DNA from: Novosphingobium profundi
GTDB taxonomy: Bacteria; Pseudomonadota; Alphaproteobacteria; Sphingomonadales; Sphingomonadaceae
DNA: 64,000 nt
Direction of reading: 5' to 3'
NCBI RefSeq assembly: GCF_020524485.1
Contig: NZ_JAIVLF010000001.1
Location: 434,001-498,000, forward strand
The notes under the pieces were generated by a model that saw only the letters and a list, made by a program, of their open reading frames with translations, had not been told where the DNA came from and made no database searches. Numbering within the stretch: position 1 is the stretch's first letter; every line of letters begins with the position of its first letter. Position numbers and translations under genes: made by a program. Of the stretch, positions 1-64,000 are shown piece by piece.

Positions 1-272
1 TCCCACATGGCTTCGAGCGCGGGCGTCTCACGGGCGGCGAGGACAAGCGCGAGGGAGACCAGCGCCCATCGGCTGGGCCGGGCGAGGCGTTTGACCACCA
101 GGTTGTCCGAATCGCTCTCACTCGCCTTGGCGAAGCGCCGGAGCAGCCGGAACAGAAGGGCATGGACGAAGAGCGCAACCGCAACCGCGAAAACGGCCAC
201 GATGACAGCGACGATCGTTTGTTGCAGCCAATTCGGCAGCTCACCGATCAGGTCCTGGAGCAAGTCGGTCAT
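1..272 (-). CDS. Mechanosensitive ion channel (MscS-like) protein, N-terminal part, cut by window edge
   Basis: Only the first ~90 codons lie in the window; the gene runs off the left edge on the minus strand. It starts at the ATG at 272-270. The protein begins with an amphipathic stretch (MTDLLQDLIGELPNWLQQ) followed by a hydrophobic helix at about residues 20-45, then a basic turn (LLRRFAK) and a second hydrophobic segment after about residue 70. This layout is typical of small MscS-type channels, where the first helices precede the pore helix and beta domain. The pore helix and C-terminal domain are outside the window, so the family call rests on topology and general resemblance. It lies just downstream of the S46 peptidase gene in the same direction, separated by a strong hairpin. 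Confidence 0.55.
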   Translation of the reverse strand, partial: MTDLLQDLIGELPNWLQQTIVAVIVAVFAVAVALFVHALLFRLLRRFAKASESDSDNLVVKRLARPSRWALVSLALVLAARETPALEAMW

Positions 273-303
273 GGAGAAGAAACTATGCTGCAGCGCAGCG
301 GTT

Positions 304-350
304 GCAAGCGCGAAGGGGCTCCTGGATGAAATCCGCCCCTGCGCGCTTGC
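304..350 (-). terminator. Strong hairpin between S46 peptidase and MscS-like genes
   Basis: GCAAGCGCG (304-312) pairs perfectly with CGCGCTTGC (342-350), with an inner GGGGC/GCCCC stem. It sits 10 nt after the S46 stop codon. There is no clear U-tract, so it is a candidate terminator or mRNA 3' stabiliser. Confidence 0.5.
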
Positions 351-359
351 ATTATCGTC

Positions 360-2423
360 TTACTTTGCGGCCAGTTCCTTCACGATGCGCGGGGCCGGGT
401 AGATGGTCTCCAGCGCCTCCTGGAGCGCGGCGGTGGAGACGACGACGGTGCGGTTGAGCACTGGATCATAGCCGTAGTTGCCGCCCAGCGAATGGATGTT
501 GCCGTCAAAGGCCGCACCGATCACGGTGCCCGCCTTGTCGATCACCGGGGAACCCGAATTGCCGCCGATGATGTCGTTGGTGGTCACGAAATCATAGGTC
601 ACAGCCTTGTCGATGGCGCGTTCCTTCGCCGCGAACTGGCTGGGCAGGTCGAAAGGTTCGGCGCCCGTCGCACGCTCGAAGGTGCCGCCCATGGTGGTCT
701 GGAAGGGCACCTCGTTGCCACGCTCGGTCCAGCCCTTCACGCGGCCATAGCTGATGCGCAGGGTAAAGGTGGCGTCGGGGTAGAGGCTGTCGCCATAGGC
801 GGCAAAGCGCGCGTCGGCGAGCTTGGCCCCGGCCTGCGTGACCGGCCCGGCATAGGCCTCGTCGACCTTCTGCTTGAGCGCGCGCTGGTTGGCGTCCAGT
901 TTCAGGGCGTACTGGATCATCGGATCGTCCGAGGCCTCGATCGCGGCGAGGCCCCCGTCCCACAGCTGCTTGCGGTACGCCGGATCGGCGAGCTTCGTGC
1001 CCGCGACAAGGCGCTCGGACAGGCCCTCGGGGCTTTCCTTGCCAAGGAGCAGGCGGGTCTGCGGATCATCGACCCCCAGGTATTCGCGCGCCTTGGAGAG
1101 GCTCCAGGCCATCTGCAACTCGTCGAGCCAGGGGTAGACCGGCGCCTCGTCGAGCAGGCGCTTCTCGGTCAGCGGCAGGGCGCTGTCGGTGTAGCCGGGG
1201 AGGCGCTCGGCGTTGGGCTTGGCGCGTTCGGTCGCACCCATGACGAGGGCCTGCGCGTAGCTGTAGAGCGTGCCCGAGGGCGCATCGTAGCGGTAGGGGA
1301 TGTAGAGCGTGCGGTAGGCATCGACCGCCGCGTCCACCTGGGCCCAGGGATCGCCGATCTCGGCGTTGCCAGCGCTCTTGGCCTTCAGGTCCGCTTCGGC
1401 CGCGGCCAGCTTGGCGGTGAAGGCGGGGTCGTTCAGGGCCTTGGTGCGGCCGATGTAGACCTTGAGGCTGTTTTCGACGCCGCTCAGGAGGTCGAGGCCC
1501 TCGCGCGCGTGTTCGGGGCTTTCCTCCATCGCGCGGATCAGTCGCCCGCGCAGTTCCGAAAGCGTGGCGACGGTGATCGGCAGGCGCACCTCGCGCTCGA
1601 AGGCGAGCTGGCTCAGCGTATAGAGGCGCGAGGTCGAACCCGGGTTGCCGACCACGAAGGTGGCTTCGTCGGCCTGGGGCGTGCGCGGGTTCCAGGTGAG
1701 GTGGACCGGTGTCTTTACCGGCTTGCCGTCCTCGTAAGCGCGCAGGAACGAGCCGTCGAGCGAGTAGCGCGGGAAGTTGAAGTTGTCGGGATCGCCGCCG
1801 AAGGTGGCCGCGCGGTCCTCCGGCGACCAGACGAGGCGGACGTCGGAATACTTGCGGTAGGTATAGAGCTTGTACTGCCCGCCGCCGAACAGGGTGACGA
1901 CCTGGCAGCGGAACTTCGCGGTGTCGGTGCAGTTGGCCGCCTCGATCTCGGCGATCCTGGCATCGCGCGCCTTGGTCAGCGCCTCGCCGGTAAGGGCGCC
2001 GATGGCCGCCTTCACCTCGCCCGTCACATCCTCGATCTTGGTCACGACTTCGGCCTGCTGGCCCGGGCACTTCTTTTCATCGCGCAGCGACGCGGCGATG
2101 AAGCCGTGTTCAAGCAGGTCATTGTCGCCCGTCGAGTTGTCGTAGAGGCACGAGGCGACGCAGTGGTGGTTGGTGAGGATAAGCGCGGCATCCGAGACAA
2201 AGCTTGCCGAGCAGCCGCCGGTGAGGCGCACGGCCGAGGCGCGCACGGTGTCGAGCCAGGCCTGATCGGGGGCCCAGCCATAGTCGGCCTGCATCTTCGC
2301 GGCGGGGAATCCATCGAAAGTCCACATGCCCTCGTCGGCGTGGGCGATGGTCGAGGTGGTGGCGAGAAGCAGCGCAAGTGTGGCGGCGCCGGCGGCGTGA
2401 AGCGATGGGATGCGAGCGATCAT
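360..2423 (-). CDS. S46 family dipeptidyl-peptidase (DPP7/DPP11-like), secreted
   Basis: Family S46 serine exopeptidase of about 687 residues, the usual length, which removes dipeptides from peptide N-termini in the periplasm. The start is the ATG at 2423, preceded by a good AGGAGG site, followed by a signal peptide ending near ALLLATTSTIAHA (about residue 29). The chymotrypsin-like halves carry TNHHC (His about 87), an Asp near 223 after GGDPDNFNFPRY, and GNSGSPV (Ser about 623). The residue 18 positions after the Ser is Gly in AFDGN. From family knowledge, Gly there marks DPP7-like preference for hydrophobic P1 residues, and Arg marks DPP11-like preference for acidic ones, so DPP7-like specificity is inferred. 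It is divergent from the M3 peptidase gene, with a 238 bp shared upstream region. Confidence 0.93.
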   Translation of the reverse strand: MIARIPSLHAAGAATLALLLATTSTIAHADEGMWTFDGFPAAKMQADYGWAPDQAWLDTVRASAVRLTGGCSASFVSDAALILTNHHCVASCLYDNSTGDNDLLEHGFIAASLRDEKKCPGQQAEVVTKIEDVTGEVKAAIGALTGEALTKARDARIAEIEAANCTDTAKFRCQVVTLFGGGQYKLYTYRKYSDVRLVWSPEDRAATFGGDPDNFNFPRYSLDGSFLRAYEDGKPVKTPVHLTWNPRTPQADEATFVVGNPGSTSRLYTLSQLAFEREVRLPITVATLSELRGRLIRAMEESPEHAREGLDLLSGVENSLKVYIGRTKALNDPAFTAKLAAAEADLKAKSAGNAEIGDPWAQVDAAVDAYRTLYIPYRYDAPSGTLYSYAQALVMGATERAKPNAERLPGYTDSALPLTEKRLLDEAPVYPWLDELQMAWSLSKAREYLGVDDPQTRLLLGKESPEGLSERLVAGTKLADPAYRKQLWDGGLAAIEASDDPMIQYALKLDANQRALKQKVDEAYAGPVTQAGAKLADARFAAYGDSLYPDATFTLRISYGRVKGWTERGNEVPFQTTMGGTFERATGAEPFDLPSQFAAKERAIDKAVTYDFVTTNDIIGGNSGSPVIDKAGTVIGAAFDGNIHSLGGNYGYDPVLNRTVVVSTAALQEALETIYPAPRIVKELAAK

Positions 2424-2661
2424 GTCAGGGGTCCTCCTCCTGGGAATGTCCCGGATTTCCCCAAGGAACGGGGCCAAGTCCAGCGCAAAGCGCATGAGGG
2501 GCGGGGATAAGGATACAGTATCACCTGCCCTTCGACGAAAGGCCTACTTGGATCGACCAACGACACACCATGGCTTGTATCCGCGCTGTGAGGCGGTAGC
2601 CTCCCGCGCCAGGCCGTGGTCCCCCCAATTCCAACCCACGGCAGCAAAAGGATTCTCCGCG

Positions 2662-4545
2662 ATGTTCGCACTCGACCGCCGCAAGGCCCTGGGGCTTGCC
2701 GCCAGCCTTCCCGTTGCCGCCTCGCTGACCGGCCTTGGCGCGTCCGGTGCGCAAGGGGCCGAAGTGCCCACAGGATCGGGCGCGACCTGGGACCTGACCG
2801 ACCTGTTCCCGGATGCCGAGGCCTGGGATGCGGCGCGCAAGGCGGTGCTGGCCGCCCTGCCGCGCCTTGCTGCCTACAAGGGCACGCTGGGGACGAGCGC
2901 GCAGGCGCTGGCGCGCGCGCTGGACGATATCTCGGTGACCAAGCTCAAGGCGATGCGCGTCTACGTCTATTCCTCGCTTCAGGCCGACGAGGACGTGCGC
3001 GCGCCCGCCCCGCAGGAGCGCGAGGCGCAGGCGCGCGACATGTTCAGCCAGATGGGGCAGGCGACGGCCTGGGTGGACCCGGAGGTTCTGGATCTGGGCG
3101 AAGAGACCATCGAGCGCTTCATTGCCGAAAACGAAACGCTCACGCGCCGCTTTGCCTTCCCCTTGCGCGACACGCTGCGCCGCGCGGAGCATATTCTCGA
3201 CGATCAGGGCGAGGCGATCCTGGCTTCGGCCTCTGCAGCGCTTGCCGGGCCGGGCAGCGTGCGTGACCAGCTTGTCGCCTCGGACATTCCCTGGCCCACG
3301 ATCACGCTTTCGGACGGGCGCGAGGTGCGCCTTGATGCCCAAGGCTATTCGCATAGCCGCGACGCGAAGAACCGGGCCGACCGCAAGCGCGTCTTCGACA
3401 GCTACTGGAGCGCGTTCAAGGGCTATGAAGGCTCGCTCGGCGCGGCGCTTGCGGCCAAGCTCAAGGGCGATGTCTTCGAGGCCGAGAACCGGGGCTACGA
3501 AAGCTGCCTTGCCATGGCGCTTGCCGCCAACCGCATCCCCGAAGGGGTCTACCGCAGCCTTGTATCGGAGGTGAACGCAGGGCTGCCGCAGCTTCACCGC
3601 TACTTCCAGCTGCGCCGCCGGATGCTCAAGCTGCCCGACATCCACTACTACGACATCTACCCCCCGCTGGTGCAGATGGACCGGACCTTCACGCTGGGCG
3701 ACATGCGCAATGTTGCCTTGGACGCGCTCAAGCCGCTGGGCGGCGACTACGTGCGGCTGATGGGTGAGGCGACGGCGAAGAAGTGGATGGATCCCTTCCC
3801 CCGGCCGGGCAAGCGGGCGGGGGCCTACATGAATGGGGCGGTCTACGACGTGCACCCCTATCTCCTGCTCAACCTCTCGGAGAACTTCGACGGGGTCTCG
3901 ACGTTCGTTCACGAGTGGGGCCACGCGATGCACACGCTGATTGCGGCCAAGGCGCAGCCTTATGAGACCGCCCGCTACCCCACCTTCCTCGCCGAGATCG
4001 CCTCGACCGCGAACGAGGTGTTCCTGACCGAGTACATGCTCGAACGGGCCAAGACGAAGGAGGAGAAGCTCTATTACCTTGGCATGCGTCTGGAAGGTCT
4101 GCGCGGTACCTTCTACCGCCAGACGATGTTTGCCGAGTTCGAACTGAAGATCCACGAGATGGCCGAGGCGGGCGAGGGGCTTTCGGGCGCGAGCATCAGC
4201 CGCGTCTATGGCGAGATCCTGAGGCGCTACCACGGCCCCGATTTCACCATCGATGCGCCCTACGAGATGGAATGGGCGATGATCGGCCACTTCTACCGCT
4301 TCTTCTATGTCTACCAGTACGCGACCTCGATCACGGCGGGGACGTGGTTCGCGCGCTCGGTGCTCGATGGCGGCACGGCCGAGCGGGAGAATTTCCTCGG
4401 CGTCCTGCGCGCCGGGGGCTCGGACTATCCGACCGATATCCTGACACGTGCGGGGCTCGATATGGCCTCGCCCCAGCCCTACCGCGATCTCGTGGCCGGG
4501 TTCGGGCGCACTCTTGATGAAATCGAGGCGCTTCTGGACGCCTGA
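2662..4545 (+). CDS. pepF: M3 family oligoendopeptidase (PepF-like), Tat signal
   Basis: Zinc metallopeptidase of family M3 that cuts oligopeptides, 627 residues from the chosen ATG at 2662. The N-terminus is MFALDRRKALGLAAS followed by a hydrophobic run and an ASGAQGA cleavage region, a plausible twin-arginine signal, so export to the periplasm is predicted. That is unusual for PepF proteins, which are mostly cytosolic. The zinc motif HEWGH is at residues 417-421, and the third ligand Glu is expected in the following AEIASTANEVF segment. An in-frame reading extends upstream to 2410 across the S46 start, but it has no domain content and would hide the signal peptide, so I rejected it. It is followed after 78 bp by the sulfurtransferase gene. 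Confidence 0.92.
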   Translation: MFALDRRKALGLAASLPVAASLTGLGASGAQGAEVPTGSGATWDLTDLFPDAEAWDAARKAVLAALPRLAAYKGTLGTSAQALARALDDISVTKLKAMRVYVYSSLQADEDVRAPAPQEREAQARDMFSQMGQATAWVDPEVLDLGEETIERFIAENETLTRRFAFPLRDTLRRAEHILDDQGEAILASASAALAGPGSVRDQLVASDIPWPTITLSDGREVRLDAQGYSHSRDAKNRADRKRVFDSYWSAFKGYEGSLGAALAAKLKGDVFEAENRGYESCLAMALAANRIPEGVYRSLVSEVNAGLPQLHRYFQLRRRMLKLPDIHYYDIYPPLVQMDRTFTLGDMRNVALDALKPLGGDYVRLMGEATAKKWMDPFPRPGKRAGAYMNGAVYDVHPYLLLNLSENFDGVSTFVHEWGHAMHTLIAAKAQPYETARYPTFLAEIASTANEVFLTEYMLERAKTKEEKLYYLGMRLEGLRGTFYRQTMFAEFELKIHEMAEAGEGLSGASISRVYGEILRRYHGPDFTIDAPYEMEWAMIGHFYRFFYVYQYATSITAGTWFARSVLDGGTAERENFLGVLRAGGSDYPTDILTRAGLDMASPQPYRDLVAGFGRTLDEIEALLDA

Positions 4546-4623
4546 GCGCACGGGCCGGGCGGCTGGTGGCCGGTGCGTGCAATCGCGCTGGCCGCAGGCT
4601 CCCGGCTCGGGTAGCCTGCGGGA

Positions 4624-5475
4624 ATGACCCACCGCACACTTATTTCCGCCGATGAACTCAAGGCCTTGCTCGATGCCGAGGCCGATGTCCTGATCCTCGA
4701 TTGCGCGTTCGATCTCGCCCATCCACAGAACGGTCCGGCGGTGTTCGAGACCGGCCATGTGCCCGGCGCACGCCACGCGCATCTGGAGCATGACCTCTCG
4801 GGAACGCCGTCCGGGAGCAACGGGCGCCATCCCTTGCCCACGCGCGAGGCCTTCGCCGCGTGGCTGCGCGGGCAGGGGCTCTCCAACGGCCAGCAGGTCG
4901 TGACCTATGGCGGCATGGGCAATGCCGGTGCGGCGCGGGCCTGGTGGATGCTGCGCTGGATGGGCCACGCCGAAGTCGCGGTCCTCGACGGCGGGCGCGA
5001 CGCCTGGATCGCGGCGGGCCACGAACTGGAAACCGGCAAGGCCGGCGAAGTGCAGGCCGAGGGCGATTTTACGGTGGGCGTGCCGCTGGTGGCAGGGACC
5101 GTCGATGCGGACGATGTCCTGGCCAACATCGACGCGCACGACGCCCAGATCCTCGACGCGCGCGACCCGGCGCGCTTTCGCGGCGAGCCCAGCCCCAACG
5201 ACGTTGTCTCGGGCCATATCCCGGGCGCGAAGAATCGCTTCTTCCAGAACAACCTCAACGACGACGGCACCTTCCGCCCGGCGTCCGAACTCAAGGCCGA
5301 TTTCGAGGCGCTTCTGGGCGATGCCCCGGCGATCCTCCAGTGCGGTTCGGGCGTGACCGCCTGCCAGAATGCGCTCGCCATGGAGATCGCGGGAATTCCA
5401 GGCGCCTTCGTCTACATCGGATCGTGGAGCGAGTGGACCAGCGATCCGGCGCGTCCCATCGCGACGGGCGCGTAA
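4624..5475 (+). CDS. sseA: 3-mercaptopyruvate sulfurtransferase
   Basis: Two-domain rhodanese-fold enzyme of 283 residues that transfers sulfur from 3-mercaptopyruvate to thiols or cyanide. The inactive N-terminal rhodanese domain spans about residues 5-145 and the catalytic one about 160-278. The active-site loop is CGSGVTA with the nucleophilic Cys at 240. CG[ST]GVTA is the mercaptopyruvate sulfurtransferase signature, distinct from the CRKGV-type loop of thiosulfate-specific rhodaneses. The ATG at 4624 fits the family start. It lies 78 bp after the M3 peptidase and is followed immediately by a palindromic repeat element that may also end its transcript. Confidence 0.94.
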   Translation: MTHRTLISADELKALLDAEADVLILDCAFDLAHPQNGPAVFETGHVPGARHAHLEHDLSGTPSGSNGRHPLPTREAFAAWLRGQGLSNGQQVVTYGGMGNAGAARAWWMLRWMGHAEVAVLDGGRDAWIAAGHELETGKAGEVQAEGDFTVGVPLVAGTVDADDVLANIDAHDAQILDARDPARFRGEPSPNDVVSGHIPGAKNRFFQNNLNDDGTFRPASELKADFEALLGDAPAILQCGSGVTACQNALAMEIAGIPGAFVYIGSWSEWTSDPARPIATGA

Positions 5476-5490
5476 GAGAGGAAGACTTTT

Positions 5491-5603
5491 CAAGGGGCCA
5501 TCGCCCCTTGACCCCAAAACGGGCGACCTCACCTCACCCGGCCCACGCAGCGCTCGCAAGGTGAGGTCGACATTTTTGGGAGCCCGAGGGCGATGGCCCT
5601 CGG
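5491..5603. repeat. REPIN-like intergenic palindromic repeat
   Basis: Two short palindromes face each other: CAAGGGGCCATCGCCCCTTG at 5491-5510 and CCGAGGGCGATGGCCCTCGG at 5584-5603, the latter in opposite orientation. Nested between them is a perfect 10 bp inverted pair, GACCTCACCT (5525-5534) and AGGTGAGGTC (5559-5568). A CCCCAAAA/TTTTTGGG pair lies just inside the outer arms. The right arm recurs at 57809-57828 with its flanking GGGAGC. It sits between the convergent sseA and GST genes. Confidence 0.75.
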
Positions 5604-5618
5604 ATTAATCCCTCTTAC

Positions 5619-6254
5619 CTATTCCCCGAACCACACCGGCGCATCACCCGGCTGCCAGGGCGTGTACTTGGTCATTACCGAGGTGAAGAGCTCGGACGCC
5701 AGATGCCCGTCGAGCCAGGCGCGAAGGGCGGGAAAGTCCTGGGCGTCGAACCAGGCGCGGTCAGTCGCGGCGAACTGGCGGATGAAGGGCATGATCGCCA
5801 TGTCGGCCAGGCCGCGTGTCTTCCCGCACAGTTGGCCGCCTGGCGCTATGCGCGCGTCCAGATCGCGCAGGGTTTCCAGCGCGCTCTGCCGGTGGGCCAG
5901 CGCATCGCTGCCGTGGCGTTCGGGGTACTTGTAGCGGTCGAGGTCGTGCTTGAAGGGGCCGTCGTTGCGCGCGATGAGCTGGGCATCGCCGCGTTCCAGC
6001 CAGCCTTCGGGATCGCTGCGTTCGAGCGCCCAGTGCATCACCTCAAGGCTTTCTTCGATGACTTTGCCATCGGGCAGAACCAGCACGGGCACGGTGCCCT
6101 TGGGCGAGGCCTCCAGCATCGCGTCCGGCTTGTTTGCCAGTTTTACCTCGCGCAGTTCGCAGGCGATGCCCGCCACGCGCAGCGCAAGCCTTGCGCGCAT
6201 GGCATAGGGGCAGCGGCGGAAGCTGTAGAGGACGGGCGGGACGGGGCTTGTCAC
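5619..6254 (-). CDS. Glutathione S-transferase family protein
   Basis: Protein of 211 residues with an N-terminal thioredoxin-fold domain (about 8-85) and an all-helical C-terminal domain (about 95-200). The N-terminal motif [13 protein letters not shown] places a single Cys followed by PYA where glutaredoxin-like GSTs carry CPYC or [17 protein letters not shown] holds the conserved cis-proline, and EESLEVMHW the glutathione-contacting Glu-Ser. A thiol-transfer or peroxide-related role is likely, but the substrate cannot be told. The start is the GTG at 6254, which overlaps the trhO stop by four bases (GTGA), so the two are probably translationally coupled. Confidence 0.85.
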
Positions 6255-7282
6255 GCCGCGTCCGGTGTATCGGTGTCCTCGCTCCGGACCGGCGGCGGGG
6301 CGCCGACATGTTCCTCCCCGCGCGCACGGGCGAGAAGCTGCTGGCGCTGGCGTTCGCGGTAGCGTTCGCGCTGCTCGTCGGTGCGCTCGTCGTGGCAGTG
6401 CGGGCAGGCGACGCCTTCCTCGAACAGCGGGGAGGCGCGGTCTTCAGCGTTCAGTGGAAGGCGGCAGGCGTGGCACAGCGTGTAGTCGCCTTGCAGCAGC
6501 CCGTGGCCGACCGAGACGCGGTTGTCGAAGACGAAGCATTCGCCTTCCCACAGGCTGTTCTCGGGCGCGACGGTCTCCAGGTATTTCAGGATGCCGCCCT
6601 TGAGGTGGTAGACCTCGTCCACGCCCTCCTGCTTGAGGAACGCGGTGGACTTTTCGCAGCGGATGCCGCCTGTGCAGAACATGGCGACCTTCGGTGCGTC
6701 CTTGCCTTCGCCCAGGAGCTTGGCGCGCTGTTCGCGAAACCAGCCCGGAAATTCGCGGAAGGAAGCGGTCTCGGGATCGATCGCGCCCTTGAAGGTGCCG
6801 ATCGCCACTTCGTAATCGTTGCGCGTGTCGATCAGGATCGTGTCCGGATCGGAAATGAGATCGTTCCAGTCCTCGGGCGCCACGTAGGTGCCGACAGTGG
6901 CGAGGGGATCGGTGCCCGGCTCGCCCATGGTCACGATCTCGTTCTTGAGGCGCACCTTCATGCGCAGGAACGGCATTTCGCGTGCGCCCGAGAACTTGAC
7001 GTCGAGATCCGCGCAGCCCGGCAGCGCGCGGACATGCGCGATGACCCGCTCAATCCCCGAGCGCGTGCCCGCGATGGTGCCGTTGATGCCTTCGTGCGCG
7101 AGCAGCAACGTGCCGCGAATGCCCTCCTCCTCACACAGCGCGGCAAGCGGTGCGCGCAGGGCGGCATGATCGGCAAAGGGCGCGAACTGGTAGAGCGCGG
7201 CGACGCAGACCGGCGCGTTGTGCGCGGCGGTGGGATGCTCGCGCTGGGAAAGATCGGAAGTGCTCGTCATGCGCGGCCCCAT
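6251..7282 (-). CDS. trhO: tRNA uridine-34 hydroxylase TrhO (rhodanese-like, YceA family)
   Basis: Homologue of TrhO/YceA, the oxygen-dependent enzyme that forms 5-hydroxyuridine at tRNA position 34. It has the family N-terminal domain ([14 protein letters not shown] at about 60-72), a central rhodanese domain with IDTRNDYE and the catalytic loop [10 protein letters not shown] (Cys about 203), and a C-terminal Cys-rich tail ([17 protein letters not shown]), all features of the family. Length is 343 residues, or 339 if translation begins at the second ATG at 7270; neither has a strong ribosome-binding site. It is the first gene of a two-gene unit with the GST gene. Confidence 0.92.
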
Positions 7283-7324
7283 AGCGCAAAGCGGGGCTCG
7301 CGCGAAGAGGGGCCAGATGCACGA

Positions 7325-7355
7325 GGCCCGGCAAACCGCACGCGGTCGCCGGGCC
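7325..7355 (-). terminator. Hairpin downstream of metK
   Basis: GGCCCGGC (7325-7332) pairs with GCCGGGCC (7348-7355), and an inner ACCGC/GCGGT stem closes the loop. It lies 30 nt past the metK stop codon. The U-tract is poor. Confidence 0.5.
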
Positions 7356-7385
7356 GAGTATTGTGTCGCGTGAAGGCGGCTGGCG

Positions 7386-8600
7386 TTATGCGAGCGCGGC
7401 CTTCAGGTCGTCGACGAGGTCGGTGCGCTCCCAGGGGAACAGCTCGCCCTCGGGCTTGCGGCCGAAGTGGCCATAGGCCGCCGAGGTCGCGTAGATCGGC
7501 TTGTTGAGGCCTAGGCCCACGCGGATGCCGCGCGGGGTAAGACCGCCGAGCTTGTCGGCCGAAACCTTGGTGAGAGCCGCTTCCAGCGCCTCTTCGGAGA
7601 CGGTGCCGGTGCCGTGCAGATCAACATAGAGCGAGAGCGGCTTCGAGACGCCGATCGCGTAGGAAACCTGGATCGTGCAGCGCTTGGCAAGGCCCGCGGC
7701 CACGACGTTCTTGGCAAGATAGCGCGTCACGTAGGCGGCCGAACGGTCGACCTTGGTCGGGTCCTTGCCCGAGAAGGCGCCGCCGCCGTGCGGAGCCGCA
7801 CCGCCGTACGTGTCGACGATGATCTTGCGGCCGGTGAGGCCAGCATCGCCGTCCGGGCCGCCGATCTCGAAGGTGCCGGTCGGGTTGATGTGGTAGACGG
7901 TTTCGTCCGAGATCAGGCCGTCGGGCAGGATGTCGGAGATGACCTTCTTCACGTAGGCCTTGAGCTCGGCTTCCTTCTCGCCCTGGTCATAACCCGGCTT
8001 GTGCTGGGTCGAGAGGACAACTGCGGTCGCGGCGACGGGCTTGCCGTCCTTGTAGCGCAGCGTGACCTGGCTCTTGGCGTCCGGTTCCAGGAAGGGCGCG
8101 GCGCCCGAGTGGCGGTCGGCCGAGAGCTGCTGCAGGATCTTGTGGCTGTAGTCGAGCGTGGCGGGCATGAGGTCGTCGGTCTCGTCGCAGGCGAAGCCGA
8201 ACATGATGCCCTGGTCGCCGGCGCCTTCGTCCTTGTTGCCGCTCGAATCGACACCCTGCGCGATGTGCGCGGACTGGGCGTGGAGGTAGTTCTCGAAGTC
8301 GAAGGTCTCCCAGTGGAAACCGTCCTGCTCGTACCCGATCTTCTTGACGGTCTCGCGCACGACCTTCTCGATTTCCTCGAGAGCGCCATCGGCCCAGGCG
8401 CCGTTCTCATAGACGCCCTTGCAGCGAATCTCGCCGGCGAGGACGACCTTCTGGGTCGTGGTCATGGTCTCGCAGGCGACGCGCGCCTCGGGATCCTTCG
8501 AGAGGAAAAGGTCGACGATTGCGTCCGAAATCTGGTCCGAAACCTTGTCGGGATGGCCTTCCGAGACGCTCTCGGATGTGAAGACATAGTCGCTACGCAT
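7386..8600 (-). CDS. metK: S-adenosylmethionine synthase
   Basis: Makes S-adenosylmethionine from methionine and ATP, supplying methylation in the cytosol. Full-length at 404 residues with family motifs [13 protein letters not shown] near the N-terminus, [15 protein letters not shown] (the central signature), and the phosphate-binding loop [15 protein letters not shown]. The ATG at 8600 is preceded by AGGTGA at good spacing. It is 45 bp downstream of lnt in the same direction, so the two are probably co-transcribed. The gap is too short to hold a SAM riboswitch unless it lies inside lnt. Confidence 0.98.
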
Positions 8601-8645
8601 AGAGTCACCTGGGATATAAAGAAATCTTTAAGTGCGGTTCCTGCT

Positions 8646-10322
8646 CTACCTGCGACGGCTGCGAAGTGCAACCATGGAAAGGGAAAGAAGCGAAAGAATG
8701 CCTGCCAGCGCAAGCGGGATGGCGTTGCCCAGGCGCGCAAAAAGAGTGGGTTCGTGGGCGGGCGGGATGAAACCGTCGAGCCGTCCGGCAGTGTGGCGCG
8801 GCACGAATTTGCGCACGATCCCGTCCGCGTCGATCACCGCGCTGATGCCGGTGGTAGTTGCGCGCAGGACCGGGAGGCCTTCCTCAAGCGCGCGCAGGCG
8901 TGCCTGCGCCAGATGCTGCGGGGGCCCCCAGGCGCCGAACCAGCCATCGTTGGACGGGTTGAAGATGTAGTCGGGCCGGTGCGCAGGGTCGACCACGGCG
9001 CCTGAGAAGACGATCTCGTAGCAGATCTGCACGCCCGCCCGGCCGTAACGGCCAAGGTCCAGTGTGCGGGCGCCGGGACCGGGCCAGAAATCGAGCGTGC
9101 CGGGGACGAGGCGGGAGAGACCGATCGGCTCGAGCAGGCCGCGCAAGGGGAGGTATTCGCCAAAGGGCACCAGGTGCGCCTTGGAATAGCTGGCGAGGAT
9201 ATCGCCGCCCCCGTCGAGCACGGTGACCGAATTTCGCGCGGCAAGGTTGTCCTCGCCCTTCATCACCAGGTCGACCGCGCCGGTCATCAGGCGGCTGTAG
9301 GGGCCGATGACGCGCCCGATACGCTCGCGCGAGAGCTTCGGGTCTCCGGCATAGGTGAACATGCGGTAGACGTAGGGGGGATAACCGTCGCGGATGTAGT
9401 CCCCCAGGCCCGACTCGGGCCAGAAGACCATGCGGCGGCGGCCCGGAACCTGCGGCAGCGAGAGCCGGGCAAGCTTGATGAAACTGGCCTCGAACTGGCG
9501 CGGATCGTCGATGAACTCCTGCCGGATATCGGGCTGGACGAGGGTGTAGCGCACCGTGCCCTCCGCCCGGTGCGCCCAGGGATCGGGGAGGCTGAGCAAG
9601 GTGGCAAGCGCGCCCAGGATCGCGAGGGGAAGAAGGGCGCAGGCAAGGCGTCCCACTGTTTCGCGCGGCGCGGCGAGCCGCATGAAGATGCCGGGTAGGG
9701 CGGCCAGGAGGCACAGCAGGCCGGAGAGGCCGTAGCTGCCGATCCACGGCGAGAGCAGCGCCAGTCCGCGGCTCTTGAACGAGCCCAGGAGGGCAATGCC
9801 AAGCGGGTTCCAGGCAAAGCCGGTGAAGAGCCAGCCGCGCAGCCATTCGCTCACGATCCAGGTCGCCGCGAAGGCGAGCGCCAGCGGGAGGAAGGGCAGC
9901 GAGGGGCGCGTGTCCGTTTCGGGTGGCGGCGCGGGGATGCGACGCTGGACGAGCAGGCGTGCGGTCAGGCAGGCAAGAGCCGGGAACAGGGCGAGGTAGG
10001 TCGCGAGCAGGACCACCGCGATGCCGCCGAGCCAGGCGGGCATATTGGCCTGATAGGTGAAGGCCGTGGCGATCCAGTTGTTGCCGAGCGCGAAGTGCCC
10101 GAGGCCGAAGAACCAGCCCAGCGCAAAGGCTTCGCGGGGCCTGGGGCTGCGGACCACCAGTTCCAGCAGAACTGCGATGCCCAAGAGCGTCAGGGGCCAG
10201 AGCGCGAGCGGCTGGAAGCCGCAGGCGGCTGCGGCGCCAGCGGCAAGGGCCGGAATGCGGGGGGAGCGCCAGAGCGCATGAAGGCGTCGTGGAGAGGACG
10301 CGTCGTGCCGAGGGGAAGCCAT
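8646..10322 (-). CDS. lnt: Apolipoprotein N-acyltransferase
   Basis: Inner-membrane enzyme that adds the third acyl chain to the N-terminal Cys of lipoproteins, completing their maturation before Lol sorting. At 558 residues it has the expected plan: several hydrophobic helices in the first ~215 residues, then a periplasmic nitrilase-type domain with WPESGLGDYI (catalytic Glu), KAHLVPFGEYLPLR (Lys) and QICYEIVF (Cys), and a final membrane helix at about 530-550. The order lnt-metK is common in alphaproteobacteria. Confidence 0.97.
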   Translation of the reverse strand: MASPRHDASSPRRLHALWRSPRIPALAAGAAAACGFQPLALWPLTLLGIAVLLELVVRSPRPREAFALGWFFGLGHFALGNNWIATAFTYQANMPAWLGGIAVVLLATYLALFPALACLTARLLVQRRIPAPPPETDTRPSLPFLPLALAFAATWIVSEWLRGWLFTGFAWNPLGIALLGSFKSRGLALLSPWIGSYGLSGLLCLLAALPGIFMRLAAPRETVGRLACALLPLAILGALATLLSLPDPWAHRAEGTVRYTLVQPDIRQEFIDDPRQFEASFIKLARLSLPQVPGRRRMVFWPESGLGDYIRDGYPPYVYRMFTYAGDPKLSRERIGRVIGPYSRLMTGAVDLVMKGEDNLAARNSVTVLDGGGDILASYSKAHLVPFGEYLPLRGLLEPIGLSRLVPGTLDFWPGPGARTLDLGRYGRAGVQICYEIVFSGAVVDPAHRPDYIFNPSNDGWFGAWGPPQHLAQARLRALEEGLPVLRATTTGISAVIDADGIVRKFVPRHTAGRLDGFIPPAHEPTLFARLGNAIPLALAGILSLLSLSMVALRSRRR

Positions 10323-10412
10323 CGGCGAGGGGTTTTAGTGGGGCACGCCCGGGACGCAAGCAAACTCGCGCGGGATGAGGCCGCAAGGCGTTCGTGCAGG
10401 CAGAGCCTGTGC

Positions 10413-10448
10413 GGAAAAAGGGGTTCGGCCGGGCACGGGGCCCGGCCG
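10413..10448 (-). terminator. Rho-independent terminator of the DUF4167 gene
   Basis: A perfect 9 bp GC stem, CGGCCGGGC (10426-10434) and GCCCGGCCG (10440-10448), with a 5 nt loop. Read on the minus strand it is followed by AACCCCTTTTT. It lies 9 nt after the stop codon. Confidence 0.8.
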
Positions 10449-10456
10449 GGAAAGGA

Positions 10457-11320
10457 TCAGGCCTCGGCTTCGGCGGCGCTGGAGGCCGTATCGTCGTTCG
10501 AGGCGGTCTTGCGGGTGGTGCGGCGGCGGGGACGGGGCTTGGCCTCGCCGGTCTCGTCACCGGCGGCTTCGCCAGCGCCTTCCGCGTCGGGCGCGCTCTT
10601 GGCGGCCGTCTTGCGGGTGCGGGTGGTCTTGGGCTTGTCGCCTGCCGGAGCGGCCTTCTTGGCGCGGGTGCGCTTGGCAGGCTTGTCCTCGGCAGGGGCC
10701 TCGGATGCCGTATCGCTCTCGTCACTGCTCGCGGCGATCGCGGGCGGAAGCACGCTCGAATCGAAGCCGGTGTCCGCCTCGTCGCTGTCCTCGCGGGCAT
10801 CGTCCTTGCCGCGGCGCGGCTTGCGGGTCTTGGTGCCCGAGCGGTTGTCGCGCACGAAGGGGTTGTCGGCCGGTTCGTAGACCGAGCGGCCTCGCTCTTC
10901 GCCGTCGTCCGACGCGTCCGATCCGTCCGTGTTGGGGCGGGGCTCGTTCGAGGAGGTGTCGCTGCGGCGCGGGTTGTCGCGCGAGCGCTCGCGGCCACTG
11001 TCGCGGCTGTTGTCGCCGTAGCTGTCCGAGGAATCGCCGTCGTCCTGGCCGCGATCGTCGCGACGCGGCTGGCGGGCCTCTTCCTGGCGCTGCTTCTGGT
11101 CCGCGATCACCCGGAAGTAGTGGTCCGCGAACTGATGGTAGTACTCTTCCTGGACGCGATCGCCGTTGAGCATCGCGTCGTGGGCCAGCTTCTTGTACTT
11201 CTCGAGCAGCTGGGGCGCGTTGCCGCGCGCCCGGCTGTCGATGCGGTTCATCTGCTGGCCGTTCTGTTGGCGATTGTTACCGCGGCCACGCCTGCGGTTG
11301 TTACCACGATTGTTATTCAA
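10457..11320 (-). CDS. DUF4167 domain protein, disordered C-terminus
   Basis: Alphaproteobacterial protein of unknown function. The first ~25 residues are Asn/Arg-rich (MNNNRGNNRRRGRG), followed by the conserved segment NAPQLLEKYKKLAHDAMLNGDRV... YYHQFADHYFRVI at about 34-75, typical of DUF4167. The remaining ~200 residues are low-complexity and highly charged (Asp/Ser-rich, then Lys/Arg/Thr/Ala-rich), so probably disordered. The start is a TTG (11320-11318) with GAGGAA upstream; starting at the first ATG would remove the Asn/Arg tail seen in the family. The basic head suggests nucleic-acid contact, but that is inference. It sits downstream of hisS-prfA-prmC, as in related genomes. Confidence 0.85.
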   Translation of the reverse strand: MNNNRGNNRRRGRGNNRQQNGQQMNRIDSRARGNAPQLLEKYKKLAHDAMLNGDRVQEEYYHQFADHYFRVIADQKQRQEEARQPRRDDRGQDDGDSSDSYGDNSRDSGRERSRDNPRRSDTSSNEPRPNTDGSDASDDGEERGRSVYEPADNPFVRDNRSGTKTRKPRRGKDDAREDSDEADTGFDSSVLPPAIAASSDESDTASEAPAEDKPAKRTRAKKAAPAGDKPKTTRTRKTAAKSAPDAEGAGEAAGDETGEAKPRPRRRTTRKTASNDDTASSAAEAEA

Positions 11321-11564
11321 GGATAACTTTCCTCAAAACCCCTGGCATCCACTCAATCACGAGCTGGATTGCCGAATGTCGCATGACACGGCGGGCCCCC
11401 CGGCTGCCGAGACTTATACATTTGCTTCAATGCTGTCCGATGAGAGGGACACTACCCGCAAATGCTGGGAGTGAACCGGGTTATGGGGAAAAATCATCCA
11501 TCAACCGGTTCGCAGCAATCCATAGGCACTCCGAAGAGCGATTCCAAGTTAAATCTTGCCCGTA

Positions 11565-12405
11565 TCAGTGGACAACGTGCGAAAATGCGACGACGCGCGG
11601 CCGATTTGCCAGATCTCGATAGAGTCGTGTCGAAAGATTTACCGCCTCCCCCAGGGCCATTACGGCCTCGGCTTGGGTGTAGCCGATCTCGACGAGCGCA
11701 AGGCCGCCCGGGGTGAGCAGCTCGGGCAACTGGGGCACGAGTATGCGGTAATCATCGAGTCCGTCAGGACCCGAGAAAAGCGCGCCTGCAGGTTCGAACG
11801 CATGGACCGAGGTGTCGAGCTCGGCGTCGTCCTCGACATAGGGCGGGTTGGCAAGGACGAGGTCGAAGCGGCCCAGGTCCGCGCGCCAGCCGTCGTGCGT
11901 CCAGTCGACCGGGCGGAATGCCGCGCGCTCCCCGGCCGCTTGCGGGTGGCGCGCGGCGTTGGCCGCCGCGACGGCAAGCGCATCGCCGGAGCGATCGATG
12001 CCGAGCCCTTCGGCCTCGGGAAACAGGGAAAGCGTGGCGATGAGCAGCGCGCCCGATCCGGTGCCAAGGTCGAGAATGCGCTGCGGGGGACGACCCTCGA
12101 GCGCGGTGCGCGCGGCCTCGATCACCGTCTCGCTGTCGCCGCGCGGGATCAGGACAGCGGGCGAGACAGCCAGTTCGAGCCCGTAGAAGTCGGTGGAGCC
12201 CACGATATAGGCGACCGGCTCATGGGCCTCCCGGCGCGCGATGAGCTGGGCAAAGTTCTCAGGCTCGGGATCGCGCATGTGGTGCAGGAGCAGCTGCGAA
12301 CGCGTGGCGTTCAGGGCATGCGCCATGAGCACTTCGGCGTCGAGCCGGGCGGTGTCGCTGGTGGCGGACAGGCGCTCGGTTGCCGCGCGCAGCGCGGCCG
12401 CGACA

Positions 12406-12413
<8 letters not shown>
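11565..12413 (-). CDS. prmC: Peptide chain release factor N5-glutamine methyltransferase
   Basis: SAM-dependent methyltransferase that modifies the Gln of the GGQ motif in release factors. It is 282 residues with an N-terminal helical domain (about 1-85) and a Rossmann methyltransferase domain with [14 protein letters not shown] (SAM binding) and the catalytic LANPPYVE motif. Its start overlaps the end of prfA, whose product is its substrate, by eight bases, indicating translational coupling. The 244 bp between its stop and the DUF4167 start shows no gene and probably holds the DUF4167 promoter. Confidence 0.97.
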
Positions 12414-13476
<1,063 letters not shown>

Positions 13477-13504
13477 GCGCGTTCGCTCAAGAGTGGCCGG
13501 GGGC

Positions 13505-14749
13505 TCACGGGTGGATCTGCTGGAGAACCTGCTCGACCGCGAGCGATTCCGCGCTCGGCTCGGAGGTTTTCACGTTCGCCGTGGGCACGCCGTCCCGGTC
13601 GGTGAAGGAGACGATCACGCGGGCGCCGGCCTTCACGGCCTTGTCGTAGCGCTTGCGGGGCGAGCCGCTGGCGATCATTTCGCAGTCGATGCCCTGGAAG
13701 CGCAGCGCGGTGATAGCCTTCTGCGCGAAGGGCAGGGCGGCGTCATCCTCAACCGCGAGCACGCAGGTGAGCTGGCTCTGGGGGACGAGGCCTGCATCCG
13801 CGACCAGCATGGCGAGGCGCTCGATGCCTGCAGCCCAGCCCACCGCAGGGGTGGCGGGGCCGCCCAGCGCTTCGAGCAGGCCGTCGTAGCGTCCACCGCC
13901 CAGCACCGTCCCCTGCGCGCCGAGGCGGTCGGTGACGAATTCAAAGGCGGTGTGGCGGTAGTAGTCGAGCCCGCGCACGAGCGAGGGCGTGCGCACGAAG
14001 CGAACCGAGGCGGCCTCAAGCCCTTGCGTGACCGCGCCGAAGAAATCCTGGGCCGAGCTGGAGAGGAACTCGTCGATCCGGGGCGCGTCGGCGGTGAAGG
14101 GCTTGTCGCGCGGGTCCTTGGAATCAAGGATGCGCAGGGGGTTACGCTCCAGACGCTCCTGCGAATCCTCGGACAGTTCGGCGCGGTGGTCGCGGAAGTA
14201 TTCGATGAGAGCCGTGCGCCAGGCCTCGCGGCTTTCGCCATCGCCCAGCGTGTTGAGCTGGAGCGTGACGCCCTCGGCGATGCCCAGTTCCTTGAGGAGC
14301 TGGTCCGCCATGACGAGCAGTTCGACATCGACCGTGGGTTCGGCCGCGCCGATCACTTCGGCGTCGATCTGGTGGAACTGGCGGTAGCGGCCCTTCTGCG
14401 GGCGCTCGTAGCGGAAGAGGGGGCCGTGCGTTGCGATCTTGAGCGGGGCGAACTGCTTCCACCCGTTGGTGAGGTAGGCGCGGGCAAGGCCTGCGGTGAA
14501 CTCGGGGCGCAGGGTCAGCGATTCGCCGCCACGGTCGTCGAACGAGTACATTTCCTTGGAGACGACGTCGGTCGTCTCGCCCAGCGAGCGGGCGAACACC
14601 GGGGTCTTCTCGAAGACCGGCATTTCCACGCGGTGGAAGCGGTACAGGCGGCGCATGCGCTCGAAGGTTGCGACGACGTGGGCGAACGCTTCGGCGTCGG
14701 CGCCGAAGATGTCCTGGGTTCCGCGAATGGCCTGTGGTGTCTTGCTCAT
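13505..14749 (-). CDS. hisS: Histidyl-tRNA synthetase
   Basis: Class II aminoacyl-tRNA synthetase charging tRNA-His. It is 414 residues, with motif 2 ([14 protein letters not shown]), the histidine-specific [15 protein letters not shown] segment, motif 3 region [14 protein letters not shown], and a C-terminal anticodon-binding domain from about residue 320. The ATG at 14749 begins [14 protein letters not shown], a normal family start. It heads the hisS-prfA-prmC unit and is divergent from the M61 peptidase gene across a 102 bp promoter region. Confidence 0.98.
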
Positions 14750-14851
14750 CGCGCGCGCTTAGCCCGAATGCGAAAAAGGATAAAGTGCGCGATTGAAATG
14801 CGCCAATCCAAGGTTGCCAATCGGCGCGCGGCGCGGGTAGGTGTGTGCGTA

Positions 14852-16804
14852 ATGAAGTATCATACCGCGCTCGTCTCGCTCTCCGCTCTCCTTTTCGCCT
14901 CCTCGGCCCTCAACGCCCAGGACGCGGCCCGCTCCACGCCGATGGCACCGGATCTTCCGCCCGCGATGCCTGCGGCTCAGGATGTCGACTATGCCGGCAC
15001 CGTCTCGCTCGACATCGACGCGACCGATGTAACGCGCGGCGTCTATTCGGTCACGCAGGTCTTCCCGGTTGCCGCCGGAACGAAGGACCTGATCCTGATG
15101 CAGCCGGGCTGGCTGCCGGGCAACCACTCCGAGACCGGTCCCTACTCGCTGCTGGCGAACTTCCACTTCTACGCCGATGGCAAGGAAATCCCCTGGGTGC
15201 GCGACACGGTGGCGGTGAACGCCTTCCACCTCGCGCTGCCTGAAGGCACCAAGGCGGTGACCGCCAGCTTCGTTCACACCTCGCCCGTGCGTGGGAACGA
15301 GGGGCGCATCACCATGACGCGCGAGATGCTGAACCTGCAGTGGGAGAAGATGAGCCTCTACCCGGCAGGCTATTACACCCGTCGCATTCCCTACAAGGCA
15401 ACCGTCAAGGTGCCCGCGGGCTGGGATGTCTTCACCGCGCTCGACGGCAAGGTGCGCAGCGGCGACACGCTGACCTGGGACGTGACCGACTACCAGCGCC
15501 TCGTCGATTCGCCGATCTTTGCGGGCAAGTACGCGCAGAGCTGGGACCTGGGTCACGAGGTCACCATGAACGCGGTGGCCGACAAGCCCGAGCTGCTGGG
15601 CATCGCGCCCGAGCACATGGAATACTACCGCCACCTCGTCGACGAGGCGCTGGTGACCTTCGGGGCCCGCCACTTCGATACCTACGATTTCCTCCTCGCG
15701 CTGACCGACCGCATGGGCGGCATCGGGCTTGAGCACCACCGCTCGAGCGAGAACCAGTACGAGCCCAAGGCCTTCATCGACTGGGATGCGATGGACTGGG
15801 ATCACAACGTGATCGCGCACGAATTCGTACATAGCTGGAACGGCAAGTACCGTCGTCCCGCCGACCTGTGGACGCCCGACTACCAGCAGCCCATGCAGAA
15901 TACGCTGATGTGGGTCTACGAAGGCCAGACCCAGTTCTGGGGCTATATCCTCGCCGCCCGGTCGGGCGTGCAGTCTAAGCAGACCGTGATCGACCAGTTC
16001 GCGGTGGCTGCGGCCAAGTACCTTGAGGGCACGCCCGGGCGCAGCTGGCGCTCGGTCGAGGACACCACTCATGCGCCGCAGCTGGCGCGTCGCCGTCCGC
16101 TGCCGTTCGTCTCGCTCACCCGTAGCGAGGACTATTATGTCGAGGGCGCGCTCACCTGGCTGGAAGCTGACCAGATCATCCGCAGCGGTACCAAGGGCAA
16201 GAAGGGCCTCGATGACTTCGCCAAGGCCTTCTTCGGCATGCGCGATGGCGACTGGGGCGAACTGACTTACGATTTTGACGAAGTGGTCGAGACGCTGAAC
16301 GGGGTCTACGCCTACGACTGGGCCGACTTCCTCAAGACCCGTCTCTACAAGACCAACCAGCCTGCACCGATGCGCGGCATCGAGATGGCCGGGTACAAGC
16401 TGGTCTGGAAGGAAGAGCCCAACTCCTACGAGAAGGGGCGCGCTGGCTACTCCAACTCGCTCAACCTCACCTATTCGCTGGGCGTGGGGCTGAGCGCCGA
16501 TGGCACGGTCGGGGCCACCTTGTGGGATTCGCCCGCCTTCGATGCCGGGCTTGTCAACGGCAGCCAGATCGTGGCGGTCAACGGCGAGAGCTACAGCGCC
16601 GACACGATCAAGAAGGCCATCACTGCGGCCAAGACCGGGAACGCAGCGGCCGACAAGCCGATCGAACTTCTGGTCAAGCGCGGCGATCACTATGAGACGG
16701 TGGCGATCGACTACCACGAAGGTCTGCGCTTCCCGTGGCTGGAAAGCACCACGCCGGGCAAGGAAAACGGCTTTGACCGTCTGCTTGACGCCCGCACGCG
16801 TTGA
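14852..16804 (+). CDS. M61 family metallopeptidase (glycyl aminopeptidase-like) with PDZ domain, secreted
   Basis: Zinc aminopeptidase of family M61, 650 residues. The ATG at 14852 opens a signal peptide (MKYHTALVSLSALLFASSALNAQ). An N-terminal beta-rich domain (about 45-215) precedes the catalytic domain with HEFVH at residues 323-327, and a PDZ domain (about 540-620; GATLWDSPAFDAGL, IVAVNG) ends the protein. This is the standard M61 arrangement. The open frame reaches much further upstream across hisS on the opposite strand, but that part is antisense shadow. It is a likely single-gene unit, followed by a hairpin. Confidence 0.93.
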   Translation: MKYHTALVSLSALLFASSALNAQDAARSTPMAPDLPPAMPAAQDVDYAGTVSLDIDATDVTRGVYSVTQVFPVAAGTKDLILMQPGWLPGNHSETGPYSLLANFHFYADGKEIPWVRDTVAVNAFHLALPEGTKAVTASFVHTSPVRGNEGRITMTREMLNLQWEKMSLYPAGYYTRRIPYKATVKVPAGWDVFTALDGKVRSGDTLTWDVTDYQRLVDSPIFAGKYAQSWDLGHEVTMNAVADKPELLGIAPEHMEYYRHLVDEALVTFGARHFDTYDFLLALTDRMGGIGLEHHRSSENQYEPKAFIDWDAMDWDHNVIAHEFVHSWNGKYRRPADLWTPDYQQPMQNTLMWVYEGQTQFWGYILAARSGVQSKQTVIDQFAVAAAKYLEGTPGRSWRSVEDTTHAPQLARRRPLPFVSLTRSEDYYVEGALTWLEADQIIRSGTKGKKGLDDFAKAFFGMRDGDWGELTYDFDEVVETLNGVYAYDWADFLKTRLYKTNQPAPMRGIEMAGYKLVWKEEPNSYEKGRAGYSNSLNLTYSLGVGLSADGTVGATLWDSPAFDAGLVNGSQIVAVNGESYSADTIKKAITAAKTGNAAADKPIELLVKRGDHYETVAIDYHEGLRFPWLESTTPGKENGFDRLLDARTR

Positions 16805-16863
16805 AGCGTGAGGTCGGGGCCTAGACCAAGGTCGGGTTCCAAGAGATATAAGCCAATTGTTAA

Positions 16864-16890
16864 GAGCGGGGGCCTTCTAGGCTCCCGCTC
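16864..16890 (+). terminator. Hairpin after the M61 peptidase gene
   Basis: GAGCGGG-G-GCCT pairs with AGGC-T-CCCGCTC across a TCT loop, 59 nt beyond the stop codon. The tail is not U-rich, so termination is probable rather than certain. Confidence 0.5.
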
Positions 16891-17002
16891 TATCCATTCG
16901 TGTGGATACAAGGTTGTTGCGGCGCACTCGGTGCCCCGCTAAGCCGCGTTCCACTGAGATTACTATCGATACTTTGTTAAGTGTCTAAGAAGAAGGACGA
17001 CC

Positions 17003-17545
17003 ATGCGCATCGACATGATTCCCGTTGGGGACAATCCGCCGGAAAGTCTCAACGTCGTCATTGAGGTTCCCGTCGGCGGTGAACCCGTGAAGTACGAGTT
17101 CGACAAGGAGTCGGGTGCTCTTTACGTCGACCGCATCCTGCACACGCCGATGCGCTACCCGGCGAACTACGGTTTTGTGCCGCACACGCTTTCGCCCGAC
17201 GGCGATCCGCTCGACGCGCTGGTCATCGCGCGCTCGCCCTTCATTCCGGGCTGCGTCGTGCGCGCGCGTCCGATCGCGGTGCTCAACCTCGAGGACGAGC
17301 ATGGCGGCGACGAAAAGCTGCTGTGCGTACCGGTCGATTCAACTTTCCCTTACTATATCGACGTAAAGGAAAAGGCAGATCTTCCCGAGATCCTGCTGGC
17401 CCAGATCGAGCACTTCTTTACGCACTACAAGGACCTCGAAAAGGAAAAGTGGGTGCGCGTGGGCACCTGGGGCGGCGCAGCCGATGCGCGCCAGATCGTG
17501 CTCGAAGCGATCGAACGCTATGAAGAGTCGAAGGCCACGGCCTGA
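17003..17545 (+). CDS. ppa: Inorganic pyrophosphatase
   Basis: Soluble family I pyrophosphatase that hydrolyses PPi and so drives biosynthesis. It is 180 residues with the substrate and metal motifs RYPANYGFVPHT and the signature DGDPLDALV. AAGGA lies seven bases before the ATG at 17003. It is a monocistronic gene: a promoter-sized 198 bp region lies upstream, and a long imperfect inverted repeat follows the stop codon. Confidence 0.98.
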   Translation: MRIDMIPVGDNPPESLNVVIEVPVGGEPVKYEFDKESGALYVDRILHTPMRYPANYGFVPHTLSPDGDPLDALVIARSPFIPGCVVRARPIAVLNLEDEHGGDEKLLCVPVDSTFPYYIDVKEKADLPEILLAQIEHFFTHYKDLEKEKWVRVGTWGGAADARQIVLEAIERYEESKATA

Positions 17546-17566
17546 TTCGCTCTTTTACGAGGTCCA

Positions 17567-17626
17567 CTCCCCCATGTGGAACGAGGGTCGGCGGCGCAAG
17601 TCGTCGACCCTTTGCATTTGGGGGAG
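17567..17626. repeat. Imperfect inverted repeat downstream of ppa
   Basis: CTCCCCCATG near the left end pairs with CATTTGGGGGAG at the right end, and GAGGGTCG pairs with CGACCCTT inside, giving an extended cruciform of about 60 bp between convergent genes. It may act as a bidirectional terminator or be a copy of a dispersed intergenic repeat. Confidence 0.55.
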
Positions 17627-17667
17627 AGGTGAGGCGCGGAGAGGGGGCGGGCGGCGACCGTTGCCGC

Positions 17668-17994
17668 TCAGGCGGTGACGGTGAACACTTCCTCGTCGCT
17701 TTCGCGCGGCGGGGCCGGGTCGAAGTCGGGCAGGGGCTCAAACACCTCTTCGGTCACCTGGAGGTTGGAAAGTCCGTCAAGTTTGAAGTGCCCGAGGCGC
17801 CGTTCTTCCTCGCTGCGCCAGTTCTTGTTCGGGTTGAACGCGCTGAGGAACAGCTCGTCGTGGCGGCTGAACAGGCGGTGCGGGGCAAGCAGCATTTCGG
17901 TGCCGTTGTACTCGGCGCGGATGTGGCGCTTGAGGGCAATGGCCTCGATCAGCTTGCGCTCGTTCGTGGCGTCGGTCTGGGGTGCGGTCGGCAT
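17668..17994 (-). CDS. Small WYL-domain-like protein without a DNA-binding domain
   Basis: Orphan protein of 108 residues starting at the ATG at 17994. Residues ~10-80 (LIEAIALKRHIRAEYNGTEM, then LLAPHRLFSRHDELFLSAFN and GHFKLDGLSNLQV) follow the pattern of WYL domains: an Ala-rich first helix, a YNG turn, a Pro-His strand, and a final [FL]KLD strand. The Trp-Tyr-Leu core reads Leu-Phe-Leu. WYL domains usually follow a helix-turn-helix in transcription regulators and bind nucleic acid or nucleotides; here no HTH is present. The tail is acidic (DFDPAPPRESDEEVF). Function unknown; the fold assignment is by eye. Confidence 0.65.
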   Translation of the reverse strand: MPTAPQTDATNERKLIEAIALKRHIRAEYNGTEMLLAPHRLFSRHDELFLSAFNPNKNWRSEEERRLGHFKLDGLSNLQVTEEVFEPLPDFDPAPPRESDEEVFTVTA

Positions 17995-18511
17995 GGGGCG
18001 CCATAATGGGCAGGTATGGCCTGTGATACAAGCGGGAAAGGTGCTGCGAAGGCTGCAAGCGTGATGCCGTTTGCGATACCCGGCGTGCGCGGTATGCACG
18101 TGGTCGCCGGGATTTGTGCAGGTGCGCAGTAAATGTATACGAATACAGTCTGTGTGACTTATTTACCGCAAAAATAACTCCGATTACGGAAGTAAATGCC
18201 TTCTAAAGCATCTGCTTAACGACTCCTTAGAGATTATTCCCGATACCCTGCGGCAACGCAGCGAGGAATCGGTGCGGGATGCACATGCCCGGGGGGGTGT
18301 TTCACCCCGAGCGTGGCCGGATCTGGTCCGGCAGGCGGGGCCGCGTTGCGGTGAGCTGCCTGGTGATCTCGCGGATCTTCTTCGCGTCATGTTTGAACCC
18401 GATATCGCTTTTGGACGGGACACCACATGGCAGGAAATCGCGAGCCGTCCCCGGCTCTCGCCTGCCCGTGCTGGACGGTGCCGGAAGCGGGAGATGAAGT
18501 GCCGGCCAGTC
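17995..18511. other. 517 bp intergenic region between divergent genes, promoter-rich
   Basis: No convincing gene. A hairpin CCCGGCG/CGCCGGG lies at 18079-18111. An AT-rich stretch at about 18130-18240 is unlike the GC-rich surroundings and contains a CtrA-like motif. A frame open from 18272 joins the downstream PAS gene, but its translation is Arg/Pro-rich noise that the paralogue lacks. Confidence 0.6.
18216..18230 (+). promoter_or_regulatory. CtrA-like site TTAA-N7-TTAG upstream of first PAS/roadblock gene
   Basis: Reads TTAACGACTCCTTAG. It matches the alphaproteobacterial CtrA consensus TTAA-N7-TTAA with one mismatch. The spacer also contains a GACTC (GANTC, the CcrM methylation site). 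It lies in an AT-rich patch 282 bp before the start codon. The same variant recurs before the paralogue. Confidence 0.5.
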
Positions 18512-19450
18512 ATGACCGAGATCCAAGACCATACCGAGCGTCGCTTGCAGATTCAGGTCTACCAGGAGTGGGCGCGCGTGGCCAACGCCAAGCCGTTTCC
18601 CACCATGGAGGACATGGAGGAGGTCGCGCTCGAGGGGTTCCACGAGGACAGCGTGGTCCTGCAGATGACCGAGGACGCGATGGACCCCATCATCGCCTTC
18701 GTCGGGAGCAACCTGCGCCGGGACTGCGGGCAGGGCACGCGTATCGAGCGCTTGCCTGACGTGCCGGGACTGACGCTGCTCTCGCGCTTTACCGACACCT
18801 ACCTGCAGTGCGTCGCGAACCGGGCGCCGGTCGGTTTCGAGGCCTCCTTCATCAATTGCCTGGAGGAGAACGTGCACTACCGCGGAATCCTGCTGCCGAT
18901 CTCGAGCGATGGGCAGAACGTCGATACCGTCTGGGGTGTAACCAGCAGCAAGAGCGAACCATTGGCCGATTTCGCCACCGTGGCCGAGGAGCTCGAACTC
19001 GTTGACGAAGTGCCGACTGCGGCGCCTTCGAACGACAACGCCGCCGCCCAGGCGGCGGAGGCCAGGCTAACTGACGTGCCGAGTGCGGAGGCGCAGCGTC
19101 TGGCGCAAGGGCTGACCGCGTGCCGCGACATCGACGGCCTGGTCGGCCTTGCACTTGTCGATATCGCCGATGGCGCTGTTGGCGCGGAGTTGGCCTGCGC
19201 GGGTGATTTCGACTTGGCTGGCGTCGCCGCCAGCGGTGCCGAACTCATCCGCCTCAAGCGCGAAGTCATCGCCCAGTGCGGCCTGGCCGAGCGCTTCGAG
19301 GAAGCGATCGTCACGACCCGGCGCCAGTTCTGGCTGCTGCAACCCCTGGAAGGGGTGGAGGACCTGCTGGTGCTCGCCGCGCTCGACAGGGACCGCGGCA
19401 ACCTTGCCAACGCGCGGCGGCAACTGGGCCAGGCGCTCATGACAGGCTGA
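18512..19450 (+). CDS. PAS_5-like / roadblock-like fusion protein 1
   Basis: Protein of 312 residues with no named function. Residues ~10-150 resemble the PAS_5 family of alphaproteobacterial PAS domains: VYQEWARVA, IIAFVGSNLRRDCGQGTRIERL, then RGILLPISSDG. A Pro/Ala/Asn-rich linker (~165-190) leads to a roadblock/LC7-like domain (~195-305) with DGLVGLALVDIADG at its start and LLVLAALDRDRGNLANARRQL at its end. The start (ATG at 18512) was chosen because it matches the start of the paralogue at 20256; an ATG at 18494 is possible. No transmembrane or output domain is visible. It could sense a ligand in the PAS domain and pass this on by roadblock dimerisation, which is inference. Confidence 0.75.
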   Translation: MTEIQDHTERRLQIQVYQEWARVANAKPFPTMEDMEEVALEGFHEDSVVLQMTEDAMDPIIAFVGSNLRRDCGQGTRIERLPDVPGLTLLSRFTDTYLQCVANRAPVGFEASFINCLEENVHYRGILLPISSDGQNVDTVWGVTSSKSEPLADFATVAEELELVDEVPTAAPSNDNAAAQAAEARLTDVPSAEAQRLAQGLTACRDIDGLVGLALVDIADGAVGAELACAGDFDLAGVAASGAELIRLKREVIAQCGLAERFEEAIVTTRRQFWLLQPLEGVEDLLVLAALDRDRGNLANARRQLGQALMTG

Positions 19451-19609
19451 TCCCGGGCCCCGCCCGACCTGCTGCTCGCGCGCACGTCCATCATTTTTTG
19501 ATTTTTCCGAAGGGTACCTGGCGGTGCCGGGCTCCAGCAGGGGCTCTGCGTCCCGCCATCCTGCACACGTCTTTCCCAGCCCACATCTCAATCCAGAAAG
19601 GGATATCCT

Positions 19610-19978
19610 ATGTCACTTGAAGCCAAGCTCAACGAATGCCTTGAAATCGATGGCGCAAAGGCCGTTGCGCTGGTCGATCTCGCCACCGGCATGGCGGTCG
19701 CGACCGCGGGCGATTCGAATGGTCTCGACCTCAACGTCGCGGCGGCAGGCAACACCAACGTGATGAAGGCCAAGCTGGCCACCATGAAGGAACTGGGTCT
19801 GGATGACGAAGTCGAGGACGTCCTCATCTCGCTCTCGAGCCAGTACCACATGATCCGCCCGCTCACCGACGATTCGGGCAAGGGTCTGTTCCTTTACCTC
19901 GTGCTCGACAAGGCCAAGGCGAACCTGGGCATGGCCCGCTTCAAGGTTTCGCGCATCGAGGCCGACCTCAAGGTCTGA
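19610..19978 (+). CDS. Stand-alone roadblock/LC7-like protein
   Basis: Protein of 122 residues made of a single roadblock-like domain: IDGAKAVALVDLATGMAVAT at the start, a central helix (VMKAKLATMKELGLDDEVEDV), then YHMIRPL and a hydrophobic strand with a final ANLGMARFKVSRIEADL helix. Roadblock proteins of the MglB type form dimers that regulate Ras-like GTPases; no such GTPase is encoded in this window. The C-terminal helix motif (NL..AR) is shared with the two flanking fusions, so the three may hetero-dimerise. AAGGGAT lies seven bases before the ATG. A clear terminator follows, so this gene ends a transcript. Confidence 0.8.
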   Translation: MSLEAKLNECLEIDGAKAVALVDLATGMAVATAGDSNGLDLNVAAAGNTNVMKAKLATMKELGLDDEVEDVLISLSSQYHMIRPLTDDSGKGLFLYLVLDKAKANLGMARFKVSRIEADLKV

Positions 19979-20018
19979 GCCTTCGCGCACGGCTGCGGGG
20001 CCCATGGTCCCGCTCTGC

Positions 20019-20053
20019 AAACCCCGGTCCACGGCAAGTTGGGCCGGGGTTTT
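20019..20053 (+). terminator. Rho-independent terminator after the roadblock gene
   Basis: AAACCCCGGTCC pairs with GGGCCGGGGTTTT across a ten-base loop, 40 nt after the stop codon, with a T-run. It separates this gene from the next PAS/roadblock gene, which therefore needs its own promoter. Confidence 0.85.
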
Positions 20054-20124
20054 GCATGTCTGGGGCCCTTGAAAACCGCCTTCTGATCGCCGGATGGTGA
20101 GAAAGTGTTCAATTTTACAGCGCT

Positions 20125-20139
20125 TTAAGTTGTATTTAG
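20125..20139 (+). promoter_or_regulatory. CtrA-like site TTAA-N7-TTAG upstream of second PAS/roadblock gene
   Basis: Reads TTAAGTTGTATTTAG, the same one-mismatch variant of the CtrA consensus as at 18216-18230. It is 116 bp before the start codon, in a short AT-rich island directly after the terminator of the preceding gene. Confidence 0.5.
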
Positions 20140-20255
20140 ACATTCCTGAGATAGCGTCCCAAGAATTGATCGGCGTGCGTGGGCACGCAGCGTCATGATC
20201 GTGGGGAACGTGGCGGTCCTTCGGGGCTGTGCGGTGGTATGGGGCGCAAGTCCGA

Positions 20256-21200
20256 ATGACGAGTGAAGACCAGGACCTTGTGGAGCGCCGGCTCCAGATG
20301 CAGGTCTACCATGAATGGGCTCGGCTGGCCCGGTCACGTCCCTATCCCGATTTTCAGGACATGGAGGATGGCGCTCTCGAGCCGTTCCGCGCGGATAGTG
20401 CGATCGTGCAGGTTCACGAGGACGGCGAGGTGCCGCATCTGACCTTCGTGGGGGCGAACCTGCGCCGGGATTGCGGGGAAGGGGCCCGGCTGGAGCGCCG
20501 CGATGATGTCCCGGCTGGAACCCTGCTGGCGCATCTCACCGAAAACTGCGGGCAATGCGTGTCCAATCGCTCGCCGATCTGGTTCGAGGCCGAGTTCGAC
20601 AACCGCCTTGGCGAAGCGGTAAAGGCGCGCGGCATCCTGCTGCCGGTGTCGAGCGACGGGGGGACTGTGGACATGGTCTGGTGCGCGGCAAGCTGCAGCA
20701 TCGAGGCGCGGGTGGAGCCTGTCGCGCCCTTGCCGATCCCACCGGCGCTCGCACAAGGGCAGGTCGTCCTCGAGGGTGAGGCACTCGCCGCAATGCAGGA
20801 TGATCCGGCCTTCCGCGCTTTGGTCGTCGAACTGGGCAAGCGGCTGGTCGCGGCGGCGGGGCTGGAGGGCCTGGTCGGCCTGGCGCTGGTTGCAACGGCC
20901 GGGGGCGAGGTGGTCTCGCAGCTGCGCCGCGGGCCCGGCTTCGACTTGCCGCGCACCGCGCAGTTCATGGCCGGACTGGCGCGGGCCGAAACGCAGGCGC
21001 TGGACTCAGGGCCAGATGCGGAGTGTGTCGAGCAGGTCGCGGTGACCACGGCCCGCCATGTCGCGTTCGCCCGTCCTCTGGGCGAGGTGCCCGGCCTCCT
21101 GGTGCTTGTCGCGCTCGATCGGGGGATGGTGAACCTGGCGAATGCGCGCATCGCCATGGCCCGGCTTGCTCGTGACCTCGATAGTGCGGGCGTTCGATAG
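20256..21200 (+). CDS. PAS_5-like / roadblock-like fusion protein 2
   Basis: Paralogue of the fusion at 18512 with the same plan in 314 residues. The PAS_5-like part (about 10-150) shares ERRLQ.QVY.EWAR, FVG.NLRRDCG.G.R.ER and RGILLP.SSDG with it, roughly half the positions by eye. The linker is Pro-rich (PLPIPPALAQG). The roadblock-like part (about 200-305) shares LVGLALV, VTT.R and LLVL.ALDR with NLANAR. The ATG at 20256 aligns with the paralogue start; the ribosome-binding site is weak. It has its own upstream CtrA-like motif and a downstream terminator, so it appears to be a separate transcript from the first two genes. Confidence 0.75.
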   Translation: MTSEDQDLVERRLQMQVYHEWARLARSRPYPDFQDMEDGALEPFRADSAIVQVHEDGEVPHLTFVGANLRRDCGEGARLERRDDVPAGTLLAHLTENCGQCVSNRSPIWFEAEFDNRLGEAVKARGILLPVSSDGGTVDMVWCAASCSIEARVEPVAPLPIPPALAQGQVVLEGEALAAMQDDPAFRALVVELGKRLVAAAGLEGLVGLALVATAGGEVVSQLRRGPGFDLPRTAQFMAGLARAETQALDSGPDAECVEQVAVTTARHVAFARPLGEVPGLLVLVALDRGMVNLANARIAMARLARDLDSAGVR

Positions 21201-21246
21201 AAAAAGCCCCGGAAGAACCGCGAAGGTTCCGCCGGGGCCGTTCTTC
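21201..21246. terminator. Bidirectional terminator between PAS/roadblock 2 and gabD
   Basis: AAAAAGCCCCGG and CCGGGGCCGTTCTT flank an inner GGAAGAACC/GGTTCC stem between two convergent genes. On the minus strand the stem is followed by a run of five Ts; on the plus strand the tail is TTCTTCC. Confidence 0.85.
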
Positions 21247-21265
21247 CTTCGCCGGGGCGAAAGCG

Positions 21266-22717
21266 TCAGGCGGGCTTCACGCCCATGCACAGGTACTTCA
21301 GCTCCATGTAGTCATCGAGCCCGTAGTGCGAGCCTTCGCGGCCCAGGCCCGACTGCTTGACGCCGCCGAAGGGGGCGACTTCGGTGGAGATGAGGCCGGT
21401 GTTGATACCCACCATGCCCGCTTCGAGCGCCTCGGCGACGCGCCACACGCGGCTCATGTCCGAGGCATAGAAGTAGCTGGCCAGACCGAACTCGGTGTCG
21501 TTGGCCATGGCGATGGCCTCGGCTTCCTCGGTGAAGCGGATGACACCGGCGAGCGGCCCGAAGGTTTCCTCGCGCGCGAGCAGCATGTCGGGCTTCACGT
21601 TGGCAACCACGGTGGGGTTGAAGTAGCTGCCGCCACGCTCGTTGCGCGAGCCGCCTGCCAGCACGGTCGCGCCGCCATCGACGGCGTCCTTGAGGTGTTC
21701 CTCGACCTTGGCGACGGCCTTTTCATCGACCAGCGGGCCGACTTCGGTGCCTTCGTCGAGACCGTAGCCCACCTTCATCGCCTTCACGCGCGCGGCCAGC
21801 TTCTCGACGAATTCGTCGTAGACGCCGTCCTGCACGTAGAAGCGGTTGGTGCACACGCAGGTCTGGCCGCCGTTGCGGAACTTGGAGATCATCGCGCCTT
21901 CGATGGCCGCGTCCACGTCGGCGTCGTCGAAGACGAGGAAAGGTGCGTTGCCGCCCAGCTCCATCGAGCACTTCTTGACGGTCTCGGCCGATTCCTTGAG
22001 GAGCTGGCGGCCGATCTCGGTCGATCCGGTGAAGGTGATCTTGGCGACCTTGGGGCTGCCTGTCAGGGTCGAGCCGATCTGCCCGGCGCTGCCCGTCACC
22101 ACGTTGACGACGCCTGCAGGAATGCCGGCTTTCTCGCACAGCGCGGCGATGGCGAGCGCGGAGTAGGGGGTCGCCGAGGCCGGCTTGATGACCATGGTGC
22201 AGCCCGCCGCGAGCGCGGGGCCCAGCTTGCGGGTGATCATCGCGTTGGGGAAGTTCCAGGGCGTGATCGCGCCGACAACGCCGACCGGCTGCTTGATGAC
22301 GACGATGCGGCGATCAGTCGCGTGGCCGGGGATAGTGTCGCCATAGGCGCGCTTGGCCTCTTCGCCGAACCATTCGATGAAGCTGGCGCCATAGGCGATC
22401 TCGCCCTTGCCTTCGGCGAGCGGCTTGCCCTGTTCACGGCTGAGCAGTTCGCCCAGGTCATCCTGCGCGTCCATCATCAGTTCGTAGAGCTTGCGCAGGA
22501 TCTTCGAGCGCTCGCCCGCGGTCTTGGCGCGCCAGGCCGGAAGCGCGGCTTCGGCGGCGTCGATGGCGCGGCTGGTCTCGTCCGAACCCATTTTGGGGAC
22601 CGTGCCCATGACCTCGCCGGTGCCCGGGTTGGTCACCTCGAGCGTCGCGCCCGAATCCGCATCGCACCACTTTCCATCGATATAGCACTGCTGTTTCAGG
22701 AAATCGGAATAAGCCAT
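21266..22717 (-). CDS. gabD: NAD(P)-dependent succinate-semialdehyde dehydrogenase
   Basis: Aldehyde dehydrogenase superfamily enzyme of 483 residues oxidising succinate semialdehyde to succinate, the last step of the GABA shunt. It has the GabD-type landmarks: ITPWNFPNAMITRK, the FTGSTEIGRQLL nucleotide loop, MELGGNAPFLVFDDADVD with the general-base Glu, and GQTCVCTNRFYVQDG with the nucleophilic Cys (first Cys). The ATG at 22717 has AAGAGGA upstream. A second gene of the same type is at 55544-57034. The 204 bp between it and the GNAT gene upstream shows no gene and presumably holds its promoter. Confidence 0.93.
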   Translation of the reverse strand: MAYSDFLKQQCYIDGKWCDADSGATLEVTNPGTGEVMGTVPKMGSDETSRAIDAAEAALPAWRAKTAGERSKILRKLYELMMDAQDDLGELLSREQGKPLAEGKGEIAYGASFIEWFGEEAKRAYGDTIPGHATDRRIVVIKQPVGVVGAITPWNFPNAMITRKLGPALAAGCTMVIKPASATPYSALAIAALCEKAGIPAGVVNVVTGSAGQIGSTLTGSPKVAKITFTGSTEIGRQLLKESAETVKKCSMELGGNAPFLVFDDADVDAAIEGAMISKFRNGGQTCVCTNRFYVQDGVYDEFVEKLAARVKAMKVGYGLDEGTEVGPLVDEKAVAKVEEHLKDAVDGGATVLAGGSRNERGGSYFNPTVVANVKPDMLLAREETFGPLAGVIRFTEEAEAIAMANDTEFGLASYFYASDMSRVWRVAEALEAGMVGINTGLISTEVAPFGGVKQSGLGREGSHYGLDDYMELKYLCMGVKPA

Positions 22718-22921
22718 GTCGTGCGGGTCCTCTTGATCGTATTCGTCGTGTCGGGGCCTTGCGGCCGGTCCCGGCCTTGCGCGGGTGTCACCAGGGACAA
22801 GCGCGTATGCCGGGTGTTTGTTTCACAGGATGACGCCATGCGGGGGTGGGCGGTCCCTGCCTTGCGCAACCTTGCAGATATTCGCTGCGCGGTAATGAAA
22901 AGCGTGCGTTGGCGGCGTGTG

Positions 22922-23221
22922 TCAGGCCTTCACGTCGGCCCACTCGGGATGGCGCGCGAAGGCCGCCACCACGTAGCTGCACAAAGGCTGGATGCGGAAA
23001 TGGTTTTCGCGCGCGTCGGCAACCATCGCCTCGACGAGCCGTCCTGCAATCCCGCGCCCGCCGATTTCGGAGGGGACCAGGACGAGATCCGCGCGGTGCA
23101 CCGTAGGGTTGCCCGGCTGCGTGGTCCAGGTCAGCTGGCCCAGTGCCTCGCTGTCGGCGGGGTGGGCGCGGTATTCGCCCCCGGTCGCGGTTTCGTGGCG
23201 GGTGATGGTGAGGCCGACCAT
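22922..23221 (-). CDS. Small GNAT-type N-acetyltransferase (Acetyltransf_CG family)
   Basis: Compact 99-residue protein of the short GCN5-like family. It has LTWTTQPGNPTVHRADLVLVP followed by the acetyl-CoA loop SEIGGRGIAGRLVEAMVADARE and the ending IQPLCSYVVAAFARHPEW, the usual pattern of this family including the conserved Cys-Ser-Tyr. AAGGAGAG lies just before the ATG at 23221. Family members are mostly of unknown substrate. It is divergent from the threonine aldolase gene across 73 bp. Confidence 0.85.
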   Translation of the reverse strand: MVGLTITRHETATGGEYRAHPADSEALGQLTWTTQPGNPTVHRADLVLVPSEIGGRGIAGRLVEAMVADARENHFRIQPLCSYVVAAFARHPEWADVKA

Positions 23222-23294
23222 GGGCTCTCCTTCTGGCAAGGTGGCGTGCGGATGGACTTGACGCGGTCGAGGCGCGCTGGTGAGGCATATGGTC

Positions 23295-24290
23295 ATGCAG
23301 TTCCTCTCCGACAATGCCGCCGCCGTCCATCCCGCCGTCTGGAAGGCAATGCAGGCCGCCGACGCCGCCGATGCGCCCTACGACAACGATGGCCTCAGCC
23401 GCGCGCTCGACGCGGCGTTTTCTCAGCTTTTCGGGCGCGAATGCGCCGCGCTCTGGGTGGCGACGGGCACGGCGGCCAACTGCCTGGCGCTGTCCAGCAT
23501 GGTCCAGCCCCACGGCGCGGTGCTGTGCCACCGCGAGGCGCACATTGAGATGGACGAGGGCGGCGCGCCCGGCTTCTTCCTTCACGGCGCCAAGCTGATG
23601 ACGGTGGAGGGGGACCACGCCAAGATCACGCCCGAGGTACTGGAGGCCGCCGTCTCGGGCATCCGCGACGGCGTCCACCAGGTCCACCCCCACGCGGTCT
23701 CGATCACGCAGGCCAGTGAATACGGCTGCGTCTACCGCCCGGACGAGGTCGCCGCATTGGCCTCCTTTGCCCGTGGTCAGGGACTTGGCCTCCACATGGA
23801 CGGCGCGCGCTTTGCCAACGCGGCGGCGTTCCTCGATGTCGCACCCGGAGATATCGTCGCGGGCGTCGATGCCTTGAGCTTCGGGTTCATCAAGAACGGG
23901 GCAATGGGCGCCGAAGCCGTGGTCCTGTTCGATCCCGAGGAGGCCGAGGTCTTGCGCTTTCGCCGCAAGCGCGCCGGGCAGCTGCAGTCCAAGGGGCGGT
24001 TCCTGGCCGCGCAGATCCTCGCCATGCTGGAGGATGACCTGTGGCTTGCGAACGCGCGCAGCGCCAATGCGGCGGCCGCCGAGCTGGCATCGGGCGCGGG
24101 CTCGCGCCTGCTCCACCCGGTCGAGGCAAACGAGGTGTTCCTGACCTGTACTGCGGCCGAGCGCGCCGCGCTTCGCGGGCAGGGCTTCGGCTTCTACGAT
24201 TGGGGCAGTGAGGCCGCGCGTCTTGTCACCGCCTGGGACGCGAAGGCCGAAGACGTCGCCGCGCTTGCGCGGGCCATCGCTGCGCTTTAG
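23295..24290 (+). CDS. ltaE: Low-specificity L-threonine aldolase family PLP enzyme
   Basis: Beta-eliminating lyase/aldolase family, 331 residues, cleaving threonine or allo-threonine to glycine and acetaldehyde. Recognisable parts are MQFLSDNAAAVHP at the start, YDNDGLSRALDAAF, WVATGTAANCLAL, LGLHMDGARFANA (PLP-contacting Asp and Arg) and LSFGFIKNGAMGAEAV with the PLP Lys in the alphaproteobacterial form of the motif. Three in-frame starts exist (GTG 23280, ATG 23289, ATG 23295); the last fits the family N-terminus and has GAGG nine bases before it. Confidence 0.88.
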   Translation: MQFLSDNAAAVHPAVWKAMQAADAADAPYDNDGLSRALDAAFSQLFGRECAALWVATGTAANCLALSSMVQPHGAVLCHREAHIEMDEGGAPGFFLHGAKLMTVEGDHAKITPEVLEAAVSGIRDGVHQVHPHAVSITQASEYGCVYRPDEVAALASFARGQGLGLHMDGARFANAAAFLDVAPGDIVAGVDALSFGFIKNGAMGAEAVVLFDPEEAEVLRFRRKRAGQLQSKGRFLAAQILAMLEDDLWLANARSANAAAAELASGAGSRLLHPVEANEVFLTCTAAERAALRGQGFGFYDWGSEAARLVTAWDAKAEDVAALARAIAAL

Positions 24291-24318
24291 GCGCGACGGC
24301 GATGGACACGCACCTTTC

Positions 24319-25224
24319 ATGAACGAGGATTCGCTGCTGCGCCCGACCGTGGTGCTGCCTTTCCTGCTGGTCAGCCTGATCTGGGGATCGACCTGGTGGG
24401 TCATCACCGGGCAGATCGACGCGGCCCCGGCGGGCTGGTCGGTCGCCTGGCGCTTCCTGCTGGCGACGCCGGCGATGTTCGTGGTGGCGGCCGCGATGAA
24501 GCGGCCCTTGCGGATCGGGCGTGCAGGCCATGTCCTGGCGATGCTGGTCGGCATCACGCAGTTCTGCGGGAACTACAACTTCGTCTACAGCGCCGAGATG
24601 TATCTCACCTCAGGGATCGTCGCGGTTATGATCGCGCTGATGCTGGTGCCCAATGCACTGCTGGCGCGGGTCCTGCTGGGGCAGCCGATCACGCAGCGGT
24701 TCCTGATCGGCAGCGGGATCGCGATTGCCGGGATCGGTCTCCTGCTTCTCCATGAGGCGCGCGAGGCGCCGCTGGCGGGCTCGGTCTGGCTGGGCGTGGT
24801 GCTCGCGCTCGCGGCCATGCTCTGCGCTTCGGTTTCCAATGTGATCCAGGCCAATGAGACGGGCCGCAAGCTCGCGATGGTGAGCCTGCTCGCCTGGGCC
24901 ATGCTCTATGGCACGCTGGCCGATATTGCAGTCGCCTGGCTGCGCGACGGGCCGCCTGTGATCCCCACCGCGCCGCGCTACTGGCTGGGGACGGCCTACC
25001 TTGCCGTCTTCGGCTCGGTCGTGACCTTCCCGCTCTATTACACACTGATCCGCAAGCTTGGCGCGGGACGAGCAGCCTACAACGGGGTCGCGGTCGTCGT
25101 CATCGCGATGCTGCTCTCGACCGTGTTCGAGGGTTACCGCTGGTCGCTGCTGGCCGGGACGGGCGCGGGGCTCGCAACGCTGGGGCTCATCGTCGCGCTG
25201 AGCGCGCGCAAACCCGCCACGTAA
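24319..25224 (+). CDS. DMT-superfamily (EamA) transporter
   Basis: Inner-membrane exporter of 301 residues with about ten hydrophobic helices arranged as two EamA repeats (about 10-140 and 155-295). The first helix has SLIWGSTWWVI, the repeat family hallmark, and the second repeat ends with YNGVAVVVIAMLLSTVFEGYRWS. Substrates of such proteins are typically amino acids or metabolites and cannot be predicted here. It starts 28 bp after the threonine aldolase gene, so probably the same transcript. Its 3' end overlaps the convergent SDR gene by 91 nt. Confidence 0.9.
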   Translation: MNEDSLLRPTVVLPFLLVSLIWGSTWWVITGQIDAAPAGWSVAWRFLLATPAMFVVAAAMKRPLRIGRAGHVLAMLVGITQFCGNYNFVYSAEMYLTSGIVAVMIALMLVPNALLARVLLGQPITQRFLIGSGIAIAGIGLLLLHEAREAPLAGSVWLGVVLALAAMLCASVSNVIQANETGRKLAMVSLLAWAMLYGTLADIAVAWLRDGPPVIPTAPRYWLGTAYLAVFGSVVTFPLYYTLIRKLGAGRAAYNGVAVVVIAMLLSTVFEGYRWSLLAGTGAGLATLGLIVALSARKPAT

Positions 25225-25979
25225 GTCGGGTAGCGCGGGCGCCAACCCAGGACGCGCTTGGCCTTCCCGTTCGCCACGCGCCGGTTTTCGGCATAGAAGC
25301 CGCGCGCCATGGGCGAGAGCCCGGCCTCGTCAAGGGTCTGGAGTGGGGGCAACGGGAGGCCCAGCAGCGCGCAGGCGTGCGCGACCAGCCAGTTCTGTGG
25401 GCAGGGCAGGTCATCGGCAAGGTTATAGGCGCCCGCAGGCTTTTCGATCCCCGCGATCACGCCCGCCGCGATATCCTCCACGTGGACCCGGCTGAATACC
25501 TGGCCGGGCAGGTCGATGCGGTGCGCGCGGCCCTCTTGCACGCGTTCGAGGATCGAGCGGCCCGGGCCATAGATGCCGGGGAGGCGATAGACCCGCGCGC
25601 CCCGTTTCTGCCACTCCCGGTCCGCTTCGGCGCGCGCGGTGCGCCGTCCGGTGCCGATGGGGCTGGCCTCGTCCACCCAGGCCCCGCCCGCATCGCCGTA
25701 GACCCCGGTCGAGGACAGGTAGGACAGCGCCTTGCCCTTCAGCGCATCGCCATAGGTTTCCAGCACCGGATCGAGCGGCTCCCCGCGCGCTTCCTTGCCC
25801 GGTGGGACCGAGGACAGCACGTGGTCGGCATCGGCCAGCGCGGTGCGCACCGAGCCTTCATCGTCGAAGGAGAGCGTGCCCGAACGGCCGGTGGAGATGA
25901 CTTCCCAGCCCCTGGTTTCCAGAACGCGGGCGATGACAGAGGCAGTATAGCCGAGGCCGAAGATGAAGAAGCGAGGCAT
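25134..25979 (-). CDS. SDR-family NAD(P)-binding epimerase/reductase (YeeZ-like)
   Basis: Protein of 281 residues with an N-terminal Rossmann fold: FIFGLGYTASVIARVL is the dinucleotide loop, followed by STGRSG, LSSVPPGKEA and YLSSTGVYGD. The substrate part has YRLPGIYGPGRS and FSRVHVEDIAAGV, typical of extended SDR epimerases. A classical YxxxK is not evident, as in the YeeZ group. The start is the ATG at 25979. The last ~30 residues (ending ASPAPVPASSDQR) are encoded antisense to the DMT transporter gene and are low-complexity, so they may be a recent extension. Function unknown beyond fold. Confidence 0.85.
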   Translation of the reverse strand: MPRFFIFGLGYTASVIARVLETRGWEVISTGRSGTLSFDDEGSVRTALADADHVLSSVPPGKEARGEPLDPVLETYGDALKGKALSYLSSTGVYGDAGGAWVDEASPIGTGRRTARAEADREWQKRGARVYRLPGIYGPGRSILERVQEGRAHRIDLPGQVFSRVHVEDIAAGVIAGIEKPAGAYNLADDLPCPQNWLVAHACALLGLPLPPLQTLDEAGLSPMARGFYAENRRVANGKAKRVLGWRPRYPTYVAGLRALSATMSPSVASPAPVPASSDQR

Positions 25980-26087
25980 GGGGGAAGGACCTAGCAGCCT
26001 TGTGCCCATTCGACAAAGTGTGCGCCTTGCGCGCAAAACGTATCTCCCCTGTCTGGCAATCGCGCCGGGAAGGGCTAGATAAGGCGC

Positions 26088-28742
26088 ATGGACATCGCCA
26101 GCAGACCCGCCGAGCCCGAACAGAACCCTCAGACTGCGGACGCCGCACCCGCGCCGCAGGCTCCGCCGGTGATCCGGCGCGAGGACTACCTGCCCCCGGC
26201 CTGGCTGGTGCCCGAGATCGCGCTCGATTTCGACCTGGGTCTCGATGCGACGAAGGTCACCTCCACGCTCTCTGTAAAGCGCAACCCCGAAGGCAACGGT
26301 GCTGCGACCCTGCGCCTCAACGGCGACCAGATCTCGCCGGTCTCTGTCCGTGTCGATGGGGAGGCCGCGAACGACTGGCGCATGGACGGGCCCGATCTCC
26401 TAGTCGAACTGTCCGGCGATGCGCACGAGGTCACCATCGAGACCGCGCTCGTGCCCTCGGGCAACAGCCAGCTCATGGGCCTCTACGCATCCAACGGGAT
26501 GCTGTGCACGCAGTGCGAGGCCGAGGGCTTTCGCCGCATCACCTTCTTCCCCGACCGGCCCGATGTCCTCTCGACCTATTCGGTGCGCATGTCGGGCGAC
26601 AAGGCGACCTTCCCGATCCTGCTCGCCAACGGCAACTGCACCGCCGAGGGTGACGGCGAGAACGGCACGCACTGGGCCGAGTGGCATGATCCCTGGCCCA
26701 AGCCCAGCTACCTCTTCGCGCTGGTTGCGGGCGAACTCATTGCCAATCACGGCACCTTCACCACGAAGTCTGGCCGCAAGGTCGATCTCAACGTCTGGGT
26801 GCGCCCGGGCGATGAAGGCCGCACGCAGCACGCGCTCGATTCGCTGATCGCCTCGATGAAGTGGGACGAGGAGACCTTTGGGCGCGAGTACGACCTTGAC
26901 CTGTTCAACATCGTCGCGGTGTCCGATTTCAATATGGGCGCGATGGAGAACAAGGGCCTCAACGTCTTCAACACGCGCTACGTGCTGGCCGACCCCGATA
27001 CCGCGACCGACGCCGACTACGACGCCATCGAGGGCGTGATCGGGCACGAATACTTCCACAACTGGTCGGGCAACCGCGTGACCTGCCGCGACTGGTTCCA
27101 GCTTTCGCTGAAGGAAGGCTTCACGGTGCTGCGCGACCAGCTCTTCAGCGCCGACATGGGTTCCGAACCCGTCAAGCGCATCGAGGACGTGCGGATCCTG
27201 CGCATTGCCCAGTTCCCCGAGGATTCCGGCCCGCTCGCCCACCCGATCCGTCCCGATTCCTATCAGGAAATCAGCAATTTCTACACAGCGACCGTCTACA
27301 ACAAGGGCGCCGAGGTGATCCGCATGATGCGGACCATGGCCGGAGAAGAGCGCTTCCGGAAGGGCACCGATCTCTACTTTGACCGGCACGACGGCACCGC
27401 GGCCACCTGCGAGGATTTCGTCAAGGCGATCGAGGACGGCGCGGGGCTCGACCTGGCGCAGTTCCGCCTGTGGTATTCGCAGGCTGGCACGCCGCAGGTT
27501 GCGGCAAGCCTGGCGCAGGAGGACGGCAAGGCGGTCCTCACCCTGCATCAGACCGTGCCGACCACACCCGGCCAGCCCGAGAAGCAGGCCATGCCGATCC
27601 CGCTGCGCGTTGCCCTGTTCGACCGCGCTACGGGCACCCATTCGGGCGAGAGCCTGGTCGTGCTCGACAAGGCCGAGGACCGCTTCGTCTTCGCCGACGC
27701 GCCCGCCGATCCGGTGCTTTCGATCAACCGCGGCTTCTCGGCCCCGGTCGCCATCGAGATGGCGCGCCCCGATGCCGATCTCGTCTTCCTCGCGGCTTGC
27801 GATGATGATCCCTTCGCCCGCTACGAGGCGATGCAGAGCCTCGTTGTCCAGCACCTTGTGGCGGCGGTTGGCGGCGGCCTCGACGAAGGCCAGCGCAGCG
27901 CCGGGCGTAAGGCCATTGGCGAAGCCTTCCGCGCCATCGTGACCGACGCCGAGCTCGACGACCTGATGCGCGGCGAACTGATGCTGCTCCCGGCCGAGAG
28001 CTATCTCGCCGAGCAGCTTCTCGTTTCCGACCCGGGCGCGATCCACTCCGAGCGCGAAGGGCTCAAGGCGTGGCTCGGTGCGACTTTCGCAGACGACCTC
28101 AAGGCCCTGCACGACCGCGTCTCGGCGGTGCCCTACAGTCGCGAAGCCGAGGCCCGCGGTGCGCGCAAGGTGAAGACGCAGGCGCTTGTCTACATCGCGG
28201 CGGGCGACAGTGCCGAAGGCGCATCGCGCGGCATCGCGCAGTACCGTGCGGCCTCGTGCATGACCGACCGGCAGGGCGCGCTCATGGTGCTGGCCAGCCT
28301 CGACTGCCCCGAACGCGAGGAAGCGCTGGCCGACTTCCTGGCACGCTACGAGGGCAACGCGCTTGTCATCGACAAGTGGTTCTCGCTTCAGGCGGGCTCG
28401 CTCCACCCGCGCGTGCTGGATCACGTCCGCGCGCTCGCCAAGCACCCGGAGTTCCGCATGTCGAACCCCAATCGCGTGCGTTCGGTCTTCATGGCCGCGG
28501 CCATGAACCCCGTCGCCTTCCACGACCCGAGCGGCGAGGGCTATCGCATGATCGGCGACATCATCCGCCGCCTCGACCCGATCAACCCGCAGACCGCTGC
28601 GCGCTTCGTGCCCTCGCTTGGTCGCTGGCGCCGGGTGGAGCCTGTACGCGCCAAGCTCATGCGCGCCGAGCTGGAGCGTATCGCGCAGGAACCCGATCTG
28701 TCGCGCGACGTGCGCGAGCAGGTGAGCAAGAGCCTTGGCTGA
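26088..28742 (+). CDS. pepN: Aminopeptidase N
   Basis: Broad-specificity M1 zinc aminopeptidase of 884 residues, acting in the cytosol at the end of peptide degradation. Substrate-anchoring GAMEN is at residues 284-288, the zinc motif HEYFH at 320-324 with the third Glu in LKEGFTV about 18 residues on. The C-terminal half is the helical PepN-specific region. AAGG precedes the ATG at 26088. The frame overlaps pgeF by eight bases. It is divergent from the SDR gene across 108 bp. Confidence 0.97.
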   Translation: MDIASRPAEPEQNPQTADAAPAPQAPPVIRREDYLPPAWLVPEIALDFDLGLDATKVTSTLSVKRNPEGNGAATLRLNGDQISPVSVRVDGEAANDWRMDGPDLLVELSGDAHEVTIETALVPSGNSQLMGLYASNGMLCTQCEAEGFRRITFFPDRPDVLSTYSVRMSGDKATFPILLANGNCTAEGDGENGTHWAEWHDPWPKPSYLFALVAGELIANHGTFTTKSGRKVDLNVWVRPGDEGRTQHALDSLIASMKWDEETFGREYDLDLFNIVAVSDFNMGAMENKGLNVFNTRYVLADPDTATDADYDAIEGVIGHEYFHNWSGNRVTCRDWFQLSLKEGFTVLRDQLFSADMGSEPVKRIEDVRILRIAQFPEDSGPLAHPIRPDSYQEISNFYTATVYNKGAEVIRMMRTMAGEERFRKGTDLYFDRHDGTAATCEDFVKAIEDGAGLDLAQFRLWYSQAGTPQVAASLAQEDGKAVLTLHQTVPTTPGQPEKQAMPIPLRVALFDRATGTHSGESLVVLDKAEDRFVFADAPADPVLSINRGFSAPVAIEMARPDADLVFLAACDDDPFARYEAMQSLVVQHLVAAVGGGLDEGQRSAGRKAIGEAFRAIVTDAELDDLMRGELMLLPAESYLAEQLLVSDPGAIHSEREGLKAWLGATFADDLKALHDRVSAVPYSREAEARGARKVKTQALVYIAAGDSAEGASRGIAQYRAASCMTDRQGALMVLASLDCPEREEALADFLARYEGNALVIDKWFSLQAGSLHPRVLDHVRALAKHPEFRMSNPNRVRSVFMAAAMNPVAFHDPSGEGYRMIGDIIRRLDPINPQTAARFVPSLGRWRRVEPVRAKLMRAELERIAQEPDLSRDVREQVSKSLG

Positions 28743-29517
28743 CCCGGAGACGGCGGGCGTCGATGTCGCCCGCGCCCAGGCGCTCGAGGGGATCGCGCAC
28801 GGTTTCCTTGGCCGCCGCGGCGGCGTCAGCGAAGGCGAAGTGGCCGGGCTCAACGTGGGCTACGGTTCGGGGGATGACCGCGACAAGATCGATGCGAATC
28901 GAGCGCTTGTGGTGGACGCCGTACTGCCCGGAGCGCAGCTGACTACGGTTTATCAGGTCCATTCGCCCGACTGTGTGCCAGTTTCCGATCCCATCTGGAC
29001 CGATGCCGAGCGCCCCCGCGCCGACGCGATGGTGACCGACCGTCCCGGCGTGCTCCTGGGTATCCTCACCGCTGATTGCGCGCCGGTGCTCCTGGCCGAT
29101 CGCGAGGCGGGTGTCTTGGGCGCCGCGCACGCGGGCTGGAAGGGCGCCTTTGCCGGTGTTACCGACAGCACCGTTGCGGCGATGGAGGCGCTGGGGGCGG
29201 ACCGCAGCCGCATCGTCGCGGCCGTGGGGCCGTGCATCGCGCGGCGCAGCTACGAGGTTGATGACGCCTTTTTCCGCCGTTTCGTGGAAGAGGACGCTGT
29301 GAACGAGGGCTTCTTTGCCGCCGGGCGCGAGGGCCACCACCAGTTCGACCTCGAAGCCTATGTCGCCGCGCGCCTTGCCGCCTCGGGCGTGGGCCGAATC
29401 GAGGCCCTCGGGCTCGACACATATGCGGCGCCCGAGCGGTATTTCTCGTACCGCCGGGCGACCCATCAGGATGCGGCAAATTACGGACGCCAGATATCCG
29501 TAATCGGCTTGACCTAG
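28735..29517 (+). CDS. pgeF: Peptidoglycan editing factor (multicopper-oxidase-like, DUF152)
   Basis: PgeF/YfiH family protein of 260 residues that in other bacteria removes peptidoglycan precursors carrying L-Ser in place of L-Ala. The three conserved metal-binding parts are present: VYQVHSPDCV (His), LTADCAPVLLAD (Cys) and AAHAGWKGAF (His), plus the end motif YFSYRR. The start is a TTG at 28735, inside the last codons of pepN; an AGGTGAG lies about 10 bases upstream. Overlap with pepN suggests coupled translation. Its stop codon lies within a perfect FNR-like palindrome. Confidence 0.92.
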   Translation: MADPETAGVDVARAQALEGIAHGFLGRRGGVSEGEVAGLNVGYGSGDDRDKIDANRALVVDAVLPGAQLTTVYQVHSPDCVPVSDPIWTDAERPRADAMVTDRPGVLLGILTADCAPVLLADREAGVLGAAHAGWKGAFAGVTDSTVAAMEALGADRSRIVAAVGPCIARRSYEVDDAFFRRFVEEDAVNEGFFAAGREGHHQFDLEAYVAARLAASGVGRIEALGLDTYAAPERYFSYRRATHQDAANYGRQISVIGLT

Positions 29518-29522
29518 GTCAA
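29509..29522. promoter_or_regulatory. Perfect FNR/FixK-like palindrome upstream of petABC
   Basis: TTGACCTAGGTCAA is a perfect 14 bp palindrome of the form TTGAC-N4-GTCAA, close to the FNR/FixK/Dnr consensus TTGAT-N4-ATCAA. Bases 29515-29517 are the pgeF stop codon. It lies 258 bp before petA. I see no clear sigma-70 box spaced from it. Confidence 0.5.
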
Positions 29523-29780
29523 GACAGCCCCCGAACAGAGCCACTACAACCCCGCCCGGGGCGCTTTCTTGCGGCTTGCTTGACCAAAAACACGGTTGGC
29601 AGGGCTGGTTTTCGTGTATATCAGCCGTGCCAAGTCGGTAGTGAGGACGAGATATATCTTGTTCCGGTACCGTACGTTGGGGGGATCCAAGCGAACCGTA
29701 GGTAAGCAACCTGGCCCCTTGTCGGTTCCGGCGCGCGTCGGTTTTGGCGGGGGGTTGTCTAAAGCAAGGCAAGGGCAAAC

Positions 29781-30314
29781 ATGGCAGAAGAAGATGGCGT
29801 GCGGAGGCGCGATTTCATCAATGTCGCGGCGGTAAGCGCGGCAGGAGTCGCCGGAATAGGGGTAGTCATTCCGCTGGTAAGCCAGATGTCGGCCTCGGCC
29901 GATGTCCTCGCGGCTTCCACCACCGAGGTCGATATCTCTTCTGTGCAGACCGGGCAGGCGATCAAGGCGATCTTCCGCAAGCAGCCGGTCTTCATCCGTA
30001 ATCTCACCCAGCGCGAGATCGACGCGGCTAACGCGGTTGACGCGGGCAGCCTGCGCGATCCGCAGACGCTGGAAGAGCGGACCAAGGAAGGCAAGACCAA
30101 CTGGCTGATCACCATGGGCGTGTGTACGCACCTGGGCTGCGTGCCGCTGGGCGCCGGCGAGGGTGAGCCGCGCGGTGAGTTCGGCGGGTATTTCTGCCCC
30201 TGCCACGGTTCGCACTACGACACCGCCGCCCGTATCCGTAAGGGCCCCGCGCCCCTGAACCTGCAGGTTCCGGACTACGAATTCACGTCCGACACTGTCG
30301 TGACCATCGGTTAA
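29781..30314 (+). CDS. petA: Ubiquinol-cytochrome c reductase iron-sulfur subunit (Rieske)
   Basis: Rieske protein of the cytochrome bc1 complex, 177 residues. The N-terminus is a Tat-type anchor ([21 protein letters not shown]) retained as a membrane helix. The 2Fe-2S ligands are in CTHLGC and CPCHGS. It takes electrons from ubiquinol at the Qo site and passes them to cytochrome c1. First gene of petABC, with AAGG before the ATG and 23 bp to petB. The 263 bp upstream shows no gene. Confidence 0.98.
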
Positions 30315-30337
30315 GCCCAAGAGAGAGGATCAAGAAC

Positions 30338-31621
30338 ATGAGCTTTCCCTGGGCCAAGCAATACACTCCCAGCCATCCCTTCATGAAGTGGATGGACGAG
30401 CGCCTGCCGGTGCCGCGCCTCGTCTACAACGCCGTCGGTGGCGGCTACGAGGTTCCGCGTAATCTCAACTATTTCTGGAACTTCGGTTTCCTCGCGGGGC
30501 TGTGCCTCGTACTGCAGATCGTCACGGGCATCGTCATGGCGATGCACTACGCGGCGAACACCGAGGTTGCCTTCGACACCATCGAGCACACCGTGCGCGA
30601 CGTGAACTGGGGCTGGCTGATGCGCTATGCGCACGCCAACGGCGCCTCGGCCTTCTTCGTCGTCATCTACGTCCACATCTTCCGCGGGTTCTACTTCGGC
30701 TCCTACAAGGCGCCGCGCGAGATGGTGTGGCTGCTGGGCGTCGTGATCTTCCTTCTCATGATGGCGACCGCCTTCATGGGCTACGTGCTTCCCTGGGGCC
30801 AGATGAGCTTCTGGGGCGCCAAGGTGATCACCGGCCTGTTCAGCGCGATCCCGCTTGTCGGCGAACCGCTCCAGCAGTGGCTGCTCGGCGGCTTTGCGCC
30901 GGATAACGCGGCGCTCAACCGCTTCTTCTCGCTGCACTATCTGCTGCCCTTCGTGATCGTGGGCGTGGTCATCCTGCACATCTGGGCGCTGCACATCCCG
31001 GGCTCGTCGAACCCGACCGGCGTGGAAGTGAAGAGCGAGAGCGACACCGTTCCGTTCTACCCCTACTACGTCGCCAAGGACGGCTGGGCGATCGGCGTCT
31101 TCGCGATCCTCTACTGCGCCATGGTGTTCTTCGCGCCGAACTACCTGGGCCACCCGGACAACTACATTCCGGCCAACCCGATGTCGACGCCCGCGCACAT
31201 CGTGCCCGAATGGTACTTCTGGCCGTTCTACGCGATCCTGCGCGCCTTCACCCAGGACTTCTTCTTCATCCCGGCCAAGCTCATGGGCGTGCTGGCGATG
31301 TTCGGAGCCATCCTGGTGTGGTTCTTCCTGCCCTGGCTGGACAAGTCGCCGATCCGTTCGTCGTCCTACCGTCCGCTGTACAAGAAGTTCTTCTGGTTCG
31401 GTCTGATCCCGACCATGGCGGTGCTGTTCTACTGCGGCGGCGCCGCGGCCGAAGAGCCCTACGTCATGATCAGCCAGATTGCCGCGCTGTACTACTTCGC
31501 GCACTTCCTGATCATCCTGCCGATCGTCTCGGCTATCGAGAAGCCCAAGCCGCTGCCCTTCTCCATCACCGAGGCTGTCCTCGGGAAGGACGAAGACGCG
31601 AAGCTTGAGCCTTCGGCCTGA
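30338..31621 (+). CDS. petB: Cytochrome b of the bc1 complex
   Basis: Diheme membrane subunit, 427 residues with eight expected helices. Seen are [22 protein letters not shown] (second-heme His) and the Qo-site motif [13 protein letters not shown]. The C-terminal tail ([17 protein letters not shown]) extends a little beyond the last helix. It sits between petA and petC in the usual operon order, with AGAGAGGA before its ATG. Confidence 0.98.
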
Positions 31622-31651
31622 TCAACAGCAAGACAGAAAGAGACGAAAGAC

Positions 31652-32461
31652 ATGGCACGCATTCTCTCGATCCTCGTCGGGCTGTTCTTCACGGTAGCCC
31701 TGGCCTGGTCCCTCGGGCTCGGGTTCTATACCTGGGCCACCGAACCGGCCCAGCCGACCGCCGAGCACGAATTCCACGAGCATCCCAAGCACGTGAGCTT
31801 TGCCAGCGACGGACCCTTCGGCACGTTCGACAAGCAGCAGCTGCAGCGCGGCTTTCAGGTCTACCAGCAAGTCTGCGCGGCCTGCCACGCCCTGAAGCAC
31901 GTGGCTTTCCGTGACCTTGAAAAGATCGGCTACAACGAGCCGGAAGTGAAGGCCATCGCGGCCCAGTTCCAGATTCCCAAGTACGACGAGATGACCGGCA
32001 TGGTGGAAACCGTCGAGGGCACGCCCACCGACTACTTCCCGCCCGTCATGTACGCCGGCCAGGGCTCGCCGCCCGATCTCTCGCTGATCACCAAGGCGCG
32101 TCACGACGGGGGACCCTACGTCTACTCGCTGCTGACCGGGTATCAGGACCAGCCGGCTGAACTGCTGGAGCACTTCCCGGACGCCAAGACCCCGGATGGG
32201 CTGTACTACAACCCGTACTTCCCCAACCTCAACCTGGCGATGCCCGCACCGCTGATGGAGGACATGGTCACCTATTCGGACGGCACCCCGGCCACGGTCG
32301 ACCAGATGGCGAAGGACGTCTCGGCCTTCCTGATCTGGACCGCCGAGCCGACCATGGACAAGCGCAAGCAGACCGGTTGGCCGATCCTGGGCTTCCTGCT
32401 CTTCGCCACGATCCTGGGCTACATGTCCTACCGCAACATCTGGGCGAACAAGAAGCACTGA
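31652..32461 (+). CDS. petC: Cytochrome c1 of the bc1 complex
   Basis: Membrane-anchored c-type cytochrome of 269 residues. The heme site is CAACH at residues 75-79, and the Met ligand is expected in the NLNLAMPAPLMEDMV region. An N-terminal hydrophobic signal (about 5-25) and a C-terminal anchor helix (WPILGFLLFATILGYMSYRN) frame the periplasmic domain. Last gene of petABC, closed by a clear terminator at 32487. Confidence 0.98.
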   Translation: MARILSILVGLFFTVALAWSLGLGFYTWATEPAQPTAEHEFHEHPKHVSFASDGPFGTFDKQQLQRGFQVYQQVCAACHALKHVAFRDLEKIGYNEPEVKAIAAQFQIPKYDEMTGMVETVEGTPTDYFPPVMYAGQGSPPDLSLITKARHDGGPYVYSLLTGYQDQPAELLEHFPDAKTPDGLYYNPYFPNLNLAMPAPLMEDMVTYSDGTPATVDQMAKDVSAFLIWTAEPTMDKRKQTGWPILGFLLFATILGYMSYRNIWANKKH

Positions 32462-32486
32462 ACTTTGCCGTCCTGGTAGTTACAAG

Positions 32487-32521
32487 GAACCCCTCCATCC
32501 TCGCGGTGGAGGGGTTCTTTC
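32487..32521 (+). terminator. Rho-independent terminator of petABC
   Basis: GAACCCCTCCA pairs with TGGAGGGGTTC across a short loop and is followed by TTTC, 25 nt after the petC stop. Confidence 0.85.
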
Positions 32522-32571
32522 GCTATGGGGGCACCGCTGTGTTCCTCAACGAGTTCCCGGAGTAGCCCCAC

Positions 32572-33108
32572 GTGACGCCTGAAGACCTGAAGCCGCTCGT
32601 CCGCACGATCCCGGACTTTCCCAAGCCCGGCATCCTGTTTCGCGACGTCACCACGCTGATGGGTGATGGCGAGGGATTTGCCGCCGCGGTTGGCATGATG
32701 GCGGACAAGGTGCGGGCCTGCGAGGGGCAGGCCATTGCCGGGATCGAGGCGCGCGGCTTCATCTTCGGCGCGGCCATCGCGGCGAAGCTGGCCATGCCCT
32801 TCATTCCCGTGCGCAAACCCGGCAAGCTGCCCGTACCCGTGCTCGCCATCGACTACGCGCTGGAATACGGCACCGACACGCTGGAGGTCGATCCGGGCGC
32901 CGTGGCGGACGGCAGCCGCATCGTCCTTATCGACGATCTTCTGGCGACGGGCGGGACGGCCCTTGCCGCCTGCGAGCTTCTGCGCCGGGCAGGCGGCATT
33001 GTCGCCGAGGCGCTGTTCCTCGTCGACCTTCCCGATCTGGGGGGCGCCGAGCGTCTGCGCAGTGCCGGGGTCGCGGTCGAGGCGCTGCTCGACTATCCTG
33101 GGCACTAA
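32572..33108 (+). CDS. apt: Adenine phosphoribosyltransferase
   Basis: Purine-salvage enzyme converting adenine and PRPP to AMP, 178 residues. It has the family start LVRTIPDFPKPGILFRDVTT, IEARGFIFGAAIA, and the PRPP loop RIVLIDDLLATGGTALAA. Translation starts at the GTG at 32572, with GGAG ten bases before. It stands alone after the petABC terminator and is convergent with the malonyl-CoA decarboxylase gene, the two stop codons being 16 bp apart. Confidence 0.97.
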   Translation: MTPEDLKPLVRTIPDFPKPGILFRDVTTLMGDGEGFAAAVGMMADKVRACEGQAIAGIEARGFIFGAAIAAKLAMPFIPVRKPGKLPVPVLAIDYALEYGTDTLEVDPGAVADGSRIVLIDDLLATGGTALAACELLRRAGGIVAEALFLVDLPDLGGAERLRSAGVAVEALLDYPGH

Positions 33109-33124
33109 GGCTGCGGAGAGCCCG

Positions 33125-34504
33125 TCAGGCCGCTTCGGCCGACTTCCTGCGCTTGCCTCCACTCTCTTCGTCGCTGCCCTCGTCAAGCAGCGCGCGGACC
33201 TTTCTCGAGGTCGCGACGGTGCCCATCTCGGCGAGAGCAAAGCAGTTGGCCTCGATGTAGTCGAGGTCATAGAGATAGTTGACCATGATGCCGCGCGATT
33301 GCTTCACCCCGTTGGGGGAGATGTCGGCATTGGCATGGATCGCCTCGAGGCGGGCGCCGTTGCCCAGGTGGAAACGCGCGACCGGATCGCGCGGCTGGTT
33401 GCCCCGTCCCTTGGCGGTGACAAGAAAGCGCGCGGCCTCGGCGCGCAATGTGTCGTCCGAAAGGGCAGGTACCTTGCCGGGAGCTTCCCCGTCCAACCAC
33501 CGGGCAAGTCCGGGCACGGGCGAGAGCGTTGCGAAGGTCTCGATGTGGGGAAGTTCCTCGCGTAGCTGCCCGACCACGCGCTTGATCAGGTGGTTGCCGA
33601 AGGGAATGCCCTTGAGGCCCTTCTGGCAATTGCTGATCGAATAGAAGATCGCGCACTTCGCCTCGGCGACGGGCACGCTCTCGCGTTCCTCGGCAATGAC
33701 CTCGTGGATGGCGCCCGGGACTTCGCGGGTCAGGGCGACCTCCACAAAGATCAACGGGTCGAGCGGCATCTGGGGGTGGAAGAAGGCGTAGCAGCGCCGG
33801 TCGACAGGCTCGACCCGGCGTTGCAGGTCGTCCCAGCCGCGAATGGCATGGACCGCCTCGTAGCGGATGATGCGTTCGAGCAGGACCGCAGGCGAATCCC
33901 AGCCGATGCGGCGCAATTCGAGGAAGCCTGCGTTGAACCAGGCGGTAAAGGCGCCTTCGAGTTCGCGGTCGAAGGCAAGGAGGCCCGCCGAACGCTCGTC
34001 CCGGGTGACCGACAGCAGGTCCTCGCGCAGCCAAAGCAGCTTCTGCGTGCCCTCGGGCGCGGTGTTGAGAAGGTTGATGAGGCGGCGGCAGGGCGACTTG
34101 CTGGCCGCATGAAGGGCAAGGCCCGAAGCCTCGTCGCGCTTGGCCTGCCACTGCGCGATGGCCTTGTCGATGGCATGGGCATCGAGGGGATGGCGCTCGT
34201 GAATGGTTTCCAGAAAGCGGCGGCGCTGGTCTTGCGAGCGGCTTTCGTAAAGGCGGAAGAAGGCGGCGGCGAGGGAGGGGCCCGAGGCACGTCCGCGCAC
34301 CGAGAGAAGGGCATCGGCAAGGTCGAGAAGGTTTTCGCCCGGCGCGCTGGGCTGTCCGATCCCGACGCTGCGCAGCAGTTTGCCAAGCCCCGCCCCCAGC
34401 AGCAGGTCGAGCGGCTTGCGCAGCCGGGCCGAGGCTGCGTTGGCCGCCGAGGCCGCTGGCGCTGGCAGGGGTGGGGATGTGCGGTCGGGATGCGTCGTGG
34501 CCAT
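33125..34504 (-). CDS. Malonyl-CoA decarboxylase
   Basis: Converts malonyl-CoA to acetyl-CoA and CO2. The protein has 459 residues: a Pro/Ala-rich N-terminal segment (about 1-25), a helical domain (to about 170), and a GNAT-fold catalytic domain with FVEVALT, AIFYSISNCQKGLKGI, ARFHLGNGARLEAIHANAD (catalytic His region) and GIMVNYLYDLDYIE. These are the recognisable marks of the MCD family. No malonyl-CoA synthetase or malonate carrier is next to it, so here it probably adjusts malonyl-CoA or removes it rather than serving malonate growth. The 200 bp upstream, to the tRNA, shows nothing else. Confidence 0.93.
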   Translation of the reverse strand: MATTHPDRTSPPLPAPAASAANAASARLRKPLDLLLGAGLGKLLRSVGIGQPSAPGENLLDLADALLSVRGRASGPSLAAAFFRLYESRSQDQRRRFLETIHERHPLDAHAIDKAIAQWQAKRDEASGLALHAASKSPCRRLINLLNTAPEGTQKLLWLREDLLSVTRDERSAGLLAFDRELEGAFTAWFNAGFLELRRIGWDSPAVLLERIIRYEAVHAIRGWDDLQRRVEPVDRRCYAFFHPQMPLDPLIFVEVALTREVPGAIHEVIAEERESVPVAEAKCAIFYSISNCQKGLKGIPFGNHLIKRVVGQLREELPHIETFATLSPVPGLARWLDGEAPGKVPALSDDTLRAEAARFLVTAKGRGNQPRDPVARFHLGNGARLEAIHANADISPNGVKQSRGIMVNYLYDLDYIEANCFALAEMGTVATSRKVRALLDEGSDEESGGKRRKSAEAA

Positions 34505-34704
34505 GGCGATTCGCTCCTCCTCGTCTGGGACGCTAGCAGTCTACCAGTCGCGGGAAGGGGCGGGAACCGGCGCGCGCTGAGCCGAGACCCGTAGCGGCAC
34601 TGGGGGCAAGCGCCGGGCATGTGAAAAGATATGTTGACTAGACGCGCGCTGTCGTGGCAAGCGGCTCGCCTTGGCAGCGCCCGGCGCGCTGTCAGGCCGG
34701 CGTT

Positions 34705-34778
34705 GCGGGTATAGCATAGTGGTAATGCTCTAGCCTTCCAAGCTAGCTAGAGGGGTTCGATTCCCCTTACCCGCTCCA
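34705..34778 (+). tRNA. tRNA-Gly (anticodon TCC), CCA encoded
   Basis: Acceptor arms GCGGGTA and TACCCGC, D arm GCATAGTGGTAATGC, anticodon stem CTAGC/GCTAG with loop CTTCCAA (TCC), T arm AGGGGTTCGATTCCCCT, discriminator T, then encoded CCA. No integrase gene or repeated tRNA end is near, so there is no sign that it served as an attachment site. Confidence 0.95.
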
Positions 34779-34841
34779 CGCTCTTTCTTCTCAAATTGAT
34801 GTTCGTCCATGCCGTTTCAGGCCGCTTTTGCACGCGCCTGT

Positions 34842-34875
34842 GGCACCGCACCGGGGCGATCCCCGCTGCGGTGCC
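34842..34875. terminator. Strong hairpin between tRNA-Gly and tricorn gene
   Basis: GGCACCGCA (34842-34850) pairs perfectly with TGCGGTGCC (34867-34875), with an inner CGGGG/CCCCG stem and a CGAT loop. It sits between two converging units, so it may stop both. There is no T-run. Confidence 0.55.
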
Positions 34876-34882
34876 TTGGCGC

Positions 34883-37800
34883 CTAGCGCGAGGAAGGCGG
34901 GGTGACGTCACCTGCCGGGGTGCCGAGCGGAGGCAGGGGCTGCGGGATGAGCGGGCGCACCGGCTCGTGTTCGATTTGCCGCTGGAGGAGGGCAACGGCG
35001 CTTTCAAGCTGCGCGTCGCGCCCCTCGAACGCGGCGTGCGGGCTGTTCTCCACCTCGATGTCGGGCGCGATGCCGTGTCCCTCGACGATCCAGCTGCCGT
35101 CGGCGGCGTACTGGGCGTTCTCGGCGATGCGCACCGCGCCCTTGTCGGAGAGGCGGTTGCGGTCGGAGAGCCAGATGCCTGCGCCCGCCGTGCGCGTACC
35201 CACCAGCGGCGCGATGCCCAGCGACTTGATCGCGGCGGCAAAGGTCTCGCCATCGGAGTAGGTGCGCTCGTCGATCAGCACCGCGACGTGGCCGCGGTAG
35301 GCGTTCTGCATGTTGGTGGTGGGCACGCCCGAGCCGTCGGGCCTGGCCCAGAAGGCCCAGGGACGGCGCATCAGCATGCCGATGATGAGGCTGTCGATAT
35401 TGCCGCCGCTGTTGCCGCGCACGTCGATGATGAGGCCATCCTTGTCCAGCTGGGCGAAGTAGTCGCGCGCGAAGCTGGCGATATCGTCCGGGCCCATGGC
35501 GCGCAGGTGCAGGTAGCCGACCTTGCCGTCCGACAGCCCCTGTGTGGCAAGGCGGCGTCCCTCCACGAAATCGCGGTAGCTTGCCATGACTTCGCCGTCC
35601 TGCGTCATCGGCTCGACAATGGCGCTCATCGCGGTGCCTGCGCGGGTGAGGTCGAGGCGGACTTCCTGTCCGGCCTTGCCCGCGAGTTCGCGGCGCAACT
35701 CGGCGAGCGAGGCGATGGGACGTCCATCGACGCGGCGGATCACGTCTTCTGCACGCACGTCGACACCCGGGCGCCGCAGCGGCGGGCGCAGCGCGACAAG
35801 GTCGGCCTCGGTGCGCCAGATCTCCTCGATGCGAAGGCCGCCGGAAACCGGCACGTAGCTGGCGCCGAGGAAGGCCATGGCGCTGTTTTCCGGATCGCTC
35901 GGCAGGTCGCCTGGACGGACCTGACTATGGAGAATGCCGAGCTGCGAGGCCATGAGGCCAAGGAGGGTATTGAGCTCCGCGCGGTGGCCGATGCGATCAA
36001 GGAACGGCTCGATACGGGCGCGCACGTCGTTCCAATCGACCCCGCGCAGGGCCGGATCGTAGGCGAAATCGCGGTGCATGCGCCAGGCATCGACGAACAT
36101 CTGGCGCCATTCGGAGACCGGGTCGATGGCGAGGCGCCAGTCGTCGAGCCGCACGGTCTCAGGCGCGATATCGTCGGGCAGCTCGGCCTTGGCGGGAACG
36201 AGGGCAAGTTCGGGCTTCTCGCGCGATCCGCGCGCGACAAGGAGCGTCTTGCCATCGCTTGAGAGCTCGGCGCCGAGCGCCCCTTCGGCGAAGGTTTCCA
36301 GCTTGGGATCGCGCTTGTCGATGGCGATCGAGACCAGATCCTCACCCTTGCGGGTATAGAGGAAATCCTTGGAGGCCAGCAGCAGGCCGGACATGCCGGG
36401 CGCGGTGGGCAGTTTGTAGAGGCGCGCGGCGAGGCCGTCCATCACGATGCGGGCGGGCTTGGTGGCCGTGTCGTCTTCGTCCTTTTCCTTTGCAGCCTCG
36501 TCGGAGCGCTTTGAGGAGGAGGGCTTTACCTCTTCAGCGCTGCGGGTCAGTTCGTTGTCCTCGCTAAAGCGGAAGGGCGCGGACGGATCGAGCTGGAGCG
36601 CGTGGATCTCGCCCCGGTCGGGGAAGGCAACGCCCATGTTTCGGTCGCCCCAGGGGCTGCCCGGCGTCGGCGCGAAGTTGCGGTCCGAGAGGAAATAGAG
36701 CCAGGCACCATCGTGCGCGAAGGCGGGAGCATAGTCGTTGTACTTGCTGGAGGTCGCCTGGACGCGGGCGCCCGTGGCAAGGTCCTGAACGAAGATGTCG
36801 GCGGTGTTGGCATTGTTCGCGCGTGCGACTTCGGCGTAGGCGATATGGGTGGAGCCGGGCGCGAAGGCGAGATCGTGGAAGGGTTGGTCATCACCCGTCT
36901 CGTTGCGGGCGAGCAGGGTGACCTTGCCGCTGGCGATGTCGACCTTCTGCAGGCGGGCCTGCTTGTCCCACAACACCAGAGTCTTGCCGTCCGGCGCCAC
37001 GGCGAAGGACCAGATGTGCGCGTCATAGCCATGGGTGATGGCAACCGGCTTGCCCGATCCATCGGCGGACATGGCGTAGATATCGCCCTGCTCGCCCTGG
37101 TCCAGGATCATGAACACGCGCTTGCCCTCAGGGCCGGCGACGGCCTGGCGGGCGCGGGCGGTGAGAGGTACGGCGAACTCGACCCGGCGCAAGGCTCCGG
37201 GTGCGGCGAGGGCGACCCGGCCGCGCGCGGTCACCGCAACGCTCTCGCCCGAAGGAGAGATATGCGCGCCTTCCAGCTGCGACATCGGATCTGCAATCGC
37301 GCGAAGGCGGGTCTGCGCGCGGTCGGTGACGATATCGATGGCAAGGGTGTGGAGGTTGGCGTCGGTGCGCGAGAAGACGTGGATGTCGGCGCCGTTCTGA
37401 AGGTAGATCGCGTCGCCATCGAGGCCTGCCTGGAGAACGGGGAAGGGCATCTCTTGCGAGAGCTGGGCCGCGCCTGTACCATCCTCGTTCACCGACCAGA
37501 TTGCATCGCCGCCGCTCTTGTCGGAGATGAAGTAGACCTTGCCGTCAGCGGCCATGGGAAAGCGGATCGGCGCGCCGAAATTGGGCAGGAGCTGGACGGC
37601 CTCGTCCGCTGCGCCGCCGTCCCAGCGCCACAGTTGCGCCATGCCGCCGCCGCGGTAGAGCACGGCGTGATCGCGCGCGCGGGCGGTCAGGCCCCGGCGG
37701 CTGAAGAACAGCGTGGTGCCGTCTGTGCCATAGGTTGCATCGTTGGCGCGCCACAGCGGGATGGGCGTCGCTTCGCCGCCGGTGGGGGCGACGGTGTAGA

Positions 37801-38212
37801 GGATTTCACCCTGGCCGCCTCCGGTCAGCCGCGAGGAATAGATGACGCGGCCGTCGGGCGTCCAGCCGACCGTGCGCAGCAGGCCGCCCTCAAAGGTCAG
37901 GCGGCGCGGCGTCCCTCCGGCGACGGGCATGACATAGACATCCTGGTCGCTGTCGTAGCTGGCGGTGAAGGCGACCATGGTCCCGTCGGGCGAGATGTGG
38001 GCGTCGGTCTCTTCGGCGGGATGGTTGGTAAGGCGGATCGCGCTGCCGCCCTCGCGCCCGGTGCGCCACAAGTCGCCCTCGCTGGCAAAGACCAGGACGT
38101 CACCGCGCGCGCTGGGATACTGGTAGAAACCGTCCTCCGCGTGCCCGCTGGTTGCGGCGGTCGCGGCGCCAAGGGCAAGCAGACTGCAGGTGAGAAAGCG
38201 CATGGTCTTCAT
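34883..38212 (-). CDS. Tricorn-like S41 protease, secreted
   Basis: Large protein of 1109 residues related to tricorn protease. A signal peptide (MKTMRFLTCSLLALGAATAATSGHA) is followed by WD40-like beta-propeller repeats over about 30-680 (recurrent SPDGTMVAFTAS, TPDGRVIYSS, APDGKTLVLW units), a helical segment with FVDAWRMHRDFAYDP, a PDZ domain (about 790-870; EDVIRRVDGRPI) and a C-terminal S41 catalytic domain with the oxyanion/Ser motif RGNSGGNIDSLI. This order is that of tricorn. The archaeal enzyme is cytosolic; here export to the periplasm is predicted. AAGGGG precedes the ATG. It is divergent from the GDPD gene. Confidence 0.9.
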   Translation of the reverse strand: MKTMRFLTCSLLALGAATAATSGHAEDGFYQYPSARGDVLVFASEGDLWRTGREGGSAIRLTNHPAEETDAHISPDGTMVAFTASYDSDQDVYVMPVAGGTPRRLTFEGGLLRTVGWTPDGRVIYSSRLTGGGQGEILYTVAPTGGEATPIPLWRANDATYGTDGTTLFFSRRGLTARARDHAVLYRGGGMAQLWRWDGGAADEAVQLLPNFGAPIRFPMAADGKVYFISDKSGGDAIWSVNEDGTGAAQLSQEMPFPVLQAGLDGDAIYLQNGADIHVFSRTDANLHTLAIDIVTDRAQTRLRAIADPMSQLEGAHISPSGESVAVTARGRVALAAPGALRRVEFAVPLTARARQAVAGPEGKRVFMILDQGEQGDIYAMSADGSGKPVAITHGYDAHIWSFAVAPDGKTLVLWDKQARLQKVDIASGKVTLLARNETGDDQPFHDLAFAPGSTHIAYAEVARANNANTADIFVQDLATGARVQATSSKYNDYAPAFAHDGAWLYFLSDRNFAPTPGSPWGDRNMGVAFPDRGEIHALQLDPSAPFRFSEDNELTRSAEEVKPSSSKRSDEAAKEKDEDDTATKPARIVMDGLAARLYKLPTAPGMSGLLLASKDFLYTRKGEDLVSIAIDKRDPKLETFAEGALGAELSSDGKTLLVARGSREKPELALVPAKAELPDDIAPETVRLDDWRLAIDPVSEWRQMFVDAWRMHRDFAYDPALRGVDWNDVRARIEPFLDRIGHRAELNTLLGLMASQLGILHSQVRPGDLPSDPENSAMAFLGASYVPVSGGLRIEEIWRTEADLVALRPPLRRPGVDVRAEDVIRRVDGRPIASLAELRRELAGKAGQEVRLDLTRAGTAMSAIVEPMTQDGEVMASYRDFVEGRRLATQGLSDGKVGYLHLRAMGPDDIASFARDYFAQLDKDGLIIDVRGNSGGNIDSLIIGMLMRRPWAFWARPDGSGVPTTNMQNAYRGHVAVLIDERTYSDGETFAAAIKSLGIAPLVGTRTAGAGIWLSDRNRLSDKGAVRIAENAQYAADGSWIVEGHGIAPDIEVENSPHAAFEGRDAQLESAVALLQRQIEHEPVRPLIPQPLPPLGTPAGDVTPPSSR

Positions 38213-38427
38213 GGGTTGGGGGCCCCTTTTTGTCTGGAATTGCGCGGGACCATGCCGGGGGGCTGCCCGATAGGCAATGACCGGGAACCCGGCGTCCGCA
38301 GTCCTGTCGCCAGCAAGGGATCTCCTGTGCCTCCAAAAAAAATGGCCCCGGCCTGTCAGATTTTGGGAGCCGCCACGTCTCCCTTTCGAACGCGGCGCAC
38401 GCCGCGCGAGTGACCGGGGGGTCAGAC

Positions 38428-39381
38428 GTGATTTCTGCCACGAAAGTGCGTGCAGGAGCGCTCGGCGTTCTTGCAGCCTGTAGTCTTGCCATACTTCCGC
38501 AACTGGCGCAGCCGATCCTGGCGGCCACGCCCTCCGCGCGGAGCGCCGAGCTTGTCCGGCGGTTGGCCGGGCCCGATGGGCAGGTGATGGTCGTTGCGCA
38601 TCGGGGCTGCTGGAAGGCGACCTCGGAAAACAGCCTCGATGCGATTGCGCAGTGCCGCGCGATGGGGATCGACATGGTCGAGATCGACGTGCGCACCAGC
38701 CGCGACGGGGTGCCGGTGCTGATGCACGACGCCGATGTTGCGCGCACCACGGACGGTACGGGCCGGGTTGCCGATCTGACGCTGGAGGACCTGCGCGCGC
38801 TGCACTTGCGCGAAGGCATGGGCAGGACGGGCGCCGTGACCGAGCGGCGCATTCCCACGCTGGCCGAAGCGCTTGCGGCGACCGGCGGCGAGGTCCTCGT
38901 CAACCTCGATGCCAAGGCGGTCGACCCGGCCGTTCTCCTGCGTATCGTGGATGAGGCAGGCCTGCGCGGCCACGTCCTGTTCAAGGCCGAAGCTTCGGCC
39001 TCCGAGATCGCGCAGCGCGCGCCTTTCGTCCGGGACGTCCACTTCCAGCCGATCCTGCGCGAGCCGGGCATGGCGGATGCCCCTGTCGCGACGGTCGCGT
39101 CCTACGACGCGCTCGCGCCCGTCAGCTATGAGATCGACGTCAAGACGCAGGGGTTCCTGCCGCGCCTGACCGACGCGCTGCGCGCTCGCTGTGCGCGCTA
39201 CTGGGTCAACAGCCTGGCGGGGCGGGTTTACGACGACCGCGCCGCACTGGAGGACCCGGACGCCGTGTGGGGGCGCCTTGTCGCCTACGGTGTCGACGCG
39301 ATCCAGACCGACCATCCCGGCATCCTCAAGGATTACCTTTCGCGAAGCGGCCTGCGCAGCTTCGCCTGCACGCCAAGCTAA
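38428..39381 (+). CDS. Glycerophosphodiester phosphodiesterase 1, exported
   Basis: TIM-barrel GDPD family enzyme splitting glycerophosphodiesters into an alcohol and glycerol-3-phosphate. About 317 residues. The catalytic pieces are AHRGCWKATSENSLDAI (His and Glu), MVEIDVRTSRDGVPVLMHD (metal-binding Glu-Asp and second His) and the C-terminal VDAIQTDHPGILKDYL. A signal-like hydrophobic stretch (about 10-30, ending QPILAAT) predicts export. Start choice is uncertain: GTG at 38428 has GGGGGG six bases before it; a GTG at 38410 is also possible. It is followed after 68 bp by a TonB receptor. The 215 bp upstream shows no gene; a CTCCAAAA/TTTTGGGAG inverted pair lies near 38330-38377. Confidence 0.88.
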   Translation: MISATKVRAGALGVLAACSLAILPQLAQPILAATPSARSAELVRRLAGPDGQVMVVAHRGCWKATSENSLDAIAQCRAMGIDMVEIDVRTSRDGVPVLMHDADVARTTDGTGRVADLTLEDLRALHLREGMGRTGAVTERRIPTLAEALAATGGEVLVNLDAKAVDPAVLLRIVDEAGLRGHVLFKAEASASEIAQRAPFVRDVHFQPILREPGMADAPVATVASYDALAPVSYEIDVKTQGFLPRLTDALRARCARYWVNSLAGRVYDDRAALEDPDAVWGRLVAYGVDAIQTDHPGILKDYLSRSGLRSFACTPS

Positions 39382-39449
39382 GGCGTGCCCACTCCCTTTT
39401 ACCGCTGACTTTTCGAACCTGCTTTTTGCTTCACAGGACAGTTGTATCC

Positions 39450-42221
39450 ATGAAACGCATCCATGTTCTTGGCCTGACCGCCGCTCTTCCCGCGCTTGCC
39501 GCCATGCTGGCCACAGCCCCGCTCCATGCCCAGTCGGCCAATGCCAGCACCACGGCGCAGGCCGGTGAGGAGCCCGAGACCGCGCGCCGTCACCGCGCCA
39601 ACGAGGATACCGCCGAAGAGGCGATCCTCGTGACCGGCTACCGCTCGTCCAACGTCGCGGCCATCGAGGCCAAGCGCGATGCGGTCGGCATCCGCGACTC
39701 CATCGCGCAGGATCAGGCCGGTCTCCTGCCCGACCTCACCATTGCGCAGGTCGCCCAGCGCATCGTCGGTGTGGCCCTCGTGCCCGACTTTGCCACCTCG
39801 AATGATCGTTCGCCCGACCTTGCCGAGAGCGTCATGATCCGCGGTATCGGGTCCAGCTACAACATCGTCACCATCGACGGCATGCCGCTCGCGACGACCT
39901 CTTCAAGCAGCCGCGGCGCGCGCATCGAACTGCTGCCGCCCTCGTTCGTCAGCCGGATCGATGCGGCCAAGACGATCACCGCGAACCTCGATCCCCATGC
40001 GCTGAGCGGCCAGCTTGACCTCATCACGGCGAGCGCCTTCGATACCGGCAAGACCACTGTCGTTGCGCGCGCTTCGGTCGGCGACAACAGCACCGCAGGC
40101 CAGTTCGCGCACAAGGACCAGGGCCAGAACTTCCGCGGCGACCTCACCTATTCGAGCGTGTTCGGCGCCAACCGCGATTTCGGCGTCGTCCTCTCGGGCT
40201 CCTACGCGCGCTACAATTCGAGCAACTACGACTACAAGCCGGGCGCGGTCGATTCCAGCTACCTGCTCTATGACGACAACGGCGAGGAAATCAGCGACTA
40301 CAACGACCTGTCGACCACCAACGGCTGGTCGGCCGCGGCGCGCAACCAGATCTTCGCCTATACCGACAGCGTCGAGCGCGCCTCGGGCGTGATGAAGCTC
40401 GAATACGATCCGGGCACGGCCACCTACGCCTCGCTCTATACCGGCTACTTCTACCAGAAGGAGGACGAGGTCCGGAACGAGTACCTCGCGCAGTCGCGCG
40501 ACAGCGCCGGTCTGGTCGCGCAAGATGCGACCTCGGGCACCTGGGCCATGGGCCGCACCGCGCTGGGCTATTCGCACCAGCCCCAGAAGCGAGAGACTTT
40601 CGTGGTCTCAGGCCTTGTCGAGCAGGAACTGGGCGGCGGTTTCGACGCCAGCCTCAAGGCCACCCATTCGCGCGCGCGCCTCAACACGATTCGCGACCGC
40701 TCCAAGTTTCAAGGCGACTACAACGAAGAGGGCGCCTTCGCCTACGACCTGTCGAGCGCCAACCCGCAGCTGACCCTCCTCAACCCGGATTACGTCAACG
40801 ATCCGGCGACCTACAACGAAAGCTATATTCAGCACATCACCCAGCGTGCCGCGCAGGACCTGACCTTCGTGGGGCTTGATGTGGGCCAGAACTTTGCCGC
40901 GGACGACTATGGCCTGGGCTTCAACCTTGGCGCGAGCTTTCAGAACACCGACCAGAGCTACGACCAGGATCGCTTTGCGGGCAACCTTTACGATGGAAAC
41001 GGCGATCGTATCACGCTGGTCGGCTATGACCGTCCCGACCGCCTGACCACCACCGACCCGCGCATCGACTTCCTCCTTATCAACGACGAGGCGGTGCGCG
41101 CGGCCTGGGAAGCGGCGGGGTATACCGACGTCCAGGACGACAGCGACACCAACATCTCCTCCGACTACGAACTGAATGAAAAGGTCTACGCCGCCTACGC
41201 GCAGGCGCGCTACCGTACCGAGAACTTCAATGTCCTGGCCGGTCTGCGTTTCGATGCGACCGAGAACGACATCGACCTGTGGGTGCGCGATGCCAACCTG
41301 GTGGGCGGCGTGCAGGATGCCGACAGTTACAGCGAGGGGCATCGCCGGGCGACCTACCAGTACCTCCTGCCCTCGGTCATCGCGAGCTACCGTTTCGAGA
41401 GCGACGTGGTGCTGCGTGCAGGCTACTCCAAGACGATCGGGCGCCCCAACTTCAACTACTATGCGATCTCGGAATCGATCGGCCTTCCCGACGAGGTCGA
41501 GGGCGACAACATTATCTCGGTGACGCGCGGCAACGCGGACCTCAAGCCGCGCACCTCGAACAACTTCGATCTCTCGCTCGAATGGTACCCGACCCGGGGC
41601 TCGATGCTGTCGGTCGCGGCCTTCTACAAGGACATCAAGAACCTCATCTTCACCCAGAACATCTCGGTCGATGGCTTCGAGTACCAGGGCGACCTCTATA
41701 CCGCGCGCATCACCACCCCGATGAATGCGGAGAGTGCTTCGCTCAAGGGCGTCGAGGTCTCGGCCCGCCAGGACTTCCGCGACATCGCGCCGGGCTTCCT
41801 GGGCAACTTCGTACTCAACGCCAATGCGACCTACATCAAGGGCAAGCAGACGGTGATCCAGGCCGATGAGACGACCCGCCACGTCGATGGCCTGGAAGGC
41901 CAGCCCGAGTTCCTCGCCAACGCCTCGCTTTCCTATGAGGACAGCGTGTTCGGCGCCTCGCTCGCCTACAGCTACGTGGGCGACTACCTGAAGTCGATCA
42001 ACGAGGACTCGCAGCTCTTCGATATCCACTCGAGGCACCGCAGCGAACTCTCCGCCCAGATCCGCCTCAAGGTCCTGGAGGGGGTGACCGTGATCGCCGA
42101 GGGGCAGAACCTGACCAAGACCGACATCGAGTACTTCCGCAAGATGCCCGATGGCCAGCTGCTTGCCGAGCGCGCGCAGAAGGGCCGCACTCTTTGGCTG
42201 GGCGTCAACGCGCGCTTCTGA
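39450..42221 (+). CDS. TonB-dependent outer-membrane receptor 1
   Basis: Protein of 923 residues: signal peptide (MKRIHVLGLTAALPALAAMLATAPLHAQ), a short acidic linker with EEAILVTGYRSS (TonB-box-like region), plug domain at about 65-190 (VMIRGIGSSYNIVTIDGMPL) and a 22-stranded barrel ending in LGVNARF, with the aromatic last residue usual for outer-membrane proteins. The subfamily is the large oligomer-receptor type of sphingomonads and Caulobacter rather than a classic siderophore receptor. It lies between two secreted glycerophosphodiesterase genes, so phosphodiesters or their head-groups are a reasonable guess for its cargo; this is inference. Confidence 0.9.
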   Translation: MKRIHVLGLTAALPALAAMLATAPLHAQSANASTTAQAGEEPETARRHRANEDTAEEAILVTGYRSSNVAAIEAKRDAVGIRDSIAQDQAGLLPDLTIAQVAQRIVGVALVPDFATSNDRSPDLAESVMIRGIGSSYNIVTIDGMPLATTSSSSRGARIELLPPSFVSRIDAAKTITANLDPHALSGQLDLITASAFDTGKTTVVARASVGDNSTAGQFAHKDQGQNFRGDLTYSSVFGANRDFGVVLSGSYARYNSSNYDYKPGAVDSSYLLYDDNGEEISDYNDLSTTNGWSAAARNQIFAYTDSVERASGVMKLEYDPGTATYASLYTGYFYQKEDEVRNEYLAQSRDSAGLVAQDATSGTWAMGRTALGYSHQPQKRETFVVSGLVEQELGGGFDASLKATHSRARLNTIRDRSKFQGDYNEEGAFAYDLSSANPQLTLLNPDYVNDPATYNESYIQHITQRAAQDLTFVGLDVGQNFAADDYGLGFNLGASFQNTDQSYDQDRFAGNLYDGNGDRITLVGYDRPDRLTTTDPRIDFLLINDEAVRAAWEAAGYTDVQDDSDTNISSDYELNEKVYAAYAQARYRTENFNVLAGLRFDATENDIDLWVRDANLVGGVQDADSYSEGHRRATYQYLLPSVIASYRFESDVVLRAGYSKTIGRPNFNYYAISESIGLPDEVEGDNIISVTRGNADLKPRTSNNFDLSLEWYPTRGSMLSVAAFYKDIKNLIFTQNISVDGFEYQGDLYTARITTPMNAESASLKGVEVSARQDFRDIAPGFLGNFVLNANATYIKGKQTVIQADETTRHVDGLEGQPEFLANASLSYEDSVFGASLAYSYVGDYLKSINEDSQLFDIHSRHRSELSAQIRLKVLEGVTVIAEGQNLTKTDIEYFRKMPDGQLLAERAQKGRTLWLGVNARF

Positions 42222-42255
42222 TCGCGCACGGGCCTGGCCTCAGGATCGTGACAGC

Positions 42256-42291
42256 AGGGCTCCAGCGGGACATGCGTTCCCCTGGAGTCCT
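42256..42291 (+). terminator. Hairpin between TonB receptor 1 and GDPD 2
   Basis: AGGGCTCCAG pairs with CTGGAGTCCT (one G-T pair), with an inner GGGA/TCCC stem, 35 nt after the receptor stop. The following sequence is only weakly T-rich, so it may attenuate rather than end transcription. Confidence 0.5.
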
Positions 42292-42348
42292 CGCCTTTGG
42301 CCTCTCATCCCTCTAGGCTGCCCCGGTCGGGGCAGGGGAACTTCGATC

Positions 42349-43227
42349 ATGAAAACACTCCTTCGCGCAAGTCTGGTGGCCGTACTGGCGCTGGCCGCGC
42401 CGGCTGCGTGGGCGGCGGAGCCCTTCTGCGGGACAAACCACCATATCACGCGCCTTCAGGCCGAGCGCGCGGACCCGAACGGACGCATTCTCATCGCCGC
42501 GCACCGGGGCGGGCATCTGGCCGCGCCCGAGAACTCCCGCGCGGCCATCGCCGAGGCCATTGCCGAGAAGGCCGACATCATCGAGATCGACGTGCGCGTG
42601 ACCACAGATGGCGTGCCCTACGTGATGCACGACCGCACGCTGGATCGCACCACGAACGGCGCCGGTTCCAACGCGGACATCACATATGCCCAGCTTAGGG
42701 CGCTGCGCCTGAAAGGCAGCGCCGAGAGCCCGCCCACCTTGCAGGAGCTGCTGGTGACGTCCTGCGGCAAGGCGCTGGTCGATCTTGACATGAAGACCGA
42801 CAAGGTCGCTCCGGTGCTGGCCGTGGTCGAGGGGCTGGGCATGGCCGAGCAGGTGATCCTGTTCGATTCCGAGAGCGAAACCCTGCGGGCCGGACGCCGC
42901 CTTGTGCCGGGCTTGCCGGTGATGACGCGCCTGCGTGCAGACGGCCCGAGGCTGGAGGAGATCAACCGGGGGCTGGCTCCGGTTGCCATCGTGCACGGCG
43001 ACCCCAGGTCGCTCACCCGCGCGGCGAGCGCGGCAATTGCGGCGCTTCCCGCCCGCATCTGGGCCAACGCGCTGGGGGATACGGATACCGTGCTGGCACA
43101 GGGCGACGAAGCGGAGACGTGCCGCAGGCTCGCGGATCTTCGCGCCATGGGCGTGTCGGTGATCCAGACCGACTATCCCGCCGCGCTTCGCAAGGCACTG
43201 CGCCAGTGCCGGATTTCCGGTGACTGA
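42349..43227 (+). CDS. Glycerophosphodiester phosphodiesterase 2, exported
   Basis: Second GDPD family enzyme, 292 residues, with a clear signal peptide (MKTLLRASLVAVLALAAPAAWA). Catalytic pieces are AAHRGGHLAAPENSRAAI, IIEIDVRVTTDGVPYVMHD and the following RTLDRTTNGAG, which is closer to classical GDPDs than the first copy. The C-terminus has GVSVIQTDYPAALRKAL. AGGGGA lies about eleven bases before the ATG. Two Cys near the ends (residues ~25 and ~287) could form a disulfide. It is convergent with the next receptor gene, the stops being 10 bp apart. Confidence 0.92.
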   Translation: MKTLLRASLVAVLALAAPAAWAAEPFCGTNHHITRLQAERADPNGRILIAAHRGGHLAAPENSRAAIAEAIAEKADIIEIDVRVTTDGVPYVMHDRTLDRTTNGAGSNADITYAQLRALRLKGSAESPPTLQELLVTSCGKALVDLDMKTDKVAPVLAVVEGLGMAEQVILFDSESETLRAGRRLVPGLPVMTRLRADGPRLEEINRGLAPVAIVHGDPRSLTRAASAAIAALPARIWANALGDTDTVLAQGDEAETCRRLADLRAMGVSVIQTDYPAALRKALRQCRISGD

Positions 43228-43236
43228 GGTCGCAGC

Positions 43237-46227
43237 CTACCCTCCCAGCCCCCAGTGCAGGCTGAGGCGCACGCTGCGCGGCACCGCGTAGCTGTCCTTG
43301 AGCCAGCCATGCCCGGGGCCGGTCAGGCTGGTCAGCCGGGCCTGGGTGAGGTTGGAGACGTCGAGTACCACGCTCCAGCGCGGCGCAAAGTGGTAGCGGG
43401 CCTGGAGATCGACCTGGCGGCGCGGCGCCCAGTAGACGTCCTGTGAGGGCGCGTCGGGCGCCACGGCGCGAAGCGCGCGCCCCGTCGCATTGAGCGCGGC
43501 CCGCAGTTCCAGGCCGTCCTGGGCATAGAACAGGCTGACATTGGCGATCTGCGAGGGTTGGCCGACCAGCCGCTCGACCACGCGCTGCGAGCCGGTCGTT
43601 TGCAGGACCGACATCGCTCCGTCGAGCCGGGTCCAGTTGGCGGTGAATCCGAAGGGGGCAAGGTGGCGTGACAGCGCGCCGAGCGAGCCCACGCTGGCGC
43701 TCAGCTCCACTCCTGATATGTGCGCCGCGCTGGCGTTCACGGGGCGGATTACCTGGGCTGAGGCGTAATGCACGCCCTCCCAGGTATAGCCCTGCGTCAT
43801 CGCATCGAAGATCTCGTCGCGGATGCGCTTGTGGAAGAGGGCGGCCGAGACGAGACCGTCGAGCCGGGCGGGCAGCGTCCACTCCGCGCTCAGATCGAAA
43901 TTGTCCGAGGTGCGCGGTGCGAGCTCGGGGTTGCCGAGCCGGACAGTGACGTCCGGGCTTTGCGGGTTTCCGGCAAGGCTCGAACTGCCGAAGTCGATTG
44001 CGGCGCGCGGGGCGTAGCTCTCGTAGCTGGGACGCCCCAGCGTACGGCTGTATCCGGCACGCAGGCGCAGGGACGGCGCGGGATCGAAATTGGCCAGAAA
44101 GGCCGGGAGCAGCCGGGTGTAGCGCGAAGAGGCCGTTGTCGCGGTCCAGTCGTCTCCAGCCTCGATGTAGCCTTGCGTCGAGAGTGAGGTCCGGTCGAGG
44201 TGGAGCCCTCCCACCAGTTCCCAGGGGCCGCGCGCCAGGCGCGCCATGGCGTAGGCCGAAAGGCTCGTCTCGTCATGGTCAAAACGGTCGCGCAGCGCAT
44301 CGCCGATGTCCGAGGTGAGGGCGATGTCCTCCTGGTTGGCCTCGAACAGGGCCCAGGCCCTGTCGGGATCGATTTCGATTAGTGGCAGTCCCGCCCGGTT
44401 GAAGGGGAGGGGATTGGTGCGCACCTCTCCTGCCTGCGCCAAGGTCAGGTTCCGGTTGCCGGTGTTCCACGCGGTGTTGGCATAGCGGTAGCGATAGCGC
44501 GCGCGTTGCACGCCTGTCCCCGCAGCAAGGCCAAGTCCGCTCTCGCCGGGCGCCATGTTGCGGCGCCAGTCGAGCCGCGCGGTATCAAGGTCGGAGACCG
44601 CGCTGCGTGCCCGCTCGCGCCAGTAGGCGGCGGGGTAGAGCGCCAGGTTCGTGTAGCTTGCGCGCGGCACGGTGTAGCTGTGGTGGAGGGCGCTCGTGTC
44701 GTAGGTGACCGGGAAGGCGGCCGATCCGGTGACTTCGCCCTGTGCGTCGCGGCCCGAGGTGAATTTCACCATGGTGTAGGCCTCGCCCATGGTGGCCTGT
44801 GTGCGCGCGGCACGAAGGGAAAGGCTGTCCTGGTCCGAGGGTGACCAGGTGGCGTCGAAAAGCGCAAGCCGGGTGGTGGTGCGGGTCACGCCGTCGCGGT
44901 AGCCCACCTGCACCGCGCCGTGCGTGAAGTGGCCCGAGGTGTCGCTCTCCCGCGTGATCGCGCCGCGTGGTTCGATCACGACTTCGTTGCGGATGAAGCC
45001 GTCGCGGAAGGTGAAGCTGCCCAGGAACGTGGAGATTGCCAGATCGGGCAGATCGGCTTCGAAACGGGCCGAGAGGCCATGGCGGCGGCGGTCCGAGCTG
45101 TTGATCCAGTACTTGTCCTGAACCGGCACCGGACGTCCCTGCGCGCGCGGGTCCTCTTCGTCCACGCGCGTGCCGTCTGGGGCGTAGAACGCAAGGAAGC
45201 CGCTGTCGCTGGTGCCGTGCATGTCGCTGTTGTTCTGGAGGCGGCGGACATTGGCCGAGAGGACGAGACCGAACCGGCGCTCCGGCCCGAAGGTCGTGGC
45301 TAAGGTGCCGCTGGCGTGGAGGCCGGGGGTGGACTGGGGCTGGACTTCGCCCTGGCGGCTGGGCCCGGTGAGCCCGGCTCCGAATGAGGCGAAGGGTGCG
45401 CCGCCACCTGCAAAGGCGCTGCGCGTGCGGATGTCGATGGCGCCGCCGATGGCGTTGGGATCGCGCTCGGGCGTGAAGGTCTTGAGCACGACGAGCTCGC
45501 TCACCAGGGTGGTAGGCAGGATGTCGAGCCGCACACCCCGGCTGGCGCTGTTCGTGCCGGCTTCGGGAATGCCGGTCGAGGCAATGGCAAGGCCGTTCAC
45601 GGTGACGTTGTTGTAGGTCTGGGTGAGCCCGCGCACGACCGGGGCAATGGGCACGTCGCGCGGGTGTTCGTTGTCGGCAATGGGGATCACCGAGATCCCG
45701 GGGATCCGGCGCATGGCATTGACCACGCTGGTGTCGGGAAGGCGGCGCACCTCGTCGCTGGAGATGGCATCGGCAATGACGCGGGCCTCGTGCTTGGTCG
45801 CCCGCGCGCGGCGCTCGGACATGCGCAGGCCAATGACGTGGATGGGATCTCCGGTCAGCGGGGGCGGTGCGTAGGCAGGTGCGGGGCTGGACGGGATACG
45901 CGATGCAGGGCCGGTGCGGGCGGCGGTCTTTGCGCGGGGGCGGATGAGGGCGGCTCCGGCCCGGCGCTGGGCGATCAGGCCCGTGCCCGCGAGGATGCGT
46001 TCGAGCGCGTCCATCTCCGCTATCCGTCCGTGCGCGCCATGGCTTCGTCGGCCCTCCAGCGTTTCAGGCGCGCTCAGGACCTGGACGCCGCTCTGCGCGG
46101 ACCAGGCGTTGAGCGCGTCGCCCAGCGTGCCTGCCGGAATGGCGAAGTCGCGCGTTCGGGCATCCGCGGGGGAGGCCGCAAGCGCCACCATCGCGGCAAG
46201 GCTGGCTGCAGCCGCAAGGCGCATCAC
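43237..46227 (-). CDS. TonB-dependent transducer receptor 2 with N-terminal signalling (STN) domain
   Basis: Protein of 996 residues. After the signal peptide (MMRLAAAASLAAMVALAASPADA) comes an STN/secretin-like domain at about 25-100 (FAIPAGTLGDALNAWSAQSG, LERILAGTGLIAQRR), a Pro-rich linker, then plug (RRLPDTSVVNAMRRIPGISVI) and barrel ending SLHWGLGG. The STN domain is the part that contacts a FecR-type anti-sigma factor, and the FecR and sigma genes lie directly upstream in the same direction (33 bp gap). So it is probably both transporter and signal input, inducing its own operon when cargo binds. The ligand is unknown; the adjacent GDPD genes hint at phosphodiesters. Confidence 0.92.
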   Translation of the reverse strand: MMRLAAAASLAAMVALAASPADARTRDFAIPAGTLGDALNAWSAQSGVQVLSAPETLEGRRSHGAHGRIAEMDALERILAGTGLIAQRRAGAALIRPRAKTAARTGPASRIPSSPAPAYAPPPLTGDPIHVIGLRMSERRARATKHEARVIADAISSDEVRRLPDTSVVNAMRRIPGISVIPIADNEHPRDVPIAPVVRGLTQTYNNVTVNGLAIASTGIPEAGTNSASRGVRLDILPTTLVSELVVLKTFTPERDPNAIGGAIDIRTRSAFAGGGAPFASFGAGLTGPSRQGEVQPQSTPGLHASGTLATTFGPERRFGLVLSANVRRLQNNSDMHGTSDSGFLAFYAPDGTRVDEEDPRAQGRPVPVQDKYWINSSDRRRHGLSARFEADLPDLAISTFLGSFTFRDGFIRNEVVIEPRGAITRESDTSGHFTHGAVQVGYRDGVTRTTTRLALFDATWSPSDQDSLSLRAARTQATMGEAYTMVKFTSGRDAQGEVTGSAAFPVTYDTSALHHSYTVPRASYTNLALYPAAYWRERARSAVSDLDTARLDWRRNMAPGESGLGLAAGTGVQRARYRYRYANTAWNTGNRNLTLAQAGEVRTNPLPFNRAGLPLIEIDPDRAWALFEANQEDIALTSDIGDALRDRFDHDETSLSAYAMARLARGPWELVGGLHLDRTSLSTQGYIEAGDDWTATTASSRYTRLLPAFLANFDPAPSLRLRAGYSRTLGRPSYESYAPRAAIDFGSSSLAGNPQSPDVTVRLGNPELAPRTSDNFDLSAEWTLPARLDGLVSAALFHKRIRDEIFDAMTQGYTWEGVHYASAQVIRPVNASAAHISGVELSASVGSLGALSRHLAPFGFTANWTRLDGAMSVLQTTGSQRVVERLVGQPSQIANVSLFYAQDGLELRAALNATGRALRAVAPDAPSQDVYWAPRRQVDLQARYHFAPRWSVVLDVSNLTQARLTSLTGPGHGWLKDSYAVPRSVRLSLHWGLGG

Positions 46228-46260
46228 CGGCCGGTTTTCCCGCCGCCGAATGGGGCCGTG

Positions 46261-47244
46261 TTAGATGCGGTCGAGCACCAGGGCATGACCGGTGTCCTTC
46301 ACCGAGAAACCGTGGAGCAGGCCCAGGTTCTCCAGCACCGTGACCGGCTCGGCAAGGTGCAGGCGGCCCGCGACGCGCGTGCGCAGGAGAGCCGGGTCCT
46401 CGACCAGAACCTGCCGGTCGGTCCAGCGCTCCAACTGGGGGAGGAGTTCGCCCAGCGGCATGTCGCGCACCCGCAGCCAGCCGCTCCGCCAGCTTTCGAC
46501 GTCCTCGTCCTGGATGCGCGCGAGCGGAGCGATCGCGCCATCGGCGAGGCGCGTGGCGTGACCGGCGGGAACTCTCACAGGGGCAACGCCCGGTGCACTG
46601 GCGGCAAAACGCACCAGACCGCGTTCGACCTGCAGGTCTACCGCCTCGCCGTTGAGGGCAACGTCGAAGCGCGTGCCCAGCACGGTAACGGTGCTGTCTT
46701 GCGCGCTCACGGTAAAGGGGCGGGCCGGATCGTGCGTTACGTCGAACAGCGCCTCGCCCGTCTCGAGGCGGACCTCGCGCCGGTTGGCCCCGATGCGGGC
46801 GAAGAGGCGGCTGTTGCCATTGAGATGGACCTGCGATCCGTCGGCCAGCGTGATCGCGCGCACTTCGCCAGGCCCGGTGCTCCAGCTGTTCTCGGGTGTG
46901 AGCTGAAAGCGCAACTGCGGCAGCCCAAGGGCGAGTGCGCCCACGAGCAGGGCTCCGCCTGCGGCCAGCCCAAGTGCGCGGCGCCGGGATGGACGCGGAG
47001 CCGCTCCGGCGTTGTCGTTGCCTGCGGGCCGAGGAGCGGTTTCGGCATGGAGGCGCAGGCCATCGGTGACCGCCTCGTCCATGCAGGTGGCCCAGAGCGC
47101 TTCGAAGCGGGCACGCCGGTCTGGCACGCCGGAAAGCCATGTCTCGAAGGCGGTGCTATCGACCGCGTGGCTGAGGTGGCGCGCGACCCAGAGCGCGGCG
47201 GCCTCGTCCTCGTCGTCCGGTAGGGTGTCGTCGGGCGGTGTCAT
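46261..47244 (-). CDS. fecR: FecR-family anti-sigma factor
   Basis: Inner-membrane regulator of 327 residues. The N-terminal cytosolic domain (about 15-60; ALWVARHLSHAV... FETWLSGVPDRRARFEALW) is the DUF4880 sigma-binding part; a membrane helix lies at about 92-110; the FecR periplasmic domain follows at 125-220 (ITLADGSQVHLNGNSRLFARI, RPFTVSAQDSTVTVLGTRFDV), and a C-terminal STN-like domain ends the protein. It relays the receptor signal and controls the sigma factor, with which its start overlaps by four bases. Confidence 0.94.
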   Translation of the reverse strand: MTPPDDTLPDDEDEAAALWVARHLSHAVDSTAFETWLSGVPDRRARFEALWATCMDEAVTDGLRLHAETAPRPAGNDNAGAAPRPSRRRALGLAAGGALLVGALALGLPQLRFQLTPENSWSTGPGEVRAITLADGSQVHLNGNSRLFARIGANRREVRLETGEALFDVTHDPARPFTVSAQDSTVTVLGTRFDVALNGEAVDLQVERGLVRFAASAPGVAPVRVPAGHATRLADGAIAPLARIQDEDVESWRSGWLRVRDMPLGELLPQLERWTDRQVLVEDPALLRTRVAGRLHLAEPVTVLENLGLLHGFSVKDTGHALVLDRI

Positions 47245-47738
47245 GCCGGCTCGTCCTGGCTGGCCATGGCGCGGTGGAGGGAAAGTACCGCGCGCGCGAC
47301 GTGGGCATCGACCGCGCTCGGGCTGATGTCGAGCTGGGCGGCGACGTCCTTGGCGGAAAGCCCGTGGAGGCGGCGCAGGATGAAGACCTCGCGCCGCTGG
47401 CGCGGCATGGTGGCAATGATCCGGGACACCGTGTCCATCCGTTCGCGTTGCAGCATGGCGTGCTCCTGGGAGGGTTGCTCGCTGGGAATTTCGATTTCGC
47501 TGGCGGGAACGTCCTCGGCGCGGCGAAGGCCTACGCGCGCGTGATCGACGATGAGGTTGCGTGCGATCCGGCGCAGCATGGCGCCCACGTTGCGCACGGT
47601 ATCGGGGGCGTAGTGGGCCAGGCGCACGAAGCTGTCCTGGACCACGTCCTCGCTCGCGGTGTGATCGCCCAGCCGCCTATAGGCAAAGCCATAGATGTCG
47701 GTGCGCAGTTTGCGGTACGCCGTTTCGTCGAAGTGCAT
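47241..47738 (-). CDS. fecI: ECF sigma factor, FecI-like
   Basis: Extracytoplasmic-function sigma factor of 165 residues. Region 2 is at about 8-75 (YGFAYRRLGDHTASEDVVQDSFVRL) and region 4 at about 105-160 (MPRQRREVFILRRLHGLSAKDVAAQLDISPSAVDAHVARAV with its helix-turn-helix). It should direct transcription of the downstream receptor gene when released by FecR. First gene of the fecI-fecR-receptor unit; a 14 bp perfect palindrome lies 15 bp upstream of its start codon. Confidence 0.94.
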   Translation of the reverse strand: MHFDETAYRKLRTDIYGFAYRRLGDHTASEDVVQDSFVRLAHYAPDTVRNVGAMLRRIARNLIVDHARVGLRRAEDVPASEIEIPSEQPSQEHAMLQRERMDTVSRIIATMPRQRREVFILRRLHGLSAKDVAAQLDISPSAVDAHVARAVLSLHRAMASQDEPA

Positions 47739-47752
47739 CGTGACAGCCCCGT

Positions 47753-47766
47753 ATCCCCTTGGGGAT
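47753..47766. promoter_or_regulatory. Perfect palindrome ATCCCCTTGGGGAT upstream of the sigma factor gene
   Basis: A 14 bp perfect palindrome in the 89 bp between the Sir2 stop and the sigma factor start. It could be an operator or a small hairpin in the leader. No matching copy was noticed elsewhere in the window. Confidence 0.35.
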
Positions 47767-47827
47767 GCCGCCTATGGCCTTCGCGTGACAGCTTGAAGAC
47801 GATGGGGACCTCTTGCCTTTGCGCGGC

Positions 47828-48550
47828 TCAGAACGGCACGGCGTGGGCTCCGGCAAGGAGGTCGCGCACGAGCCGTGGCACCTCTTCGCTGGCCGGGCCG
47901 CAAAGGACATGGAGGATGTCCGCCGTGCCGGTTGGAGCCGGGTTGACCTCGATTGTGACGGCGCCGTTCGCGCGGGCAAGGCCGATCAGGCGGGCGGCGG
48001 GGTGGACGCTGGCGGATGTACCGATGGCGATGAATATGTCGGCCTTTGTGGCCAGAGCTTCGAGCGCGTGGCGGTGGCGCGGGGTTTCGCCGAAGAGGAC
48101 GACATCGGGGCGCAGCGCGGGCGCGTCGCAGGCCGGGCAGTCCTCGCGCACGGGGAGCTCGCCCTCCCAGCCCACGCGGTTTCCGCATTCGGCGCAAAGC
48201 GCGGCAAAAAGCGTGCCGTGCAGGTGCAGCACCTCGCGGCTGCCTGCGCGTTCGTGAAGGTCATCGCTGTTCATGGTGGCGAGCGTAAAGGTCCCGCGTG
48301 CTTCACGGATCCAGCGCTCCTGCAACTGGGCGAGGGCGACATGAGCCGGATTGGGGGCCACTTCGCGCAGCTGCGCCCGGCGCGCGTCGTAGAAGGCGTG
48401 GACGTTGCTAGGCTGGGCGGCGAGCCCTTCGGCCGAGCAGAGCGCGCGCAGATCCTCGTCTTCCTCCCACAGGCCGCCTTCGCCGCGGAAGGTGGCAAGG
48501 CCGCTCTCGGCGGAAATTCCTGCGCCGGTCAGGAAGACGAGATCGGTCAT
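47828..48550 (-). CDS. cobB: Sir2-family NAD-dependent protein deacylase (CobB-like, class III)
   Basis: Sirtuin of 240 residues from the ATG at 48550. Seen are GAGISAESGLATFRG (NAD loop), FYDARRAQL with the Tyr and Arg that in class III sirtuins select malonyl and succinyl groups, HLHGTL (catalytic His), a zinc site CAEC and CPAC, and LRPDVVLFGE. The motif that is normally TQN[IV]DxLHxRAG reads TMNSDDLHERAG, so the usual Gln is Met; Asn and Asp are kept. It probably removes acyl groups from metabolic enzymes in the cytosol. It is divergent from the molybdenum hydroxylase genes across a 248 bp region that shows no gene. Confidence 0.93.
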   Translation of the reverse strand: MTDLVFLTGAGISAESGLATFRGEGGLWEEDEDLRALCSAEGLAAQPSNVHAFYDARRAQLREVAPNPAHVALAQLQERWIREARGTFTLATMNSDDLHERAGSREVLHLHGTLFAALCAECGNRVGWEGELPVREDCPACDAPALRPDVVLFGETPRHRHALEALATKADIFIAIGTSASVHPAARLIGLARANGAVTIEVNPAPTGTADILHVLCGPASEEVPRLVRDLLAGAHAVPF

Positions 48551-48798
48551 GGCGTGTGTGGTCCTTTGGTTTTGTCTCATCCTAGCGATGCCGGGGCGGG
48601 CGCAAAGGCAGCCCTGGAAAGAAAGACCGGGAAAATCAGGCGCGAAGGTGGGCTCTCCCGCGCAGGTGCGCGCAGATGGCAGGAGTGGCGGGTCGATCCG
48701 GGCAATCCGGCACAAAATCCCGGTTGGTTCGCGCTAGGGCCTGTGCTGTAAACGGGCAGTACGGGACGCAAGGGCCTTGAGGCCCTCTGGAGGACACG

Positions 48799-49266
48799 AT
48801 GGCAATCCGCTTTACCCTCAATGGCGACGAGACGACGCTCGATGTCGATCCGGCCAAGCCGCTCTTGTGGACGCTGCGTGAGGATATCGGCCTTCCCGGT
48901 ACCAAGTTCGGCTGCGGGGCAGGCCTGTGCGGGGCCTGCACGGTCCACGTCGACGGGGTGGCCACGCGCGCGTGCATTACGCCGGTTGGGCTCATCGAAG
49001 GCCAGAGCGTGACCACCATCGAGGCCGCCGGGGCTGACCCTGTGGGGCGCCATGTGGTCGCGGCCTGGTGCGCGCTCGACGTGCCCCAGTGCGGCTATTG
49101 TCAGGCCGGGCAGATCATGAACGCGACCGCCTTCCTGCACGAAGTGCCCGAACCCGCCGATGCGGACATCGACGCGGCCATGGCGGGCAACCTGTGCCGC
49201 TGTGCGAGTTACACCCGGATACGCGCCGCCATCAAGGATGCCGCACACAAGGCGAAGGAGGCATGA
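48799..49266 (+). CDS. Molybdenum hydroxylase small 2Fe-2S subunit (IorA-like)
   Basis: Iron-sulfur subunit of 155 residues carrying two 2Fe-2S clusters. The plant-type cluster motif GCGAGLCGACTVH lies near 40-52 and the second cluster in CGYCQAGQIMNA and NLCRCASYTRIRAAI in the helical C-terminal half. This is the small subunit of isoquinoline-1-oxidoreductase-type aldehyde or N-heterocycle oxidising enzymes, passing electrons from the Mo subunit. GGAGG lies before the ATG. Its stop overlaps the start of the large subunit (ATGA). It has no signal peptide, so it would be exported together with its Tat-bearing partner. Confidence 0.93.
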   Translation: MAIRFTLNGDETTLDVDPAKPLLWTLREDIGLPGTKFGCGAGLCGACTVHVDGVATRACITPVGLIEGQSVTTIEAAGADPVGRHVVAAWCALDVPQCGYCQAGQIMNATAFLHEVPEPADADIDAAMAGNLCRCASYTRIRAAIKDAAHKAKEA

Positions 49267-51464
49267 GCATGGCTCGAACATCTCTCAGCCGCCGGAGTTT
49301 TATCGCCGCCAGCCTGCTTGCCGGTGGCGGCGTCGCGTTCGAGTTCGCGCTGCCGCTGGGGCGCGCCTCTGCGCAAGGTCTGGATGCCGCGCCGATCACC
49401 GCCTTCGTGCGCATTCTGCCCGACAACCGCGTGGTGATCGGGGGCAAGAACGCCGAGATCGGGCAGGGCGCCAAGACCATGCTCCCCATGCTCATCGCCG
49501 AGGAGCTCGACGTGGCCTGGGACAGCGTGACAGTGGAGCAGACCGACGCCGATGCCACGATCTACGGCGCGCAGTCGGCAGGAGGCAGCCGCACCACGGG
49601 GCGTGAGTGGCTGCCCATGCGCCAGGCAGGCGCGGCCGCGCGCGCGATGGTGCTGGCCGCCGCGGCGCAGGAATGGGGCGTGCCGGTCTCCGCACTGTCG
49701 AGTGGGCAAGGTCGGGTGCTCCATGAAGCGAGCGGACGCGCGGCGCCCTATGCGACCTTCGCTGCAGGTGCCGCGCGCCAGACTGCGCCTGATCCCGCGT
49801 CGCTGACCTTGAAGGACCCGTCCGCCTTCCGGATCGTGGGCACGCGGGTCATGGGCGTCGATACGCCCGCGATCACGCAGGGCAAGCCGCTGTTCGGGAT
49901 CGACGTGGACCGGCCGGGCATGCTCCACGCCGTGCTCGAAACCTGTCCGGCAGTGGGCGGCCGTTTCGTTTCCGCCAACCTTGATGAGATCCGTGCGATG
50001 CCCGGCATTGAACACGTCTTCGTGATCGAGGGGGACGGGCAGGCCGAATCGCTGCTCGATGGCGTTGCGATCCTCTCGAAGAGTTGGTGGAGCGCCGACC
50101 AGGCGCGCCTTGCACTCCAGGTCGAATGGGACACCCGCGCGGTGGAGGGCTACTCCACGCAAGGGTATGCCAAGTGCGCGGCCGAGGCGCTGGACCGCGG
50201 ACCTGAGAAGACCGTGCTGGACAAGGGTGATGTTGCCTCCGCGCTGGACGGTGCCAGCCAGCGGATCACGGCGCGCTATGCCGTGCCGATCCTGGCGCAC
50301 GGTACGCTGGAGCCGCAGAACACGACCGCGCTGTTTACCGGCGATGCCATCGAGATCTGGTCGCCCACGCAGAACCCGGAAAGCGGACGCGCGCTTGTCG
50401 CCGCAGCCCTGGGGCTGGAGAAGGAGGCGATCCGCATCCACTTCACCCGCATCGGCGGAGGCTTCGGGCGGCGCCTCATGGGCGATTACATGGTCCAGGC
50501 TGCGGCCATCGCGGCCAAGGTGCCGGGCGTTCCGGTCAAGCTCCTCTACAGCCGCCAGGACGAGTTTCGCCGCGACTTCTTCCGAGCAGGTGCGTGGCAC
50601 GAACTGGACGCGGGGATTGACGCGGCAGGGCGCCTCACCGCCTTTCGCGACCACTACGTCACCTTCGGAGCGGACGGGGCGCCGTCGCGCGGGGCCGAGG
50701 TTGCCGCCGGGATCGTCCCGGCAAACCTCCTTGCCAACGCGCGGATCGAGCAGAGCCTGATCGCGACCAACCTGCCCACCGGCTGGCTGCGCGCGCCGCG
50801 CTCGAACAGCCTGGGTTTCGTGCTGCTCTCCTTCCTTGACGAGGTGGCCCAGGCGGGTGGACGCGATCTCCCGGCGCTGCTGCTGGAATTGCTCGGCGAG
50901 GATGCCCGTACGATCCCCGGCAGTGGCCCGCGCGAGGCCGATTTCCAGACTGGCCGCGCGCGTTCGGTGATCGAGAAGGTTCTCGTCCTGGCCGACTGGG
51001 CTGGTCGCGGCGGCCTCGCAAGCGGGCGCGGCAAGGGCTTCGGCTTCTACTTCAGCCACGCAGGCTATTTCGCGGTGGTGGTCGAGGCGCAGGTGCGCGA
51101 TGGTCAGGTGCGTGTGCCGCGCGTCTGGGCGGCGGGCGATGTCGGTAGCCAGATCGTCAATCCCCTGAATGCCGAGCAGCAGGTGCGCGGCGCCGTGATC
51201 GAGGGTCTGGGCCAGGCGCTCGCAGGCCAGGAGATCACCCAGGTCGACGGTGCGGTCGAGCAGGCGAATTTCGATACCCACCCCTTCATGCGCATCGACG
51301 CGGTGCCCGAGATCGAGGTGGCCTTCGTGCCCAGCGACAATGGCCCGACCGGACTTGGCGAACCGGCGCTGCCGCCGGTGGTGGGCGCGCTCGTCAACGC
51401 GGTGCACGCGGCGACGGGCACGCGTATCCGCAAGCTCCCCTTGCGCGAGGAGGATCTGGTCTGA
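49263..51464 (+). CDS. Molybdopterin-binding large subunit (IorB-like), Tat-exported
   Basis: Large subunit of 733 residues of the xanthine-oxidase superfamily. The N-terminus has a twin-arginine signal (TSLSRRSFIAASLLAGGGVAF). Landmarks include NAEIGQGAKTMLPMLIAEEL, YGAQSAGGSRTT, HGTLEPQNTTAL, GGGFGRRLMGDY and the catalytic Glu in GLGEPALPP. No FAD-binding subunit, c-type cytochrome or XdhC-like maturation gene is next to it, so the electron acceptor and maturation must come from elsewhere. The substrate (an aldehyde or N-heterocycle) cannot be told from sequence. Confidence 0.92.
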   Translation: MSMARTSLSRRSFIAASLLAGGGVAFEFALPLGRASAQGLDAAPITAFVRILPDNRVVIGGKNAEIGQGAKTMLPMLIAEELDVAWDSVTVEQTDADATIYGAQSAGGSRTTGREWLPMRQAGAAARAMVLAAAAQEWGVPVSALSSGQGRVLHEASGRAAPYATFAAGAARQTAPDPASLTLKDPSAFRIVGTRVMGVDTPAITQGKPLFGIDVDRPGMLHAVLETCPAVGGRFVSANLDEIRAMPGIEHVFVIEGDGQAESLLDGVAILSKSWWSADQARLALQVEWDTRAVEGYSTQGYAKCAAEALDRGPEKTVLDKGDVASALDGASQRITARYAVPILAHGTLEPQNTTALFTGDAIEIWSPTQNPESGRALVAAALGLEKEAIRIHFTRIGGGFGRRLMGDYMVQAAAIAAKVPGVPVKLLYSRQDEFRRDFFRAGAWHELDAGIDAAGRLTAFRDHYVTFGADGAPSRGAEVAAGIVPANLLANARIEQSLIATNLPTGWLRAPRSNSLGFVLLSFLDEVAQAGGRDLPALLLELLGEDARTIPGSGPREADFQTGRARSVIEKVLVLADWAGRGGLASGRGKGFGFYFSHAGYFAVVVEAQVRDGQVRVPRVWAAGDVGSQIVNPLNAEQQVRGAVIEGLGQALAGQEITQVDGAVEQANFDTHPFMRIDAVPEIEVAFVPSDNGPTGLGEPALPPVVGALVNAVHAATGTRIRKLPLREEDLV

Positions 51465-51746
51465 GCGGGCCTGTGACGCGCGGCAGATAGTTCCGATTCT
51501 GGCGAGGGAGGGCGCTTCGAAACCGCGGGTGGTGTCCACCTCCCTGCGTAAAACGCGCATGCTTGGGGCCTGAAAGGCGAGGGTTTCTGCGGGATTCTCG
51601 GCATCGTCGCACTTGTGTATGTGTGAAGCAGATTCGCCCGCACACCCGGCCAAAAACGACAGAAGACGCTCCAGCCCCCGACGCAATCGGGAGCAAAGAC
51701 ATCCCCGTCCCACTACAACGGAAGGCCGAGCCGCAAGGGACACAAC

Positions 51747-53120
51747 ATGATCGCCAATTCACTGCTGGAAAACGACAAGGCGCACTGGATCCACCCGGTG
51801 GCCTCGTGGCGCGACCACGAGGCGCGCGGGGCCACGATCCTGCGTTCGGGCAAGGGCACCTACCTCACCGACATCGACGGGCACGAGTTGCTCGACGGGT
51901 TCGCCGGGCTGTGGTGCGTCAACGTGGGCTATGGCCAGGACAGCATCGTCGCGGCCGCGACCGAGCAGATGTCGCGCCTGCCCTATGCCACCGGCTATTT
52001 CCACTTCGGTTCCGAACCCGCGATCGAGCTGGCGACCAAGCTCGCCCAGCGCGCACCGGGGGACCTCGACCACGTGTTCTTCTCGCTCGGCGGGTCGGAC
52101 GCGGTCGACAGCGTCGTGCGCTTCATCCGCTACTACTACAACATCACCGGCCGCCCGCAGAAGAAGCACATGATCGCGCTGGAACGCGGCTACCATGGCT
52201 CCAGCAGCACCGGATCGGGCCTGACCGGCCTGCCGGCCTTCCACGCCGGGTTCGATGTGCCCACGCCCGTCCAGCACCATATCTCGTGCCCCTATCCCTA
52301 CCGCTTCGAGGGTGACGATGCCGCGCTGATCGCATCGTCTGTCGCCGAACTGAAGGCGAAGGTGGAAGAACTGGGCGCGGAGAACGTCGCGGCCTTCTTC
52401 TGCGAGCCTGTCGTGGGCTCGGGCGGCGTGATCGTCCCGCCCAAGGGCTGGCTCTCCGCGATGCAGGCAGCCTGCCGCGAGCTCGACATCCTGTTCTGCA
52501 TCGATGAGGTCATTACCGGCTTCGGACGCACCGGCCCGCTCTTCGCATGCGAGCACGAGGGGCTGACGCCGGACTTCATGACCACCGCCAAGGGGCTGAC
52601 CTCGGGCTATGCGCCGATGGGCGCGCTGTTCATGTCGGACCGCATCTACCGCACGATTGCCGATGCGACCCCGCCGGGGGTCTCGATCGGCCACGGCATG
52701 ACCTATTCGGGCCATCCGGTGAGCGCGGCGATCGGCCTGGAGGTCCTGCGCCTCTACGAAGAGGGCGGCCTGCTCGCCAACGGCGTCGCTTCGGGCGCAC
52801 ACCTCGCCAAGGGCCTGGAGGCGCTGCGCGATCATCCGCTGGTCGGGGACGTGCGCTCGCAGGGGCTGCTGGCCGGTGTCGAGCTTGTCACCGACAAGGC
52901 GGCCAAGACGCGGCCCACCGCAGAGATGAAACTGCCCCAGCACCTTGCCGATATCGGCTATCGCAACGGCGTGGTGTTCCGGGCCTTCGGGGATGGCATC
53001 GTTGGCTTCGCGCCGCCGCTGTGCATCACCACCGACGAAGTCGACCTCATGCTGGAGCGCTTCCGCAAGAGCCTCGACGAACTGCTTACTATCAAGGAGA
53101 TCCGCGATGCGGTTGGGTGA
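51747..53120 (+). CDS. Class III omega-aminotransferase (polyamine/omega-amino-acid type)
   Basis: PLP enzyme of 457 residues in the [25 protein letters not shown] family III fold, similar to omega-amino-acid:pyruvate and putrescine transaminases. Seen are FAGLWCVNVGYGQ, FFSLGGSDAVDSVV, AFFCEPVVGSGGVIVPP, CIDEVITGFGRTG (PLP Asp) and TTAKGLTSGYAPMGAL (PLP Lys). It starts a run with a HAD hydrolase and an Lrp regulator, with a 14 nt overlap to the HAD gene. Given nearby succinate-semialdehyde and spermidine dehydrogenase-like genes, an amine or omega-amino acid is a likely substrate; this is inference. The 282 bp upstream shows no gene and should hold the promoter. Confidence 0.92.
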   Translation: MIANSLLENDKAHWIHPVASWRDHEARGATILRSGKGTYLTDIDGHELLDGFAGLWCVNVGYGQDSIVAAATEQMSRLPYATGYFHFGSEPAIELATKLAQRAPGDLDHVFFSLGGSDAVDSVVRFIRYYYNITGRPQKKHMIALERGYHGSSSTGSGLTGLPAFHAGFDVPTPVQHHISCPYPYRFEGDDAALIASSVAELKAKVEELGAENVAAFFCEPVVGSGGVIVPPKGWLSAMQAACRELDILFCIDEVITGFGRTGPLFACEHEGLTPDFMTTAKGLTSGYAPMGALFMSDRIYRTIADATPPGVSIGHGMTYSGHPVSAAIGLEVLRLYEEGGLLANGVASGAHLAKGLEALRDHPLVGDVRSQGLLAGVELVTDKAAKTRPTAEMKLPQHLADIGYRNGVVFRAFGDGIVGFAPPLCITTDEVDLMLERFRKSLDELLTIKEIRDAVG

Positions 53121-53835
53121 TTACAAGGCCTTGTCGTTTGACTGCTACGGCACGCTCATCGACTGGGAATCGGGCATGATCGAGGGCCTGCGCGAACTGA
53201 CCGCGCGGGTCGGCACGGACATGAGCCGCGACGAGATCCTGCAGGCCCACGCGCGCCACGAATCGCGCCAGCAGGCCCAGACGCCGGGCAAGCCCTACCG
53301 GGACCTCCTGCCCATCGTCTACAAGCGCCTCGCCGAGCAGTGGGGCGTTCCCTTCTCGCAGGCCGAGTGCGAGGAATACGGGCGCTCGGTGCGCAACTGG
53401 CCGGCTTTTGTCGACAGCCCGGGGGCGCTCCAGTACCTCAAGAAGTACTACAAGCTGATCATCCTCTCGAATGTCGACAACAAGACCTTCCAGTACTCGA
53501 ACGAGAAGCTGCAGGTCGAGTTCGACGCGATCTATTCGGCCGAGGACGTGGGCGCCTACAAGCCCTCGGATCGCAATTTCGAGTACATGAACGGCCACAT
53601 CGGCGACCTGGGACTGGAGCCGGGCGACATCCTGCATACGGCGGAAAGCCTGTTCCACGATCACGTCCCCGCGCGCAAGTTCGGCATGGCCAATTGCTGG
53701 ATCTACCGTCGCCACGCGCAGGCGGGTTTCGGCGCGACCATGACCCCCTCGCACGAGCCGACTTACGACTTCCGGTTCAATTCGATGGCCGATCTTGTGA
53801 AGGCGCACCAGGAAGAGCTACGCAACGGGGATTAA
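53107..53835 (+). CDS. HAD-superfamily hydrolase, haloacid dehalogenase type II-like
   Basis: Protein of 242 residues in the L-2-haloacid dehalogenase branch. Motif I is LSFDCYGTLIDWESGM (nucleophile Asp at residue 12), motif II LIILSNVDN, motif III with Lys in VGAYKPSDRNF, and the ending HTAESLFHDHVPARKFGM takes the place of motif IV. The start (ATG at 53107) lies within the transaminase gene, so the two are translationally coupled. A true dehalogenase role is uncertain; such proteins beside transaminases may clean up side products or dephosphorylate. Confidence 0.88.
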   Translation: MRLGDYKALSFDCYGTLIDWESGMIEGLRELTARVGTDMSRDEILQAHARHESRQQAQTPGKPYRDLLPIVYKRLAEQWGVPFSQAECEEYGRSVRNWPAFVDSPGALQYLKKYYKLIILSNVDNKTFQYSNEKLQVEFDAIYSAEDVGAYKPSDRNFEYMNGHIGDLGLEPGDILHTAESLFHDHVPARKFGMANCWIYRRHAQAGFGATMTPSHEPTYDFRFNSMADLVKAHQEELRNGD

Positions 53836-53862
53836 AGAACGCAAAAAGACAGGGGCCGCACC

Positions 53863-54360
53863 ATGATCAATGCACCGAAACTCGACCGGATCGACATCAA
53901 CATCCTGGCCGAACTGCAACGAAGCGGCCGCATCACCAATGCGGAACTGGCGGACAAGGTAGGCCTGTCCGCCAGCCCCTGTCTTACCCGCGTCAAACGG
54001 CTGGAATCGGCGGGACTGATTTCGGGCTACAGCGCGATCATCAACCTCGCCAAGATCGGCACGAGCCAGATCGTCTTCACCTCGGTGACGCTGGGCGACC
54101 ATCGCCGTGCGGACTTTCAGAAGTTCGAGACGCGCATCGCGCAGTACGAGGAGCTGGTCGAATGCCACCTTGTCAGCGGCGGTTTCGACTATCTCCTGAA
54201 ATTCGTGGTGCGCGGCATAGCTGAGTACCAGGAAATGATGGAGGAACTGCTGGAAAGCGGCATCGGCGTTTCCAAGTACTTTTCCTATATCGTGATCAAG
54301 ACCGCGGTTGCGCGCGGACAGGCCCCGGTCAAGCTGCACGCTCCGTCCCTGGCCCGCTGA
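53863..54360 (+). CDS. Lrp/AsnC family transcriptional regulator
   Basis: Regulator of 165 residues: N-terminal helix-turn-helix (about 5-55; DINILAELQRSGRITNAELADKVGLS) and a C-terminal RAM effector domain (about 70-150; ECHLVSGGFDYLLKFVVRGI). It binds amino acids or related effectors and controls neighbouring catabolic genes in many bacteria. It follows the HAD gene after 27 bp, so is likely the third gene of the transaminase operon, and could control both this operon and the convergent dehydrogenase operon. A strong terminator follows. Confidence 0.93.
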   Translation: MINAPKLDRIDINILAELQRSGRITNAELADKVGLSASPCLTRVKRLESAGLISGYSAIINLAKIGTSQIVFTSVTLGDHRRADFQKFETRIAQYEELVECHLVSGGFDYLLKFVVRGIAEYQEMMEELLESGIGVSKYFSYIVIKTAVARGQAPVKLHAPSLAR

Positions 54361-54377
54361 ACACAGCCACACCGTCC

Positions 54378-54427
54378 GACACGAAAAAGCCCGGCAGGAA
54401 GCTATCCTGGCCGGGCTTTTTCGTGTC
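54378..54427. terminator. Strong bidirectional terminator
   Basis: GACACGAAAAAGCCCGGC pairs with GCCGGGCTTTTTCGTGTC (with AGGA/TCCT inside). T-runs exist on both strands, and it serves the convergent Lrp and dehydrogenase units. Confidence 0.93.
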
Positions 54428-54464
54428 AGGCCCCTCCTGCCATGCGCAGGAGGGGCTCATTTCG

Positions 54465-55538
54465 TCAGGCAATGGCGTCGGCGATGGCGGTGCCGCAGCC
54501 CACGGTGTCGGTCTGGCCGCCTAGGTCCTTCGTGCGGGTCTCAGGCTTTGACAGCGCACTTTCGATGGCCGCGACGATGGCGGCGGCGGCCTCGGTCTCG
54601 CCCAGGTGTTCGAGCATCATCGCGCCGCACCACACCTGGCCGACCGGGTTAGCGATGCCCTGGCCCGCGATGTCGGGGGCCGAGCCGTGCACCGGCTCGA
54701 ACAGCGAAGGCTTGGAGCGGTCCGGGTTGATGTTACCGCACGGCGCGATGCCGATGGTGCCGGTGCAGGCGGGGCCAAGGTCCGAGAGGATATCGCCGAA
54801 GAGGTTGGAGGCGACGACCACGTCGAAGCGGTCCGGGTTCATCACGAACTGCGCGGCGAGGATGTCGATGTGGTACTTGTCGGTGCGGATCTCGGGGTAC
54901 TTCTCCGCCATCTCCTCCACGCGTGAATCCCACCAGGGCATGGTAATGGCGATGCCGTTCGACTTGGTCGCCGAGGTGACGTGCTTTTCAGGGCGCGTCA
55001 TGGCAAGGTCGAAGGCGTACTTCAGGATCCGCTCGGTGCCGAAACGGGTCATGATCGTGTCCTGCACCACGATTTCGCGCTCGGTGTCGGGGAAGGAGAT
55101 TCCGCCGATGGCCGAGTATTCCCCCTCGGTGTTCTCGCGCACGATCATCATGTCGATGTCACCGGGCTCGCGGCCCGCGAGCGGGCAGGGGACGCCGGGC
55201 ATCAGGCGCACCGGGCGCAGGTTCACGAACTGGTCGTATTCGCGGCGGAACTGGATGAGCGAGCCCCACAAGGAGATGTGGTCGGGCACGGTGTCTGGCC
55301 AGCCGACCGCGCCGAAGTAGATCGCATCGACATCGCCGATCTGCGCCTTCCAGTCATCGGGCATCATCTTCCCGTGCTGGGCGTAGTATTCGCAGCAGGC
55401 GAAGTCGTGCCATTCCAGCTCGAGCTTGAAGCCAAACGTCTTGGCCGCAGCTTCCAGTGCGCGCACGCCCTCGGGCATGACTTCCTTGCCGATCCCGTCT
55501 CCGGGGATCACGGCAATGCGATAGGTACGTTCACTCAT
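54465..55538 (-). CDS. dmlA: D-malate/tartrate dehydrogenase family enzyme
   Basis: Decarboxylating beta-hydroxyacid dehydrogenase of 357 residues in the isopropylmalate/isocitrate family. Seen are IAVIPGDGIGKEVMPEG, ISLWGSLIQFRREYDQFVNLRPVRL split over two helices (the DmlA/TtuC form of the substrate loop), IVRENTEGEYSAIGG, VVASNLFGDILSDLGP and EPVHGSAPDIAGQGIANP. It turns D-malate or tartrate into pyruvate or related keto acids with NAD. It lies five bases after the succinate-semialdehyde dehydrogenase gene, so they form one unit. Confidence 0.9.
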   Translation of the reverse strand: MSERTYRIAVIPGDGIGKEVMPEGVRALEAAAKTFGFKLELEWHDFACCEYYAQHGKMMPDDWKAQIGDVDAIYFGAVGWPDTVPDHISLWGSLIQFRREYDQFVNLRPVRLMPGVPCPLAGREPGDIDMMIVRENTEGEYSAIGGISFPDTEREIVVQDTIMTRFGTERILKYAFDLAMTRPEKHVTSATKSNGIAITMPWWDSRVEEMAEKYPEIRTDKYHIDILAAQFVMNPDRFDVVVASNLFGDILSDLGPACTGTIGIAPCGNINPDRSKPSLFEPVHGSAPDIAGQGIANPVGQVWCGAMMLEHLGETEAAAAIVAAIESALSKPETRTKDLGGQTDTVGCGTAIADAIA

Positions 55539-55543
55539 TCGTC

Positions 55544-57034
55544 TCAGGCTCCCTTGATCCCGGCCCAATGGAAGGTCTTGGCTTCCAGGAATTCCTCCAG
55601 GCCCTCGCTCGCGCCCTCGCGGCCAAGACCCGATTGCTTCATGCCCCCGAAGGGCGCGACTTCCATCGCCATGGCACCGGTGTTGAGACCGACCATGCCG
55701 AATTCGAGCGCTTCGCTGACACGCCAGGCGCGGTCCATGTCGCGGGTGTAGAAATAGGCCGCAAGGCCATAGGGCGTGTCGTTCGCCGCGCGGATCGCCT
55801 CGGCCTCGTCGGTGAATCGGATGACGGGGGCGAGCGGCCCGAAAGTCTCTTCGTGGCACACGCGCATGTCTTCGGTCACGCCCGCGAGCACGATGGGGGC
55901 GGCGTAGCCGTCCGGCGCGGCGCACTGCGCGGCGATCTCAGCCCCCTTGGCCAGCGCATCACTGACGTGGGCCTCCACCTTGTCGCAGGCGGCCTGGTTG
56001 ATGAGGGGGCCGATGTTGACGCCCTCCTCGGTGCCCGCGCCCACCTTGAGCGCGCGCACGGCCGCGCCCAGCTTTTCCACGAAGCGGTTGTGGATGCCCG
56101 CCTGCACGTAGAAGCGGTTGGTGCACACGCAGGTTTGCCCCGCATTGCGGAACTTGCTCGCCATCGCGCCCTCGACGGCTAGATCGACATCGGCGTCGTC
56201 GAAGACAAGGAAGGGTGCGTTGCCGCCCAGTTCCAGGCCCATCTTCTTCACCGTGCCGCCGCACTGCTCCATCAGCAGTGCGCCTACACGCGTGGAGCCT
56301 GTAAAGGTCAGCATGCGCACGACGGGGCTGGAGGTCAGCTCCGCGCCGATCTCGGCGGGAAGGCCGGTGACGACGCTGAGGACACCCTTGGGCAGCCCTG
56401 CCTCTTCGGCGAGCGCAGCAAGGGCCAGGGCGGTAAAGGGGGTGAGCTCGGAGGGCTTCACGATCATCGCGCAGCCCGCGACTAGCGCAGGGGCCGCCTT
56501 GCGGGTGATCATCGCGGCGGGAAAGTTCCAGGGCGTGATCGCGGCGGTGACGCCGATGGGTTCCTTGCGCACGAGAATGCGGCGGTCGGCAAAGGGCGAG
56601 CCGACCTCGTGACCGTGGATGCGCAGGCCCTCGGCCGCGAACCACTTCACGAAGCTCGCCGCGTAGGCGATCTCGCCCGCCGCTTCGGGAAGGGGCTTGC
56701 CCTGTTCGGCGGTCATGATGCGGGCAAGGTCGGCCTGGTTGGCCATGATGAGGCGGTGCCACTCCTCGATGACGGCGCTGCGCTGCTGGGGCGTCTGGCG
56801 GCGCCACTGTGCCTGTGCCTCTTCGGCAGCGGCGATCGCGCGGCGGGTCTCGGCCGCACCGCAGGCCGGAACCGTGCCGACGCGCGCGCCGCTTGCCGGG
56901 TCGGTCACGTCGAGCGCGGCGCTGCCATCGGCATCGACCCACGCGCCCGCGACAAAGGCCTGCTGGCGAAAGAGCGCGGGGTTGGCGAGGCTCTCGCCCA
57001 GAGGGGCGGTGCGCGTATCGAGGGTGTCGGTCAT
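55544..57034 (-). CDS. gabD: NAD-dependent succinate-semialdehyde dehydrogenase 2
   Basis: Second SSADH of 496 residues, more than half identical by eye to the copy at 21266. Motifs: ITPWNFPAAMITRK, FTGSTRVGALLM, LELGGNAPFLVFDDADVD and GQTCVCTNRFYVQAG (nucleophilic Cys). The N-terminus has a ~15-residue extra leader (MTDTLDTRTAPLGES). In this setting, near a transaminase, an amine-oxidase-like flavoprotein and a spermidine-dehydrogenase-like gene, it probably completes an amine route to succinate. It heads the two-gene unit with the DmlA-like gene; the 208 bp divergent region to the csaA-like gene holds both promoters. Confidence 0.92.
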   Translation of the reverse strand: MTDTLDTRTAPLGESLANPALFRQQAFVAGAWVDADGSAALDVTDPASGARVGTVPACGAAETRRAIAAAEEAQAQWRRQTPQQRSAVIEEWHRLIMANQADLARIMTAEQGKPLPEAAGEIAYAASFVKWFAAEGLRIHGHEVGSPFADRRILVRKEPIGVTAAITPWNFPAAMITRKAAPALVAGCAMIVKPSELTPFTALALAALAEEAGLPKGVLSVVTGLPAEIGAELTSSPVVRMLTFTGSTRVGALLMEQCGGTVKKMGLELGGNAPFLVFDDADVDLAVEGAMASKFRNAGQTCVCTNRFYVQAGIHNRFVEKLGAAVRALKVGAGTEEGVNIGPLINQAACDKVEAHVSDALAKGAEIAAQCAAPDGYAAPIVLAGVTEDMRVCHEETFGPLAPVIRFTDEAEAIRAANDTPYGLAAYFYTRDMDRAWRVSEALEFGMVGLNTGAMAMEVAPFGGMKQSGLGREGASEGLEEFLEAKTFHWAGIKGA

Positions 57035-57242
57035 CTCAGGCCCTGCAATTGGAGTTGGCGTGGTCCCCTCGTTCTAGTCGGGGCCCGCGAGCGGGTGGTA
57101 CTTGGATGCGAATGCCGGGCGGCACATGCCACCGAATTGCGCGAAAGGCGCGGCAGAATATCGCACGGGCCTGGCATACAAGGGACGCCGCCGCCTTGGC
57201 TCGGGCGCTAGACTGCGCAGGAAACAGCCATCTGGAGCCCCT

Positions 57243-57605
57243 ATGACGCCCGAAGCAAAACCTGCCGCCGAATACGCCAATTTCGATGCGCTCGACATCC
57301 GGGTGGGGACCATCACGCAGGTCCTTCCCTTCCCCCGCGCGCGCAATCCCTCGTACAAGATCGAGGTCGACCTGGGCCCCCTCGGGCTTCGCTGGTCGAG
57401 CGCGCAGGTCACGAACTATTCGCCTGAGGAACTGCTCGGCAGCCAGGTCTGCTGCATCGTCAACTTCGGCGCGCGCAACATCGCCGGGTTCACCTCCGAA
57501 ATCCTGATCCTGGGCGCACCGGGCGAGACAATGGAGAGCGGCCATACCGGCGTGATCGTGGTTTCTCCCCGCTCGCGCGTGGAGGACGGGTCGGCGTTGT
57601 TCTAA
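57243..57605 (+). CDS. csaA: tRNA-binding (CsaA/YgjH-like) protein
   Basis: Small OB-fold protein of 120 residues matching the tRNA-binding domain also found in MetRS and Trbp111. The pattern is FDALDIRVGTITQVLPFPRARNPSYKIEVDLGPLG in parts, SSAQVTNYSPEELLGSQVCCIVNF and IAGFTSEILILG. CsaA proteins bind tRNA and have been linked to protein export as chaperones. CTGGAG lies before the ATG at 57243. The reading frame extends further upstream without family similarity. Single gene, followed by a repeat element. Confidence 0.88.
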   Translation: MTPEAKPAAEYANFDALDIRVGTITQVLPFPRARNPSYKIEVDLGPLGLRWSSAQVTNYSPEELLGSQVCCIVNFGARNIAGFTSEILILGAPGETMESGHTGVIVVSPRSRVEDGSALF

Positions 57606-57626
57606 GCGGGAAGAAAGGAAGATGTT

Positions 57627-57828
57627 TCCGAGGGCCATTGCCCTCGGGCTCCCGGAATCGGAGAGTGTTGCGCCTTGCCTCGCGTTCGGCGCTGTGGGGT
57701 GAGGCAACTCGGAATAAAAGGGGGCTTTGCCCCCAGTTCCATGGTTCCTGACCTTGCCATTCTTGCGCGACGTGGCCGCGCGAACTGCCGCAGACAGTTA
57801 GGGGAGCCCGAGGGCGATGGCCCTCGGA
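57627..57828. repeat. REPIN-like element with 27 bp inverted terminal arms
   Basis: Left arm 57627-57653 and right arm 57802-57828 are inverted copies with a single mismatch in 27. The core of the right arm is CCGAGGGCGATGGCCCTCGG. Inside are TTGCCTC/GAGGCAA and a GGGGGCTTTGCCCCC hairpin. The right arm equals 5578-5604. It lies between the convergent csaA-like and FAD oxidase genes. Confidence 0.8.
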
Positions 57829-57847
57829 ACATCCCTTTTCCTGAACC

Positions 57848-59113
57848 CTACTCGTGCGTACGCGCCTTATGGCTGGCGAGCGAGAACAGCGCATCGGTGG
57901 CGCTGTCGCCGGGTTGGTCGAGCACACGTGCCGCGAGGTATTCGCCGATGGTGGGTCCCATCTTGAAGGCGTGGCCCGAGCCGCCGCCCGCGACCCACAC
58001 GCCCGGCAGGTCGGGATGACGGTCGATGATGAAGTGGCCGTTGTCGCTCAGTTCCACCTGGCACACGCGGGTGGCGACGATGGGCTGGCCGACGAGGCCG
58101 GGGAAGCGCCGGGCGACGTAGTCTTCCACTTGCGCGCGCAGGAAGCCCGAGGCCATGCGGTCGCCGTCGTCCGGGTCCATCGGCACGTCGCGCAGGTTTG
58201 CCGCGATCTTGGTGCCGTAGTCGACATCGGCGGCAGTGTAGGTGTGGCTGTCGGCGATGTTGGGAAGGTGCTCCCAGCGGTAGCGGTGATCGTCGATGGG
58301 CGAGCCGACGTAGAAGATCTCGCGGCGCGGGGTGACGATGCGGTCGCCCAGCAGCTCGGGGAACACGCGGGGCAGCCAGGGGCCGCAGGCAAACAGAGCG
58401 GCGCCGCAGGCCAGTGGCTCGCCATCGACGGTAAGCGGTGCGGAGCCTCCTGCCGGGGCGGCCTTGGCATGGCCGATCCTCATCGTACCGCCCTTGTGCA
58501 TGAAGGCTTCGGACGCAGCGACCATCGCCTCGCGCGCTTTCACGACGCCGCCGGTGGGTTCGTAGAACACGGTCTCGTATTCGGAGAAGTCGACCTGCGG
58601 CCAGCGCGCGTGGACCTCGTCCGGGGACAGCACCTCGTAGGGCACCGAGAGGCGGTCGAAGAGCGCGCGCTGCTCGGCCAGCGCATCGGCGGACATCGTG
58701 CGCAGGCTGCCGTTGGGATAGAACAGGCGCGTGCCGAATTCCTCCTGGCGCTGCTCCCAGAGTGTCTGCGCGCGGCGCGCCCAGCGGGTGTAGATCTCGC
58801 GCGGGCCGTAGGAGAGGCGCAGGAGGCGGCTTTCATCGCCCGAGGACGCGCGCGGATTGCCCGGGCCATAGGCGTCGACCAGTGTCACCTTGGCTCCGGC
58901 CTCGCGCAGCGACAGCGCGGCCCAGCCGCCGAAAGCTCCGGCGCCTACCACGGCAACGTCGGGCAGGTTGCGGTTGATCGCGGGCGCGCCGGGGCGGGCG
59001 GACACCTGCGCCCTGGCGGACGAGGTGGCGGAAAGGGCCGCGGCTGCGCCCAGACCGGCACCCGTGGCGAGAAGGCCGCGGCGCGTCAGTGCGGGGGAAG
59101 GGGTATCGCTCAT
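57848..59113 (-). CDS. FAD-dependent amine oxidase, sarcosine-oxidase-like, Tat-exported
   Basis: DAO-superfamily flavoprotein of 421 residues similar to monomeric sarcosine or N-methyltryptophan oxidase. The start at 59113 gives a twin-arginine signal (LTRRGLLATGAGLGAAAALS). The FAD loop is VAVVGAGAFGGWAALSLREAG, then PRASSGDESRLLRLSYG, and near the end VCQVELSDNGHFIID and GGGSGHAFKMGPTIGE. The Cys in the VCQ motif (about residue 351) lines up with the Cys that binds FAD covalently in monomeric sarcosine oxidase. Export of such an oxidase is unusual; most are cytosolic. It shares direction with the receptor gene upstream, but a terminator separates them. Confidence 0.85.
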   Translation of the reverse strand: MSDTPSPALTRRGLLATGAGLGAAAALSATSSARAQVSARPGAPAINRNLPDVAVVGAGAFGGWAALSLREAGAKVTLVDAYGPGNPRASSGDESRLLRLSYGPREIYTRWARRAQTLWEQRQEEFGTRLFYPNGSLRTMSADALAEQRALFDRLSVPYEVLSPDEVHARWPQVDFSEYETVFYEPTGGVVKAREAMVAASEAFMHKGGTMRIGHAKAAPAGGSAPLTVDGEPLACGAALFACGPWLPRVFPELLGDRIVTPRREIFYVGSPIDDHRYRWEHLPNIADSHTYTAADVDYGTKIAANLRDVPMDPDDGDRMASGFLRAQVEDYVARRFPGLVGQPIVATRVCQVELSDNGHFIIDRHPDLPGVWVAGGGSGHAFKMGPTIGEYLAARVLDQPGDSATDALFSLASHKARTHE

Positions 59114-59164
59114 GCGGATCGCTCCTTGTTCAGGGAGGCATGGGAATTGGGGGGCGTCGCGCCC

Positions 59165-59201
59165 CAAAAAAGCGGGCCCGGAGCGCGTGGCTTCGGGCCC
59201 G
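59165..59201 (-). terminator. Rho-independent terminator of TonB receptor 3
   Basis: Read on the minus strand, CGGGCCCG pairs with CGGGCCCG (self-complementary arms) plus AGC/GCT inside, and is followed by CTTTTTT. It is 113 nt after the receptor stop. Confidence 0.8.
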
Positions 59202-59313
59202 GTCAAGGTAGGGTGTTTTCGAAATGAAGATCGTTCCCGAGGCCGCCCCGGCGAAGGGCAGGAGGCGGCCTCGGAGTCGATGGGGTGGGGCCTTTCGGCC
59301 CCTATACGTGCGA

Positions 59314-61905
59314 TCAGAAGTCGAAGTTCAGACGCGCGTAATAGAAACCGCCCTGCCAGCTCATGGGCCCGTCGACGTAGGTGCGCCCGTTGGTGTCGTC
59401 GATGCGGTTCACCGGCGGGTAGCCGTCGAAGAGATTGCGGGCGCCAAGCGTCAGGCTGTAGCCATCGCCCAGGGGAGCGGTCAGCTCGGCATCGAAGAGA
59501 ACCTCGGTGCCGTAGTCCTGGATGGCGTTGCCCGCGCGGGTGGTCTGGCGCGACCAGGGCCCGAAGACGTTGGCGCGCACCATGGCCTGGACGGGGCCGA
59601 AGTCATGGAACACCGTGGCGTTGGCGCGCCAGTCGGGGTTGTTGTTCTCGAAGTTGTAGACGGTCACGTCGTTGAACGAGACCTGCGCGATGTTGACGTT
59701 GTCGATGTTGTACGAGTTCGTGTTGAACGCCGCGGTGATCGTGGTCGGCTGGTCGCCCAGGAAGTAGCCGCGGTAGGAGGCGACAATGTCGAGACCCTCG
59801 ACCGTGGTGTCGATCGCGTTCTGGAAGAACTGGATCTGGTCAATGGCGCCTGCGCCTTCGATCCCGGCTTCGAGCATGGCGGCGCGGATGTCGTCCGTCA
59901 CGGTGATACGCGAGGTGGCGTAGAGCTGGTCTTCGATCTTGATGCGGTAGGCATCGATCGTCAGCGTGAAGCCGTCGAAGGGATTGAGGGTCAGGCCCAG
60001 CGAGTAGTTCTTCGAGGTTTCAGGGCCCAGTTCCTCACCGCCCAGGTACTGCGCGACCGGGTGCGAGGCGGGGTAGAGGCCGATGTTCATCGGCACGCCG
60101 CCCACGGTGTTGATCGCGGACTGGGTCATGTTGAGCTGGCCGGCCGTCGGCGCGCGGAAGCCCGTGCCGAGCGACCCGCGCACGGCGGCCCAATCGGTGA
60201 CGTTGTAGCGCGTGGCGATCTTCCAGACGAACTTGTCGCCGAAGCTCTGGTAGTCTTCGTAGCGGCCCGCGAAGTCGACGAACCATTCGTCGGTCACGTC
60301 CGCGCTGAGTTCGGCGTAGGCCGACTTGCTCTCGGTCGTGAAGTCGCTGGCGACATCGGGCGAAAGGCCGGTGATGCCGTTCGAGCCGGGCTGCATGATG
60401 GTGTAGACCGGGTCGGACGGATCGGTGCAGGAAATGCCCATGCCCATCGGCGCGCCCGCGTTGAGCGAGCGGTCGGCGAAGTCGGCCTCGTTCGAGCAGA
60501 AGTTGAACGGGTCGGCCATGCCCCAGGGGCCACCGGTGTAGGAGCCGGGGCTGCCCGCGCCGATCTTGAAGCCTTCGCGGCGGAACTCACCGCCGAAGTT
60601 GAAGACGAGGGGGCCTGCTAGCCCCACGCCCACGGTGTAGACGAAGTCGGCGTTGAGCGCGAACTCGTCCGAGGTGTAGGTGCTGGCGTCGAAGTCGGTC
60701 GGCGAATCCGGGCCCATCGAGGGGTTCACGGTGTCCGCGATCGAGTATTCGATCTTGTCCCAGCCGTAACGCGCGGCAACATCGGCGGAGAAGGTCTGGT
60801 CACCGCCCAGGTCCCGCTCGGTGCGCCAGCCGCCCGCGATGCTCCAGTCGGTCACCTTGCCCGAGAAGTTGGGCTGGTAGCCAAGCGGGAAGCGGTCCGC
60901 GAAACGCCAGGTCGAGCCGTCCTCGAGGCGGACCGGGTTGTCCATGACCACGTGGCCGCCGCCGGGCACGCGGAAGGTCGCCATGGCGGTGCCCTTCGAG
61001 CGCGAGAAGTTGCCGAAGGCGTAGAGCTCGGTGTCGTCGCTGAGGTCGATGCCAGAGTTGACGACGATGCGGCCCGCGCGTTCCTTGGGCTGGCCGCGCA
61101 CTTCCATCGGCTCGGAGATGTCGATACCGGCGGCGTCCACCGCGTCGCGGTAGGCGGGATCGTTCTCGTAGGCGTCGAAGGGGTTCCACGAGGTGGAATC
61201 GAAGGTGCGCGCGCGGTTGGTGTAGTCGTTGTCGGTGTACTGGCCCGAGATGTTGATGAAGCCGTTGTCGGTCAGCGGCAGGCCGATGTTACCGGCGATC
61301 TGGACGCTTTCGCCGTCACCTTCGTAGTACTGGCCAACCTGGGCCACCAGCGAACCGCCGTGGTTGTCGTCCTTGAGCTCGTAGTTGATGACGCCCGCGA
61401 TGGCGTCCGAGCCGTACTGTGCGGCGGCGCCGTCGCGCAGGACCTCGATGGATTTGAGCGCAATGGCCGGGATCACCGCGGAGTCCGCGGCATGGCTGCC
61501 GTAACGGCTCACGCCCACGCTGGCCGACTTGTGGCGGCGACGGCCGTTGAGGAGCAGCAGCGTCTTGTCGGCGGGCAGGCCACGCAGGCTGGGTGCGCGG
61601 ATGAAGGTGTCGGACGTGGTGTTGGCCGCGCGGTTGACGGTGTAGGACGGGATGAGCGTCTGCAGGATGTCGAGCGTGTCGGTCTGCGAGGCGCGCTCGA
61701 TGGTCTCTTCGCTGAAGACGTCGACCGGCACGGCGGAATCGGTGACCGAGCGCGGCTGGCCGCGCAGGCCGCTGACGATGATGGCGTTGGCTGCACTTTC
61801 GTCGGCGGAAACGACGCTGTCCTGTGCAAGTGCCGGCGACGAGGCGAGCGCCACGGCCAGCGTGGAGGTGGCAACAAGCCCCCGGTACTTGGTGATCCTA
61901 GTCAT
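59314..61905 (-). CDS. TonB-dependent outer-membrane receptor 3
   Basis: Protein of 863 residues from the ATG at 61905, preceded by AAGGGGGA. Signal peptide (about 1-28, ending SSPALAQ), a TonB-box-like segment (NAIIVSGLRGQPR), plug domain at about 50-165 (TFIRAPSLRGLPADKTLLLLNGRRRH, then AAQYGSDAIAGVINYEL) and a barrel ending YYARLNFDF with the C-terminal Phe. The plug resembles the iron-siderophore/B12-like class used for many substrates in sphingomonads. It is divergent from the spermidine-dehydrogenase-like gene, so it may import an amine-containing substrate; this is inference. No transducer domain is present. Confidence 0.92.
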   Translation of the reverse strand: MTRITKYRGLVATSTLAVALASSPALAQDSVVSADESAANAIIVSGLRGQPRSVTDSAVPVDVFSEETIERASQTDTLDILQTLIPSYTVNRAANTTSDTFIRAPSLRGLPADKTLLLLNGRRRHKSASVGVSRYGSHAADSAVIPAIALKSIEVLRDGAAAQYGSDAIAGVINYELKDDNHGGSLVAQVGQYYEGDGESVQIAGNIGLPLTDNGFINISGQYTDNDYTNRARTFDSTSWNPFDAYENDPAYRDAVDAAGIDISEPMEVRGQPKERAGRIVVNSGIDLSDDTELYAFGNFSRSKGTAMATFRVPGGGHVVMDNPVRLEDGSTWRFADRFPLGYQPNFSGKVTDWSIAGGWRTERDLGGDQTFSADVAARYGWDKIEYSIADTVNPSMGPDSPTDFDASTYTSDEFALNADFVYTVGVGLAGPLVFNFGGEFRREGFKIGAGSPGSYTGGPWGMADPFNFCSNEADFADRSLNAGAPMGMGISCTDPSDPVYTIMQPGSNGITGLSPDVASDFTTESKSAYAELSADVTDEWFVDFAGRYEDYQSFGDKFVWKIATRYNVTDWAAVRGSLGTGFRAPTAGQLNMTQSAINTVGGVPMNIGLYPASHPVAQYLGGEELGPETSKNYSLGLTLNPFDGFTLTIDAYRIKIEDQLYATSRITVTDDIRAAMLEAGIEGAGAIDQIQFFQNAIDTTVEGLDIVASYRGYFLGDQPTTITAAFNTNSYNIDNVNIAQVSFNDVTVYNFENNNPDWRANATVFHDFGPVQAMVRANVFGPWSRQTTRAGNAIQDYGTEVLFDAELTAPLGDGYSLTLGARNLFDGYPPVNRIDDTNGRTYVDGPMSWQGGFYYARLNFDF

Positions 61906-62595
61906 CACGTAATCCCCCTTGTTGTGTCATTCCTCCCTCTCCGATTCTGGACCCGTTCCTGTCTGTTCGTGCTGGCCGGATCTCTGGGTTCCGGCGTTAT
62001 TTGTCCGGACCTTTGTGTCGCCTAGGATCGTCGTATGGGGCGACGGGATTGTGTTGCCGTTTTCTTTTGCGGCTTCGGCAGAACCTGCCAATTCGGACGC
62101 CGATTTTGCGAAATGTGCTGCTGCGGTGCCTTATTGTGCACTGCGGCACGCTCTCTCCACGAGGAGCTTCGAGTCCATCGCATCATGAAAATTCCGACGA
62201 TATTTTGACATCGCGCATTCGTCTGTCGGATAAAATGGCTCAAAATTCCCCATGTAACCCTTTTCAGGAGGGCGTTTCCGGGGTTTCACTGCGGAGCTGA
62301 ATGGACTCCCGCGCGGGCGTGATGCGGCGGTGCAGGTGTTCGGCGGTGAGGGTGTATTCAGCAGAATCTGTTTCGCCTCGCCCGGAATTCGGCACGTATC
62401 GAACAGGGCCGCTGATAGCCTCGCTGCAGGAGCACAGGATACCGGGAGCGCAAGATCCGCGCCCCGGCGTGCGTTCGGGGCCGCCGACATGGGCGCCGTC
62501 CCGCCCGCACCCAGGCACGACAGATCGTGCTGCCCGGGATGCTCTGCATGGACACGAAGGCCAGCCGTGCGCTGGCCCAGACCAGGGGAACGACT
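61906..62595. other. 690 bp divergent intergenic region
   Basis: No credible gene on either strand. The left two thirds are less GC-rich than the neighbours and include AT-rich patches (about 62035-62070 and 62180-62260). A sigma-70-like promoter is present at 62205-62234. The right third is GC-rich and featureless except for a good ribosome-binding site before 62596. The length suggests a long leader or several regulator sites. Confidence 0.6.
62205..62234 (+). promoter_or_regulatory. Sigma-70-like promoter
   Basis: TTGACA at 62205-62210 and GATAAA at 62229-62234, 18 bp apart, in an AT-rich patch. If used, it would give a 5' leader of about 350 nt for the flavoprotein gene. It is the best -35 box I saw here. 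Confidence 0.4.
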
Positions 62596-64000
62596 ATGAG
62601 GGGTGAAGACAGGGATCTGGGTATGGGCCGGTCGATCGACCGGCGCGATTTCATCCAGGGCGTCGCCGCCGCGACCGCCGGCAGCGCGATTGCCATGGCC
62701 GCGCCTTCGGCCTTCGCCAAGGCAGGGATGGGCCCCAAGGGCGCCGCGCTTTCGGGCGTCAATGTCGATGGCGCAGTGACCGCGGCGAACTATCCGCCCT
62801 TCCGCACCGGCATGCGAGGCCATCACCCCGGCGCCTACGAGGCCGCGCACGAGATGCGCGACGGCAAGGTCTTTCCGGCGGGCGATCCCACCGGCGAGAT
62901 GTACGACCTTGTCGTGGTGGGCGGGGGCATCAGCGGCCTCGCCGCGGCCTGGTACTTCCGCGAGCGTTTCGGCAACGACGCGAAGATCCTCATCATCGAC
63001 AACATGGATGACTTCGGCGGCCACGCAAAGCGCAACGAATTCCAGGCGAGCGGCAAGCAGCTGATCGCCAACGGCGGTTCGTCCTACATCGTGGGGCCCT
63101 CGTTCTGGACAAAGGATTCGATCGCGCTCGTCAATCACCTGGGCATCGGTCCGGGCAATCCGACCGACCGCTCGGACGGCAACCTCTACAAGTCGCTGGG
63201 CCTCGAATCCGGCACGTTCTTCCGCAAGGAGGTCTACGGCCGCGACCAGATGGTGAAGGGCGGCTCGACGCTGCGCTTCGACCGTGCCTGGCTTGACCAG
63301 ACGCCATTTCCGCCCGCCGTCAAGGAAAGCCTCGACCGCTTCGTGAATGGCAAGACCGACTACCTTGCCGGAATGAGCGCGGCGCAGAAGGTCGAGACGC
63401 TGCGCGCGATGAGCTACCGCGACTACATGCTCAACGTCGCCAAGGTGCACCCCGACGTGGTGCCCCTGATGCAAGGCATCTGGTGCCTGGGCTCGGACAT
63501 GGGCTCGGCCTGGTTTGCCTTCTTCCGCCACCGTCCCGGCTTCGAGGGGCTGGGGCTGGAGCGTCCGGCAAACTCGCCCGAGGGCGAGACGATCCACCAC
63601 GACGATTACCATCTGCCCGCCGGCAACAGCGACATCGCGCGCCTCATCGTGCGCGATCTCATTCCCGACGCGCTGCCGCCGGGCAACTTCGCCGAGGTCG
63701 AGACCAAGCGGGTCGACTATTCCACGCTCGACCGACCCGGCCAGAAAGTGCGCATCCGCCTCAAGAGCATCGTTACCGGCGTGAAGCACGAAGGGCCGGA
63801 CGGGCGCCTGTTCGACCCCGACACGTCCGAGTGCACGGTCAATTACATCAACGACGGCAAGATGATGGCGGTGCGCGGCAAGAACGTGGTCATGGCCTGC
63901 ATGAACAACGTCGTGCCCTACCTCATTCCCGAACTGCCCGAGGAGCAGAAGGGCGCAATGCACCAGGCCGTGCGCGCGGTGAACCAGGTTACCAACGTGC
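62596..64000 (+). CDS. Tat-exported FAD/NAD(P)-binding amine dehydrogenase (spermidine dehydrogenase-like), cut by window edge
   Basis: About 468 codons lie in the window with no stop. The ATG at 62596 has AGGGGA before it. A twin-arginine signal (SIDRRDFIQGVAAATAGSAIAM) predicts export. The FAD loop is YDLVVVGGGISGLAAAWYFRERFG, followed by IIDNMDDFGGHAKRNEF, a hallmark of spermidine-dehydrogenase-like flavoproteins, and IANGGSSYIVGP. Spermidine dehydrogenase splits spermidine oxidatively in the periplasm; related proteins act on other amines, so the substrate is not certain. Divergent from TonB receptor 3; nearby transaminase and SSADH genes could process the products. The gene continues to the right. 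Confidence 0.85.
   Translation, partial: MRGEDRDLGMGRSIDRRDFIQGVAAATAGSAIAMAAPSAFAKAGMGPKGAALSGVNVDGAVTAANYPPFRTGMRGHHPGAYEAAHEMRDGKVFPAGDPTGEMYDLVVVGGGISGLAAAWYFRERFGNDAKILIIDNMDDFGGHAKRNEFQASGKQLIANGGSSYIVGPSFWTKDSIALVNHLGIGPGNPTDRSDGNLYKSLGLESGTFFRKEVYGRDQMVKGGSTLRFDRAWLDQTPFPPAVKESLDRFVNGKTDYLAGMSAAQKVETLRAMSYRDYMLNVAKVHPDVVPLMQGIWCLGSDMGSAWFAFFRHRPGFEGLGLERPANSPEGETIHHDDYHLPAGNSDIARLIVRDLIPDALPPGNFAEVETKRVDYSTLDRPGQKVRIRLKSIVTGVKHEGPDGRLFDPDTSECTVNYINDGKMMAVRGKNVVMACMNNVVPYLIPELPEEQKGAMHQAVRAVNQVTNV

Follow-up and report, generated by a model that had tools for sequence, protein, structure and literature searches.

A predicted PAS_5-like/roadblock gene trio in Novosphingobium profundi and its place in a larger family of gene arrangements

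Organisation of the gene cluster

The window, that is, the whole stretch of DNA analysed here, comprises 64,000 nucleotides from Novosphingobium profundi. A preliminary description of this DNA had proposed two fusion genes flanking a stand-alone roadblock gene, and three forward-strand open reading frames were located where this layout placed them. Gene A (18512–19450) encodes 312 residues with a PAS_5-like part at approximately residues 9–150, a linker modelled with low confidence (151–190) and a divergent roadblock part (192–312). Gene B (19610–19978; 122 residues) encodes a free-standing roadblock protein of a conserved type. Gene C (20256–21200; 314 residues) is the sister of A and, judged by its sequence, combines a PAS_5-like part with a divergent roadblock-like C-terminus. 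A and C are 45% identical and do share the motifs reported previously: ERRLQ and QVY.EWAR at the N-terminus, NLANAR at the C-terminus.

The intergenic gaps are 159 nt between A and B and 277 nt between B and C. A Shine-Dalgarno-like AAAGGGA was read 6 nt 5' of the ATG of B (19597–19603, forward strand) and is identical in Novosphingobium sp. BW1. A hairpin of high G+C content with a short run of T lies 3' of B (20020–20051, forward strand) and is a possible terminator; none was called there in a sequence-element scan of the cluster. A promoter-like site 5' of C (20137–20166, forward strand), defined by consensus matching, agrees with the consensus in 9 of 12 bases and was the one site found, as compared with a mean of 0.3 in shuffled sequences. 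Taken together, hairpin and promoter-like site hint that C may be transcribed separately. The upstream side of the cluster carries an inorganic-pyrophosphatase-like gene (17003–17545) and, between this and A, a small gene on the reverse strand (17668–18099). An aldehyde-dehydrogenase-like gene (21266–22717, reverse strand) lies downstream of C. Both names derive from reading the translations.

Predicted fold of the roadblock parts

Predicted structures and profile comparisons assign the roadblock fold to B and to the C-terminal third of A. The predicted order of elements is alpha-beta-beta-alpha-beta-beta-beta-alpha, matching solved roadblock structures, and the closest folds returned by structure comparison of the prediction include MglB and the Ragulator roadblocks. 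The roadblock assignment made earlier is upheld at this level. B is homologous to the C-terminus of A, and the C-terminus of C can be placed as the roadblock partner in the fusion layout by its alignment with A at the identity given above.

Sequence models did not recognise these domains. A, B and C had no match to Robl_LC7 (PF03259; cut-off 23 bits) at E ≤ 10 and the genome contained none; B matched no Pfam model at all at E ≤ 10, and the NCBIfam models did not recognise the proteins. A sequence search of the PDB returned no relative, just weak rows with E-values from 0.18 to 0.46. Matches to LAMTOR5 or DUF2173 were obtained with some B-type relatives, in each case below the cut-off.

The alignment of 21 B-type members from Novosphingobium and Actinomycetota contains 36 invariant columns. 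The longest invariant run, AAAGNT, lies in helix 2 (residues 41–61 of B) and is present in all 21 aligned members; it is altered in three more distant B-type copies (P0131, P0133 and P0134). The corresponding stretch in A, VAASGA, keeps mostly small residues, and in C the motif is lost (TAQFMA). The occurrence of TAQFMA in C and AAAGNT in B fits unequal partners.

The PAS-like N-termini

Against PAS_5 (PF07310; cut-off 22 bits) A scored 12.8 bits (E 0.11) and C 13.6 bits (E 0.063), each over nearly the full length of the domain. As these scores are below the cut-off, the N-termini are termed PAS_5-like. A paralogue in the same genome, L003 (C6, approximately 476957–477535), has 44% identity with A across 140 residues and passes with 24.5 bits. 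The PAS_5-like character claimed for A and C in the preliminary description is thus supported by way of this paralogue, A and C themselves scoring too low. L003 carries its PAS_5 domain in a long protein in which no roadblock part was recognised, and long frames with an L003-like match occur in most of the relatives searched.

The PAS identity of A rests on Pfam and homology; the fold-search matches for A cover the roadblock part alone. Two of the 32 proteins in the fusion alignment match PAS_5 at E ≤ 0.1, and seven of ten related domains had no match to it at this threshold. A sensor-roadblock layout like that of HGbRL (see below) was found for A from the model together with the N-terminal homology, and for C from the alignment with A. 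The soluble sensory fusion that had been proposed, a predicted PAS_5-like N-terminus joined to a predicted roadblock, is in agreement with these data.

Conservation and distribution

The complete trio was encountered in two genomes only, that of N. profundi and that of Novosphingobium sp. BW1 (L013). The latter keeps the gene order, with identities of 93% for A, 98% for B and 92% for C. The dN/dS values relative to BW1 are 0.146 for A, 0.035 for B, the most conserved of the three, and 0.154 for C, and A and C align with their counterparts without indels. Judged from these comparisons, A, B and C are intact in BW1 and under purifying selection. One relative of C belongs to Novosphingobium sp. 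MBES04. In metagenome data, A-like P0125 and B-like P0007 have their longest contig in common (2312 bases), as do A-like P0126 and B-like P0008 (3675 bases); A-like and B-like genes are probably neighbours on these two contigs. The expectation that the three genes are conserved together is therefore borne out in part: the trio as such was found in two genomes only, while these probable pairs occur and a B-type roadblock with a PAS-type domain recurs in other arrangements.

In alphaproteobacteria the B type appears patchy. It was found in 2 of 197 genomes of relatives (the N. profundi genome and G002, the latter with an Aer-paired copy), 3 of 385 in a class sample, 12 of 397 in a family sample and 5 of 396 in an order sample; these samples overlap and each contains the N. 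profundi genome. In named genomes, out of 588 candidate stretches at least 379 code for a relative of B. The best 80 of these comprise one from Novosphingobium and 79 from Actinomycetota, a proportion that is no measure of prevalence, and the actinobacterial proteins among them are 52–66% identical to B. In the protein search for B homologues 120 of 304 matches were listed. Plasmids contributed 28 matching records; among the 20 listed, it was the roadblock end that matched, and the plasmid matches listed include Deinococcus, Agarilytica, Acinetobacter and Comamonas. A profile of A and C (A2) matched 83 of 98 genomes of the order, that of N. profundi included, mostly over the PAS part; G017 and G067 match up to positions 244 and 249 of 309.

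Other arrangements of the B-type roadblock

Fusions of a PAS_5-like with a roadblock part number at least 48 proteins: among the 120 of 384 matches listed, 50 cover most of the query, and two of these are orthologues of C. One fusion (P0135) belongs to Alteraurantiacibacter aquimixticola (G440). A PAS gene adjoins a B-type gene in five further loci (L124, L129 and L151–L153), from the N. profundi genome (C6), G002, G934, G753 and G952; from a motif, we take these PAS genes to be Aer-like. Two of them were compared with Pfam PAS: L124 matched just at the cut-off and L129 below it. G870 has a PAS_5-roadblock fusion followed by an Aer-like gene, with a PAS match below the cut-off. In G448, an alphaproteobacterium of another family, a PAS_9 gene (E 8e-11) is located 14 nt 3' of the B-type gene, the pair lying at 9353–10338 of L134; with its motif GSNCRFMQG it is presumably LOV-like. 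At L152, a MEKHLA-domain gene (6591–7073; E 3e-48) lies on the opposite strand just after the Aer-like PAS/B-type pair.

The B-type roadblock is also joined to other input domains. Among the 120 matches listed, 37 carry both the receiver and the DUF4388 model of Pfam and five more carry DUF4388 (PATAN) alone. The DUF4388 matches listed include Myxococcaceae, Kofleriaceae and Herpetosiphonaceae and are 43–58% identical to the G440 fusion; the roadblock is C-terminal in the seven receiver-DUF4388 rows inspected. In the receiver-DUF4388 proteins P0194–P0254, precomputed Pfam annotation shows no model over the B-type roadblock domain, despite 43–58% identity to the query.

Of the 79 actinobacterial loci (L014–L092), 42 contain a DUF4388-like gene, 36 a Robl_LC7-type gene and 37 at least two B-type genes, and 23 combine all three features; gene calls in these and the other loci are crude (open reading frames ranked by codon-position GC). 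When three actinobacterial members of each kind were compared with Pfam, DUF4388 was below the cut-off in all three and Robl_LC7 above it in all three. A four-gene set of B-type, DUF4388-like, Robl_LC7 and B-type genes is seen, for example, in L020 (5536–8336) and L077 (6351–8366). One of the three DUF4388-like proteins tested gave a sub-threshold winged-helix match.

The B-type roadblock is thus repeatedly linked to PAS-type domains in several arrangements, and the parts of the trio belong to a larger family of arrangements.

Origin of the trio

By path length, the neighbours of B in the roadblock tree are first its metagenome orthologue P0008 and then the roadblocks of the fusions P0138, P0143 and G870; the smallest well-supported set containing B consists of B and P0008, and the backbone is open there. 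A clade with a support of 100/99 in the PAS tree unites A, C, P0125 and P0126 with G870, P0138, P0143, P0139, P0141 and P0149; A and C are sisters (98/83). Both halves point to one fusion group, with firm support on the PAS side and weak support on the roadblock side. Since the trees put the same fusions closest to B and to the PAS halves of A and C, the trio probably arose from such a PAS_5-roadblock gene, which was split into A and B, with A duplicated to give C. The C-termini of A and C lie on very long branches of the roadblock tree (5.28 for C), and owing to this divergence their exact origin is unsure.

A possible internal start in the fusions

A methionine is present within three residues of the position of Met1 of B in 43 of the 48 listed fusions, which are related and hence not independent, and 26 of the 43 have arginine at −4. 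The remaining five lack a methionine there; one has valine. Five fusion genes were read as DNA (G440, G982, G870, G637 and G707). Two of them have a strong Shine-Dalgarno sequence before the internal methionine, AGGAGA ATAATC ATG in G440 and TTAGGAG CATTT ATG in G982, both at the B-start position. The two genes carry the same DNA signal but translate it in different frames, one as RR and the other as LGA. G870 has just GGAG at 10 nt from the internal methionine, and G637 and G707 have no methionine at the B-start position. The three methionine-bearing loci contain 328 internal ATGs, of which four follow an AGGAG or GGAGG; two of these four are the G440 and G982 cases. Reading of A and C revealed no such internal start.

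These observations are suggestive of an internal start. Methionine and Shine-Dalgarno sequence could have survived from an earlier two-gene operon, or one fusion gene may make both tethered and free subunits; an ancestral PAS_5-roadblock gene may have done so from one message. It is conceivable, if somewhat short of probable, that in the wider PAS_5-roadblock family a nested gene gives rise both to a PAS-tethered roadblock and, by way of an internal ribosome-binding site, to a free roadblock with the same start as B, the two being made together and pairing as a signal-gated scaffold, with the trio being a split and duplicated version. Should the internal start be real, it would let a single gene supply an asymmetric sensory dimer in compact form.

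Proposed function and alternatives

The data directly support the layout, the fold models of B and of the C-terminus of A, the homology between B and A, the PAS linkage and the tree positions. Our tentative reading, which we would put at a little less than even, is that the cluster acts as a soluble sensory switch: sensing at the PAS part would alter the pairing of A or C with B, thereby exposing or hiding the conserved helix-2 face of B to a partner. The roadblock parts would dimerise, with A and C pairing with B, and the PAS part would bind a ligand or cofactor and control this pairing. Helix 2 would be the docking face of B, and pairing with A or C would change this face. In the MglB-MglA complex (PMC6785124), MglA binds to the alpha2 helices of dimeric MglB; by analogy, B with AAAGNT in its helix 2 may offer such a docking face. 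Of the interpretation offered by the preliminary description, the predicted roadblock folds, the PAS_5-like N-termini, the soluble sensory layout and the plausibility of the pairing mechanism were retained; co-conservation gave a mixed picture, and the statement that no such system had been described was too broad.

An alternative role would be that of a GAP-type regulator, with the roadblock dimer acting on a Ras-like GTPase encoded elsewhere, as with MglB and CvnB, and the PAS part setting the activity. The closest folds, among them MglB and the Ragulator roadblocks, are in line with this, and so is the finding (PMC4316618) that 328 of 749 MglB homologues are orphans with no MglA neighbour. 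In the sphingomonad genus g342, all seven genomes with a strong match to a CvnD-like GTPase (188 aa; ATP_bind_1, E 7e-13) have it roughly 0.5 kb away from a B-type gene, and two of four loci read (L154 and L157) have a roadblock-like gene between the two, the L154 copy matching Robl_LC7 (4e-6). However, strong matches to this GTPase were confined to 7 of the 14 genomes searched, all g342, and the N. profundi genome had none. No MglA/CvnD-type GTPase scored above cut-off in that genome, nor was one recognised adjoining the cluster, though a divergent GTPase may have escaped these models. PF03029 gave nothing above cut-off there (G000), and G753 and G934 pass. PF08477 likewise gave nothing above cut-off in the N. 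profundi genome, this being a poor test as the g342 GTPase also falls below. Most sub-threshold GTPase rows of the genome lie in frames of more than 300 aa and so look to us like housekeeping GTPases; one PF08477 row (E 0.17) is in a 222-aa frame. We consider this role doubtful for the trio.

In L154 (5736–8436) and L157 (5625–8268) of g342 there is an operon-like run of a protein of about 400 aa, the 188-aa GTPase, a roadblock protein and a B-type roadblock. The ~400-aa protein of L154 has no clear Pfam match. By its gene content the run resembles a conservon set without a recognised histidine kinase.

The PAS_5-like part could instead be the effector portion, with a Caulobacter-like role at the pole or in cell-cycle control, and the roadblock would serve just as a dimeriser or tether. 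MopJ is described (PMC4432633) as a single-domain PAS_5 protein controlling motility and CtrA, and PAS_5-like proteins are widespread in the order (83 of 98 genomes, that of N. profundi included). A mere dimeriser, however, would hardly have needed the high conservation of B, which has the lowest dN/dS of the three (0.035) and is 52–66% identical to actinobacterial proteins among the best 80 of at least 379 relatives; we regard this as unlikely. That A and C are old fusions with drifting roadblock parts and only B is functional is very improbable: the very long branches, by which the C-termini of A and C could be decaying, the helix-2 motif lost in C and the narrow distribution are compatible with it, but a dN/dS of about 0.15 for A and C over their whole length and the lack of indels relative to BW1 argue against plain decay.

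The arrangements described here tie a conserved bacterial roadblock type unrecognised by Pfam to sensor domains across several lineages, so that a role open to testing can be proposed for orphan roadblock proteins, which lack an MglA partner.

Comparison with known systems

With MglB and CvnB the trio has in common the predicted roadblock fold of B and the C-terminus of A, B being small and stand-alone as well. It differs in having no Robl_LC7 match at E ≤ 10, no MglA/CvnD-type GTPase recognised alongside or above cut-off in the genome, and a fusion to PAS_5-like domains in A and C. MopJ of Caulobacter is likewise alphaproteobacterial and has a PAS_5-type domain; it has no roadblock domain (PMC4432633), and it is set beside A and C by description. 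The archaeal NitrOD3, likened here by description, is related to Roadblock/LC7 and is a response-regulator output, but is archaeal and coupled to a receiver domain (PMC5847659). The receiver-DUF4388 proteins and the actinobacterial operons contain the same B-type roadblock with other input domains; a literature search found no paper in which DUF4388 is joined with a roadblock.

No paper on PAS-roadblock proteins was recognised among the open-licence papers listed by literature searches, and to this extent the earlier statement that no system with this layout is described holds. It is too broad in that at least 48 PAS_5-roadblock fusions are present in the protein database and that a globin-roadblock protein, HGbRL of Methylacidiphilum, is in print (PMC4476040). 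HGbRL carries a globin instead of PAS_5 and is not described there as flanking a free roadblock gene. Like A and C, it joins an N-terminal sensor to a C-terminal roadblock; its genome also has a gene for a single-domain roadblock protein, which is adjoined by an MglA-like gene.
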